64,000 bases of DNA. Origin: Brachionus plicatilis (taxonomy: Eukaryota; Rotifera; Eurotatoria; Ploima; Brachionidae). The notes beneath the pieces are model-generated. The model searched no databases. It saw only the letters and a list, made by a program, of their open reading frames with translations, and was not told the DNA's origin. Positions 1 to 64,000 of this stretch are shown here, piece by piece. The stretch spans positions 957,679-1,021,678 of the forward strand of contig QEOQ01000226.1 in NCBI GenBank assembly GCA_010279815.1. The letters are read 5' to 3'. Made by a program: the position numbers and the translations under genes. The stretch's first letter is position 1, and each line of letters begins with the position of its first letter.

Positions 1-550
1 TTAAAGATTTTAAAAGAAGAATTGCAGCAATGAATTTTTAAAACAAGAAAAACTTATAAATTTATTTTGAAATTATTCAAGAAACAATCAAATTCAATCC
101 TGATGATCTTTTTGGCATATAAAAAATATTCTATCGCTCTACGTAGTTAGTTTACCAGATTCATTGAGGACAGCATTCTAAAAAAAAGCATGTAAAATTA
201 ACATTTAATTTATATTCTTTCAGATCTTATATCCAAATCCAAAAAAAAAATTCAATCTTTTATTTTAATTTATCCATATTTTTTTCCAAATTTTTTAATA
301 CTGGGCCACTAATTATGATGAACTTAAATATCTGTTGCAAATTTGATAATTTTACATTCCTCTAAAATTTTGTTCAGTTTCATTTTTAATTTTGGAAAAT
401 TGGAAAATTGATTTAGGAATCCTTTATTTTTTTTATGTCTTTTTTCTCAAATTTTTAAAGAACTAGCGCATTTTAAACAATTTTTGATTAAAAAACTAAA
501 ACGTTTTGTAAAGAATTTTATTTATTTTATTAAAATAAACTCATTTTAAG
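1..550. other. AT-rich non-coding, probably PCYT2 intron
   Basis: No exon was recognised here. The stretch ends in an AG (549-550) directly before the last PCYT2 exon, so it is most simply the last intron of that gene, continuing beyond the left edge of the window. Confidence 0.5.
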
Positions 551-760
551 GAGCCGAAGAAACAAGGAAAATTTAAAGTGGTTGATAGTGATAATAAACT
601 GACAACTGCTGATATTGTGGAGAGGATAATTGCTCACAAACTGGACTATGAAAAGAGAAACAGAGAAAAAGAATTAAAAGAGGCCAAAGTGTTTCAGATT
701 CATAGTGAAATGAAAAAAAAAGAGCCGAATCAATATAAAGCAGTAAATTTGAATCAATAA
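551..760 (+). CDS. PCYT2: Ethanolamine-phosphate cytidylyltransferase, last exon (partial gene)
   Basis: Seen: an AG acceptor at 549-550 opens a frame beginning EPKKQGKFKVVDSDN, followed by LTTADIVERIIAHKLDYEKR, a lysine/glutamate-rich tail and a TAA at 758-760. Known: this matches the C-terminal end of the second cytidylyltransferase domain of PCYT2 (human EPKRRGIFRQIDSG, then LTTDLIVQRIITNRLEYEAR). PCYT2 makes CDP-ethanolamine from CTP and phosphoethanolamine in the Kennedy pathway of phosphatidylethanolamine synthesis. Only the last 69 codons are present; the catalytic HxGH and signature motifs lie to the left of the window. A possible poly(A) signal AATAAA is at 904-909. The assignment rests on remembered family sequence, but the match runs over about 40 residues, so I am fairly sure. 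Confidence 0.85.
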   Translation, partial: EPKKQGKFKVVDSDNKLTTADIVERIIAHKLDYEKRNREKELKEAKVFQIHSEMKKKEPNQYKAVNLNQ

Positions 761-903
761 TATTTTTATGAATAGATCATTTGTTTTGTCACTTTTTACG
801 AAAATTTAATTTTTTGAACTAATTATTCGATTAATTTTAAATCAATTTGGTTTTTGAGATTTTACTCGGTTTAGGTTAACCTTCATCTAGTTTTAGATAT
901 TTT

Positions 904-909
904 AATAAA
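904..909 (+). terminator. Possible poly(A) signal for PCYT2
   Basis: AATAAA, about 145 nt after the stop codon. In DNA this rich in A and T the hexamer occurs often by chance, so position is the only support. Confidence 0.3.
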
Positions 910-976
910 TATTTTTTTTAAAATAATAAAATTTATCATTATTAATTTATTTATTTTTAAATTAAATTTTGAATTA

Positions 977-1198
977 TCAAAAATGTTTAATATTAATTTT
1001 TGAAGCAAATTTTTCAGGAGACGGTAAGGGATGTCCTTTCGGGATATCTAGCTTGTAATCTGTAATAGGAATGAAGCTTGGTGGTCTAAAAGAAGCTGTG
1101 TCAACAAAGACATAATTTGTAAAATCACAGTTTTTGAATCTTAGACACCAAACAATTCTTTTAATTCTATCTAATTTCGAAATAATTTCTTCAATCCA
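977..1198 (-). pseudogene. Transposase-like coding fragment
   Basis: The minus strand is open from about 1198 down to a TGA at 977-979 and reads WIEEIISKLDRIKRIVWC, then LRFKNCDFTNYVFVDTASFR and PPSFIPITDYKLDIPKGHP. The order helix, 'xxDFTNYVFVDxxSFR' resembles the region around the first catalytic Asp of Tc1/IS630-type transposases (usual form FTDExxF), with Thr where Glu is usual. No start codon or complete domain is present. It could instead be an orphan exon of a host gene. The local GC content is higher than the flanks, which supports former coding function. Confidence 0.4.
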
Positions 1199-1679
1199 TT
1201 ATAAAAAATACCAATTTGGACTCGTTAATACCTGAGGATTTTTTCACTAAAATTTAAATTCTCTTCATATCCGCTACTATATCTTTTGAGCTCGAAATTC
1301 CTATATCTTTGAAAGCTTAATTTCGATTTTAATTAAATTATAAAATTTTTAAAATAATTAAAAAAATGCTCAGATAATATTATTAATTATTAATGTTATC
1401 TAAAACTTTGATTTTTCAAAACACTTTCTTCCATTTTTTTAAAATATTTGATGAATATATAAAATAAAAAAAAATAAATTAAAATAATAAAATAAAATAA
1501 AAATCGTGCAATAATCGAGAACCTTTATTTTAGGTAATGAACCTTTTGTATACCTTATTTTTTATAAAATTTTTTATAGATTTTAGCGACAATTTTTTTA
1601 ATAGAAAATTTTACTGAAATTTTGATTTATTACAAAAATTACCTTTTTTTAAAGTTTGTAGCACTTTTTTGTTTAAAAT

Positions 1680-1960
1680 AATGCAATAAATAGTAAGAAA
1701 ATGCAGGTCAAAAGTCAAAGTCATGAAGTCGAAGTCAAGTCTGGACTTTGACTTTAATTTTTTTTCTTTAAACGGCGTTTTTAAGGGTTCTTATTTAGTA
1801 GGCCGCTAAAATAGCTACCTGGAACGGAAAAAAATCATATGGCTGTGATCCTGACAGATGGATTGCCGTTCCAGCAAGTTTTTTTGGCGGCCTAGTTCAA
1901 GTCTAAATTATTAAAATGAAAGTCCAAGCCAAGTCTTTAAAGTATAAAAAAAATTAAAAA
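1680..1960. repeat. Foldback repeat of GTCAAAGTC-type units
   Basis: The stretch is a run of degenerate GTCAAAGTC/GACTTTGAC units (about 1695-1760 and 1900-1945). They surround a clear inverted repeat: TAGGCCGCTAAAATAGCTAC and CTGGAACGG at 1799-1830 against CCGTTCCAG and TTTTTTTGGCGGCCTAG at 1868-1895. Similar GTCAAAGTC units recur near 11.5 kb, 12.1 kb, 14.7 kb, 16.1 kb, 34.8 kb, 49.0 kb and 57.5 kb. Confidence 0.55.
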
Positions 1961-2215
1961 AAAAGATTGTCGGTTGATGGCACGTAGCTAACGCAAAGTC
2001 GACTTTATTTTATTTATACAAAAATAGCTTAAAAAACTTATTAAACAATCTAATAATTTAATAAACTCAAGTTAATGGATTCCTTAGATAAAGAAGTGAC
2101 TTTTACAAAATGACATTTCATTATTTAATTATTTAATTTTAATCAATGATATCAGTGGAGATTTTTGATCAATTCAAAATAAAAGATAAGTAAAATGTTA
2201 AAATGACGATTTATT

Positions 2216-2270
2216 TATTTTTTTATTTGTACCGAACTGAGCTAAATAAAAAAAGTAAATAAATAAAATG
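2216..2270 (-). repeat. LINE 3'-end-like motif
   Basis: Contains TTTATTTGTACCGA and GAGCTAAATAAA, a variant of a short motif (AGCTCGGTACAGATAAACAA in its best copy at 33027-33046) that recurs through the window and looks like the 3' tail of LINE copies. The rest of 1199-2593 is AT-rich without recognisable genes. Confidence 0.3.
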
Positions 2271-2593
2271 ACAATAAAAATTAAAAAAATATATGTTATT
2301 TCTAATTTTCTATTAATATAAATCAATAAAAATGGAAAAAAAATAAAATAAATTCACTATGCAAACTTTACTTTATTTGGATGCTTCGGCAAACATTTCA
2401 AATTTCAACACCGAAGCGAATTGAAATAATTTTATTTTTTTTAAATTTCTTATCATAAACAATTATCTTGTAAATACTCTAAATAAATGTTTAAATGATT
2501 AAAAATTAATAATTAAAAACAATTAAATTGAATTGTATGTCATAATTAAAACATTTTAATAAATCAATAAAATCACCCCTTTTTGTTTTCTAT

Positions 2594-5293
2594 TTAATTC
2601 AAATTTTTGGAATCCAACTTGTGGACAAAAATTTTTCTTTTCATGTCAAAGCTATTTCGGTGGTGGAACATGTCCCAGTGCATTTCTTTCAGCTCATATT
2701 CTTCACACTCTTTCATCTTTTCTTCTAATTTGGATGCCAAAAATAGCTCTCTTTTGGTGGCAATAAACTTTTCCATCATACCTGCATTCATAGAATAGCT
2801 TGAAGCAAAAAATTTTACTTTGTCCATAAAACTGGTATTTGTGACATTCTCAAATGATCCTAATTTCGAGTCCAAGTCATCAATTAAATTAATTTGAACA
2901 GCTTCTTTAGTGATAAGTGGCCGAGCACTTTCTTTTAAATACTCAAGCATAGATTTTCCGATACGTTTTGGAGCTGTTAAAGTGTGCAGTTCCGAGCCAA
3001 ATAAGCCCATTTTTTTGTAATGAGGATTGAAAACAACACCGCTCTTGGCAAACACAAAATCACTAGCCAAACTCAAGTAGACTCCACCAGCTCCTGCATT
3101 TGCTTGAATTGCTGAAATAGTCATGATATCTCTGAGCAAAATTATCTCTTTGGCAACATTATTTATGGCTTTGATATTTTGCCAACTTTCTTCAGCTGGA
3201 TCGGGAGAGTTCTCAATAACATTCAGGTGAATTCCATTCGACCAGTTTGTTTCACTGCCTGCTAATACCAGCACGTTTATATCTTGCTTTGAGCATTCCT
3301 TGATAGCTCTCAAAAGTCTATTGCACTTCAAAGTGTCCATTGCACCATTATAAAAGTTAAAATACAAGATACCAATTCTGTCTACTTTTTCGAAACTAAT
3401 TTCTTGGTAAGTATTCGAATCTGGCAGTGGAAGAATGTCCAATGAACTTTCCTGAATTGATTGGAATCTTTCAATTTGGCAAAGCTGTAAAGTGGATGGC
3501 AACTTGATTGGACTGGTATTTTCCTTAGATTTAAATGATCTCATACACGAGAACCAAACTGAACCATCTTTTGTTTTGACGCACACAGCATCGCCTCTTT
3601 TAGCAAAAATTTCACCTATTGAAATTGATGACGCTGGCTCTAAGTAATCTTCTTTGCATGCACCAAAAACAAATCGAGCAATTTTTTGATCTTTAATTGT
3701 TAATTCAGATTTTAAACCTGGCTGTGTATCAGCAGCGTTTGACTTGCTCAAAATAACGCTTGTGCTGTCCAGTGACCAATTTATGGATCTTTCTGAGTCG
3801 GACAATCTAATAGTCCTGTGCAAATTACCTTTTACATCTGTCTTTGAAAAATCAAGAGGCTCAGAAACAAAATTGGCATCACCAAACTTTGAAATGCAAT
3901 CAACAACTAATTTCTCTGCTGTTTGGCAAACAAAACTATTGTACAAGTTTGCTTTGGTGTAATTTTTTGGCATTTGGAAATTTTCTGTTGCCCAAATATT
4001 ACCAGCGTCCATTTCTCTGCTAGCTTCCAAAACAGTGACACCCCACTCTTTGCTATTGTTCAGTATGGCCCAATCCAAGGATGACGGACCACGATCACCT
4101 TTTACACCAGGATGAACAATCAGGCACTTTATTTTCTCGTAGATTTGCTTTGGAATAGCTTTTTTCAAAAATGGACAAACAATCAAATCAGGCTTGAACT
4201 CTTGGACAGCATTGATCATTTGATCATCTGTTTTGGCCACTTCAAAAAGGCATTTGTGTCCCAGTCTTGACAGCACTTTTTCAATATTTTGAGTCATGGC
4301 ATTGTAACTTGAAGAAAAGAGGAGAACTTTCCAATTTTTTTCATTTTTATTACTAGTATAATTTGATTGTAAAAATAAATGAAAATTGTTCTTTTTGTGA
4401 AGTTCTTCAATGATGTTGGATGTTTTGGCGCCGTTTTGAATTAGACAAGCATTTAGGACATTGTGTGCCAAAGTGGCTGTGGTCAGGAGACCAACACCAC
4501 CTGGAACTGAAGTGTAGTGCGCAGATTTTTCATAACAAGACGGATGAAAATCACCGTATATTTTTTGCTCATTTTTACTACTTATACCAATATCAATAAG
4601 TATTGATCCTTTTTTTATTAATTCTGGACTAATATGATGAGGTTTACCGCATGCTGAAATCAAAATGTCAGCTCTAGAAGTAAGTTCTTTGACATTTTCT
4701 GTAAAAATATCAACTGATGTGACAGAAGAATGGAATGGATGGCAAGCTAACATGTGAGCCAAAGGCTTACCACTCAATTCTCCTTTTCCAATTATTGCTA
4801 CATTTTTTCCGAGTGTTTGAATACCATAATAGGTCAGAAGAGCACATATGCCTTGTGGCGTTGCTGGTTTCAGCCAATTTGGATCATTTGTGTAGATTCT
4901 ACCTGATGAAAAAGTACTCAATGCATCCACATCTTTGCAAACATCAATATTTTCAGTAATGTCTTGTGGCTTAAAATTGAAAGCACTGGCTAAAGGAAGT
5001 TGGACAAAAATGCCACTAATTGATGGATCAAGGCTCAGCTTTTGCACTAAGCTAACAATTTGATCTTTTGTAAAATCACTTTTGATTAGGTGTACTTCGG
5101 TTTCAATACCAACTTTCTTCAATAAATCAATTTTTTTATTCACATAAATTTTGCTTTGAAACAGAGGCTTGCTGTCATTGTCCAAAGTGAGCAAAATACT
5201 TACACGCGGTCTAAAATTATATTCTTTGATTTTTCTGCTAGCAATCGCCAGAATTTCATTCGCAACTTTTTTGCAATTAAATTTAGTTGACAT
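2594..5293 (-). CDS. FolD-HypX fusion: methylene-THF dehydrogenase/cyclohydrolase + HypX (CO-forming) protein
   Basis: One intronless 899-codon frame, ATG at 5291-5293, TAA at 2594-2596. Residues 1-285 form a full FolD domain: YVNKK at 50-54, VQLPL at 97-101, KDVDA at 120-124, PATPQGI at 143-149, GKGELSGKP at 169-177, PGGVGLLT at 264-271. Tyr50, Lys54, Gln98 and Asp121 match the E. coli FolD catalytic residues as I remember them. After a linker (286-318), residues 320-475 are a formyltransferase domain with VHPGVKGDRGPSSLDWAI (393-410) and EMDAGNIWAT (427-436). Residues 476-600 are the C-terminal formyltransferase-type region. Residues 630-830 are an enoyl-CoA-hydratase fold with FNFYNGAMDT, WSNGIHLNVIE, ANAGAGGVYLSLASD and NPHYKKMG. 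The order after FolD is that of bacterial HypX/HoxX, which makes CO from 10-formyl-THF for [NiFe]-hydrogenase. Inferred role: methylene-THF to formyl-THF to CO or formyl transfer. No signal or targeting peptide is evident. The lack of introns is odd beside its neighbours. Confidence 0.93.
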   Translation of the reverse strand: MSTKFNCKKVANEILAIASRKIKEYNFRPRVSILLTLDNDSKPLFQSKIYVNKKIDLLKKVGIETEVHLIKSDFTKDQIVSLVQKLSLDPSISGIFVQLPLASAFNFKPQDITENIDVCKDVDALSTFSSGRIYTNDPNWLKPATPQGICALLTYYGIQTLGKNVAIIGKGELSGKPLAHMLACHPFHSSVTSVDIFTENVKELTSRADILISACGKPHHISPELIKKGSILIDIGISSKNEQKIYGDFHPSCYEKSAHYTSVPGGVGLLTTATLAHNVLNACLIQNGAKTSNIIEELHKKNNFHLFLQSNYTSNKNEKNWKVLLFSSSYNAMTQNIEKVLSRLGHKCLFEVAKTDDQMINAVQEFKPDLIVCPFLKKAIPKQIYEKIKCLIVHPGVKGDRGPSSLDWAILNNSKEWGVTVLEASREMDAGNIWATENFQMPKNYTKANLYNSFVCQTAEKLVVDCISKFGDANFVSEPLDFSKTDVKGNLHRTIRLSDSERSINWSLDSTSVILSKSNAADTQPGLKSELTIKDQKIARFVFGACKEDYLEPASSISIGEIFAKRGDAVCVKTKDGSVWFSCMRSFKSKENTSPIKLPSTLQLCQIERFQSIQESSLDILPLPDSNTYQEISFEKVDRIGILYFNFYNGAMDTLKCNRLLRAIKECSKQDINVLVLAGSETNWSNGIHLNVIENSPDPAEESWQNIKAINNVAKEIILLRDIMTISAIQANAGAGGVYLSLASDFVFAKSGVVFNPHYKKMGLFGSELHTLTAPKRIGKSMLEYLKESARPLITKEAVQINLIDDLDSKLGSFENVTNTSFMDKVKFFASSYSMNAGMMEKFIATKRELFLASKLEEKMKECEEYELKEMHWDMFHHRNSFDMKRKIFVHKLDSKNLN

Positions 5294-8231
5294 TTATATT
5301 TTATTCTAATAAAAAACTAATTAAATTAATTACAAGAACTTGAAATTTTCGTTCATTTTTTTTACACTAATTTACCAGACTTAACTTTAATTTTTTTTAT
5401 AAACAAAAAAGATGAATAAATTCAGATTTTTTTAAAATTTTACACTTTTTAACCTGCTTAACATAAATAAACTACTTAAAGAGATTTTTTCTATTTTTTC
5501 GTTTTAATTTTTGCTTTGTAATAAAGTTATTTTAAAATGTTTTCCAATCAACCTAATTTTATGTAAATATTCTTGATTTAGAGTAAATATAGGTAAAATT
5601 TTTATAATTTAAATTTTGATTTATTTTGGAAAATGCAATAATTCGATAGCTGATTTACAAAATGGTAAAAAAAATAAGCAAAATCATTGAAAAGTCTTTG
5701 AAAAGAATGATTTCAATTTAAAAAAAAGTTACCTTACTGTGTTAGACTTTGATTGACTCCATTTCAGTCTGTAAAATAAGTTTTATTGGGAAATTGCCAT
5801 TAAAAAAATAATCAAATGAAAAGAATGAAATTGACACTGTTTAATAAGAATAATTCAAAATAATAAATGTTCTAATTTTGATATTCAAAACTAGTGTTGG
5901 TTGGTGTTCGTACAAACAATATATGATTTTAAGCGAAGGGTAATTAAAAAAAAAGCTCTTTTTATTTTAAATTTTATCATAAAGCTGACAGCAAGGACAA
6001 GTCTTTGGTATTTGCTTTTTTGGTCTTTGGTCAAAAATTTGGTTCAATTTTTTTTAAATAAGAAAAAAGCTTTAAATTATTTAAAAATTTATTTTAAAAA
6101 AAAATATAATTATTTTCAAACCACTTTGCTGAAATTTTAATATTTATTATCTTAGGTTTAACTTTGAATTCAATTCATGTTTTACTGTTTACAATTCTTA
6201 GAAATTAGCTTTCTTATTATTTTAAAATGGCATTGATTTTAATTGAACAAAAAATTTAAAATTAAAAATTTAAAAAAACAAAAAATTTCTTCAAGAAATA
6301 TTTTGTTTTTTTTTTTAATTTTCCTAACAATTATTTTATTTTGCCTAAAAAAAATTTTTTAACATTTACCTATTATTTTTTGTTTTTTAACCTAGAAAAA
6401 TCAATAGACAATACCTTGAAAAAAATACTTTTTAAACTTATTTTTTTTACTTACCAAGCAGATTAGATTTTTATCTATCTTGCATTTTGAAATTTTTTAA
6501 AACTTAAATGGCTGCGTTATTTTCAATATTCTATCTGATCTGTTTGATATGAATATCCAGATCTAAAACCAGACTTATACATAAGCAAAAAAAAGTCACT
6601 TTGAATTTTTTTTTAAAGTTAAATCATTTAACTTGACATTAAACGTTTTACTTCTATATTTGAGGCTAAGAATAATTTTTTCTTTGTTAATTTTATTTTT
6701 AATTTTTGATGATTTACAAATTTTTTAAATTTTAAGATAAAAAATTCATAAAATCAGGTTAAATGACTTGACTTGGACAGGACCATTTAAATTCTTAGAT
6801 GATGCCTATGTATCACTATGAGCTAAAAGATGATTATTCATTCAGAATCGTTTTAACTTGATCAAAAGTGAACTATTTGAATGAAAATCTTGAGTTTCTA
6901 GGAAATTGTTTGATTTTTATTTCCTAAATGTTTCAAAGATAAATTTGACAAAGAAGAAGATGCGATTGATGCAGTTAATAAAAATCTCAACTTGATCAAC
7001 AGTGCTTGATTATTGAAATAATTAGTAAATAAAAATCTAAGGTTTTTTTTAAGGTTCCTTAAATTTTTTTTTTACCATTTAACATCCTTAAACTCAGCGT
7101 GAGTTGCTATCTAATTATTTCTTCTTTACATGCAGTATCTTTGAAGACTTATTTCAGTTTATCTATTTTAACTTATTTTATTTATAAATTGTATTATTTT
7201 ATTTAAGTTTTTCCGTTTTTAATTTTAATCTGAATGAGCTTTTGTCATGTACAGTTAAACAAATAAATAAAATACAAAAATTAAAATTTTAAATTACTTT
7301 TTTTCTGCCAGCTTAATATTCTCAAAAATTCATCAGATAATACACAGTTTGAATCACCTTTTTATGTGCTTTCATATTAAATATTAAAATCGAAAGAAAG
7401 ATTCATTTTTAATAGTGATAAATTCAATAAAAGAATACAATATTCTTAAAACTTTTCAGCAGACTTTAGTAAAATCAAATGAGAATTTTATTAAAAATTT
7501 TTTAAATTTTCTTTTTATAGCATTTTAAAAATATTTAATCAAAAAATTAGTAATAAAATAAAGATAAAAATATAATCACGATTTTTTTAAACAGAATAAT
7601 GTGTCGTCGCACACACACACAATAAAAGCATGACGACTTTGTCGCCCATGCACATGCAAGCAAGCCAACATCTCCTTATGATTACATCATTTTATCATAA
7701 AAGACATCACAGAATATGATTATATAGCAGTTTATTTTTTAATTTAATTTAGAAATGTAAAGCTTAGAATTAAATCCATAAATGTAGATCATCATCCTTA
7801 TAATTTTCTAGGTAAATACGTGTTTATTTATTTATCAAAAGTAAATTTTTATCTTTTTTTTCGTTCTATTAAAGTATTTCAATTTGAGATTAATTAAAAA
7901 ATTATTTTTTGCTTTTGATACAGTCCTTAGTGAGAATCTTGTCCATAAATTAAGACTCCAATTTATCACGCTTTAAATAAATATGATTAAAATTGTTTAA
8001 TGCCTTTACTCTTTACTTTTTAAATCATTTACTTCATAGAAATGTCAAAATATTATTACTCATCTAAAAATAGTAAAATTCAGTTCTAACTAACAATTTA
8101 AAAAAAATATAAACAATATTTCAATATTTTAAAGATTTATATCTATTGTTTTCCAATAAAATTATTTTTTGTTTTATTTTTAATCTTTTTACATTTTTAA
8201 CGTAAAATTCAGTAACAAATTGTATATTTAA
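5294..8231. other. AT-rich intergenic stretch
   Basis: No gene recognised. It holds the presumed promoter side of the FolD-HypX gene (just above 5293), a LINE-tail-like motif (7228-7266, CTGAATGAGCTTTTGTCATG then AAACAAATAAATAAA) and a short CA run (7610-7622). The CA run is followed by a GC-richer 70-bp patch with repeated TGCA/CATGCA (7630-7690) that stands out from its surroundings. Confidence 0.5.
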
Positions 8232-9782
8232 TTGCAGAGTTTTTGCAGAACCTATTCTAATATTCAGCGTGTTTTTTGCATTATTTAGCATTTTGCAGAG
8301 AGATTTAATCAAGTACCATTCAAAAATTATAAAAAAATTACTTTTTGATCTGATTTTTTTAATCCTAAACTTCAAGATGCCTAAAATTTTCTGTATAAAA
8401 ATTATTTGTTTTTTAAAAAAAATATATGAATTATATTTTTAGCATGATCTTTTTTTTTATTTTCAGTTATGAATATAATTGTAAGAATTATGATAATAGT
8501 TATAAAAATTATAAAAAAAATTGGACACTTAAAAGCGTTAAAAATGAATTTAATAAACTAGCATTAAAACTCAAAATTTTAACTTCAAATGCATGCATTA
8601 TGTCCGAAGAACATTTTTTGTGTTTCAAATTTAGAAAAAATAGAAAAATATATTTTTATTATTTTTTACATATTTAATGCGGCATTTATACCAAAATTTT
8701 GACATTAACTGCAGCATTTTTAGGATTGTCTGTAAATTGTCCCCGAAATAATTAATACCCGTGAATTTATCCCCGTTGAATTTATCGCCATTTAAAAAAT
8801 AAGGAAATTGTCCCCGAATCAAAATATGCCCAAAATAATTTATACCCTTTTCGAAAATCTGGAATTAATCCCCGTTGAAATAATTTCCGAAACCAAAAAA
8901 ATTAGACCAGTAAAATTTTTTGTAGTAAAATATTTAATTGTCCAATTAAATTATATTGCTTAATAATTCAATAATAAAAAAGACTGAAGTTTTTTTTCTA
9001 TTTTTTTTGACTATGAGGATGTTTTTGTTGAGAGCTCAAGAGAACCTGAAAAAAAGTCTCCCTTAGCAATTTTTGTCCATGAATTTCCACGGGAGTGACT
9101 TACAACAGCCAAATCTTTCTATTGTCTAGAAGCTTCCCTTTCTTAATATTCCCATTTTACTATATGTTTTTTAAATATTGTGTACCCAATTTTTTAATAG
9201 TCTATTTAAATAATAAATAAACAATTAAAAAAAAAAAAATTAAAGCTAAATTGAAAAATCCATTTTTTTTGCTTATTACTTTATTATTATTTTTTTTTAA
9301 TTGTATAAAAATGGCCAAATTTGCTCCCAAAATTATCCAAATAATCTTTCCAAATCAAAAAATAAATTTTTATTAAATAACCAGTTGAATATTTCTTTTC
9401 TCTTTAAAAACAGGAATACAAAAATCGGGGATAATTTCCAGTTAATATTAATTTTTATTTTAGTCATTTTTCGGATATAATTTACTTTGGGAATAATTTG
9501 CTACGGGAATGATATAAACGGGGATAATTTTCAGTTTATATTAATTTTTATTTTAGTTATTTTTCGGATATAATTTACTTTGGGAATAATTTGCCACGGG
9601 AATGAAAAAAACGGGGATAATTTCCCGGAAACATAAATTTCAGGAACAAAAAAAAACGGGGATAATTTACAAAAGACCATTTTTAGTCGCAGCGTATCTG
9701 GAAAAAAAAGTGGGTTAAATGCATGCATTAAAATCCAGAATTCTGAAAATAAATGCCGCATTAGGGGGCAAGGCATTACGGT
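8232..9782 (+). mobile_element. TA-flanked foldback MITE (CCGTAATGCC family), 5'-truncated, carrying an insertion
   Basis: The right end reads GCATTAGGGGGCAAGGCATT then ACGG before TA (9782-9783), identical to the ends of the intact copy at 47705-48818. From 8232 to 8715 and 9687 to 9782 it matches the reverse complement of about 48300-47705 nearly base for base. The left end is missing. Small ORFs inside (for example 8426-8677) are shared between copies only because the DNA repeats; they have no protein-like features. Confidence 0.8.
8724..9678. mobile_element. Nested TIR element with 8-bp TSD (CGGGGATAATTT repeats)
   Basis: An insertion within the CCGTAATGCC element. ATTTTTAG occurs at 8716-8723 and again at 9679-9686, and the copy at 47.8 kb shows the uninterrupted site. 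Ends: GATTGTCTGTAAATTGTCCC on the left against GGTCTTTTGTAAATTATCCC (reverse complement of the right), 17 of 22 matching. Inside, GTAAATT, GGGGATAATTT, TTTGGGAATAATTTGC and ACGGGAATGA blocks are repeated many times, especially 9420-9660. The TSD length fits hAT- or Mutator-type transposition; no transposase is present. Confidence 0.75.
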
Positions 9783-10600
9783 ACTTGAAAAATAAAATTG
9801 AAAAGAGAAAAAATTTAAAAAAATATGTCAATTTTTAAAAAAAAAAATTAAAAAAATCGTTCTATTTTGGGCCTTTAATATTTTATCATTTATTACGTAA
9901 TTTTACGTAAATTATTCAAGTAAATTATAGTTAATTTACGAAATTTTACGTAAAAAATTTCACAAAACCACAAATTAAACAGACTTTAAAATATTAGACT
10001 TTAATTTCAGACTTTTAAAAACAACTCTGCTTTTAAATAGCCTGAATTCGCAAAGATTTAGCAGACTTCCGCAAAAGTTTTTTCACTTTGTTTCAACTAC
10101 AGAGCAAGTTTTTGACCATTAGAACAAAAGTTATAAATTTTTTTTCTTTTTGGTATTTTTAAGTTTTGTATGAAATTTCACAATGAAATTTTTGAAAGCA
10201 AATTATTTTTAATTAAATTAAAGATCAAATGAAAAGATAAAAAAATATACCACGCAAAAATAATTAATAAATCATATTTAATTGAAAAAAATATTATTTT
10301 AATTGATTTTATTGATTGATTTCTAAACAAATAAAAGAATTTATATTAATTATTTTTTAAATTTGATTTAAGTTATTTTTTAACTATTCATACCATTAAC
10401 TGTTTACGAAATTTTATGACCATTGGTCACATTCTTCACCCGACCCAATTTTTTTAGAATTTATTTTTCTATATTTTTCCCATTTTAGTATGTAAATTTA
10501 AATAAAATAAAAATAAAAAATTTATTCAAAATCAAAACATATATTAAAAAAAAAACTATTATATAAACTTTAACAACCTTTTTTTCCTTATTCATTAAAA
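9783..10600. other. AT-rich stretch downstream of DSTYK
   Basis: No gene. A short palindrome of TTTACGTAA units lies at 9890-9952. AATAAA on the minus strand (TTTATT at 10521-10526), 75 nt past the DSTYK stop, may be its poly(A) signal. Confidence 0.45.
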
Positions 10601-13600
10601 TTAAGAAAGATATTTTTTTTTAATTATGTCCAAATGTATTGCTACTTCTCCAATATGAGGTCTTGACTTTGGCTCATGATGCCAACACATTTCCATTAAA
10701 TTCCAGCAATCTTGGTCAAAATGGGCCAATCTTTCTGGCCTAACTCCTCGTTTAACCGAAGACCATAAATCATCTTTAGTACTACACTGTTCGAAATTTT
10801 TTGGCAAAGAAACTGATCCTGCACAAATGTACCAGAAGAGAATTCCAAATGCATAGATGTCAACCGAGTTGTCATACTTTGCATCAAACATTTTAGGACA
10901 CATGTGCACTGGTGTTCCCACTATAGACCCAGAGATCATAGCATTAGGTTTACAAAATCCCAAATCGGTTATTTTAGCTCGATTGATCGAATCAAGCTTA
11001 AAAATATCTTGTAAATTTTTTTATTAATTTAAAAATAATTGTATACCAAAACATTTTTTAGTTTTATATCGCGATGGATAAGACCCAATCCATGTAAATA
11101 CCTAATGCCTTCAACCACATCAATGCTTATTTGAAGACGAGCTTTCCAATCGAGACCACTTTTAAGTGCTTGATAAAGATCTCTCTTCATTGCTTCCATT
11201 ATTAAAAGAACAGCCGGTGACTTGAATTCAAAATGATAAATAACATGTTTTAAAATATTTTAAATTGCTTCAAAATAAAATTAAAAATTAATATTATTGA
11301 ATTGTAAAAAATTTATCTTAATTAATCAGTTAGTCCATCCTAATCCCAGGAATAAAGGTTAATTGAAATCGATAGAATCAGTAAAATAGTACATTGTTCA
11401 AATTTTTTCTTTTTGTTTAAAATTGATTACTGACTGTGGACTTTTATGCAATATTATATTTTTCTTTTTAATTTTAAATTAAAGATATTTTTATCAAGAT
11501 TTTTTAGAGTTGGTCAAAAGTCAAAGTCAAGTCAAAACTTTAATTTTAATTTTTTTTTATTAATTCCGCGTCAAGGGTTTTAGCTAAAAGTTATTATGTC
11601 TCCATCTTTAAACTTTTAAATTTAAAGTTTAATGCAAATAATTTTAATGAAATAAAAAAATTTTTAGAAAAGTATGGTCTCTATTCTTTTCAAAATAGAA
11701 TATTTAAAAGAATGATTACTTTTTCATTTAAATGTCTGTTCTATAATAACTCACCTTTAAATTTAAAAGAATAACTGATAAAAAATGACTCAAGAAAATT
11801 TAAATATAGTTTTAGGAACATGAATAACAAATTGCAAAATGGTGAAAAAACATTTGAATATTTTAACTCAGGACTCACTGCTTTGTTATTAAAAAATTTG
11901 AATTGTTTAACTTGAATATTTTGTTATTAAATATTTTCAAATAATTTTGGATTCAAATTTTTTTATTTTATTTTTTCTAATTTTTTACTAATTAAAATTT
12001 TAGATGAATACTTTTATATAGAATTTAAAAAAAAATCAGTCTTAATGATAGAGGCACTAGCCTGTTGATAAACCCTGAAATTGAAAGTCTAAATCACTTA
12101 AATCAAAAAATTTTTAAGTCAAAGTCTGACTTTGACTGACTTATTCTGACCTTAAACTTGGACTTTTGACCAACTCAGAGATTTTCTTAAATCAAAATAA
12201 TTCGATTTTCTTTTAAATTTTTTGAAACCTAATTCTGATAAAATTTAAAAAAAAAATCAATTTACAAAATAAAAAAGATTCTGATAGCTAAAAAATTTTT
12301 TTAAATAATTTGATTTAATACCTAAACATTTTGGAACCTAAAAAAATATACTCCTTTTTATTATTATTATTTTGATCCTATAAAGCTAGAAATAAATAAA
12401 TGATAAAAATAAAAATATAAGAATTTTTTTTGGAATAATTTCATAGAATATTTTAAATATCACATTTAAAAAGTTAATTTGAAATTTTGATTAAATAAAA
12501 GGAAAAATAAACAAGTAAATAAGGCACACGAAATTAAGAAAAATATTAAATAGATCCAAAATTATTTAAAAGATTTTTTTTCTGTCGAGGCTAAAATTTA
12601 CTGAACTCAATTTGCAAAAAAAAATAAGCAAAATTCAACTTTATTTCCTAGTTAATCATAAATCCTTAAAATCTACTATCAAAATCTTTTTATAAAAATA
12701 CTTACATTTCCATTTCCGTATGTATAATCAATTACTGACTTAAAATTTAACACTTTAATATTTAATATTCAAGATAGTTTTTATAAAACTAACCCCGATC
12801 AATCTAACAATTCGATCATGGTCAGCTATTTGTCTAAAAACAAGCAAAAATAAATTTCGAATTTTATTTTAAGAAAATTTCAATTTTTACTTGGTATAAT
12901 GAAATTCAAGAGCCAAGTCATTCCAGTGTTTTTCGTCTGGTGGAACAACTGATTTTACAGCTAGATTCTCGTACTTTCCCCATTTTTGACAACTGTACAC
13001 AACTCCATACTGACCACGGCCTATTTCTTTGCCCAAAGTAGGAAATCCATACAAAACATAATCTTCAAGTGAAGTGGATTCAAGACCCAGTTTGGCGAAT
13101 TTGGGTGCTAAGACTTTTCGAATTAGAGATTGATTTTCTTCATTTTTTTCCAGTCTACCAGCATGCTTGGCCTCAAGCAATTTTAACGAATAGGTAAACT
13201 GACTGTGCGATATCCTTAGTTTATCTTTCATTTGGTTGCAAAGAATTTTTGCCAATCTTAAATAAAATAGATTTGAACCTTATTAGTTATGATAGAGTTC
13301 GAACGATTTTTGAAAATAAACAAATAGGCCCATATTGTTATAAAAAAATAAATGAAAAGCTACAAGGATTTCATTTTTTAGACGTCTTGAGAAATAAAAA
13401 AATTATTGAACAGCAAAAATTATAGCATTGAGTTATTTAATTTAGAATTGGTCATTAAATTATTTTGAGATTAAGAAAAATTTAAATTAATACTAATTTT
13501 AATTAATTAGCGGAATTAATTAGCAGTGATCGGGGTACCCGAGAATATCAATATTAATTTTAAAAAAATTTAAAAAGAAGACCCTTTAGACAATAGAAAA

Positions 13601-16600
13601 TAAAATTATTATTAAATTTTTAATAAATTAAATTTTTTAAAGTTTTTAACTAAAAGCCTAATGATCTCAATAATCAAGCTTAGAGATTATTCCCACATTA
13701 GTACAAAAATTGTTGTTTTTTTCATAGAAAAATTTTTTTTGAAAGAACTTGGATCATAAATTTACCTTCTTATTTTGAATAGCAACCTTGGTTATAAAGT
13801 AAAATTTTAATTTTTCGAAGAAAAATTTTGTGGCAAAAACCAAATATCTTGGTGTCATTAAGCCTGCGAATGCTCTGCAATTTTATGCAGAATGCACACC
13901 ATCAAAAATCATGTGATTAAAATGGAAAATTGAAGTTTGAGATCAAGATGAAAATATAAAATGTGATATTTTTTTTTAATAATAGAGAAAAAATAATTTT
14001 TTTTAAAAGCAATTAATCGACATGTAATGTCAAGTTTAAAATATCGCTTTTTATTTAACTTTAAAAGAGTAAATTTTTTTAATTGATTTTAATAAAAACT
14101 TTTAAAGACAAACACAAATTTAATTTTTTTAAATTTTTTATTTTTTTAAGTTTAAATATATGAATATTTTAGTCTGAATGAATGAATATAAAAGTTATGA
14201 ATTTGAATTTCTGAATTAACTAAACCTGAATTATTTAAATTATTGATTGTTTTTGTTTAATAAATTAGAGATCAATCATTTCGATGTTAATTTGAAAATG
14301 AACCATTTTAAGACATAACGTGTCTAATAATGTTTAATATCTATTTTTTAAAAAGAATCAAAATCATTAGATTAATTAAGTTTTAAAATTTTCATTTATT
14401 TTGATCTAAAAAATTTGATCTTAGACTTCAATATGCCATAAATTGCAGAGTTTTGCAGAGCTTACAATTGGTTTGAACAAATTTTTACAATATTTTATTG
14501 TTTGCAGGATTTTTTTTTGGTTCAATCATAAAAATTTTATAACATTTTCAATTTTTTACTGAAATCTTTGTACTAAAATTTCACATTTACATTTTTATTC
14601 TGTGAATTTAGTGAAGCATATTTTGTTTCATGTTATTTCTTCATCAATTTTTAAAAAGCTCAATTTTATCAATTTAAATCAGAGTTGTTTAAAAGTTACA
14701 AGTCTCAAGTCAAGTCAAGTCCGGACTTTTAAATTTTTATCTTTTTTTCAAAGTCCGGACTTGGACTTTGATTTTAGTGACTTTGAATTTAACTAGTAAA
14801 TAAATTAATTTTAAAAAGTCTTGCCAAATAATAGTTTTTAAATAATAGTTTTTTTAAATAAAAGTCATTTCAAATAATAGAAAAACATAATTGGCTCAAC
14901 TTTTTTTTTACAATTTAGATGAATAAAAAAAAAAACACCACAAGCATTTACCAATTGTAAATATTGATTCTTCTTTGAATAAGTGTGCAGTGGTAACATT
15001 CGATAATCTAGATAAGAAAAACAAGCAAATAATCTTCAAGTTTAGGCTTCAAGTTCTCTAAAATACTTCAATTAAGTAAAGTCATAATTTTCCTCAAGAT
15101 ACTCCATCGGATCTCTTGATAAATTTCCTAGATGACATTAAGCTAGATAGCATTGAAGTACGTTTAAATAAACTATTTATAAAATATCTTAAAAATAGTG
15201 TTATTTTCAAAAATACACTTACTATTGAATTAATCAAAGACTTTGTCAGTGCTTTTGTTAATAGCTCAAGATCTTGTAAGAAAAAAACACCATTATGTAA
15301 TATATGGAATGAATTCAGTGAATGGGTAAATGAAAAGGGATTATCTCTCTGATTTTCAATCTTTTTGCTTTATCTTTTTTTATTACACTAAAATTAAACA
15401 TAAAAAAAAAACTTGCTATCGCTTTTCCAGTAATTTACCAATTTATTCTTTTTTGTACTTTATTTTTCAAAAATTTTTTTAATTAACTTTATTCATTTAA
15501 AAATTCTATTTTTACTTATCTAATGGCAGAAGGAGTATTATTACTCAGAGCCGTTTCAAATTTAAATAAACAATTAAAAAAAAAAAAAAAAAATCAAAAA
15601 TAGTCAATGTCTGGAACAAATTACCATGTGAATTAAAAAACGCAAAATCACTTAATTCATTCAAAAACGCTATTGATAAAAATAATGTTTTAACTGCCTT
15701 AGCTAATATTAATTAGCAACGTGTTTTCAATAACACTGCAGTCCATCTATCTATCTATCTATAAAAACAATAAAATCAAACTCTCATGCCAAAATTACAA
15801 ATATTAGACTTGATTGATAACAAAGTGTCAAATTTTAAATGATTTTCTTATTGAAAATTTATATGAAATTACTACTATTTAATGTGACTATTAATTGAAA
15901 ATTATTATATGAAAATTATTATTTAATTAAACTACTATTTAGACAAATTATAGTTTGATTTTCCTTTTATGTGAAAAAATTATTGTTTGAAAACTATAAT
16001 TAAAGAAATATTATTTGAGAGCTATTATTTGAAAAAAATTATTTGATAGTCTGCCCGATTAATTACCTGGAATGGAAAAAAATTCCTGCTGTTCGGGCCT
16101 TTTTTACTTTTTTCAAATTTAAAAGTCTTTTGCTCGGACTTTTTAAAAAAAAATTTAAAAAGTCCTGACTTGGACTCTGATTTAAATTAATGAAAAATAA
16201 TTTTTAAAATTTTTAAAAGATTTATATCAAAGTTCACAATGCCTTTTTGGATCTTTTAAAATTTACTTGTCCTAATGGGCTGTAATTCAATTAAATAGGT
16301 AAATATTCAAGGTAATTACTTAGATTCGGACAAATTGTCAAGCATGTTATTTGCAATGGACACTTTCCATTCATCATCAAGTCTAGGCGACCAACTCCAA
16401 GGCATATTTTTGACCAACTGATTAGAAACAACCTCAATTATTGCTAAAAAACTTCAATCAAAACAAGCTTACCTCTTTCATTTTTTGTAAAAAAATTTTC
16501 AAAATGTTAGTACTGCCGGACAGATTAACATCAACTTTATAAGCTGAATTTAAAATTTGCTGCAGCGCATCGCTTACCGATGCCGAACTTTGCTCGCTAG

Positions 16601-18376
16601 AAGTCTGACTATTTGAATCCTCTAAATTAAGCAAACACCTTTTCAAAGTGCCGTAGTAATTCTCCTTGAGCATTTGGACAGACTCGGTCAACTTTTGGGA
16701 AATGGCACCATTTAGCTTGTTGATTACCAGCTCCTGAATTTGAGATGAACACTTTTTGTAATCACGCGCATACTTCACAGTAGTGTACACCGACTCTTGT
16801 TCGGACGCCTCCTGCACCAATTCCACGTCCAGTTCGTTGAACTCGAACTTTTTCACCGCTTCCAAAATGCTCTCTCTGTTTGTCTCGATGGCATTGTTGA
16901 TCAAATTTTTGAGTTCTTCCTGCTTGATGCTCGCCAGAGCGTTCAGACTCTCAAACAAAACATGCTCCTTGTCGCGCGCGTACTCAATCTTGCGCGGCGT
17001 CACCATCATGTCTCTGGCCACTTCGAAGGCAAAGTTGATAAACTGCTTCAGACACTCTTCGTGAAATTTGAACAATATCTTAGTGCCTCGCACCAGAAAC
17101 AACTCTAGATACCTTTTGAGAAAATTGACAAAATTTGGCAGGAACAAGTGCCATTTTTCGCAAAACTCCGACTCAAAATTGAAGGCCAGAAGCGACAAAG
17201 GACTACTGCCTTGAAACATGGTCAAGTCAAAATATTCATTGTCGCCAGGCGAACTGCTTCCACTCGGAACAATGTTGAAATTTTTGAAATTGTACAACTG
17301 TCCAAATATGGCCAGCGAATTGTGCATGTGACTTTGGCTCGAGTTGTGCAAATACTTGAGGAAGTTGTTGGCTTGCTTGAGCTGTTGTTGGTGCTGACTG
17401 GGAGAAGATGAAGACATCAGGTTTATTGAACTGCCGTGATTCAGCACGTACTTGTCACATTGAGGAATTTTGACAAAAAAAATTGGTTCATTTTTGAAAT
17501 TTTTTTCCATCTGAGCTAGCTCGGCCAAGTCGGCCTGGTGGAGCTCGGCATCAATAATTGAATAGATGTAAATAACCATTGAATTGTGGGTCAATTTGTC
17601 ATAGCTTGACTGAGAAATTGACTGATTGTGAATCAGTATTTCGACATTTTGCTCGAGCAGCTTTTGATCCAAAGTTATTTCTAGAATGGCCTGGTTCTCT
17701 GCATTGGACTCGGCAAGTTTTATTTGTTCCAAGGCGATTTGGCGCTGGTTCTCAGTCTCAGCTCGCTCAAAATTGATTCTAGCCTGGCTCAGAGTGTCCT
17801 CGATCTGCACGTCCTCAAGAGATAGAGTGAAAGTTGATGAGGACGGCGAAGAGAGAGGATTTGTCACTTGTTTTGAATCACTGGTCATTACTTCAAAGTC
17901 AGAGTCGACCAATTGGTACGAATAGCTGGGCATTTTGCCATGCTTTCGGATTAAAAATTAGAAAAGAAAATTGAATTTTTTTGTTACTTTTATTCGGATA
18001 AACCTCCACTTTTGGTCTGTTTGTGGGGGCTCTATTTGGAAAGGAAGCAAATAGCGCGATAGAAGTTCATTGACGATGAGGGCTCTGGCGAGTTCGTTTT
18101 GGCCAAGAACGACCAGACAAATTTTTTTGCTCTTTAAAGATTTTAAAAAGTTTTCATCATCTTCATTCAATTGGATATTTTCTAAATTTATATCTGGTTA
18201 TGTTTGGTCATTTTTGACTAGGTGTTCAAGGTACCTGGTAGATGGGTGGGCTGTTGCAGTATTTTTGTGTCCTTGCATGCGTTGTTGGTTTCTTTGAGCA
18301 AAATGTTCAGTTGGTTGACGGTCTTGAAATACTTTTTGATCTCGGTAAACAAGTTTTGTGATTTAGCAGAGCTCAT
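10601..18376 (-). CDS. DSTYK: Dual serine/threonine and tyrosine protein kinase (DSTYK), nine exons
   Basis: Exons read on the minus strand: 18376-18235, 18181-17988, 17942-16473, 16417-16320, 13256-12891, 12833-12794, 12738-12706, 11220-11047, 10996-10601. All phases join and give about 970 aa (human about 929). The N-terminal part has a GTPase-like region ([20 protein letters not shown]) and a long helical region ([19 protein letters not shown]). The kinase domain has [13 protein letters not shown] (Gly loop, about 710-722), [19 protein letters not shown] (Lys736), [10 protein letters not shown] (Asp832), ITDLGF (DLG, as in human DSTYK) and [17 protein letters not shown]. The APE motif is CPK (872-874). 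Exons of 40 and 33 nt code for [14 protein letters not shown] and [11 protein letters not shown]. Introns are 45-57 nt except intron 4 (3063 nt) and intron 7 (1485 nt), both holding mobile elements. In vertebrates the kinase acts in FGF/ERK signalling and cell survival. The exon-4 acceptor could be at 16433 instead of 16418, which would add five codons. Confidence 0.93.
11507..12176. mobile_element. TIR element with GAGTTGGTCAAAAGTC ends, in DSTYK intron 7
   Basis: Starts GAGTTGGTCAAAAGTCAAAG and ends with the complementary GACTTTTGACCAACTC. Next to the ends are GTCAAAGTC-type units. Internal block GATAGAGGCACTAGCCTGTT (about 12049) is also present at 34411. No coding capacity and no clear target-site duplication were seen. 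Confidence 0.6.
13868..14589. mobile_element. Degenerate foldback MITE with the CTCTGCAA core, split by a second MITE
   Basis: The left half of the core (CTCTGCAATTTTATGCAG, ATGCACACCATCAAAAATC; 13872-13923) and the right half (ATAAATTGCAGAGTTTTGCA; 14438-14482) match the centre of the copies at 27.6 and 50.8 kb. The right end TACTAAAATTTCACATTT (14570-14588) resembles the TIR of the GGCAATGTG family. The left arm is too decayed to place. Confidence 0.6.
13924..14437. mobile_element. MITE inserted into the CTCTGCAA core (same family as 56420-56963)
   Basis: Begins GGAAAATTGAAGTTTGAGAT and ends GATCTTAGACTTCAATATGC then C. Internally it shares AATAATAGAGAAAAAATAA, GACATGTAATGTCAAGTTTA and GAGATCAATCATTT with the copy at 56420-56963. 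It sits exactly between the two halves of the core, which dates it as younger than the outer element. Confidence 0.7.
15091..15352 (+). pseudogene. LINE C-terminal remnant
   Basis: An open frame reads [20 protein letters not shown], then [19 protein letters not shown], and ends at a TGA (15350-15352). It has no recognisable catalytic motif. It lies just upstream of the clear LINE C-terminal piece at 15598 and in the same orientation, so it is probably the region that follows the reverse transcriptase. Function as a host gene is unlikely. Confidence 0.4.
15592..15763 (+). mobile_element. LINE 3' end with TCTA tail
   Basis: [20 protein letters not shown], then [19 protein letters not shown] and a TAG at 15714-15716. 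This is the usual ending of CR1/Jockey-type reverse transcriptase proteins (WNxLP, A-SLNSFKN-LDK). A tandem ATCT run at 15745-15763 follows, as expected for the microsatellite-like 3' terminus of such LINEs. Confidence 0.7.
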
Positions 18377-18940
18377 TTTTTAAAAAAGTGCATTATTTTT
18401 GACCAAAAAATATCTAAGGATCATAAATTAAATCATCTGATTAATTATTTCATAATCAAATTCTTAATTTTTAGGTCTTAATGAATTTTTAAAATGGTAA
18501 AATTTATTTTGTCTTTTAGAAAATAACTTTAAATTAGTGTTTAGGTTTGTCAGATATTTTTATTGTTCAAATAGCAAATTTATTTTTTTTTAAATATAAA
18601 AGAAATTACAACTATAGAAATATTTAGATATTAAAATTTATTTTTTTTCTTTCAAATTAAAAAAAATACAAATTAAATCATCTATTGAATTGAACCCTAA
18701 CCCTAACTCTTTAATTAAATATAATTAAAAAAAAATTTTCTGAATTTAATCTGCTGTCAAAGGACTAAAAAGATTAATATTTTTATTTTATTACCCAATT
18801 GTTGTGCTTAAAATTTATTTATTTCGTTATCATGTACTTGGAAAAAAATAATTGAAATAGAAAAATATATACACAAAATTTAAATTTTTTGAATCTGGAA
18901 TAAAAATTTTCTAAAAAAAATCGAAAAATTATTGCGTCTG
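18377..18940. other. Upstream region of DSTYK
   Basis: AT-rich, no gene. It would include the DSTYK promoter. CCCTAACCCTAA at 18695-18706 resembles two telomere units but is too short to mean much. Confidence 0.4.
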
Positions 18941-20762
18941 TTAAAAAGTTTGGTCACCTGATCGCAAAATTTACTTTAAAAAAATCTTCAGTAAAAAATA
19001 TGAACACATGATTTTGAAATTGACTATTAAAATTGGATAATAATTATTGTAGTAGCAATTTTATTTTTTATTAGTAGCAAAAAAAAGAATTAAATATTAT
19101 ATCAAAAAGTAGCAAAAATATTTTTTTTAGTAGAATAAGAAATAATAAAAAAAGTGTGAAAAAAAAAGGAAAAAAGAAAAGACAATCAATTAATCAATTA
19201 AATTTGTTTGTTTGTTTTATTCGTTTGTTTTATCTTTACGTGGACGTCCTCTGCCTCTTTTTTGAACTAATTGAGTTGAGTTGAAATTTACTGCTTGTAA
19301 AACAAACAAGTTATTCGATTCTGACTGAATTGTTTGAGTTTCTGTTGTAATTGGGATATCAGTTTGATTTGAAGAAGTTGGCATTGAAAAAAGTTCTTGA
19401 TTGATTGGACCCATTGAATTTCTTTCGAGTGCTGGCAATGCTTTCTTTCTGCGACCTTTCGAAGCGTTTTTCTCAATGCGTAAATCTAAAGTTGGAAATG
19501 ATAGTAAACCCATATTGTAACCGACACCAATTACATGTTTGCAAACAAATTTTTTCTTACAACACGGACACGAACATTTACTCAACTGCCAACACTGCTT
19601 GCTCATTTCAATTATTTTATGAGAGTCATTCCATTCTATATATTCATCAAACGTATCCCAACTATCCTTATTCAAATACGAACGACAACTTTCTTTTGAA
19701 GCCTCAAAACTGCATTTTTCTGACGAAACCATACATGTTATCATATCTTCTTCTTCTTTTATTTTGACAATTCGTTTCTTTGATTTGCACCATTTAAAAC
19801 CTAGCGTCCATTCATGGGTTGATATTTCAGGCATTGTTTTGAACTTTGTTGTTGTTAAAAAATTTGGATTCCTGTCACGTGACCAATTTTCTATCAAATT
19901 GTCCATAACTCTCACAAAATCTCTCAATGGTAGTCGATCTCTTAATGTCGCTTTTTCTTTAATAGTATTGTTGATTGATTCGATACCATTGTTTGTACTT
20001 GGATAACCCTCTGCATAACCTTCATACCATCCAATTGTATTATCTGTCATCCACTGTTGTCTAAAATAGGCAAAAAACGAATCGATATGTTGATTGTTTA
20101 ACACACCCCTAACCTCTTAACTTTTTACTACTAATAAAATAAAATTAACACCTTTTGCAAATAAAAAAACTGCTAAAAAAAATGAATTATCTATTTTATG
20201 ATCTGCTATTCAAAAAAAATATAATTGCTACTAGAAGAAATAAATTTGCTACTAGCGAAAATATAAGCCATTAAAATTTACATAGTCAATTTTTATGGAA
20301 AAAAAGAATTTATATTTTTTCTAAAATTTTTTGAGTCATTTTTGATACCACTTTTATTATATATTTCATTTAATACTAATTTATTTTATGAAATTTTTTT
20401 CAATTAAAAAATAAATGGATTTAAATGAATTCCTTGAGATCGGCTCTTTAAATAAGCTAAACATGTTGAACTTAATAAAGAGAACTTTATATGTTGGGGT
20501 CCTCAAAAAATTTTCGAGACTGATGAGTCTGTTTTTAATAGGCATATATTCTATTGGATTCTTTAAAAATTTTTATTTGGATTTATAATAATAATTTAAG
20601 TAAATTTTGTGATCACTTTTTTTTGCTTTTGGAAAATAAATTTTTTTTGTTTTAAAAATTGACTATGTAAATTTTAATAGTCAATTTCAAGATCATGTGT
20701 TCATATTTTTTACTGAAGATTCTTTTAAGGTAAATTTTGTGATCGGGTGCTCAAACTTTTAA
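18941..20762 (-). mobile_element. MULE (Mutator-like) DNA transposon, internally deleted
   Basis: Inverted ends: TTAAAAAGTTTGGTCACCTG, then GATCGCAAAATTTACTTTAA and CTTCAGTAAAAAATATGAAC at 18941-19008, against the complementary series ending CTCAAACTTTTAA at 20762. The TIR is over 90 bp and includes GAACACATGATxTTGAAATT and GACTATTAAAATT. The inner TIR motif also recurs at 20270-20297 and 20590-20620, so the element has internal duplications. Target-site duplication not clear. Confidence 0.75.
19217..20122 (-). pseudogene. MULE transposase, C-terminal half with SWIM zinc finger and AT-hook
   Basis: The frame is open from just after a stop near 20128 to the stop at 19217-19219. It reads FFAYFRQQWMTDNTIGWYEG, then STNNGIESINNTIK, the end of the MULE DDE catalytic region. 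CSCPCCKKKFVCKHVIGV follows, a SWIM-type zinc-binding motif (CxC...CKH). The end, QKRGRGRPRKDKTNE, is an AT-hook. The N-terminal half, with the first catalytic Asp residues, is absent: the DNA upstream of 20122 is non-coding. The gene therefore encodes at most about 300 residues against 600 or more for intact MULE transposases. The remaining frame has no internal stop, so truncation is fairly recent or the fragment is kept. Confidence 0.8.
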
Positions 20763-21422
20763 AAAATTTAAAAAATTTAAAAAAATTTCTATCAATCAAT
20801 TATCACAATTTTAAAAATTTGTATCTTTGATTCATGTTTGGCAAAATTTTTAATTTATAAAATTAAGATTTTAGTAAAAATAAATTATAAGAAAATTTTT
20901 AAATTTTAATATTGTCTTTTAATTAGAGTCGTGTCTGAGTATTTTCTTTTGTGGTAAATATCTAGAGGATCAAATTAAAATATTTCAAATATTTACTTTT
21001 GAAAAGAAACGGGTTTAAATTATCTAGTTTGGTCTTAAATCGAGATAATTTCATAATCCATATTGATTTTTTCCAAGACGAAATGATCCATCTCATATTT
21101 CAATGAGATATTTTACAAGCTTAAAATTTATCTTTGAAAATTAGTAATTATTATTTAGAATTTGTAACAAAGGGATTTGAATTCAAAATTTTTCCAATAA
21201 TTTACAAATTATAAAATTCATAATGATTATTTAACTGTTTTTATTTAAGGGCAAAAATTATAGCTATTAAGCTTTCACTGTTGGTAATAAAAAATCAATT
21301 CATCCTTTGTATAGACCAAATTAAATTTTTCTTATCTATCAAAAATATTCACTTATCTAAAAATATTTTAATTTCGGCAAATTTTAAAATTCAAGATAGA
21401 TACTCTTAAATAAGATAGTTTT
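20763..21422. other. AT-rich gap
   Basis: Nothing recognised in this stretch between the MULE and the first GGCAATGTG element. Confidence 0.4.
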
Positions 21423-21430
21423 TGTTTCGG

Positions 21431-21875
21431 CAATGTGAAATTTTAGTACAAAAATTACAGTACAAAAAGTAAAAACTTTATAATTTCTTTTCTAATTGTG
21501 CAAAAATGGTTCTGAAAAAAGTACAATATTGTACAAATTTGTACAAAAGAATTCCAAGCTCTGCAAAAACTCTGCAATTTAATGCAGAGTTTAATCAAAT
21601 ATTTTTTGATGGTGTGCATTTTACAGAAAATTGCAGAGTTTTTGCAGAGCTTGGAATTCTTTTGTACAAATTTGTACAATATTGTACTTTTTGCAGAACC
21701 ATTTTTGCACAATTAGAAAAGAATTTATAAAGTTTTTACTTTTTGTACTGTAATTTTTGTACTAAAATTTCACATTGCCGTACTTTTTGCAGAACCATTT
21801 TTGCACAATTAGAAAAGAATTTATAAAGTTTTTACTTTTTGTACTGTAATTTTTGTACTAAAATTTCACATTGCC
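21431..21875. mobile_element. Foldback MITE, GGCAATGTG family, 8-bp TSD, copy 1
   Basis: Ends GGCAATGTGAAATTTTAGTA and its complement TACTAAAATTTCACATTGCC. TTTGTTTC flanks both sides (21423-21430 and 21876-21883). Arms of about 140 bp pair along their length (GTACAAAAATTACAGTAC, AAAATGGTTCTG, GTACAATATTGTACAAATT) around the CTCTGCAA core. The right arm carries a perfect-looking 96-bp tandem duplication (21684-21779 and 21780-21875), so an apparent end CACATTGCC also lies inside at 21779. The apparent ORFs here are products of the palindrome. The 8-bp TSD suggests a hAT-type mover. Confidence 0.85.
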
Positions 21876-22337
21876 TTTGTTTCGGTTATCTTCTTTAGAA
21901 ATTTTTTATTTAATCAATTATTATTTTTTAAATTTCTATCTAGATCGACTTGAATAGATTTTTTTATAAATTTTTTTGATTCATGATTCATAAAATATCA
22001 AAATTTTGGAAGTGGTCATGAATATACAATGAGATCCGAACACTTTTTTTCATTCTCTTCAAAAAAAAAGAAGAAAATTTCAAAAATTTTGAATTGGAAT
22101 TATCTAAAGGTACTAAAAAAAATTTATTAACAATTTTTCTAAATCGTTTTAAAATCATAAATTATATATAATTTTAGTTAAAAAAGCTTAAAATCAACTG
22201 ATTGACATTTGAGTTGATTTTCAGCAATTTTTTTGCAAGAGAAGGCTATTTTGGTAGTACAATTAGAAAAAAAAATTTGAATTAGAACAAAATTTAGATT
22301 ATTTAGAAAAATATTATAGTACAGTACCAAACCTTAA

Positions 22338-22988
22338 GTTATGACCGACCAAAGCATGTTTTTTAAATTGTAGCAACTGATACATTCTTTGTAACACCAA
22401 TATACTGATTTTCCATAGCTCAGAAAAATTCAGAAAATTGTAAATTAGGAGTATTATATTATATTATTATAAATCCAACTCAACAGGTATAGAAAGCTAA
22501 ATTATGTTTAAATTCAGTTGAAATATATTTAGCTTTAAATTTAAGGATTAATAGGCATTGTGATATTTCATACAAAACTTCCTATACAAAAATAAAAAAT
22601 TTTTTAACTTTTTTCTAAATTTCAAAAACTTGTTCTGTAAATGAAACAACTATTGTTTCACGGCAAAATGAAAATAATTTTTTATTTTAACATTTTTAGA
22701 TTTTTAGATTTTTGTGCAATATTTCATAAAATTTTTATCTTTAATTTTAGCAACTAAATAGTTTGGAAGAGATTTTCTGAAATACTGCAGAAAAAATCTA
22801 AAAAAATGAAAATGTAAAAATGTAAAATTATTTTCATTTTGCCTTGTTTCACCTACTGTGTAAATTAATTGCGTTTTATTTTTAACACTTTTAAATAGTG
22901 TGCAATTTTGTAGAATTCGTACAGATTTTGCATCATGTATCAGCAATGGATGTATCAGTTGCTACAAATAAAAGAACGTGCTTTAAAC
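22338..22988. mobile_element. Foldback element with GTAGCAACTGATACAT arms
   Basis: AAAGCATGTTTTTTAAATTG, TAGCAACTGATACATTCTTT (22349-22390) pairs with ATGTATCAGTTGCTACAAAT, AAAAGAACGTGCTTT (22950-22985). One arm of the same type occurs alone at 37988-38040. No clear TSD. It contains the nested MITE at 22662-22842. Confidence 0.55.
22662..22842. mobile_element. 181-bp MITE with 9-bp TSD
   Basis: Ends GGCAAAATGAAAATAATTTT and the complement AAAATTATTTTCATTTTGCC. TTGTTTCAC is repeated exactly at 22653-22661 and 22843-22851. A 9-bp duplication is typical of Mutator-type transposition. No coding capacity. Confidence 0.8.
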
Positions 22989-23528
22989 CATTAGTATAAA
23001 ATTAATAACGAGACTTGGATTGTAAGACAAAAATTAATTTTTTAAAATTTAGTTAAAAATTGGTGAAAATCATTAATCGTAATTAGGAAGCATATTAAAG
23101 TGTCATTTATTTTGATTAAAAATCATTAGAAAATATGTCAATCGTCATCTAAAAGTATTAAAAATCTAGTTGTCATTTTAAAAGATTAAGTGACTATTAT
23201 TAATATTACATAGAACTAAATTGTATTGTTTATTTATTTATTTATTTGTTTATCTTTACCGAGCTAATAATCTTTCAGAATATAAATATTTAAACGGGTT
23301 TATTTTAGTGGGTGAAACAAAGCTGTTTCATTTATAAAACAAGTTAAGGTTACCAATACATCAAAAATTTTATATATCATATATAAATTAATTTGCAGGA
23401 CAATACTCTTTTCATGAAAAACTGATTAACGCTTCTTTTATTTAACTAGTTAAAAATTATTTAAAAAATATATTTAAATGTATATTTACAATAAAAAATT
23501 CTTTACAAAAGGTAATTTAAAAAGTGTA

Positions 23529-23699
23529 ACTTGCCCTTCAAATTATGATGACTTCCAAATCAACTTTAGTTTTGACAAAGCATTTCAATTTATGTTCCTG
23601 TTGGTATTATTTATGAGAGTCATACAGAGAAAAATAGACTGGATGCATCATTTAGGCTCCACTGTTTTTATTTCAAAGAATTCAGAGACACTTTCTTGA
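23529..23699 (+). pseudogene. Orphan coding-looking fragment
   Basis: The frame reads VTCPSNYDDFQINFSFDKAF, then RKIDWMHHLGSTVFISKNSE and TLS before a TGA. Codon content and GC are higher than nearby DNA. I do not recognise the family; the length, isolation and surroundings suggest a mobile-element remnant rather than a gene. Confidence 0.25.
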
Positions 23700-24641
23700 A
23701 GTATCATATTGAACCCAAAATTTTAGTAAATTTATTTACTAACTCAGGGACATTTTGAGGAAAATTAAATACGCTTTTTAAGTGTTGTTCGGATTATTTT
23801 TTGAAATTAAAAATATTAATTATTTGGTAACTTGAATTGACAGATAAATCAAAAAAAATATTTTAGTAAATGATCTAAAATTTCAAGTTTAAAAATAAAA
23901 TAAGTCATTTTAGCAAATTGTTATCAATAAATAATCAAACTTTATTAAACGTAATTTATTTAAACGAAATTAAATTTTTGTAAAAAATTAGAATTTAATA
24001 AATATTTAAATTTTGTTAATAATTGCAAATAGAAATTGCAGATCAAATGATTGTTGTCAAAAGTTTTTTTTTCATTATTTAGAAATTGATCAAAATAAAT
24101 CAGTTTGAAAATTACTGAGCAATTGATCAAACTTTTTAGAAAACTGATCTGTCTAATAAATTTTTGCAAAATAATTTGAATGTTGATTTAAATAATTTTT
24201 AATGATTGTTTTTTTTAGATTATTTTAATCAATATTATACTGGGTTGGAAAACAAACTCAACAAACTTGAACTTGTTGTTATGATGATATTTTTTTAATA
24301 AAAATGAAATGCTGAGAACTTTTTTAGTATTCTAGACTTTGAAAAAATGTGTTAAGCTATTTTAAATGAATCTTAAGTTAAATTAATTTCATTTGAGGAG
24401 GAGTAAAGATTGAATTTATTTTTTGATTTTACATAAAATTAAAAATGGATTTTGAAAAAATCCGAAAAAAGAAAAAAATCAATCAAATATTGATTTGATT
24501 AGATTTTTTATAAAATAAAAACTTAATCAATAAATTTAATAAATTTTTAGGATTTATATTTATAAAATAAGTAATTTTAATTTTAAATATATATTAAAGC
24601 AAAATGATTTAGATAATTCTTGAAGAAGACAGGATTTTCTG

Positions 24642-24860
24642 TAAGGCAAAGTAAAATTTTTGGTAAAATTTCATTTTTCAAATTTGATTTAAAAAATAGC
24701 GCATTTAAAGTTCAATGCATTTTTTACCAATTACAATCATTTTTCAAAAATTTATAACGAAATATTACGCAAATTTGCGATGAAATTTAATTGCGCATTT
24801 AAAAATGCTTTAGATTTAAATTGTAGTTTTAGATCATTTTCTACTACGTTAAGATTACAC
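24642..24860. mobile_element. Relic of the GCAAAGTAAAATTTTTG palindromic MITE family
   Basis: GGCAAAGTAAAATTTTTGGT at the left. Internal TTGCGATGAAATTTAATTGC and GCATTTAAAAATGCTTTAGA match the copies at 30146, 40097 and 40530. The right end is decayed. Confidence 0.5.
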
Positions 24861-25636
24861 GGTTTGTTTTCTTTTTTAATTATTTTTTTGCTTTAAAAAT
24901 TGGCCTAATTTTTTTTTTAATTTAAAATTAATATTCATTTTAATCTAAATAAAATAAAGATAAAAAAAAGATACATAAGAAAAAAATTGAAGCAGTTACA
25001 AGGAAAAAGCTTAAAACAAACCGAATGGAGCTGATGAGCTAGTTGATCTGTCTACTCTTAATCAAGTTTTTCTATAAATTTATGTTTTTATAATCAACCT
25101 TTATTAATTTTCTATCCGACACAGTATTATTAGTGTATGGTATTTAAGTTGCTTACAAAGTACCTAAACTTCTGCTTACCCGAAATCCTAAACCAGGGCT
25201 CTGTCTTTGACCACGACTGGCTGCACCAGCTTCTAATTTAAATGAGTTTTTATTAAAATAGCGGCGTTTATATTAAAAATAGCCGTACCAAAACATTAAC
25301 AAAAAAAGCCTGAAAATTACCACTTTAAAATAAGTTTAAAGGTTAGTTGTAAACGCTAAATTTTAAAATTTGATAAATTAAATCTCAAATTCCAAAAAAG
25401 AATTCTATAATAGAGAATATTTTATGATGACAAGAAAAAATACATCTTAAAATATTGGTATTTAATTCGATCATCTAACCATATAAAATAAAAAAAGATT
25501 AGAATTTTTGCGATATTTTTTTTGAATAGGACGTAAATTAAAACGTTAATTAGATCTATTTTCCCCTGGTTTAACTCAGAAACTAATTTAAAAAAATAAC
25601 AGCTAATTTTTTCTAGTCTAAAACCAAATTAATATA

Positions 25637-26373
25637 CAGCGTTTTTGTAAAAGGTCCAGAATCGGCTAAATTACGTAATTTTACGTTATTTTACATTATT
25701 TTAAATTGTTTTTAGTAAGCTTACATGAATATTAGCTGGTACGAACATGTAATTTTTCGTAAAATTACATTAGGTTACATTAAAAAAAGTCACTTTTAGT
25801 AAAATTATTCCATAATGGTTACAGCCAAAAAAAATTAGGTCTATGGTAAGAAAAATGTAAAAACTGGTTGTTTTTCAAAAATTTAGAAATAATTTGAAAA
25901 AAACAAAAAAAGCTCAATATTGCGTACCATTTAAAAAAAGTCAATTTTTACATTTTTCTTACCAAAAACCTATTTTTTTTGGCTGTAAGCATTTTGGAAT
26001 AATCTTAATTACTAAACAATTAATAAAACATAAGTCATTAAGTTTTAGTTTAAGATGAATTTACTTGTCTGTTTATGAAAATTGAAAAAAAATTAGGTTT
26101 TTGGTAAGAAAAATGTAAAAACTGACTGTCAAAAAAAAATTTTGAAATATTTTTTTAAAAAAAAATAAAAAAAGCTCAATATTGAGTTTTTACATTTTTC
26201 TTATCAAAAATCCAATTTTTTTTGGATGTAACCATTATGGAATAATTTTATGAAAAATTACATGTTCGTACCAGCTAATATTCACGTAAGCTTACTAAAA
26301 ACAATTTAAAATAATGTAAAATAACGTAAAATTACGTAATTTAGCAGATTCTGGACCCTTTACAAAAGCACTG
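25637..26373. mobile_element. Tc1/mariner-type foldback MITE (CAG...CTG, TA TSD)
   Basis: Left end CAGCGTTTTTGTAAAAGGTC, right end reverse complement CAGTGCTTTTGTAAAGGGTC, both flanked by TA. The next 80 bp also pair: AGAATC, GCTAAATTACGTAATTTTAC, GTTATTTTACATTATTTTAA. The centre is a second set of inverted units (ATTCCATAATGGTTACAGCC; AAAAATGTAAAAACTG) occurring three or four times. Confidence 0.75.
26005..26083. repeat. 79-bp sequence repeated inverted at 27952-28030
   Basis: AAACATAAGTCATTAAGTTT, TAGTTTAAGATGAATTTACT, TGTCTGTTTATGAAAATTG recurs as the reverse complement at 27952-28030 with a few substitutions. This copy lies inside the Tc1-type MITE at 25637, the other one outside any recognised element, so it is a separate short mobile sequence or a gene-conversion tract. 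Confidence 0.5.
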
Positions 26374-26375
26374 TA

Positions 26376-27470
26376 CCCTTCGAACATTTTAAATCTCAAA
26401 AACTTATATAACATAGTTGTTCGTTTAATGCTTTAATTTTCTTTTCTTTATTTAATTTTTAATTTCACCTTTTAATTTTCAATTTTTAATCCGAAGGATC
26501 AAACAACTAAATAAAAAAATCAATAATTTTTAATGATAAGGTAACAAAGTGTCATTTAGAATTATGTCATAAATATTTTTTAAGTGTCAATTAGAAAATT
26601 ATTGTTCATTAATTTTTTTTTAAAAATTAAAATGCCAAATTTTCTCCCAATTAAATAAAGTGTATTGTTTGTTGACTTTAAAATTATAAAGCTAGTAGAA
26701 TTATTGATTTTACATTCTGTTTAAAATCGGTAATTCAATTCAATTGATTTTAAAAAATTTTTAAAAAAGAGATATTTGAAGCATTTTATAAAAACTTTTT
26801 ACCGAAAAAGTCTAAAAATGAGAATTTATTATGTATTTTTTATCATTTTCTTAAAAATTTCTCAATTCTTATTTTTACTAGTTATTTATTTAAGATGTTT
26901 ACACAGCTTTTAATAACATTAAATTGACGGCAGCTCGATGATCATTCGAGTGTTAGAAGCTTCGAACATAAATATATTATAATGACTTGGCATTCAAATG
27001 TACCGGTGTCAAAAATTAATCAAATATTTCATTTCAACAATGTGTTTTCTTAAGCTTTTTAATACATCATTTTTATTGATAAAGAAAAAATATTCATGAT
27101 AGAGTTAATCAATAATTTCACAAATATTTGAGATGAAAAGAGTTAAAAGTGGAATAAAAATTAGAAATTTCAAATATTATTAATAAATCTATAAATAAGT
27201 TTTAATTTTTTTTAATGACGCCTTGAAGGCAATATTATTTTAAAAAAGTTAAATAAAAAAAATAATAAAAATTAGATAAAATGGCTGCAGTTATTAAAAT
27301 CCTTTTTCTTTTCTCTTTTTATTTTGACAGGATTTAAATCTAAATGTTTTAATTTAATTTTATGATGTAGCCAGTTTAAAAATATGGTAAAAAATTTCTA
27401 AAATTTTTTAAAAAATAGTTCTTAGCTTTATTTTATCTGAAAAAAAGAGGCAAATTTTTGTTCATTTAGA
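26376..27470. other. AT-rich gap
   Basis: No gene or clear element recognised between two MITEs. Confidence 0.35.
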
Positions 27471-27478
27471 CTTCAATA

Positions 27479-27831
27479 GGCAATGTGAAATTTTAGTACA
27501 AAAATTACAGTACAAAAAGTAAAAACGCTATAATTTATTTTCTATTTGTGCAAAAATGGATCTATAAAAAGTACAATATTGTACAAATTTTTTGCAACCA
27601 AATTCCAGGCTCTGCAAAAACTCTGCAATTTTCTGTAAAATGCACACCATTAAAAAATATTTGATTAAAAAATGCAATAAGTTGCAGAGTTTTTGCAGAG
27701 CCTGGAATTTGGTTGCAAAAAATTTGTACAATATTGTACTTTTTATAGAACTATTTTTGCACAATTAGAAAATAAATTATAGCGTTTTTACTTTTTGTAC
27801 TGTAATTTTTGTACTAAAATTTCACATTGCC
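27479..27831. mobile_element. Foldback MITE, GGCAATGTG family, 8-bp TSD, copy 2
   Basis: Same ends as copy 1. TSD CTTCAATA at 27471-27478 and 27832-27839. The centre is the clearest version of the shared core: CTCTGCAATTTTCTGTAAAA, TGCACACCATTAAAAAATAT, TTGATTAAAAAATGCAATAA, GTTGCAGAGTTTTTGCAGAG. Confidence 0.85.
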
Positions 27832-27839
27832 CTTCAATA

Positions 27840-29065
27840 TCAATGATATTTAAATTTCAATACCACCAATTATTTTCATTGATTTCATTATCATTGATAT
27901 TAAGGTTTATAAGACTCTATAATATTTTTAAGCTTTTCTAGGTTCAATTTTCATGAACAGACAAGTAAATCCGTCTTAAACTTAAACTTAATGACTTATG
28001 TTTTATTTAATTGTTAAGTAATTAAAAATGCAAACAAAATATGTTTTTGATAAAATGAAAGTATTAGACAAAAGGAAAATTTTGTTTATATATTTAAAAT
28101 TCAAAAACTACTGAGCCTAAAATTAAATAAAAATTGGAAAGAAAAATTTCTATCTCGAAATTATTCATTACATATGATAATTTTTTTCTATTAAAACAAT
28201 TTAATAATTGTTTGATTTCTAAAAGCATTTCTTTTCAGCCTTCTTATAGCCATTTATTCATTTTTGGTTAATTAATTAAGCGTTTAAGTTTATTTATAAG
28301 TCTGTTTTATTAAGTTATTTAAATTTTTTTTATTCAAAATAAATTAGAATCATTTTTCTTAATATTTGATTAAAAACATAAGAAAATAAATGAGATTAGA
28401 AAAATTTGTTTAGCAATTATTTAAATAATAAATTGTAGCTGTTAAATTCAAATTCAATAAATCCAAGAATTTTATTTTTACAATCTATTTTTTAATCGAA
28501 TAAATTTAATCCAGATCATCATTTTTTTCCACTGAACCCTTGATGTTTTTTTTCAGAGTAGCTATAGCTACTACAAAGCTTGACAAATTTTTTTAAGTTC
28601 ATATTTTTCAAAAAATTTTTGACATAATTGACGATGAGTACAATAAATTAATAAAAATTTAAATAAAATAATAATTCAAAATTGAAGAATCATTTTATTA
28701 AAAGTCTCCTTAGAGTTTATTAATGAAGGGTTAGTGATTTTTGAGGAATAATTTAGTCAAACCTATATTTTATCTTGTATTAAATGTACTGATTTTAAAT
28801 TAAAGCCTAGTAATTTTTAGCATAACTTAAAATTTTATTTTATTAATTTTTGCAATAAAAAAATTGCTTATTAACAAATGACAAAGTTTTTATCATTTTA
28901 TCATGATCATGAACTTCGCGTTGCCAATCTTTAACTAGGAATTAATAAAATTTATCTTAAATAAAAATTTAATATTAATCAACTTAGTTTCGCTTAAATA
29001 TATTTTAATTAATATTAAAATATTTTTTTAAGCGTTTTTTTGAGCCATAATTTGGATGTTAATGC
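27840..29065. other. AT-rich gap with a solo element end
   Basis: Includes the inverted partner of 26005-26083 (27952-28030). A single end ATCATGATCATGAACTTCGC then GTTGCC (28900-28925) belongs to the element at 29066-29624. Confidence 0.4.
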
Positions 29066-29624
29066 GGCAACTTGGAGTTCATGATCATGATCAAATGATC
29101 AAAATTTAATTGATTAAAACTTTAATAAAAATGATCAAATTAGCTTTTTTTAATATTTTTTAAATTAACATTTTAATTGTGAAAGAAACAAATCTTTTTT
29201 TTCTAATCTATCTTTAATTGATTTTTCTAAAATCTTTATTTGAAAAGTTTAAAGACACATTTACAATTTTTATTAAGGTATCCATATTAATTTTAAACTA
29301 ATTTCAGATTAAACAAATCATTTTTAATAAAGTTTAGTTATTTTTTATTAAAAAATTGAAAAAAAATAACTTTTCGCCTAAATCAAAGACTAAAAATTTT
29401 GATTTGAAATCTACATTTGATTGATCATGAATCTTAATTTGCCTGTTAATGCTGTCTTTAAAGTTTTCAAATGAAGATTTAAAAAGAATCAATTAGAGAT
29501 AAATTAGAAAAATAAAGATTTTTTTTTAATAAAAAAAAATTAAAAAGCTTATCTCATAATTTTAGTGTAATTTTAATTAATTAAGTTTTGATCATGTGAT
29601 CATGATCATGAACTTAAAGTTGCC
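29066..29624. mobile_element. TIR element with GGCAACTT...TTCATGATCATGATCA ends
   Basis: Starts GGCAACTTGGAGTTCATGAT, CATGATCA and ends TGATCATGATCATGAACTTA, AAGTTGCC. No exact TSD was seen. A solo right end of the same type is at 28900-28925. Confidence 0.6.
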
Positions 29625-30145
29625 TTTCTTTTAGGATAAATAAAATCTAAGGATTTTTCTTGATTACGTCTTTATTTTTGGAAGACTCTTTTCTTTAGAT
29701 ATACTAAAATAATATTCGATCTAATAAACTTATTCTCAAATATAAAAGAAAATAAAAGCATAGAACAAAATGAATAATAATTATTAAAATTGAATAAAAA
29801 ACATTTCAAATTTGATTATATTTTTAGAAACTATTCATAAACTTATCTTTGTCTTATTTTTAACCTTTTCAAGTTTTACTTTAAACATCGCCTTCAAAGC
29901 GTTCATATAAATAAATATTGATTTAACTAATGATCTAACTAGATTTTTTTAGAAAGTAAAAATCAGAAAATTTATTTATAATAAGTAGTGAATTTTTGAA
30001 GAATTTTATTTTATTTGATGAATGTTGATGATAAAAAATTAGCGTGAGACGAAAATTAAGTTTTTTAACAAAGGGGATACTTTTCCTTGAAAATATTTCT
30101 AAACAGTTCGCTTTGTTTCTCTTCTTTGAAATTTTTTAGCTATTC

Positions 30146-30370
30146 GTCAGAGTAAGATATTTGATTAAATTTCATTTTTCAAACTTGATCAGAACATTTT
30201 TAAATGCGCAATTAAATTTGATCAAAGATTCTAACAATTTTATATCATTTCAAAGCTTTATTTTGAAAAATAATTGTAACATATAAAAAATTCATTGAAA
30301 TTTAATTGCACATTTTAAATAATTTTATCAAATTTGAAAAATGAAATTCAATCAAAAATTTTATTCTGCC
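30146..30370. mobile_element. Palindromic MITE of about 225 bp, near-8-bp TSD
   Basis: Arms GTCAGAGTAAGATATTTGAT, TAAATTTCATTTTTCAAACT pair with the right end (reverse complement GGCAGAATAAAATTTTTGAT). Flanks AGCTATTC / AATTATTC match at 6 of 8 positions. Internal AAATGCGCAATTAAATTT ties it to 40097-40329. Confidence 0.6.
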
Positions 30371-30563
30371 AATTATTCAGGTATAAGAAATGATTTTAAA
30401 ATGAATGCCTTGTTCACTTAGTTGTGCTGTTATTAGACTAATTTCAGACGGCGGAGTTAACTCAAGCAATAATATAAATCTTTTATTCTGTAGGCAGTTA
30501 ATAATTAAAATCAAGTGTTTGACTTAGAATTGGCTATTCTATTTTAACGCGAAATCATTTTTG

Positions 30564-31354
30564 ATACCACAATTTTTTAATAAAATACCACAATTTTTAA
30601 GTTAGATACCACAATTTTATTAAAAAAACCACAATTAATAAAAATATCCATTAAAATTAAGAAAAACCTTTTTTTTTTATATTTCAACACATATTTATTA
30701 AAAAAAACACAAATATTAAAAAAATACTATATTATTTTTTTTTATTTCACAAAAATTTTTTTTTCCCACACAAAAAATTCAAAAAAAATTTATTTAAAAA
30801 AAAACAAAAAAATTATTTTTTACCACATTTATTCCGACAAGCCCAGTATCTTCTTTTCGTCATTTTACTGCCACAGTTTTCGCATGATTTTGACTCGCTG
30901 TCAAACGCTTCGTTCTGATCTGATTCGATTCTTGGTCTTTTTGACAATAATCGATCTTCTGAATCTTGCAAAAAATGCAAAAAATCGAAAGTCCTACCTG
31001 TACTTCTTTTGTTTTTTTGCTAAAGGTTCAGCATCTTCGACTGTGTCGTTAAAGTTATTTTCTAAAATGCTTGCACTGGACATTTTAAATTTTTTTAATT
31101 TTCATGAAATAAAATTATTTCTATTTTACATCCACTTTTTGTATTGAGTAATTTCAACATTTTTAAATAGTGTCAAAAAATAAAAAGAATGAGTTTTTAA
31201 TTAATTAGTGGTCTTCTTAATCAAATAAGTGTCAATTTTATATAATAAGTGTTTTTTTATTTAATTAAGTGTTTATCTTTATTTTTATGGATTATTTTAA
31301 AAATTGTGTACATTTATTAAATAATTGTGGTATTCTATTAAAAAATTGTGTAAC
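30564..31354. mobile_element. TIR element built from TACCACAATTTTT units, carrying a coding segment
   Basis: Left ATACCACAATTTTTTAATAA, AATACCACAATTTTTAAG pairs with the right end (reverse complement TTACACAATTTTTTAATAGA, ATACCACAATTATTTAATAA). Further CCACAATT and AAGTGTTTTTT units lie on both sides of the coding segment at 30813-31083. No transposase motif was seen and no clear TSD. Confidence 0.55.
30813..31083 (-). pseudogene. Small two-part coding segment with a zinc-binding-like end
   Basis: ATG at 31081-31083 opens MSSASILENNFNDTVEDAEP, then LAKKQKKYR, ending at a plausible splice donor (AG|GTAGG, 30998). After a possible 33-nt intron a second frame reads DSEDRLLSKRPRIESDQNEA, FDSESKSCENCGSKMTKRRY, WACRNKCGKK and a TAA at 30813-30815. 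The CxxC...CxxxC spacing suggests zinc binding, and KKQKK and SKRPR look like nuclear signals. The two parts join one base out of frame with the splice sites I can see. It is therefore a broken gene, or uses a site I missed. Family unknown. Confidence 0.4.
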
Positions 31355-31859
31355 CGATTTTAATGGGCCCTATTTTAATATCAGATTTATTGAGTTTTTT
31401 ATTTAATTATATAGCAATTTTCACCATTCATTTTCACTTATTTTTCAGGCTTTAAAGTTTTGCTTGGGGTGTTATAAAAAGCTAATATATTTTTTTAATT
31501 ATTTTATCAAATGTTTGTAACTTTTTTTCTAAAAATTAAATGTACTTGTTAATATATTTGGTTTAATTTTTTGTGTTTGAATTACAGAATGTATCCAATG
31601 TTGAAATGCGATGTTTCAAATATTTTTTTTAGTTTCAAATAAATAAAATAATTAAATATAATAATAAAATTATTTTAAGTTAATATTGCAAGTATGAAAA
31701 ACTTTGTGTGTTTTTTTGTAAATTTTGACTTTCGGTTTGTGATATGAAGATATTTTAAGATAATATTTGTATTTTAAAAAAATATCTAAGCTCTGTTTTA
31801 CATTTTTTATAAATTGAGTATTTGTTTAAATACATCAAACGAACGTCAATTATCACTTA

Positions 31860-32212
31860 CCGTAAATCCTTGTAAACTACCCCATGGGCTTCAAATGAAA
31901 AATTACTGGGGTTCTAATTTAAAAATATGATTTGCGTTAAAGAATTTTTTTTTGTTTTAAAACTATACACCCGGGGTAATACAAAAAAAATATTAATTTT
32001 TTACTGGGCTTATAATTGATTAGTTCGGTACTAATTTACAAAAATTTAAAAAAAAAATAAAAAAATATAAGCATTTATTTTAATTTTTTTTTTAGCCCGG
32101 GGTAAAAAAGAAATTTTATAATTAAAAAACTAGGGCTTTACTCGAGTCAAAGGTAGGGGGGTTATAGCTATTTATAGTCTTTTACCCCGGGGTAGTTTAC
32201 AAGGATTTACGG
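31860..32212. mobile_element. 353-bp TIR element with TA TSD (CCGTAAATCC family)
   Basis: Begins CCGTAAATCCTTGTAAACTA, CCCC and ends GGGGTAGTTTACAAGGATTT, ACGG. TA lies on both sides (31858-31859, 32213-32214). The terminal CCGTAA and the TA target are shared with the element at 47705-48818. No coding capacity. Confidence 0.8.
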
Positions 32213-32248
32213 TATGTCAAAATTTATAAAGAAAAGACCAAGTTTTTC

Positions 32249-32897
32249 GGGTCTTGTCGGTTAGGTGAACTATGGTTCATCATCATCTGGAACAATTCTT
32301 AATTTCAGGTTTTTTGAACTATTATAATTCACCTAATCGAAAAATTGTTCACCTAATTTGAAATTTTTTAATCTATTTAGAAAAAAACAAAATGTAATAT
32401 TAAAAAAATAATCATTCAATTGATAAATAAAAATTAAAAAATTAAATAGAAAAAAAATTGGATAAAAAATTTAAAATTGTGCGGAGTAAAATTAGTAAAA
32501 TTAAATGAATCTTTGTTTTTCAAAGCCAAACACTTGAAGGGTGATAAATTAATCTTAATTTTCTTTAATTTTTATTATTTATGTTTAGAGGCAAAGATTT
32601 AAGGAGAGAGCATTTGGGTATTTCGGATTGTTAAAAAGGCAGCTAGATAAGAGCAAATGCTACTTCTAAAGCTGCTTCAAATAAAAAAAAGCAAAAAAAT
32701 CATTAACCTCAATTGTTTATTTTTATATCAGTTTGGAGAATTAGGAATTCTATTAAATAGCTATTCTGTTCAATTTGTTTACATAATCTAAAAGTTTTTC
32801 ATCTAATTTGAGATTTGATCACCTAATTCAATTTTGGTCTACCTTTACATGAACAAAAAATTAGATGAACTTATAGTTCACAAAACCGAATAGATCG
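32249..32897. mobile_element. TIR element with 8-bp TSD AGTTTTTC
   Basis: AGTTTTTC at 32241-32248 and 32898-32905. Left end GGGTCTTGTCGGTTAGGTGA, ACTATGGTTCATC; reverse complement of the right CGATCTATTCGGTTTTGTGA, ACTATAAGTTCATC. Many internal CACCTAATT and TTCACCTAAT units. No ORF. Confidence 0.75.
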
Positions 32898-32905
32898 AGT
32901 TTTTC

Positions 32906-35900
32906 AGCGATTGAATACTAATTTAAATCTAAATGAATTATTTATCATTTATTTTTTATTTTAATTTATCTTATTTAACTTTAAATTATTTTTTTTGTCA
33001 TATATTTTTATTCAGAAGGAGCATTAGCTCGGTACAGATAAACAAAAAAATAATTAAATTATTTAAAAGTTAAAAAAATATTTTCAATATATTTTTCAAA
33101 TTTCAAATTTCCAATTAAAAATAAAACTTATTCTATTTGACTAAACAGTTTAATTTCAAATATGAAAATGCTTTCAAAATTAACTTAAAATTATTTTTTT
33201 ATTTGAAACTTGCATAGCAATTTTCAATGTTATTTCAACATAGGATACATTTTTTAATTCAAACACAGAAAAATAAGACCTAAATTTTCGTAAAAAACCT
33301 AATTCATTTATTTTAAATGATCTAATTAATTAATTTTAAAAAAAAATAATAAGATTTTAATTTTAAAGTTACATGATTTTCAAAATATCTATTAGTTATC
33401 CACTCTTTTTGAAATTTTAGCTATTTGCATAAAGAAATTATATCAAAATGAAGCAAGCTACTTTTTCGTTTATTCATCTAATATGTCACAAGAAAGAAAA
33501 AAGTCGAGCATTTAAATTTATTTCCGATTGTCTGTTATTTACTTAATGATATGTTATAAAATTTTGGTTAAATTTTAGAGTGATTGAGTTTGCTATGAAC
33601 ATAAGCCCTACAACCCAAAAAACTCATGTACAATATACTTATTCGCCAGAGTATGTTTAAACTTCTGGTTAAATCCACGGACTAAAATTAAATGAAGCTT
33701 TTTAGTTTAAACCAAGAAAAAAATTAAAATTAAAATTCAGATTTAAGAGCAGGGATAAAAATAAAGTTCAAGACATAATTAAAAAAAAATTTTTTTAAAA
33801 TTTTTTTAATTATTTTTTAATAAATGGATAAAAATCCTAATTTTTAATGCGGCACCAAAATTTAAAGTTTTTTTTTATAACTTCGAATTTAGATTTTTAA
33901 ATTTGTTTAGGTAGAAACTTAGTTTACAATAACAAGACTCCATTATTTTATTCCTTTTATATTTTTTACAAATTTAAATAATACCTTGCCATTTGATAAC
34001 AAATGTTAAAAATAAGCTAATTGATTTATGGAGGAAGAGTGAAGTTATACCAAATTTGGAAACCCTTTATCTCCAGGCTATGCGAAATGCATTCAATGGT
34101 TATATGAAACAATAATTTTTTTTTTAATTAAAATTTTTTGAAATAAGCTATTTTAAAAAAATAAGTTTTTGTTAACAGTAAATAAACATAAACAATCATC
34201 ATGTTGAAGTTTTCAACATTTAAGCCATCAATTTTCAATAACATTAATTTGATTTTTTTTGAATTTGTGGCAAATTATTATTTTTTTAACTTCAATATAT
34301 AGCTTTTTAATTTTTTTTTAAATAATCTTGTATCCAATTTTATTTAATTAGATAATTATTTAAAGTTTTAAATAAATCCTTTAAAATGGAAGCATTGATC
34401 AGTCTATAAGATAGAGGCACTAGCCTGTTAATTCACTTTGAAGCCTAAAAAATAAGCCATAAACTTTTATGTCAAAAATTGTACTTAACTTAAGTTAAAA
34501 CATAAACGTTTTTCTTTTTCTACGCAAATAAATGTGACGAAAATTCGAAATGACTTTGGTCGAACTTGAATATTTTTTTAGAAATCAAAATTAACTCATT
34601 CTTATTCTTATTAATTGACTTTTTTTTGCTTACTTGACTTGAATTTATTTTGAAGTTTTGATAATAAAGTTCATGTTTTAATCAAATTTATGAAAAAACA
34701 AATTTATGTTTGTCAATAATTTAAAAAAATTAGATTGTGTTTATTCTTGAGTTGCTTTTTATATGTTTCTTTGGGCCGTATTCTTTTATCTGAATACAAT
34801 TAAACAAATAAACAAATAATGAAGTCAAGTTATTGACTTAAATTTTATTTGAATTTGACTTAAGCAAGTGACTTAAAAACAAATCTGGTTTGATTTCATA
34901 AAAATTTTGAATTCGAAAACACAATTTTTTATATTTCTTTTTTCATTCAAGGCTTTTAGAGCTAAAAATCTTAAGAGACCCAGCTTCAGTTTGGTTTTGG
35001 TTAGATTTTCCAAGGAAGTGAACCGTTGAGTGATACATTGGTTCTAAGAGCTCTGAAGTTAAGGCTAGACAAGCTGGAACAAGTTCAAAGATATTTATTT
35101 ATCTCTTTAGCCATTTTAAATTGTTTTAAAACCCTAATGAAAGGATTTACACAGCACCAAAATTTCAGAAATTTCAGCCATTTTAAAAAACTCAAATGAC
35201 TCACCATAGTTATTAATAATTGATTAAATTGCGGCTTTAAAGTATGAAATTCAATATTTTTAGAATTATTCTAATATTATTTTATTGTCAAATTTTAATT
35301 TAAAAAATCTTAAGCCTTAAAAAGAGATTTTTATTTCTTTATTTATTTAGCCAAATTTTTGGCACATATAATCAATACTATTTTCATAATCGCTGTTTTG
35401 ATTTTTTGATTTTATGATTTTGAATTTTATAAAAAAAAATGAAAATTAAGTTTCTTTTAATATCAAATCCATATTTGTTGAATTTCTATTTATTTATTCT
35501 TGTCTTTTTGATTTAGTGAGAGATCAGTAAATGAAGTATTGTTATTTTTAGACTTAAGACGTACTGACAAACATAAACATATATCTCAATTGAATTTGTT
35601 AAACTCAACATGAGGTTAGACAATGCTTAGATTAGCTAAAAAATTAATTTTTCTGCCAACCTAATTAAAACAAGCAAAAGTTAGATAACAGGAGAAACGA
35701 TTCTCAAAAAAAAAAAAATTTTTTTTGCTCCTTTTTGAGAAATCTCAATGCCATTTTATATTTGTTTTCAATAAAGATGATAGCACACTTAGTTTATATT
35801 ATTATTTTTAAATAAATTTAGAAAGATCTAGAGACTTTTCTGACGGCCTCTAGCCTTTTTTTCAGTCCCCTAAATCTAAGCTTATTTAAAGATCATATCT

Positions 35901-36039
35901 CGCCAAAGCAGAGTATAATGTATTCTTTAAACATGCATGCAATTTATCACCTCAAAGCATTACCTATTCAATTCAAGGAATTGACGATATTGAATAAAGA
36001 TTATCTTTTGATTTTTTAAGATATTTACCCAATTTTTTA
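32906..36039. other. Repeat-rich gap with LINE tails
   Basis: Contains LINE-tail motifs at 33011-33050 (CAGAAGGAGCATTAGCTCGG, TACAGATAAACAAAAAAATA) and 34785-34815 (TCTGAATACAATTAAACAAA, TAAACAAATAATG). A diffuse region of GACTTAAG-type units lies at 34480-34890, and includes the block GATAGAGGCACTAGCCTGTT (34411-34430) shared with 12049. No gene was recognised. Confidence 0.45.
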
Positions 36040-36260
36040 AATTTGGAGCTTCATTAAGACTCGAGATACTTTAGAGTAGATGCCAATTGAGGCCTAATAA
36101 GTGATCAATGCGCAATTTAAGCAGGAGTTCCACAAGGTTCAGTTTTTAGTCGACTTCTTTTTAGAATTTTCATAAATTACATATCAAAAAAAATAAAACG
36201 AACAACCAATTCTCCCTTCTTTTTGCAGATAATTTTGCTAACACTTAAAAGAAAAAATTT
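36040..36260 (+). pseudogene. LINE reverse-transcriptase remnant
   Basis: The plus strand reads DSRYFRVDAN, a stop, GLISDQCAI, a stop, then AGVPQGSVFSRLLFRIFINY IS. This is the strongly conserved LINE motif (AGVPQGSVLGPLLFxxYIND). In a shifted frame LFADNFAN follows at 36225-36248 in place of LFADD. Two stops and a frameshift show that it is dead. CR1/Jockey-type by the motif. Confidence 0.7.
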
Positions 36261-36479
36261 ATCTTGAACTGTAAGTTAATGGTAGCAATTTAAAGCTTGA
36301 GACAAAATTAAAGTTCCAAAGGAATTTCGCTAGACTCAACACTAACCATGGTGGATGTGTTAAAGGAGTACTGGAATTCAACACTAAACTTAATCAAATA
36401 TGTCTCAAGTTAAGAAATGGGGCCTAAAGCCCATAAGATTAAGAAATCTTTCAAAATCCTTCATAGTTTATTATTTTCC

Positions 36480-39400
36480 TTTTTTTATTCATTTTCATGA
36501 ACTAACTTCAAAATGTTTTCACGATTCAGTCTGTTCTAAAAGTAAATAAATCAAGAGACATATGATGAACTTAAATTACCAAAAATCTCGAATCTGATTG
36601 TTTAATTGCTACCTTACCATTTTTTCTTTCTTTCCTAAACCATTCAATACTTGAACTTTTATTGCCAGTCATTCTTTATTTAAATTAATCTATTTTAAAA
36701 AAGTCTTATAAATTTATTTTTTCATATTTTATTTAAATTCTCTTTTTTTTTATTTACTTTTTTAGATTTCTTTTTATAACAGGCAAAGAATGGTCAATAC
36801 TCTTTTATCACTAATTTTACTAGATTTGTATAAATTAACTTATATCTATAAAAAAAAAGTTTTAGCCTTTAAAAAGATTTTATTAAAATAAAAATACTTT
36901 TTCAATATAACAATATTTTTTTTTCGATAAAAAAATTTAATCGCTCAAAAAAACTTGTAAACTTCAAAATGCTTTTCTTTCTTTTTGGTTTTTATCCTTA
37001 AGTGTCCATTCTTTTAATAAAACAACATTAGATTTCTTTTCTAAATCAATCATTTGAGAATTTGGTGAAAAAAACACTTTATAATTTAGGAAAAAATTCT
37101 TTTATCAAAGAAGGCTTTTAAATTCAAAGAATTTTTTTAACCAAAAAAGTTGTTTACTAATACAAAGTTATTTAAAATTAATGAAGCATTATTATAAAGT
37201 AAATTTATTTTAGTGTTAAAAAAAGTAATTTTAGTTACATACACAATTTTTAGCTAAAAAAAATTAAATAAATAGTTTTTGATTTTATAAATTATTTTCT
37301 TTGATGTATATAAATAAATTTATTTGATTATAGATTTTACTGGTTCTTCTGATCCATCAAGGCTTAACTATCTGATACTTCATTTGAGTTTAATCACTTA
37401 AATCGAATAAGATAATTACTCTTAAAAATACCTTTGGACTTTAATTACTTTATCAGACCTTGTGGTAAATTTTTTTAGATGAAATTCAGCTCGAGGGGCT
37501 GAAGTTTGTTATAGTAAATTGTTTTTTTTTATATTCAAAAAATAATTTATCTCTAAAATGTTCTGATTCCTGATAAACTCAAGGACTATTACTCATCATG
37601 ATCATTTGAAATGTCATTTCAAGATATTAAAAAAATTGTATGTATCAAAATAAAAACGATAATTATTAAAAAATATTAATTTAATAGTAATAGGATAAGT
37701 GCCACTTTTAGGAAACAACATAAAATGAGTATGATACCCGCTGCACTTTGAAAATTCTTAGTTTTTATTTTATTAATTACTCGTGATTAAATTAATATCT
37801 CACAAAAAAATCGATAAATAACAAATAAATTTTATTAATTGTTAGTAATTTTATTCCTTTTCATTTTAATTACTTAATATTTAGAAAATTTATACTTTTA
37901 TTGTAAAACTTTTAAAAATTAGAATTTTTTCTTCTTTCAGTTTAAGGTGATTTCTGTTTTTACTGAAACGTAACTTTTTTGAAAGGATATATCAGTTGCT
38001 ACAATTTACAGTACTAAAATTTATAGAGCATGTTTAAGTTCATCAGAACTTAATCTTGGGTATTTTTAATATTTTGTTTTTGTTTTTTGTACTAAAATTC
38101 ACAATGTTCAAAATTTACTAAACCTTTTTGACGGAATTTTTTAAAACATCTTAACTCGATGAACAGTTTAAAAAAATGTTATACTTTTAAAGTTTAAAGA
38201 TTCTTAATTTGTGACTTTCGTAATTTCTTTAAATAAAAATTTTTACAATCTTCTATTTAAATTTTTTAAATTTAACTTTTTAAATAAAACTCAATTATTT
38301 TACTGAATTGTAAGTATTTTTTCTGCGTTAATTCTTTTCAATTTTGTAGATAAAATTTAAAGCTTTGAATTTTTAGATCACAATTCTTCATCAATTTAAA
38401 TTAAAATTAATGCATGCTTTTTTTTATATAAAAATAATTCTCGAAAAAAAAACATATATTATTATCTAAATTAATTTTTTTAGTTTATAAAATAAAATTT
38501 TTTGATAATTAAAAAATGTTTCATCAGGCAAGATTTTGGATAACCTTCCTCCCTTTTATTTCATTGATACTAGAAAAATAAAATATATCCCTCACTTTCA
38601 ATCTTTAATAACCTCTATAAGATATGCATTTTTTTCGTCAAAAATTATTTCTAAAATTTGAGAAATTTTGATTTTCTTACAAGTAGAGTAATTGTAATAA
38701 AAATCGATTTTTTATATTAAAAAAGTAATTTTGAAAAGTATATTTATTAGTGAAAAAAAAAGTTAATTAAATATGGAAATAATTTTTTGAGTAAATTTAA
38801 TAATCAAAATAAATAATTTTCATATTTTTGGTCTCTCTTTAACCCTTTTAATTTTTTGTTATCAAAAATAATTAAAATAAAAAAAAATTTTTTTATGAAA
38901 TGACAAAAATTTCAATTTTTTAAGAAAATCGGAAATTGATTTTTACTCCAAATTTATCATAAATATCAATAATTTATTTTAAAAAACCTATTTTTTTTAT
39001 CTTTGCAATAAATTAATTTGCCATATCATTAAGTATCATAGCAGCAGCATAATTCAATTTTCAAAACAATCTTTGAAATATGATCGTTTGAAATATCAGA
39101 TAAGTTTCATTTATTTAAGTCACATTTTTTAAAGAAAAATGCTTTAAATAACCCACGGTTCCTCTTTTCTGAAAGAGTTAAATTAAAGTCTCAATTTTTT
39201 GAGACAATCATTACTTTTTAGAGTAATGGTATATTAAATTATTATTATTTAAATTTTGTTTATCAGTACTATCAAAAAGTTTAAAAAAATAAAAAATTAA
39301 ATAAGATGTAGTAAAATTTAACAGAGAGTAATAGTAATGACTGGTGCTCAATGTAGCATATAATTATAATCAGTCTCATTTCTTAAGCTCGATTCAAAAA

Positions 39401-40088
39401 TTGGATTTGAGTATCATATTTTAGTTTTTAGTTCTGTAAAACGTCTCTTTTAATGAATTCAGGCACATAAAACAGTAATCAAATATAGATCCGTTTAAAA
39501 ACTTATATAAGTTTCCTATTTTGATATTAATTAAACCCCATTTTTTGTTTTATAAAATTTTTATTATGTTTAACCGGGAATTACAATTTTTTTATTTCAT
39601 CAACCATTGTAGTGAAGTTCAGTTTCAAATTTATTTAATAAACTTCTTTTTTTTTTAAAAATGGTAAGTTTTTTTCTGTTTATACCATAAACTTAAAAGG
39701 AAAAGAGAAAGCCCAAGAAACTAGGCAAAGTAAAAATTTTGATCAAATATGATTTTACAAATTTTATCAACCTACTGGTAAATTAATAGCTAATTAGGCG
39801 ATCAAAATAGTTTGCTACAAAAAATATATTATAAAAATATTTTATTTCAAAATAGCCGAGAAATAGTAAAAAAAATAAACAGAAAAAAATTATTTAATCA
39901 AAAGGAAAATTATCGAAAAATCGAGCTTTTTAATTTTTTCAGTAAATCTTTAATTATATAATAAAAATTAATTACCATGACCATTATAATGTGATTTATG
40001 GAATTTTTTTTGCTAAAACATAATAAAACCACGATCATTAATTTCTAGTTTATTCATTTCTAAATAAAGATTTCAAACATTTTTATTT
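36480..40088. other. AT-rich gap
   Basis: No gene recognised. One arm of the GTAGCAACTGATACAT element type is at 37988-38040, ending near GTACTAAAATTCACAATG (38080-38100). The rest is A/T runs. Confidence 0.35.
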
Positions 40089-40096
40089 CAAAGTTG

Positions 40097-40329
40097 AGCA
40101 AAGTAAAATTTTTGATCAAATTTCAAGCGCTCAATCTTGCTCAAACATTTTTAAATGCGCAATTAAATTTCATTGCATTTTTAGAAATTACAATCCTTTT
40201 TCAAAAGTTTAAACATAAAGCTTTGAAATATTAAAAAAATTAAAAATCTGCGATGAAATTTAATTGCGCATCTAAAAATTTTTGAGCAAGATTGAGCGCT
40301 TGAAATTTGATCAAAAATTTTACTTTGCT
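40097..40329. mobile_element. 233-bp palindromic MITE, 8-bp TSD CAAAGTTG
   Basis: Ends AGCAAAGTAAAATTTTTGAT, CAAATTTCAAGCGCTCAATC, TTGCTCAAA and the exact complement at the right. CAAAGTTG occurs at 40089-40096 and 40330-40337. The inner arms contain AAATGCGCAATTAAATTTCA. It is the best copy of a family with relics at 24642, 30146 and 40530. Confidence 0.85.
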
Positions 40330-40529
40330 CAAAGTTGTATAATAGTTTTCAAGTAATTATATTAAAGAAAGAAAATTCTAGAAAAGTGAATTAAATTATT
40401 TTAAAAAATTTATTTTTCTCGGCTTTTTTGATACAATTAATTCTTTTAAAATATCTAATCAAACTATTTTGAATAATTTATTTTAAATAGAATATTTTAT
40501 TCTCTGCAATTTAGTAAAATAAAACTTAT

Positions 40530-40706
40530 AGATGCGCAATTAAATTTCATGGAAGATTTTTACACATTTATAACATTTCAAAGCTTTATTTTTAAACTTT
40601 TTTTAAAAAATTTTAATTTCTAAAGATGCATTAAAATTTAATTGCGCATTAAAAATTTCTTTTTAATTTTAAAAATGAAATTTGATCAAAAATTTAATTT
40701 TACCAA
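40530..40706. mobile_element. Truncated copy of the 40097-type MITE
   Basis: ATGCGCAATTAAATTTCATG at the left and AATTTAATTGCGCATTAAAA, AAATGAAATTTGATCAAAAA at the right pair as in the copy at 40097. The outer left arm is missing. Confidence 0.55.
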
Positions 40707-42040
40707 AAAGAATTGTTTTAATTAATAAAAATCGACAAGATAGAATTCTTTTTTTAAGAAATTTAAGGTAATATGATATTTTAGAACAAAAGTAATAGGA
40801 TAAAAAATCTTAATTTTTTTTCAAATTTTACAAAAATGGTTTTTTATATGAATACTTAGCACGGCAAGTATTCTGAAATTTTCTTTAAAATACATACCAT
40901 CAAAAAAGATATTTAAATAAGCTATATATTACCGAGTATATGATTCCATATCTAATTAACTAGACAGTCAATTTTACATTATTTTTAAATGGCCTTCAAA
41001 TTCATCGGATCTAGTTACTCGCAATTTTTATCAAAAGAACGCCATTTGAAAAAGAAGTCTACTCGGACATGGATGAATTTAGCGGCGGTGAAGTTAGGAA
41101 CTAAAAAATTAAAGCAAAGCAAAATATTTTAAAAATTAAAAAATAAATTTATAATTTCAGAAATTTTTTGCATAAAAATCAAAAAAAAAATTTTATCAAT
41201 TAAGAAAAAAACTTAAAATTTAGTACTTTTATTCGCTCTTTTCTTCTAAATTTAAAGATTTATTTAATTTTTATGTTTACATTTAATAAATTATGTTTAA
41301 AGATGTTATTCATTTATTTTAAATTGTTGCTAATAATTGAATGTAAACTCTTGTTCAATTTAATGATATATATTATGTAATAGTTTTTGTTCCGAACTTC
41401 TCAGCCGCAAGAATTTAAAGAAAAAATATAATCTACCGTAAAGAAAAGTCCAAAGGATGAGATATAAGGAGCTGTGAAAAGTTTGATCTCTAAAGTAAGA
41501 AATTAGAAAATGTAACTAAGTTAAATCATAAATTTTCATATGTTTTTTAAAGCTTACTTTAGAATTATTTAATTGGTCTACTTATAAAATAAAGATAAGT
41601 TCTTATTTAGGATAATACTCTATAACCAATTGAGAATAAAAAATTTTTAAGTTTTTTCGAACATGTTTACAGAACTCATTAAAAAATTAATTAAAAATGT
41701 ATTCAATGTAAAGCATTAATTTATTAAATTTGAAAATTTCAAATTAACTAGACTTTCTTTCAACATTTATGAGGAAAATTAAATAATTCAAAAATTAATT
41801 TTAGTATTTTTTTCCAACAACTTATAAACTACATGTCCCAAAAAATTCATCAAGAGCCTATTTTAATCGTTTTTTTTTTAATCTAAAAATAAGTTAATTT
41901 AATAGTTTAATTAAGTATCAATTAATTTTTGTAGTTTATCTATAAAAAAATGTCTATTAAAAACAATAATTAATTTTTATGTTTAATTATTCAATTTTTA
42001 AAAAAAGGGAAAATGCAGAACCAAGCAAGTTAAAGTTAAT
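40707..42040. other. AT-rich gap
   Basis: No gene. A weak match to the shared core (ATACATACCATCAAAAAAGA, about 40890-40910) is the only feature noted. Confidence 0.3.
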
Positions 42041-42828
42041 ATACTAGATTTTTTGATTTACTTAGTTTTTAAAGCCTGTTAAATTTTACAGTATATTTAG
42101 ACAGTATAAAAATCTAAAAATCTTAAAATCAAAAAAAAAAAAACGAATTTATTGACAAATTTTTTTTTGTTTAAGGTGAATAAAACGGAATTGTGAAGTT
42201 GGTTTCAATTCGATCATTCCAATTCAGAAAAACTTGAATAACTTTTTTACTATAAGGAATAATTTAGTTCTGTAAAATGCTTAATGCTTAAGCAAATTTA
42301 CTTAATTCAGTAAAATTAGTCTGCAAAATACTCTGCAATTTTATGCATTTTGCACGCCATTAAAAAGTATTCAAATTAAAGTATTCAAAGTGCACTCACT
42401 TTGCAAAGTTTTTGCAGACATATATTTTCGGATTAAGTAAATTTGCTTAAGCATTAAGTATTTTACAGATCTAAATTATTCCTTATAGTAAAAAAGTTAT
42501 TCAAGTTTTTCTGAATTGGAATGATCGAATTGAAACCAACTTCACAACTCCGTTTTATTCACCTTAAACAAAAAAAAATTTGTCAATAAATTCGCTTTTT
42601 TTTTTTTGATTTTACGATTTTTAGATTTTTATACTGTCTAAAAGATAATTTTACAAGGATTAAAATGAATTATAAATCATATAATTGTAACTCTTTGTTC
42701 AAAAGTAATTGCAAAAAACTCCAATTAAGGTTTTCAAAAAGTCAAAAAATGAATACTTTAAAAGAAAATAATTTTAAAATTTAACAGGCTTTAAAAACTA
42801 AGTAAATTAAAACACAAATCTAGAATAT
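42041..42828. mobile_element. Long foldback element with a variant of the CTCTGCAA core
   Basis: Arms of more than 230 bp pair almost perfectly: TACAGTATATTTAGACAGTA, TTGACAAATTTTTTTTTGTT, AAGTTGGTTTCAATTCGATC and CTTGAATAACTTTTTTACTA on the left against their complements at 42430-42640. The right arm is interrupted at about 42655-42775, then continues AAATTTAACAGGCTTTAAAA. The centre reads ACTCTGCAATTTTATGCATT, TTGCACGCCATTAAAAAGTA and ends TTGCAAAGTTTTTGCAGAC (42327-42420). Confidence 0.75.
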
Positions 42829-44177
42829 AAAATTGGATAATTGGGAGAAAAGAAAATAAATAGGTGAATAAAAACAAAATCGAATAAAAGTATAAAAATT
42901 GAATTAACAAAAAGTTGAGTAAATCACTGAGATTTTTAATCAATTAATTTGTGTTCGAATTCTTTTAACATTTTGGATCTGATTCATTTTTTAAAGTAAC
43001 TTTCTAAGATTCTCGAAAGGATATGGGGCAATATTGGTTGAAGATATGGAATATGTCTCAAACATTTTTTTTTAAATATATTCTTATAAATTTGAATGTG
43101 CAGATTTAGAATTTATGTATGTTAGCTCAATATTGTTGACTTTTTCATGCTATTTAATCAGTCAAAGTTTTAGCACATTTTAGCTGGGAATCTTACCTTT
43201 TAGTTCTATAAGAGTAATATGGATCCTTTTTTTTCCTGGAAAAAAAGTATACCTTGAACACATTTGATTGAGGAATCCGAAAATAAAATTAATTTTTTGG
43301 TAACTTTTATAGTTTTATCTAAATAAACTAAATTAAACAAAATAAAAGGTGTTTGTCTTTAAGAGTCTCTGGAATAAAATATCCCCAACTTAAAAATTTT
43401 CAAAGATACTTTTTTTTACATATCTTTTGTCTCTTAACAACATATTAAAAAATGCTAAGACCGGAAACATTCGCTTCATTCTTTTTTTATTTAAAAAAAT
43501 ATAACAAGATATGTATTAAAGAAAAATTTTCACACATTCCATTCATTAAAAGATGAATTAAGTTTTATCAAGGTAAAATCAGAATATCAAAAAATAAAGA
43601 ATTTGATTGTATTCATTTTTATTTTACAATTTTTTGCTCAATATTTTCAATACAAAAAAAATTTGAATAAAAAATATTTTTCATGGAATATCGTTTTTAA
43701 CTAATTCAATTTGATAGATAAATAAATAAAAATGACGATTAAAAAAACAAAAGTGATTATTTTTCTTAAATCAAGTGATTGGATAAACACATGACATTTC
43801 TTGTTATTAGCAGCATTGCTATTTGACTTTGCAGACAAAAATCTAAGTCTACGCAAATCGATTATAATTCGATAAACACTTGAAATTATTTGGGCGTTAA
43901 TCGCTTTGCAATCTAAATGCGTACATAAATTATTTATGATATCAGCACCGTACACACATTGGCGAATAGATTAATGAGCACTACTTTCCACTAAATAAAT
44001 ACAAAATACATTCTTTTCTCAAAAAGACCTAATTATCACCAAACACAACAACAACAATCTTGTTTCATTCTCATAACTCCCATTTCTTACTTGTCACATT
44101 TATTCATAGATTAAAAAAACTAAGCCGCACTTGTAAATATGTCTTGATAGCCAACACTAATTGGATGAGTGAACAAA
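42829..44177. other. Upstream region of the ZDHHC gene
   Basis: No gene. From about 43850 to 44170 the base composition becomes less AT-rich (for example GTACACACATTGGCGAATAG), consistent with a 5' leader or promoter of the palmitoyltransferase gene. Confidence 0.4.
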
Positions 44178-47100
44178 ATGAATAGCAAAAGCTACCACAC
44201 ATCGGACATGGCCTACGATGATCCCGATGACGACTACGAGCCATGCAGCAAAAAGCTCCTTCCGTCTCTGTTCGCCTGGTAAGCATCCCCTCTTTTAACA
44301 AAACACCCCCTCTTTTAAACTCACTCTTCTTCACACTCAAGGTTCATACTGATAAGCTCCACATCGTCTTACTTCACTTTAGTGTAAGTACATGCACCTT
44401 GACCTAAATTTTGTCTTCAAAAAATTTTAATTCTAGATTTCCGCTGTACTACCACCTTTTGGGACCGAGCAAACTGCATCTGTTCATCTCACTGGCCACA
44501 GCTCACGCACTCCTATTTGTCTATGTGCTGGTCAATTTTTGCCTAGCGACATTTATGGACCCGGGCCGCTTTCCCAAAAGTAATCCAAATCTCAGAGCCT
44601 AAGTAAAATGTATTTTATTAATTAATTTGACTAGCTGACGTGCTGGACAATGGCGAAGGCCACGCAAAGACCCTCTCATCGACCAACTACAAAAGTGTTC
44701 TCATCAACGACATAAATGTTCGCATGAAATGGTGCACTACTTGTTTGTTCTACCGGCCACCACGTAGTTCTCACTGTGCCGTCTGCAATTCCTGCATTGA
44801 CGTAATTTTTAAATAAAATAATTTCCTTTGTTCAAGTTAATTGAGATTACTAAAAAGAGATTTATGATTCACTACAATTAAAAACTGTTCCCCACAAACT
44901 AAAAACTTTTTAACACAAATAACTAACACAATTTTTTTTGTGCCGAATTAAAAAAAAATATTTTTGATATTTAACCAAATAAGTGGTTAACACAAATTTT
45001 TTTGTGGTGAAAAAAAATTAATATATTCTTTATATAATTTTTCAAATAGTGTTTATAAAATTATATATAAAAAAATTATTTTTAATATTTAACCAAATAA
45101 GTGATTAACACAAATTTTTTTTGGTGAAAAAAAAAATTAATATATTTGTTATAAAATTTTTTTTATAGTGTTTATAAAATTATATATAAAAAAAATTAAA
45201 TATTAAATTATTAAAATAATTAAATTAAAATCTATTTTAAGAAAAACCAATTTCCAGCTTATTTTGGGAGAACCTTTTTTAGGTTTATTAACAAATCATT
45301 AAATGCATCATTAAATTAAATACCTGCATCATTAAATGAATTTTTCTTTTTTATCGTTTTATTTTTTTGGATTTTTTCAATCTCTTAAAATTCTGAATTT
45401 TTTTTTTACATTAAATCATAGGCGTTTTATTATCTAAAATATTTAGTCACATTTTTTAATTGATATTAGAAAATTTTTGCTTTAAAGTTTTTTTTTGTGT
45501 TTAAAAGATTTGAAAATTTTTGAAAAAGTGTTTGCTTTGAAGTTTTTCTAGCTGGGGAGAGAAGTTTTTGAAATAGAAGAAATTTAAATAAAGCTTATAT
45601 TTAAGAACAATTCATATGTCTATAAGTTTAGATTTAAAAAAAAGCTCAAAATCTCTTAAATAAAATAATTCTTTTATTTTGAGGCATGTTGAAAGTGATG
45701 ATCAATCAAAAAATTATTTCAAGTCAAAAAAAGTTATTATCTTTAGATATAAAAATTGATCTTTGTGTTAAAAACCTTAAAATTATGAAACCTTTATATT
45801 TTTCCGGAGCTGTTGGGATCTAGTGGTTCGCGGTTATAACATAAATAATAATGGAAAATAATTAAGTAACAATAACTTTATTAATAAATGGCCACTTTTA
45901 GCTCGAAAAAATAATAATAAAAATAACAAAAATAGGAGAAAAGAAAAGAAAACAAATTATAATTCTAAATCAAAAGTTTCTTCTTCAAATCGCGCTTGCT
46001 TAATACTTTACACAGTGTTAAAAACTGAGATCATAGTATTGTACTGTAAAACTATAGACATTTAAGTTTGCTTGAGTCGATGTTGTGGTTATTGATAGAA
46101 CTACAACATTTGAATTAATTTAAATAATTGTATTTTAGATTTAGAATATACCGAACTGCTGAATTATGGATTACCTGTATTCGTTTTGTTTTTTTTTTCA
46201 AGCTAGTGGGTTTTAGACGGACTGCTTTTAAGCCGATTGTTTCCTTTCAGTCCCGTTCGTGCTTATTTTTCTATTTAATTTAAAAGTATTTAAAAATAAA
46301 AAAATTTTGTTCTAGTTTTGAACGAATTTTATAAAAAACGAAAAGTACATACTTCTAAAAAAATTGCAACGTGATGTAAATAAAAATAAACAAAAAAGAA
46401 CTAATTTGAAAAGCATAATATGTTTTTATTATTTCTTTTTTTTTTGCTTTACTCTTATTACGTCTTTACTCCCCGATTTATGTATTTTCTTTATGAGTTA
46501 AGACATGGGTAAATCCAATATGGATCGAACTAATGATTTAGAGAGTTTTAATACAACATTTTTTAATTTGATGTATCATCGGATTATAATTTAATTTAGA
46601 AACGAATTTATACAAACAAGATTTGTCTCTTTTTGTCAAATTATTTGATTCCCATAGATTCTTATGCTCTTTAATTTCCTTAATTTCTTTAATTATTATT
46701 CATTTCGTACTTTTCTTTTTTGGGTCTTGCGGAGAATGTGAACAGAAATTCACCAAAAAATGTGACCATGAGTATTATGCCTAAAATGTGAACTTTATGT
46801 TCACCAAATTTCTGTTCACAAATTTTGCGACCAAAGTAAATTTAAAAAAAAATTTAATTTTTCGTGAACTAAATTTTTTTTATGTGAACATTAATTTAAA
46901 TGTTAATTTTGATATATGCAATTTTACTCTTTTAATATTTTTCATTAATTCTCTACAAATCTCACATGGCACCGGATTGGCATGTTTGCTGAGTGCTTTT
47001 TTAACTACATTAAAAGTCTCTTGTGAAGTTGATATTGCAGCCATAGCTTTTTCACGATAATTTACAGCTTTTTCTGCAGCATTTAGATTTAAGACACTTA

Positions 47101-50100
47101 AATTCTCATCAATAGTAATTAAATTTTCACCAAAACTTAACTCAGCATCGCTATCCTGGTCATTTTGTTGCAAATCATTAGATTTTGATTTAACCAAAGT
47201 AACCGAATCGGTCTACATCATCTTAAATCTTCACTTTTTAGCTTAATAAAAAAAAATAGTTGCAAATTTCAACAAGCATAACAAAGTAAAGATTTTTAAT
47301 TTTGTCTTAATTTTAAATTAAAAATTTGGTGAACATTTTTTATTTTATGTGAACTACTTTGGTCACAAAATTTGGTGAACAGAAATTTGGTGAACTTCTG
47401 TTCACATTCTCCGCAAGACCCTCTTATTTTCAATTTTATTTAAAAAAAACCTACTCATATGTAAACAACAACACTATTTAAATAAAAACTAAAGGGATAA
47501 AATAAAGAACAAAAATTAAAATTTTAAATTAGTGAGAAAAAAATTATTTACTTATTTAAATTGACCTTATTCTTTCAGTAATTTTTAACTCTATTTTAAC
47601 TCATTGATTTCTCTTTTATTAATTCTCTATTATGAAAGTTTACCAATTATGATGAAGATGCTCTGCTTATTATGTAGATTTAAAAAAAAATAAATTTAAA
47701 AATACCGTAATGCCTTGCCCCCTAATGCGGCATTTATTTTCAGAATTCTGGATTTTAATGCATGCATTTAACACACTTTTTTTTCCAGATACGCTGCGAC
47801 TAAAAATGCTGCAGTTAATGTCAAAATTTTGGTATTAATGCCGCATTAAATATGTAAAAAATAATAAAAATATATTTTTCTATTTTTTCTAAATTTGAAA
47901 CACAAAAAATGTTCTTCGGACATAATGCATGCATGTAAAGTTAAAATTTTGAGTTTTAATGCTAGTTTATTAAATTCATTTTTAACGCTTTTAAGTGTCC
48001 AATTTTTTTTTATAATTTTTATAACTATTATCATAATTCTTACAATTATATTCATAACTGCAGCATTCAAAATAAAAAAAAAGATCATGCTAAAAATATA
48101 ATTCATATAATTGTTTTTAAAAACAAATAATTTTTATACGGAAAATTTTAGACATCTTGAAGTTTAGGATCAAAAAAATCAGATAAAAAAGTAATTTTTT
48201 TATAATTTTTGAATGGTACTTGATTAAATCTCTCTGCAAAATGCTAAATAATGCAAAAAACACGCTGAATATTAGAATAGGTTCTGCAAAAACTCTGCAA
48301 TTAAATTACGCAGTTGAATTAAATACTTTTTAATGACATGCATTTTCCTGCAAAATTGCAGAGTCTTTTCTAACATTCAGCATGTTTTTTGCATTAATTA
48401 TCATTTTGCAGAGAGATTTAATCAAATACCATTCAAAAATTATAAAAAAATTACTTTTTGATCTGATTTTTTTGATCCTAAACTTCAAGATGCCAAATTT
48501 TATGCGATTTTTATATTAAAATACCGTTTTTTTTATCAATTTAAATAAAATTTCGTGACGCATTAAAACTCAAAATTTTAACTTTACATGCATGCATTAT
48601 GTCCGAAGAACATTTTTTGTGTTTCAAATTTAGAAAAAATAGAAAAATATATTTTTATTATTTTTTACATATTTAATGCGGCATTAATACCAAAATTTTG
48701 ACATTAACTGCAGCATTTTTAGTCGCAGCGTATCTGGAAAAAAAAGTGTGTTAAATGCAGCATTAAAATCCAGAATTCTGGTTTAAAGTGCAATGCATTA
48801 GGGGGCAAGGCATTACGGTATATACTCAGCAATTTGATAAAATTGATATTTAAAATTTTTATTTATTGTCTCATTTTTATGTAAAGTTTATAATAAAATA
48901 TTTCATTTCAACAATGCAATTAAATTAAAAAATAAATTTTATCACTGAGTTGAGAAAATATTTTTTAAAATTGATTTTTTTTAATATACACAAGTCTTAA
49001 GTCAAGTAAAGTCAATGACTTAATAAATCCAAATTTGATACCAATAAAGTAGTTGCTTCCAAATTCCTGGCTCTTAATCTTGACCCATGTGGTCTGCTAA
49101 TGTTACCAGATTTAGAAAAAAATTCTTTCAACTGGTTTTGATGAAGCAGATTTATTGATAAAAATTTTTGTGCAAGTCATAACTTTGACTTAAATTTTTC
49201 TGATTTAGACTTAAAACTGTGACTTAAAAACAAGTTTGTTAAAAATGACAAATTAAAAATTAAGCATTTATTATATTAGTAAATATCATGTCACTGAGAT
49301 TGAATTTAATTCCATCATTTCAACCTAGTGATTGAAGGGATAAAAATAGAGAGAAAAATGATCATTGCGTCAAAGTATCGTATTCGATGAAAATATGACA
49401 ATAAAAATTTAACAAGATACGTGATTATCAATTCAAAATTACGTGTTAATTTTTAATAGCTCTAATCTCTGATTTCATCACTAATTTAACTTATTTTATG
49501 TTTATAAATAACATTTTTAAAAATCTAATTCTTTAAAATAATTTTAATCAACAACAAAATTTAAGATTTTTCTCAATTCTCTATATAAATATATTTAAAA
49601 AAATTAAGTAGGCTAACGATTAAATGAATGTCGATATTAAAATGATTAAGTCATCAATTTATTTAGAAAAAAACGAAAGTAATTAATTAAGCCTCACAAT
49701 ATTTTATATTGTCATTTATTTTGATAAAGGTAAAGATAAAAAAAATAAAATGAACTTCTTTTTTGGATGCTAAATTAAATAAAAAGTAACTTTTGGTAAA
49801 AATATGAAACAACTTTATTCAAAATTTATTAGAAAATAATAATAAATCCAAAAAATTGAGCTTTTTTTTGGCCTTTTCATTTTTTCCAATTTTTACGTAA
49901 TTTTACGCTAAATTACCAGAAATCCACTTTGCTTTTTTTTATTTAATCCTAGAAAGGCCACGGGTTTTTCAAGCTCCTTTTTTTTAAAATGAATACAAAC
50001 TTTTGGAAAAAAAATAAAACTTTTTTATTCTTCAATCTGAAATTGCATAAAATTTATAATTTTAATGTTTTTGTTTAAAAATTATTATAATTTAATGTCA

Positions 50101-52050
50101 ACAAAAAAAATTTACATATAAAAGCCCAAAGCGGGTTTAAAAAACCCACTAAAATTTTTGGTTTATTTGACACATCTAAAATAATAATTACTTAAAATTT
50201 TTATTTTTTAATATATAATATAATATATTTAACATAAAATAAAAATTAATTAGTAAAAAAACTTAAATTTGATTTAATTATAGCAGAATTTCAATTTGAC
50301 TTTGGGCTCTTACGGTATAAAAAAATTTGGTCTTTCTAGTGTTAAAAAACCCAATCTCAAATTCTGCTATAATTAAGTCAAATTAAAGTTTTTTTAACCA
50401 AAAAAATTTTATTTTATGTTAAATATATTATATTATACATTTAAAAATAAAAATTTTAAGAAATTATTATTTCAGATGTGTCAAATAAACCAAAAATGTT
50501 AGTGGGTTTAAAAAACCAACATTGGGCTTTTAGGGTATAAAAAATTTTGGCCTATCTAGTGTTAATAAAAAATTTTCAAACAAAATTTATAGTCATTCAA
50601 ATAAAATTCACGGTTTTATCCCATTAACGGTTCAGCCGGCAATGTGAAATTTTAGTACAAAAATTACAGTACAAAAAGTAAAAGCTTTATAATTTCTTTT
50701 CTGATTGTGCAAAAATGGTTCTGCAAAAAGTACAATATTTGTACAAAAGAATTCCAAGCTCTGCAAAAACTCTGCAATTTTCTGTAAAATGCACACCATC
50801 AAAAAATCCTTGATTAAACCATGCAATAAATTGCAGAGTTTTTGCAGAGCTTGGAATTCTTTTGTACAAATTTGTACAATGTTGTACTTTTTGCAGAACC
50901 ATTTTTGCACAATTAGAAAAGAAATTATAAAGCTTTTACTTTTTGTACTGTAATTTTTGTACTAAAATTTCACATTTCCGTTCAGCCCTGAATTACTACA
51001 AATAAATTATCAAAAATTACGAATAATCTCGTAAATTTCATCTTGACATTAATTTACAGTAAATCTCAGCCCAACTTGAATAAAGCTTAAAAAATAAACT
51101 TAATAAAAAAAAAATTTTTTTTTCAATTTTTTCAGACCATGGATCACCATTGTCCAGTAAGTTTTTATTTAAACAAATAAATGAGCCCAAAATTAATGTC
51201 TAATTTAAAGTGGGTTTCGAACTGCATCGGCAAAAGAAATTACAAATACTTTTTTGCATTTTTGCTCTCGCTCAGCGTTCACATGGTGTCAATACTTTCG
51301 CTGAGCGTGATCCTTGTGCTGTTGAATAAGAACAATTTGACAAATGTGCCCATGCTCACTGCTATTGTGCTGATCGTTTTGATCAGTGTGTTGATAATAC
51401 CGATTGGAGGACTGACCGGCTTCCATGCGGTCCTGGTGAGCCGGGGTCGCACCACCAATGAACAAGTGACAGGCAAATTTCGCACCGGTGTTAACCCGTT
51501 TGATGATGGTATTTTGAAAAATTGCGCCAAAATTTTGTTCGTGTCAAGTCCGCCCAGCTACGTGCAGTTTCGGCGCAACCAGCTCAAAATGAAAGAGTAT
51601 TACGAGGCCAAGATAATGCTGGAAAAGTACGCCAGGAGCAAAAATGGCCGGCTGATTGGCAGCGTGGACTCGAAGAATGTGGTCACGCCGCACAAGTACA
51701 GAAATCCGAATTTTTACGCGCACAGGACCGAGCCCAAGCGCGTCAGAAAGCTGCCCGCCCAAAATGACCACGAACAAAACGAGCTCGAGCTAAAGTATAA
51801 CAATTATTTGAACGAGGACTATTTTGCTCAAGCCAAAAAGTCGGCTAATGTGAACAGGGAAATTGCTAAAAAGATGAAGAGCAGAGAGAGATGTGCCAGA
51901 AACGATTCGTACACAAACGCTAGTCAGAATTTGTTGACCAATGATGTGGTCAAAAATCGACCGAGGGATTATGCGGCCAAGAAGCACAGGCGGCCTAGTG
52001 TGGACAGTGACGACCGGATCAATTTCAACTCGTATGAAATAACTGTTTAG
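44178..52050 (+). CDS. ZDHHC5/8: Palmitoyltransferase, ZDHHC5/8 (approximated) type, six exons
   Basis: Exons 44178-44278, 44342-44383, 44437-44579, 44635-44801, 51136-51156 and 51211-52050 join in phase to 437 aa. Introns are 63, 53, 55, 6334 and 54 nt. Four membrane segments: about 33-52, 62-87 (ending [10 protein letters not shown]), 171-196 and 207-232. The cysteine-rich domain runs from [17 protein letters not shown] through [20 protein letters not shown]; Cys157 of DHHC is the acyl carrier. [19 protein letters not shown] (237-255) contains the TTxE motif and is nearly identical to ZDHHC5/8. A basic tail of about 180 residues ends NSYEITV, a PDZ-binding terminus like TTYEISV of ZDHHC5. 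Known role: S-acylation of membrane proteins; approximated tunes Fat signalling in flies. The tail is shorter than in vertebrates. Exon 5 is only 21 nt and encodes TMDHHCP. ATG chosen at 44178 because the first exon begins after non-coding DNA and the frame fits. A poly(A) signal is at 52223. Confidence 0.93.
44961..45200. repeat. Two-copy tandem repeat, period 118 bp
   Basis: ATATTTAACCAAATAAGTGG, TTAACACAAATTTTTTTGTG, GTGAAAAAAAATTAATATAT and AGTGTTTATAAAATTATATA are repeated in the same order 118 bp downstream with few changes. Confidence 0.75.
46722..47421. mobile_element. 700-bp TIR element with captured coding segment
   Basis: Ends GGGTCTTGCGGAGAATGTGA, ACAGAA and complement TTCTGTTCACATTCTCCGCA, AGACCC. 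Flanks TCTTTTTT / TCTTATTT agree at 7 of 8 positions, consistent with an 8-bp TSD. Subterminal units TTCACCAAATTTCTGTTCAC and GTGACCA recur on both sides. The middle third is the coding segment at 46880-47212, and no transposase is present. Confidence 0.75.
46880..47212 (-). pseudogene. Exon-like coding segment inside a TIR element
   Basis: The minus strand is open from just after a TAG (47213-47215), which could be a splice acceptor (ATGATGTAG|ACC), to the stop at 46880. It reads [99 protein letters not shown] and on. The end CxxC...H looks like a partial zinc finger. There is no ATG near the beginning. I do not know the family. GC and codon content are clearly above the flanking TIR sequence, as expected for a host exon picked up by the element. 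Confidence 0.45.
47705..48818. mobile_element. Intact TA-flanked foldback MITE (CCGTAATGCC family)
   Basis: Ends CCGTAATGCCTTGCCCCCTA, ATGC and complement GCATTAGGGGGCAAGGCATT, ACGG; TA at 47703-47704 and 48819-48820. Both halves contain the same blocks inverted (AATGCATGCATTATGTCCGA, TTTGATCTGATTTTTTTGAT, GCAGAGAGATTTAATCAA). The centre is a variant of the shared core (ACTCTGCAATTTTGCAGGAA on the minus strand). ORFs here are palindrome products. A truncated copy is at 8232-9782. Confidence 0.85.
49947..50561. mobile_element. piggyBac-type MITE, TTAA target sites, one and a half copies
   Basis: TTAA at 49943-49946, 50342-50345 and 50562-50565. The inward sequences are TCCTAGAAAGGCCACGGG (left), CACTAGAAAGACCAAATTTT (reverse complement at 50341) and CACTAGATAGGCCAAAATTT (reverse complement at 50561). 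TTAA plus CxCTAGAAAG is the piggyBac end pattern. Arms at 50120-50240 and 50390-50545 are inverted copies (GACACATCTAAAATAATAAT; GCAGAATTTxAATTTGACTT). Confidence 0.7.
50638..50979. mobile_element. Foldback MITE, GGCAATGTG family, 8-bp TSD, copy 3
   Basis: TSD GTTCAGCC at 50630-50637 and 50980-50987. Ends GGCAATGTGAAATTTTAGTA and TACTAAAATTTCACATTTCC. Core at 50757-50850: CTCTGCAATTTTCTGTAAAA, TGCACACCATCAAAAAATCC, ATGCAATAAATTGCAGAGTT. It ends about 150 bp before the DHHC microexon. Confidence 0.87.
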
Positions 52051-52222
52051 AAATGTCAGATTAATTAAAATTGTACATAGACTTTTGTAACTGGGTCCTT
52101 TTTTGATTTTAATTTAGCGAATTGTTCTGTATGTGCCATGCAAGTCTAGAGATTTCGCTTCAATCATTATGTTTACATTGTTATCGGTTTATTAAGAATT
52201 ATAAGAAATTTTTTTATTTTTT

Positions 52223-52228
52223 AATAAA
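52223..52228 (+). terminator. Possible poly(A) signal for ZDHHC5/8
   Basis: AATAAA about 175 nt after the stop at 52048-52050. Supported by position only. Confidence 0.35.
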
Positions 52229-52363
52229 TATATTTACAGTTAAGTTTTTTTTTCTTTTATTTGGCATTTTTAATGGTGTTGGGTGGCGGTCATGGAAAGA
52301 CCGGTCTTTTAGACCGTCCGTTTACAAATGACCGGTCCTATCCAAACGGGCTCTGAAAGGCTC

Positions 52364-52557
52364 TTTACTCAGTTTTAGCTTTAACCACGCTATTGATTCA
52401 CTATGTCATGAAGAAAACAATTGTTAGTGCGAGGGGTATTCAATGGGGATTAATTGCAAAACTTGAAGACTTTGCGGATGATCTGGTCCAAATATCTGAT
52501 ACAGAAGAACATATGCATATGAAAACGCAAGACTTGGCGAACAACGCTTACAGTATA
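52364..52557 (+). pseudogene. LINE reverse-transcriptase fragment, first part (FADD motif)
   Basis: The frame reads LTTLLIHYVMKKTIVSARGI, QWGLIAKLEDFADDLVQISD, TEEHMHMKTQDLANNAYS. ARGIQWGL-KLED-FADD is the catalytic block of a LINE reverse transcriptase (usual LEDLDFADD; one or two residues are lost here). It stops at 52557, exactly where a Tc1-type end (CAGTATG) begins. The continuation appears at 55311. Confidence 0.75.
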
Positions 52558-53049
52558 CAGTATGTTTCAAAAGTATAGAAATTTTTTTATTCCTAATTCA
52601 CACGAAAGAACGGCAAATATTGCATAGGAACGGCAAATTCAATGGGTGGACCGGTCATTTTAATTAATTAATTTTAATTAAATCGCCAGCGATCGCTGTT
52701 GCTTCCGAAATAGACAAAGTGGCACTTTTTTAGACACCTCTTTAGCTAATCTATCCAATTCTAAAGTTAAAATTTCCCTTTAGTGTATGTTTCTCTTAAA
52801 AACGCTCAAAAACTCGTAAAAACCCCCAAAAATCGAGTGCCACGCCCAACCCACTAATTTTTGACCAAAACAAAGTTCATATTCGTGATCAGCATGGTCG
52901 AATACCCCCCCAAAAAAATCAAAAAGAAAAAGATTTTGATACAAATCTTGATTAAATTTTCAATAAACTTTATTTTTTTCGGTTTTGTGAAGTTCAGAAA
53001 AAAAGAATAGAACAAATTGCAAAAAAATTAATTAACTTTTTTTCAAAAA

Positions 53050-53265
53050 GTTTAAAATTAATTCTGTGAATGCAGAATGGTTCAACATTCAAGGTTGCAT
53101 CAACTGAAGAAGTCTGCTAATGATGTGCAAAATCTCTGCAAAATGCACTACGCTCGATTATATTGAAATTTAATTTCTGCTAAACTCTGCAAATTTAGAA
53201 GACTTATACAGTTGATGCAACTTTGAATGTTGCACTAAGTTGCATTTACAGAATTAAGTTTAAAC
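53050..53265. mobile_element. Short foldback with GTTGCATCAACT arms and CTCTGCAAAATGCAC centre
   Basis: TTAATTCTGTGAATGCAGAA, CAACATTCAAGGTTGCATCA pairs with GTTGATGCAACTTTGAATGT, TGCATTTACAGAATTAAG. Between them GTCTGC and CTCTGCAAAATGCAC are placed as in the other core-bearing elements, but the rest of the core is not conserved. Confidence 0.6.
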
Positions 53266-53828
53266 CATTTTTTTCAATTTTTTTATAAATGTCTCATTTT
53301 GAATTTTTTTTTAAGAAAAATAAAAGAGAAAATAAAAAAAGTGGTCCCAACATTTTGTTCAGAATTTTCTCTAGTCTCAGAATCTGTATAAAAAAGTAGG
53401 GGTCGGGATGGGAAACAGCGGACTCGATACAAAAATAGTGAAAAATACCATTTTTTTTACCATTTTTTGCCAAAATATCGATCTATTAGCAAAATAATAG
53501 ATTAAATTACTACACCATTTTGTAGATGAGACTGTGTGTGCGCTTTCAGAATATAAACATATTAATAAGGTTATGTCTGTTAGACCATGAGATATTTTAG
53601 CTCAAAGGTAACTAAATTTTGTTTTTTTTTTTATCTTTGAGGGGGGTGGAATCAAAATTTTTTTTTTTACAATACCTAAAAAATCATTATTTCAAGGTTT
53701 TCAAGTATGCAGATTAATACTTTAAAGTCGGTTTGCTGAAATTCAGATAGTGGTGTAGTTTTTCTACGCGCGAACCTTATACAATTAATAAAAAAAAATC
53801 GATTCAAAAGTTTAGAAATTTTTAAAAT

Positions 53829-54750
53829 TTAATATTTGAAATGACCACCTTTGGCTTTATAACAAGCTAAAACTCTTTTTAAATCAATCAATTTTTGTAC
53901 TTATTCAATCGGAATCTGTAACAACTCTTTGTGTAAAACCTCTTTTAAATGCTCAATAGAGGTTACTTTAGTGTTTACCAATTTGGCATCCACGTATTAC
54001 CATAGGTTCTCGATTGGGTTAAATTCTGGTGAACGGGCACACCATGGCAGAACCTCAATGTTCTGTTCTTTGAACCATTCGCTCATTGAGTGAGCGATAT
54101 GTGATGAAGCCCCATCTTGTTGAAAAACCCAAGGGTCATCTGATTCAAATAGGAGTTCAACAGATGGTAAAAGATTGTCTTCCAAGGTGTTAATGTAGAC
54201 AAATTGATTAATTTGTCCAGTATAAGTGTTGTATATACCAGTGCCTTTGTAGGAAATGCATTCCCAGATACCAGCTGACCCTCCACCGTTTTATAACCTT
54301 GGTATACACAACTTAGGGTGAAACTTGTCATTTTTAAACCTTTTTACTATTACTCTTGATTTACGATTAAAGACCTTCAAATTGGACTCGTCACTGAAAA
54401 TAACTCTGGACCAATTATCAACTGTCCAATTAAGTCTTTTACTTAGTTATCCTAGCCCCTTGAGTCTTAGAATTAAAATCAGTGGCGAGTTTTTGATAGC
54501 TAGATGTAGGGTCTTTTCTAATCTCTCTAAAAATGTAATTTTCATCCCTAAAAGTTAGCTTCCGAGGTCTACCAGAACGGCTTCGATCTTAAGAGACAGA
54601 ACCAGTCTCTTAATATCGTTTTTTAGTTGAAGAGACACATTTTGGAAATACACCTAACAACTTGGCTATTTCGTTTTGCATCTTATCTCCACTTTTTAGC
54701 AGACCCACGATCTGCCATTTTTGAGGGCTAGACAAATTTTTTTTACCCAT
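53829..54750 (-). pseudogene. Tc1-like transposase, degenerate
   Basis: ATG at 54748-54750 starts MGKKNLSSPQKWQIVGLLKS, a helix-turn-helix of the Tc1 type. GRPRKLT, the linker with an AT-hook-like GRPR, follows. Downstream come PWVFQQDGASSHIAHSMSEW and VLPWCARSPEFNPIENLW (53997-54170), which carry the second and third catalytic acids (QQDGA... NPIEN). Several in-frame stops are visible, including one right after NPIENLW (53994-53996) and one near 53879, plus frame changes between 54190 and 54560. It ends about 53829. It is an inactive relic of an element of about 300 codons. Confidence 0.8.
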
Positions 54751-55310
54751 TTTTTGCCAAATTAAAGATTTTTTGGTAATGTTACTCAGAGACCAGAATT
54801 ATTATTATTTATTTGTTTTCTGTACCGAGCTAGAGCTCCTTCAGAAGAGGAGTTGGGGAGTTTTTAAATTGAGCAGTTTAAGAGCAAAATTTACTCAAAA
54901 TTAGAAGATATTTAAGAATTTAAGAATCGTAAAGGTGTGAAAAAAGGTAGTAATGGTTGTTAAAACTTTTGGATTACCCGAATTTCTAAACTTTTGCACC
55001 GACCTTTTATTTTTTAATTTTTAAAGGAAGTTTTTTCATTATAAATTTTTAAAAGACAATTATATATTTTTATGCCGAGTGTGATATATCAACTTGAAGA
55101 GGAAAAAAAAAATTTTCAAATAAGTGCTTGTAATTTTTTTCTTTTGTACTCTAATATTTGTAAAATTCAGTACATAGAAAAATTTGGATAAATAAAATAA
55201 TTAATTTCTAAACTTTTGCAACATACTGTCTAAATTTTTTGATATGAAGCCTGATCTAGCAAAATTTAAAAATAAAGTCCGGACTTGTACTTTTTTTGGG
55301 ACTTTTAAAC

Positions 55311-55752
55311 AGCTTTGCTCGAAATTAATGGGGCCAAAACGAAAATTATGTGCATAAAACACCAAATTGGATACCCCGATGGTGTAAGTGAATTCATATA
55401 CCTAGGTAGCACTATCAGTACAACGTTAGGAACACACAAAGACATTAAGAATAGACTTGCTAAAGCAAATAGTGCCTTTGCTTGACTCCGACCAGCATGG
55501 AAATCAAGCAGCTACAGCAAGGAAACAAAACTTAAACTAAACAACAGTGTAGTAAAAGCAACACTGATGTATGGAAGTGAATGCTGGGGTATGTGTGATT
55601 CTGACAGAAAAAGCCTTAAAACCTTCCACACTGGAAACCTGTGGAGGATTCTCGGGATACACTGGCCTGAGACATTGCCGAATGCTGACCTATACAGAAG
55701 AACAAATTCAGAGCCATTAAGTCAATGCGTTAAGAAAAGACTCGTTTGATAA
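55311..55752 (+). pseudogene. LINE reverse-transcriptase fragment, second part
   Basis: LEINGAKTKIMCIKHQIGYP, then FIYLGSTISTTLGTHKDIKN, RLAKANSAFA, a stop, LRPAWKSSSYSKETKLKLNN, SVVKATLMYGSECWGMCDSD, LWRILGIHWPETLPNADLYR. The YLGSTIS, LMYGSECW and 'I-WP-T--N-DL' blocks are the usual C-terminal half of the same type of LINE as at 52364. It ends at the MITE at 55753. Together the two parts account for one interrupted copy. Confidence 0.8.
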
Positions 55753-56123
55753 TGCTGCACCACAAGTTAGAATACGCATTTGGATCATGCACCAAAGTAC
55801 ATCTCGCCCATGCTATAATATTGTTAACTTTGAGCGTAATCACGCGTTTAGGTCCGCATCAAAAACTAAAAGCCTTAATGACTCAATTTTTAAAGAAAAA
55901 ATTAAAAAATAATTTTTTTGAATTATGCGTTTGGTGCAGAACCAAAGATTAAGAAATAAAAAATATTGAAAATTCTTATTTTTATTTTTTACTTCAAAAT
56001 CGAGTCTTGATGACGCATTAAACTAAGGCTTTCAGTGTTTGATGCGGACATAAACGCGTACTTTTGTGATGATGTACTTTGGTGCATGGTCCAAAGGCGT
56101 GTCTTAACTTGTGGTGCAGCACT
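55753..56123. mobile_element. 371-bp foldback MITE with TGCTGCACCACAAGTTA ends
   Basis: TGCTGCACCACAAGTTAGAA, TACGCATTTGGATCATGCAC, CAAAGTACATC pairs with the right end TGATGTACTTTGGTGCATGG, TTAACTTGTGGTGCAGCA. Inserted into the LINE fragment. No clear TSD. Confidence 0.7.
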
Positions 56124-56219
56124 AAGAGAGAAGTATATTCTACTTGGACTCACTGGCAAGTGAAATAAAATATTCTTTTATTTATCCTTGCTTGTGTCAC
56201 CCAATTATTGGCATGATAA

Positions 56220-56292
56220 TTAAAAAAATATTATATAAAATGATTTTATATTTTGATCTTTTGATCTTGATCTCAAACTCAAATTTGCCTTA
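56220..56292. mobile_element. Solo end of the GGCAAATTGAAG family
   Basis: TTTGATCTTTTGATCTTGAT, CTCAAACTCAAATTTGCC (about 56252-56290) matches the terminal sequence of the neighbouring element at 56420 in inverted orientation. Confidence 0.5.
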
Positions 56293-56419
56293 TATTTATA
56301 CTATTAAACTACCAAATATAAAACCCAGTTTATACTCTTTCGATAGAGGGAAAAAAAGAAAAAACCTCGGAAAAAAATTTTTTCATTCTATAATTTTTTT
56401 TGGAACAATACATTTTTCC

Positions 56420-56963
56420 GGCAAATTGAAGTTTGAGATCAAGATCAAAAGATCAAAAAATAAATTGAAATATTTTTCTAATAATAGAGAAAAAATAAGT
56501 TTTTCAAAAAAAAATTACTTGACATATCATGTCAAGTTTATTTTCATATTTTAAATTTTAAAATGTTCCTTTTTATTGAACTTTAATAGATTTTAATATT
56601 TTAATTGATTTTAATGGAAACTTATTTTTCAAGACAAAAAAAATTTAATGTTATAAAATTTATAATTTAATTAAGTGAAAAAATAAAATTATTTAAGTTT
56701 GAATGAATGGATATAAAAGTTAAAAATTTGAATTTTTGAATTAACTTAACCTGAATTATTTAAATTATTGATTGTTTTTGTTAAATGAATTAGAGATCAA
56801 TCATTTTTGATGTTAATTTGATAATGAACCATTATTAGACATAAAATGTCTAGTAATGTATAGTATTTTTTTTTAATAATTATCAAAATCTTTAGGTTAT
56901 TTGAGTTTAAAAATTTAAATGATCGTTTTGATTTTAAAATTTGATCTGAAACTTCAATTTGCC
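56420..56963. mobile_element. 544-bp TIR element, 8-bp TSD ATTTTTCC
   Basis: ATTTTTCC at 56412-56419 and 56964-56971. Ends GGCAAATTGAAGTTTGAGAT and complement ATCTGAAACTTCAATTTGCC. Inverted internal blocks TTGACATATCATGTCAAGTT, AATAATAGAGAAAAAATAAG. A second copy interrupts another MITE at 13924-14437. No ORF of substance. Confidence 0.85.
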
Positions 56964-57117
56964 ATTTTTCCATTTTTTTTTGACAAAATATTATATGGTC
57001 AGTAAAATAATGTATATTTAATCAGTAAATAAACTTCAGTAAATTAATTAAAAAGAAATAGCAAAAATATTTATTTATTCAGTAAACTTATTGAATTTTA
57101 GTTAACTGACAGTAAAA

Positions 57118-57300
57118 TTACTGTTTGATGAGTGCTCTTAAAGCATTTTTCGGGCGTCCTGGCCCACGCGCTTCGGACTCCGTTTCAAAAGTGCCTTGAG
57201 GTTCGTATATTTTTCCAACACCGGGCGTTTTCTTATAAACAGGTGCCTCAATTTCTTCAGCTTCAACGTCAGTATCATCGCTACGATAATTACAATTTTG
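57118..57300 (-). pseudogene. Orphan exon-like coding segment with AT-hook-like PGRPK
   Basis: An acceptor ATTATTTTCAG ends at 57301. The 183-nt frame after it reads QNCNYRSDDTDVEAEEIEAP, VYKKTPGVGKIYEPQGTFET, ESEARGPGRPKNALRALIKQ and a TAA at 57118-57120. Acidic, then PGRPK (AT-hook-like). GC is far above the flanks. Both sides carry CAGTAAA/TTTACTG-type repeats (56999-57120, 57310-57335), so it may be cargo or a terminal exon of a mobile element. No upstream exon was found before TAF6. Family unknown. Confidence 0.45.
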
Positions 57301-57344
57301 CTGAAAATAATTTTCTGAATAAAATTTACTGATGGGATAATCAT

Positions 57345-57762
57345 ATGCCTTTTTTTTAAATAAATTTTATATTATTTGTCTTGTTTTCGAATTGACTTAC
57401 TTTCTTTATCAATTATCAATAAAAATCATCACATAAAAATACCAAAAATTTATATTCAAGTGCTTAACCAAAACCTAATCATGGAACCAAAATCTGAAGT
57501 TTCTTAGTCTCAGACTTCAAAGTCAAATTTTAAGTCAAGGCAAAAAAATTGCCACTAAAAAAATCAATTAAAAGCCCGTTTTTATTAATAGATTAAATTT
57601 TAATTTAAAATTTAAATTAAAGGAAAGATACATTTGTCATTAATGAAAAAATTTAAACAAAATTTTGATCTAAATCATTCATTTAAACACATGTGTTGAA
57701 CGTTTTGAAATTAAATTTTATTAAATCTAAAGTTAAATGATGTGCCGTTCATTTTGGCTAAA
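57345..57762. other. Upstream region of TAF6
   Basis: No gene. AAGTCAAATTTTAAGTCAAG-type units at 57525-57545 belong to the dispersed GTCAAAGTC repeats. The TAF6 promoter should lie here. Confidence 0.4.
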
Positions 57763-60700
57763 ATGAATCGAATATCGAATGAAACAAATTCAACTGACCC
57801 GTCAAAAAAGGACGACAATTCCAGTCAACCAGCTGTAATTGTCGCTGGCAATGATTCCATTAAGCTCATGGCCGAATCAATCGGCATCAACAACATGAGT
57901 GAAGAGGCTTGTAGAGAACTGGCCAACGACCTTACTTTTGCCATTAAATCCATTTTGCTGGTAAAGAAAAAAACTAAAAAGCCACCAAAAAAATAAAAAA
58001 AAATTTAAGGATGCCCAAAAATATTGCCGAAAAAGTAGACGAAAAATGCTCAATCCTTCAGACATTGATTATGCTCTTAAAATTCGATCTTTTGAAGTAA
58101 TTTAATAAAAAAAAAATTGAATAAAACTTTTTTTTTTCTAAATTCCTTTTTAGCCAATTTATGGATTTTATTCAAACGATCAAATACCTTTCAGGTGTTC
58201 GACCATGACTGGAGGAAACGGTGGAGGCCGCTGTGTTTTCTATGTAGATGATCAAATGCTAGACTTAAACGAAGTCATATCACTTAACAATTCAAGCATA
58301 AGACTTCCCAATGATTTTGTCATTGATGGTAAATTTGTGTAAGGAAAAAAAATATTTTTTTTATGAAAAATTTTCAGCACATTGGTTGGCAATTGAGGGT
58401 GTACAGCCGTCTGTGCCCGAAAATCCTCAATTAGTCAGCAGGGACATACAAAAACAAGAGGCTATCGAAGGAGCATCGGTTAAATCAAAAGAAAAAATTG
58501 GCCTTCCAATCCAAAAGACCAACATTGGCGAAAATCTTGTCAAACTCAAAAATCTGGTGCCACACGACCTGTCCATGGAACAACAATTTTATTTCAAAGA
58601 AATAACTGAAGCTTGTGTTGGTGCCGATGAGCAAAAGCGAACAGTATTCTTCTATTAATTAAAAAAAATCGGCTTTAAAAATTGTTTAAAAGGAAGCACT
58701 CAATAGTCTTAGCATTGATCCAGGTTTGCATCAACTTTTACCCAGATTTATTCTGTTCATAACTGAGGGAGTAAGATGACTTTTTTTTTTAAAGTATGAT
58801 GTCCTAATTTTGTCTTCAAGGTTCGACTTAACATAGTCCAATTGAACATGGCTATTTTAATTTATCTAATGCGAATGGCCAAGGCTCTCATCGAGAATAA
58901 ATCAATATATCTAGAAAAATATGTAATTTTTTTTTATTTAATAATTTAGAGGAAAATTAAAGAACTGCTCGAATATCTTGATCTAAAATATTAAAAGGAA
59001 AAAATCAGGAAAAATTTTAGAAAAATGTTTTTTATTCTATTTTCGCAGAGAATAAATTAGAAAAAAACAAAGTTTTTAGTTTTTCTGTATATTTCTTTAC
59101 TTTTATTGAATACTAAAATAAAAATGCAGCAACATTTATTCTATTTTTTTTATTTTTATTTAAAAAAATTTTAAGCCTCATAGGCAAGTTGAAAAATAAA
59201 AAAAAATCTGATTTACAAATCACATTAAGTTTCATAAATAATTAATCCATATAAAATTTTATAAATATTTTACAGTCTAGATTAGATAAAAGAGAAGTAA
59301 AAAAAGAAAAAAAAATCTTAATAATTAAGAAATTGCAGGCTTAAGTAAAAGATTCAAGTATTCAAAATAAAAGTAAAAAGTTAAATTACTATCAACTCTA
59401 ATTTTATAAACAAAAAACTAAACTATGAATCTTGCTGAACTATTACCAGACTTTTGGAGAATAGAAAAATGAAAATCAGCATTAAATCACTTAAAATTTG
59501 TGTTTTCATTAAATCACCTATGAGGTTTTTATTGAAATAAATAAATAATTCTGACTAAAAATTTGTTAATGCATTAGAATTTAAAATTGAAAAAAGTTTT
59601 AAACCTTTTTTAATGAATTTTTTCTAATCATTTCACTATCAGAAAAAATTCTGATTTTTTTTTCCATTCTCCAAAAATTTGTTTAAATTTAATTTTGTCT
59701 TGTAAAAAATTTAATAATTTTATTTAGAAAATTTTTTCTCCATTAAAAGAAGTCAATTTTCTTCTATTCATTGACATTCTTCTTAAATATTTATAAATCA
59801 TATAAGAAAATATCTGTTTAATAAATTGTAATAACTTGATAGTTTTTCTATTTATCTTTTTTAAGTTCAATTGAAATATCTTTGATAGGCTTTTTTAATT
59901 TTTTGTCGAAAATTCAATAATTCATTGTTTGAAATTTTTCCTAAAATAATTCTTTAAAAAATTCTAAAAAGCTGAAAATTTGTAGAATATTTATTAAGAG
60001 TTTTATTTAATTGATTTAAAAAAAAGAACACTTTTAAAACTTTTTCTTAAGGAGATGGTTAAAAAACTAAACCAAATAAAAGTTATTTTTATTAAAAATA
60101 AATAATTTTTTCTAAAAATTTGTTCCTGTTAAAGGAAGAATCTATTCTCGAGTGATAAAGGAAAACTCTGCGTTGACTTAAGAAACGCTTGATGTATTAA
60201 ATTATTTTGGTCTATATTTTCTTTGTTATTATTTCATTATTTCTGATATTATTATTTCTATTTTATTTTATTGAAATAATTATTTTTATATAAAATAAAG
60301 AAGGAATGGCAATGTAAATTTTAAAAATAAAAAGTTTTGATGTTCGAAACAAATGATTAGATTCATTGATTAATAATTTATTTTCTTAATTAATAATTAA
60401 TAACAAAATCAAGCAGAATTAAAATTAAGTGATGTTTATTTTGTTAAAAATTCAACAAAATCTTTTTAATAACTCTCTTAAAATTTTTTTTCCAAAAATT
60501 TTGACAAAAAAATTAATAAGTGAATTAAAGATATTTCAATTTTTTTAAAAGATAACCGGAAAAAATATCAAGTGATTTTAATATATCAAAAGAGATATTT
60601 TGAATTTTATCTCGTTTGATTTTTTATTGATAAAATGTATTATTTTTTGGGCTTCTTTTACTTTTAGATTTATTGAAAATTGTTAAACAGAAAAAAAAGC

Positions 60701-61517
60701 AGTTCTTTAGACTAAAAAATTTGTTTCAAAGTTTTAAAATTAATTTCTAGCTGCATGAGCTTTTGCCGTCAATTTTTTCGTGTCTATTAAGCAAACAGCT
60801 TTGTGCCAGACCGGACTATGATAATCATTATGCTTTGAGGGAATTTAGTGCTCTGCTGGTAGGACAAGTTTTGAAGTAAAATTTTTTTTCAATTTTTTTT
60901 TTAATCTAATTTTTGTTCATAGAGCTTATGGATCTACTCTTACATTTTTACAATCGAGAATTATAAATGTGTACGTGAGTGCAATTAAGTCGGAAAAAAG
61001 TTTATTTTCCACACTGTTCGGAGCCATTGTTGGTCTAGCTGAGCTTGGTGATGATGTAAAATTGTCTTTTAAAATAGGAAAAAAATTTAAATTTAAAACT
61101 TTGAGCAGATTTTTGAGAGCGTGGTTCTCGGGATGGTTAAACCCATTGGAGAAAAAATTTCTCAAGTTCTAGATGGTAATATATTGCCTAATGAAAAGCT
61201 TGCTGCTGAACGAGTAAAATTGGAACTTATTGTAAATTTTTACCAAACAAAAAATAGATTGAATATTTTAATTTTTTTTAAAGAAAATAATTTCAAAAAT
61301 TTTTGCCTCCAAATCAACCGAGATTGAGTCGAATTATTTGAACGAAAAGTTTGGGTCATTTATTGGTCAATTGATTTTTCTTGAAATTAACAAGACTAAA
61401 AATCAATCAACAAAAGCGAAAAATCAGGAGATTGATAAAGAACCCAAAAGGCAAGCTAATGAAGTTAACATGTCAAAAAGTTCTTCAGGCCAGTCCGAAG
61501 ACTGGTATTTTAATTAA
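57763..61517 (+). CDS. TAF6: Transcription initiation factor TFIID subunit 6 (TAF6), ten exons
   Basis: Exons 57763-57960, 58010-58096, 58154-58328, 58378-58643, 58693-58770, 58821-58922, 60751-60875, 60923-61055, 61109-61231 and 61284-61517 join in phase to 506 aa. All introns are 47-57 nt except intron 6 (1828 nt). Histone fold at about 30-95: [20 protein letters not shown], then [29 protein letters not shown]. Next come [14 protein letters not shown] and [17 protein letters not shown]. The HEAT-repeat domain (TAF6C) begins with [20 protein letters not shown] and continues through [60 protein letters not shown]. These blocks match human TAF6 one by one. TAF6 pairs with TAF9 through the histone fold and scaffolds TFIID (and SAGA in some lineages) in the nucleus. 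It is about 170 residues shorter than human (about 677) because the C-terminal tail is nearly absent. ATG at 57763; an in-frame GTG at 57742 is not used. Confidence 0.95.
58923..60750. other. TAF6 intron 6
   Basis: 1828 bp between GT at 58923 and AG before 60751. AT-rich; no exon, gene or clear mobile element was recognised in it. Confidence 0.6.
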
Positions 61518-61580
61518 TTTTTTTCATATTTGTATATTAAAATTTTGTATCACATTAAAATGGAATTTGATTTTATTTTT

Positions 61581-61586
61581 AATAAA
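61581..61586 (+). terminator. Poly(A) signal for TAF6
   Basis: AATAAA 64 nt after the stop codon, at the usual distance. Confidence 0.45.
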
Positions 61587-61662
61587 AAAAATTATGTCAG
61601 AAGTTAAACTCTGATTTTTTAAATTGAGATTTTTTTTAAGTTTTAAAATTTAATTTAAAAGA

Positions 61663-61726
61663 ATGGATACAAGCGAGAAATTTTTGACTGCTGCCTCTGG
61701 TATTGGATTAGTAATGGAACTCAAAT
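61663..61726 (+). CDS. Candidate first exon of the next gene
   Basis: ATG at 61663 opens MDTSEKFLTAASGIGLVMELK up to a possible donor AAAT|GTAATT (61727). If not spliced it ends two codons later at a TAA. The codons look protein-like and it lies about 145 bp after TAF6. Its partner exons cannot be proved; the family is unknown. Confidence 0.3.
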
Positions 61727-62964
61727 GTAATTAAATTTTTTTATTTTATTAATAAATCTTTAGAAATCATGAATCATAATATTTAATGAATATTTGGGTC
61801 TATTAAAACTCAAGATCAATGATCTTCAGTTTTCAAGATCAGATTTTTCAATTACTGATACTCATTTTAATTACCTGATATTGGTTTTCAACACCAAAAA
61901 ATAAGTGATACAAAAATTTTTTTTTTAATTAAAATCAATTAGGAAACAAATAAAAAAAAATAAAAAAAAATCTATGAAAATTGACAAGTTAATTATTTTT
62001 TTTTGCCTTTAATGTTGTCTTTTGAAAGCACCAGTGTAAGATTATCTTTAACATTTTGACGAGGCCAACATCAAACTCAGAGAAAAAACTGTTGTATCGG
62101 ATTGACTTAGAACAACCACAAGTTGAATCTATTAAAACACTTTATAAAAGAAAAAAATATTAATATGAAAAAAATGTATATTTAAAAAAGACTAAATGAT
62201 ATTTTGTCAATTAATATATATAAATCAAATCTGTCATGTGACTTAACAAACAAATTTTAGTTAAAAAGAAAAAGTTAAAACAATTTTGTCGAACATTTAT
62301 TAGATTCTGTTTTCATAAATTTTGTTTTTTCATTTTATCAAAATCTATTTATCACGGGGGCTGAAAGGGAGGTTAGCGACCATTCCAAACTGTCCAGGGT
62401 CTTCCCCAAACTATTATTTTAATAAAAAAAATAATATATAAATTTCAATTATAAAAGAAATATTTGTCAATTAAAACAAGATAATTCGTCAGTTATTCAA
62501 GAGTCATTTTTAAAAATTAAACGTCATCTAAATAAATGTTTTGTCAATTATTTTTTATTTTGGTCTGTAAAATTTTTGTCAATTTAAAAAAATATTTGTC
62601 AATGTAATATAATATTTTTTATACATCGCCAGAATTGGCGCAAAATGAAATAAAAATGAAATAAATAAAAATATAAAAAATTTTTCAAGTAAAAAATATT
62701 TTGCCAATGTAATATAATTCAGATTAAAAAAAAAAAAATTCTAAAATAAAAATAAAATTAGGTAAAATAGAAAAAAATTTAAAAAAAAAAAGCGTTATAT
62801 AAATTAAAGAGAAAGTTAAAAAAGGTATGTTTTAATAAATGACAAATATAATTGAAAATTATTAAATAGTTTATTGTCATTTATTTTTTTTATTGACAAA
62901 TATTTTTTTAATTCACAAAATTCCTATTAACAGCTAAAAATTTAAACAGTATTTCTTTTTTCAG

Positions 62965-63045
62965 TACTTTTCTATGTCTAATGTGCAAGGAGCTACCATA
63001 GGTGACCTCCTAGTAGACCACCTCCGCAAGCTAGTCTTGGTGTAG
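62965..63045 (+). CDS. Candidate terminal exon
   Basis: After a good acceptor (TTTCTTTTTTCAG, ending 62964) the frame reads YFSMSNVQGATIGDLLVDHL, RKLVLV and a TAG. High GC for this DNA. Not assignable to a family; could be a mobile-element remnant. Confidence 0.25.
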   Translation, partial: YFSMSNVQGATIGDLLVDHLRKLVLV

Positions 63046-63124
63046 CTTATATATATTATTAAATCAGTCGGGTAGATACAATTTTTGAGATAAAGAAAAT
63101 AATTGTTTTAATTTTATTATGCAG

Positions 63125-63160
63125 AACAAAAAAAAAGCTTCAGATATAAAGAAAAAAGTT
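63125..63160 (+). CDS. Candidate 36-nt microexon
   Basis: An acceptor TTTTATTATGCAG ends at 63124 and a strong donor GTAAGT starts at 63161; between them is NKKKASDIKKKV, open and in one piece. Microexons of 21-42 nt are proven in two other genes of this window. If real, the gene continues past the right edge. Confidence 0.3.
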
Positions 63161-64000
63161 GTAAGTCTAAGGAATTTGATCTGAATACTTTAGAATAAAA
63201 AAATGTTAAAATTGTAAATTAAATTAATTATCTTAAGGATTTATGACTGACTAAAATTAAAAGTTTAATTTATTTGTAAAAATAGAGGTTATTTGAAAAA
63301 TTTTATAACATTCTACATTAGAGCGAGATTAAAATTTAAGTTAAAAAAACATTAAAATAATAATAATTAATAATTTTTCAAATTACCTCTTTTTTTAAAA
63401 TTTAATTACTGGTTCTAAAAAAGAATCTCCTTTAAAAAACCCAGCTTTTATAGTTGAAACTTTTTTACTAACGCAGAGTTTTAGAAAAGGGTGGATTAAA
63501 AGCGCGAGCATTTTTAAATTTAAAAAAATTTACATGGCGAGGTCTTTGTTGACACATGCACCATAAATTGAAACTTGGGTTTTAATCCACGCATTCCTAA
63601 ACAAGGGTATACGGTAGATTGGTTGGATTTTTTATTTAAACAAATTATATAATTCTAACCATAAAAAGCTTATTTGAAAAAGTTGTAGTGAAATTAAGAA
63701 AAACATATTAAGTTTGAATCTAAAAACAAAAAGATAAACTCCAATTTTTAATTTTGAATCTTTAAAAAAGTGAAATAAAACATAAAAAACAAAATCAGAC
63801 TGAAAACTCGAATGAAATTTTTATGACTATTAATTCTGAGGTTAAACTTGATTACTTTTTTAAAAATTTTTTTAAAATCAAAATGAAATTTTTCTAATGA
63901 TTTAATTGTCTTTTTGTACTTTCTTGACTTAGTTTATTTTTTTCAATTTAAAAAAAAAAGCTTTTGTTTTATTATAATTTATAAAAAAAAACAAATTTAG

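What the first reader, a model, noticed from the sequence alone, without database searches (positions are those of the whole stretch)
2594..5293. A FolD-HypX fusion in an animal-type genome: a possible self-contained route from methylene-THF to carbon monoxide
Seen: one open frame carries a complete FolD domain, then a formyltransferase domain with the HypX signature (HPGVKGDRGPSSLDWAI) and an enoyl-CoA-hydratase fold with FYNGAM, WSNGIHLN, NAGAGG and NPHYK motifs. Known: FolD produces 10-formyl-THF. HypX/HoxX in bacteria uses the formyl group, through a CoA intermediate, to release CO for the [NiFe]-hydrogenase centre. Inferred: the fusion channels 10-formyl-THF into CO (or formyl-CoA) in a eukaryote with no expected hydrogenase, so the product would serve another purpose such as CO signalling, disposal of one-carbon units or respiration under low oxygen. 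HypX-like entries may exist in some other invertebrates; I cannot confirm how widespread the FolD fusion is.
Basis: partly seen in the sequence, partly recalled or inferred. Interest (0 to 1): 0.92.

Follow-up and report, generated by a model that had tools for sequence, protein, structure and literature searches.

The report
FolD-HypX fusion gene in a rotifer
A rotifer, a small aquatic animal, carries an apparently intact gene for an enzyme that bacteria use to make carbon monoxide for building hydrogenases, fused to its own folate-converting enzyme, although no hydrogenase was found in this animal, so the carbon monoxide (or formyl-CoA) would have to serve some other purpose.

Summary
Window 2594-5293(-) is one intact 899-codon frame: FolD (about aa 6-283), then full-length HypX (aa 320-892). 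It is 99% identical to a Brachionus plicatilis protein that NCBI names only 'hydrogenase maturation'. It lies about 960 kb inside a 3.2-Mb contig between animal-type exons, so contamination is very unlikely. All five residues proposed as catalytic for HypX are kept. No [NiFe]-hydrogenase, HypD or haem oxygenase was detected in the genome. The fusion is not animal-only: B. calyciflorus, Gigasporaceae fungi and unnamed sequences share it, both domains as supported clades. Chloroflexi carry the reverse order. Best reading: a laterally acquired HypX fused to a dedicated FolD, making CO through formyl-CoA from methylene-THF for a non-hydrogenase purpose. Chemistry is inferred from residues and homology; the purpose is open. 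Side result: 14 of 26 tested bacterial genomes whose HypX lies away from hyp genes have no detected [NiFe]-hydrogenase; in two of these HypX adjoins an MHYT protein, a sensor class shown elsewhere to respond to CO. I found no paper on eukaryotic HypX.

The parts
2594..5293 (-). FolD-HypX fusion open reading frame, 899 aa, single uninterrupted frame
   Evidence: 99% identical to P0001 'hydrogenase maturation [Brachionus plicatilis]'
4445..5278 (-). FolD part (aa 6-283): methylene-THF dehydrogenase/cyclohydrolase; Y50, K54, Q98, D121 present; nucleotide loop GKG
   Evidence: the roles of Y50/K54/Q98/D121 and of the loop are recalled
4337..4444 (-). linker between FolD and HypX (aa 284-319), partly helical in the model
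2618..4336 (-). HypX part (aa 320-892), full-length match to Aquifex HypX 6j0p
   Evidence: E = 2e-115
3923..4249 (-). formyltransferase domain (aa 349-457)
   Evidence: PF00551
4112..4114 (-). codon of His394 = HypX His74
   Evidence: alignment, table, residue roles in PMC6802093
4094..4096 (-). codon of Asp400 = HypX Asp80
4007..4009 (-). codon of Asp429 = HypX Asp109
2864..3319 (-). enoyl-CoA hydratase-like (decarbonylase) domain (aa 659-810)
   Evidence: PF00378
3017..3019 (-). codon of Tyr759 = HypX Tyr416
2990..2992 (-). codon of Glu768 = HypX Glu426
539..760 (+). neighbouring frame that matches the end of ethanolamine-phosphate cytidylyltransferase (probable last exon of an animal gene)
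   Evidence: 3elb, E = 6e-5, 35 residues; no Pfam match
10601..13279 (-). neighbouring protein-kinase frames (10601-11020, 11029-11259, 12887-13279), read as exons of one animal gene
   Evidence: the third is below the Pfam cut-off

Best explanation
The gene encodes a two-part enzyme, probably cytosolic. The FolD half oxidises 5,10-methylene-THF to 10-formyl-THF with NAD(P)+. The HypX half passes the formyl group to a bound CoA (His394/Asp400/Asp429) and then decarbonylates formyl-CoA (Tyr759/Glu768), releasing CO. Net: methylene-THF + NAD(P)+ + water gives THF + CO + NAD(P)H. Shown here: domains, order, conserved residues, no detected hydrogenase large subunit, HypD or haem oxygenase, one fusion clade shared by rotifers and Gigasporaceae. 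Inferred: that the reactions run, that FolD feeds HypX, and that the ancestral gene came from bacteria. Role, most likely but weakly supported: CO as a messenger (this genome encodes haem-NO/O2-binding guanylate-cyclase domains); less likely disposal of one-carbon units.
For: Domains and full-length HypX match. All five proposed catalytic residues kept in 16 of 17 members of the clade; the 17th, P0013, has a gap at His in a gene model with missing pieces. Formyl-CoA formation and CO release by HypX were demonstrated by others, as told in the review PMC12134894 (passages). FolD is joined to HypX in two opposite orders, which points to functional coupling. FolD of the fusion is a clade of its own (100/100, 16 of 41 rows), apart from the rotifer's MTHFD1-type gene (FolD plus formate-THF ligase, L082) and its other FolD gene (L083); the HypX clade has 100/100 support. 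No PF00374, PF01924 or PF01126 in the genome, while the same exon-wise search finds the animal HNOB family. 14 of 26 tested bacterial genomes with hyp-free HypX loci have no PF00374 match, so HypX without hydrogenase is not peculiar to eukaryotes. Confident model (pLDDT 89.9, pTM 0.77).
Against: No assay, expression or localisation evidence. Arg131 of Aquifex HypX, a CoA-diphosphate contact, is Asn in the rotifer (Arg in 92 of 119 rows; Asn in 15 and Ser in 2 of the 17 clade rows), and Arg542 is Lys; Arg9 is Ser, but none of the 119 rows has Arg there. The Arg9/Gln15/Arg131/Arg542 mutant still binds CoA (PMC6802093). The GKG loop may alter or weaken nucleotide binding. Absence of haem oxygenase rests on an exon-by-exon search whose positive controls were three bacteria. 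The trait is patchy: Brachionus is the only animal named in the listed hits.
Confidence: 0.6

Rival explanations
1. The enzyme stops at formyl-CoA or releases formate: a folate-draining formyl-CoA synthase or 10-formyl-THF hydrolase used in one-carbon overflow, without CO as the meaningful product.
For: The role of HypX known to me is hydrogenase maturation only; the formyltransferase half alone would give formyl-CoA. Only one other short Formyl_trans_N exon was found in the genome, so 10-formyl-THF turnover enzymes may be few (exon-wise search; lower bound).
Against: The decarbonylase residues Tyr759 and Glu768 are kept in 17 of 17 clade rows, which would be unneeded if formyl-CoA were the end product.
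Confidence: 0.22
2. CO is made, but for maturing an unrecognised iron-carbonyl enzyme rather than as a signal or waste.
For: The known use of HypX-made CO is as an Fe ligand.
Against: No PF00374 and no HypD match in the genome; no candidate target known to me.
Confidence: 0.05
3. A recently acquired passenger gene or decaying relic without function.
For: Patchy distribution; several Gigasporaceae entries look shortened or lack motifs (P0011, P0012, P0121, P0122), some perhaps gene-model errors.
Against: Intact 899-codon frame; B. calyciflorus has it too, about 60% identical, with four of the five catalytic residues seen and the fifth in a gap; 10 of 899 residues differ from the other B. plicatilis record, none of them catalytic.
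Confidence: 0.08
4. Bacterial contamination or misassembly.
For: HypX is mainly a bacterial family.
Against: 3.2-Mb contig with the gene about 960 kb from its start, flanking animal-type frames, separate records in B. plicatilis and B. calyciflorus, base composition within the range of five other frames of this genome.
Confidence: 0.01

Closest known systems
HypX/HoxX of bacteria (Aquifex aeolicus HypX, PDB 6j0p; Ralstonia HypX)
   Same: Full-length match over both domains, all five proposed catalytic residues, Gln15 and Asn306 of the CoA site
   Different: Fused behind a FolD; in a eukaryote; no hydrogenase large subunit or HypD detected in the genome; Asn at the Arg131 position
FolD / MTHFD (bifunctional methylene-THF dehydrogenase/cyclohydrolase)
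   Same: Both Pfam domains; Tyr50, Lys54, Gln98, Asp121 (roles recalled)
   Different: A separate FolD clade with a GKG loop; not the rotifer's MTHFD1-type gene (L082) or its other FolD gene (L083)
Chloroflexi HypX-FolD fusion proteins (for example Ktedonobacter P0057)
   Same: The same two enzymes in one chain
   Different: Opposite order (FolD C-terminal), different FolD clade, outside the rotifer/fungal HypX clade (Chloroflexi row L053)
FolD-HypX proteins of Gigasporaceae fungi (P0002-P0006, P0008, P0009, P0011, P0012)
   Same: Same order, 41-48% identity over 92-99% of the length, same clade in both domain trees: members of the same family
   Different: Fungal; more than one copy in some species, some shortened

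Membership tests
HypX/HoxX | N-terminal formyltransferase-like and C-terminal enoyl-CoA-hydratase-like domain over the full length | tested here: met
   (aa 320-892 to 6j0p, E = 2e-115)
HypX/HoxX | Catalytic His74, Asp80, Asp109, Tyr416, Glu426 (PMC6802093) | tested here: met
   H394, D400, D429, Y759, E768
HypX/HoxX | CoA-tethering residues | tested here: inconclusive
   Gln15 and Asn306 kept, Arg131 and Arg542 not, Arg9 absent from all 119 rows; a mutant of Arg9/Gln15/Arg131/Arg542 still binds CoA
HypX/HoxX | Works in [NiFe]-hydrogenase maturation with HypC/HypD | tested here: not met
   no PF00374, no PF01924 in G000. A HypX-family protein by descent, apparently not a hydrogenase maturation factor here
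HypX/HoxX | Produces CO from 10-formyl-THF | not testable with these tools
   needs an assay
FolD | Two-domain make-up and catalytic Tyr/Lys/Gln/Asp | tested here: met
   (residue roles recalled)
FolD | Dehydrogenase and cyclohydrolase activity, NADP or NAD use | not testable with these tools
   GKG loop in place of GRS makes the cofactor uncertain
[NiFe]-hydrogenase system | Hydrogenase large subunit in the genome | tested here: not met
   5 of 14 control genomes rang

The most novel reading that the evidence does not exclude
Some animals and arbuscular mycorrhizal fungi make carbon monoxide enzymatically from the folate one-carbon pool, by one laterally acquired FolD-HypX protein, as a haem-oxygenase-independent CO signal. 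Bacterial HypX genes without hydrogenase next to MHYT sensors would be the prokaryotic counterpart: a general 'folate-to-CO' signalling chemistry beyond hydrogenase maturation.
Probability: 0.3. Interest if true: 0.93.

Novelty: new variant of a known kind. Interest (0 to 1): 0.76.

Why it matters
The CO-producing enzyme usually named in animals is haem oxygenase (my knowledge). A second route from folate one-carbon units to CO, in an animal with no detected haem oxygenase and no detected hydrogenase, would change where biologists look for CO and would give HypX a role outside hydrogenase assembly. It is directly testable with one recombinant protein.

Tried and rejected
Contamination: rejected. 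Animal-only invention: rejected (Gigasporaceae). One common origin with the Chloroflexi fusion: not supported, since the domain order is opposite and the FolD clades differ. FolD part taken from the rotifer's own other FolD genes: not supported. A viral carrier: 106 pattern matches in viral contigs, none a relative. P0112/P0147 (reverse order, presequence-like start in P0112): I first assumed a separate HypX origin; the AU test does not reject grouping them with the rotifer/fungal HypX clade (p = 0.68, the constrained tree scored higher), so their place is open. The bacterial donor: the clade attaches among seven bacterial rows of which four are Bacteroidota (three of these four by recalled taxonomy of their names), but in the quick tree it is split from all 70 other rows without that nesting; not settled. 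The organisms of P0007, P0010, P0014, P0019, P0020, P0106, P0133, P0173 and P0174 could not be named with these tools. Methylococcales HypX as 'hydrogenase-free': rejected, because 19 of 20 such genomes hold a PF00374 match elsewhere, some weak enough to be relatives such as complex-I-like proteins (my guess). One of the seven neighbour clusters first counted as hyp genes proved to be an NtrC-type regulator; the recount without it gave the same 43 with and 37 without. A fold comparison with solved structures was never obtained. Papers: PMC6802093 (outline; parts 1-2 of 3 of the Results; part 1 of 2 of the Discussion), PMC12134894 (found passages), PMC11347149 (outline with abstract, found passages), PMC2216082 (one passage: HypX only in its reference list); all others were search listings only. 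'No paper on eukaryotic HypX' rests, an open-licence library, judged from titles and abstract starts.

Full report
What is there. Window 2594-5293 on the minus strand is one uninterrupted frame of 899 codons. Pfam assigns both FolD domains to aa 6-283 and formyltransferase plus enoyl-CoA-hydratase domains to the rest. HypX of Aquifex aeolicus (PDB 6j0p) aligns from aa 320 to 892 with E = 2e-115, and bacterial and human FolD-type structures align to the first 290 residues. AlphaFold gives a confident model of the whole chain (mean pLDDT 89.9, pTM 0.77). A fold search against the PDB never ran.

Whose genome. The closest protein in the large collection is 'hydrogenase maturation [Brachionus plicatilis]' at 99%; a shorter one from B. 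calyciflorus is about 60% identical where aligned. The window's assembly has 102.9 Mb in 173 contigs; the gene lies at C2:960275-962971 of a 3,198,056-base contig and was found once. The flanks hold kinase-matching frames read as exons and a frame matching the end of ethanolamine-phosphate cytidylyltransferase. GC and third-position GC (0.358 and 0.311) fall within the range of five other frames of this genome.

Active sites. Muraki et al. 2019 (PMC6802093) propose His74, Asp80 and Asp109 for formyl transfer and Tyr416 and Glu426 for decarbonylation. The rotifer has H394, D400, D429, Y759 and E768. Over 119 aligned HypX rows these positions are kept in 118, 119, 119, 114 and 119 rows; the one H gap is P0013, a gene model with missing pieces. 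Of the CoA contacts, Gln15 and Asn306 are kept; Arg131 is Asn in 15 and Ser in 2 of the 17 rotifer/fungal-clade rows, against Arg in 92 of all 119; Arg542 is Lys in the rotifer; Arg9 is not Arg in any row. In the FolD part Tyr50, Lys54, Gln98 and Asp121 are present (roles recalled). The nucleotide loop reads GKG in the 14 of 15 fusion rows that my pattern matched, against GRS (10) or GRG (1) in the 11 of 19 comparison rows that it matched. Cofactor preference is therefore uncertain.

Relatives. Two searches of 5.8 billion proteins (the best 120 listed, 8000 candidates scored each time) found the order FolD then HypX in B. plicatilis, B. calyciflorus (partial), the Gigasporaceae Gigaspora, Racocetra, Cetraspora, Dentiscutata and Scutellospora (partial), and in unnamed P0007, P0010 and P0133 (partial). 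Among the 172 proteins so collected, I saw FolD first only in this group (motif positions; the FolD motif itself was not matched in every row). Chloroflexi such as Ktedonobacter and two unnamed, possibly eukaryotic proteins (P0112, P0147) have HypX first. In the HypX trees, rotifers, Gigasporaceae, P0007, P0010, P0014, P0106, P0019 and P0020 form one clade: 17 of 87 rows, SH-aLRT 100, and 14 of 44 rows, 100/100. P0014, P0106, P0019 and P0020 lack a FolD in their listed form. In one search the clade joins seven bacterial rows (100/98), four of them Bacteroidota; one search does not show that nesting. In the FolD tree the fusion FolDs form one clade (16 of 41 rows, 100/100), apart from the rotifer's MTHFD1-type gene (FolD plus formate-THF ligase, L082), its other FolD gene (L083) and the Chloroflexi FolDs. 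Both halves seem to have travelled together; at least one transfer between lineages is likely, with direction and donor open. Grouping P0112/P0147 with the HypX clade is not rejected (p = 0.68).

No hydrogenase detected. Whole-genome, six-frame searches of the rotifer found no [NiFe]-hydrogenase large subunit (PF00374), no HypD (PF01924) and no haem oxygenase (PF01126); 5, 4 and 3 of 14 control genomes rang. The same kind of search does find an intron-split animal family, the haem-NO/O2-binding domain of guanylate cyclase (PF07700, five matches). Haem oxygenase could still be missed if finely split. Formyl_trans_N gave the fusion gene and one other short exon. HypA, B, C, E and F were not searched for.

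HypX elsewhere without hydrogenase. By clustering neighbours (cluster names checked, recount), 43 of 80 have HypA, B, D, E, F or a hydrogenase large subunit within 10 kb or up to the contig end, and 37 do not. Of these 37 I gave 26 to a whole-genome PF00374 search: 14 of 26 have no match, 12 have one, and all 3 hyp-linked controls rang. Three of the 14 are MAGs. All 14 keep the five catalytic residues. In two of them, Bacillus aerolatus and Peribacillus huizhouensis, the next gene encodes an MHYT-PAS-GGDEF-EAL protein. A search of 43 genomes of the latter's family found no second HypX. In Methylococcales (86 of 301 sampled genomes have HypX) an MHYT histidine kinase lies two genes from HypX in L030, L033 and L068, in 10 of the 20 regions nearest the query (L122 repeats L033) and in 0 of a second 20 (the MHYT profile was built from five of these proteins). 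No MHYT gene was seen in the 43 hyp-linked loci. MHYT of CoxC responds to CO, with copper needed (PMC11347149, abstract). However, 19 of 20 Methylococcales genomes tested hold a PF00374 match elsewhere, so the Bacillaceae pair is the clearer hydrogenase-free case. This is guilt by association in bacteria and supports CO signalling in the rotifer only by analogy.

How it most likely works. [quoted passage not shown] Inferred: FolD in the same chain supplies 10-formyl-THF from methylene-THF, so the protein as a whole turns a one-carbon unit into CO with one NAD(P)H gained. No targeting presequence is evident at the rotifer N-terminus (inspection only), suggesting the cytosol. The use of CO is open: messenger, ligand for an unknown metalloprotein, or disposal. 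I put 0.6 on CO production by the described route and about 0.3 on a signalling role.

Known or new. The protein was already deposited with a name transferred from bacteria. No paper describing HypX in eukaryotes or a FolD-HypX fusion was found (open-licence library; listings judged by title and abstract start; PMC2216082, which holds both 'HypX' and 'eukaryot', names HypX only in a reference). I class it as a new variant of a known kind: HypX by descent and active site, but with a fused FolD and outside any detected hydrogenase system.

Noticed in passing
L002:2828-5323; L004:11733-14153: An MHYT-PAS-GGDEF-EAL protein directly follows HypX in two Bacillaceae without a PF00374 match: a candidate bacterial endogenous-CO-to-c-di-GMP module.
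   Followed up: partly
L068:9932-14615; L116-L123, L126, L127: Methylococcales cluster HypX - response-regulator-like gene - MHYT histidine kinase with no hyp genes in the fetched stretch; most of the tested genomes have a hydrogenase match elsewhere.
   Followed up: partly
L139:5816-7996; L147:5763-8204: Two Methylococcales HypX proteins tested have a C-terminal hemerythrin domain; other long ones (720-868 aa frames) may too.
   Followed up: partly
L124-L155: One gene family is present in 24 of 32 Methylococcales HypX loci, directly upstream of HypX in 23 of them; its tested member L138:1049-2149 (the odd-placed one) and the similar L072:8646-9668 are DJ-1/PfpI-AraC regulators.
   Followed up: partly
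L084 (Mycetohabitans rhizoxinica pBRH01, 9995-11749): The endosymbiont of the fungus Rhizopus carries a hypX gene with no annotated hydrogenase gene in the 21-kb stretch, near acyl-carrier-protein and acyl-CoA genes; its relative M. endofungorum has no PF00374 match.
   Followed up: partly
P0002, about aa 964-1085 and around: The Racocetra fulgida FolD-HypX gene model runs on into a class-V aminotransferase (PF00266); fusion or gene-model error.
   Followed up: no
P0112, P0147: HypX-FolD proteins of unknown origin, P0112 with a presequence-like start, perhaps from protists: possibly a second eukaryotic HypX lineage with the opposite domain order.
   Followed up: partly
window 19217-20104 (-): A 295-aa frame with a SWIM-like cysteine/histidine end, resembling a MULE-type transposase by eye; no Pfam match.
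   Followed up: no
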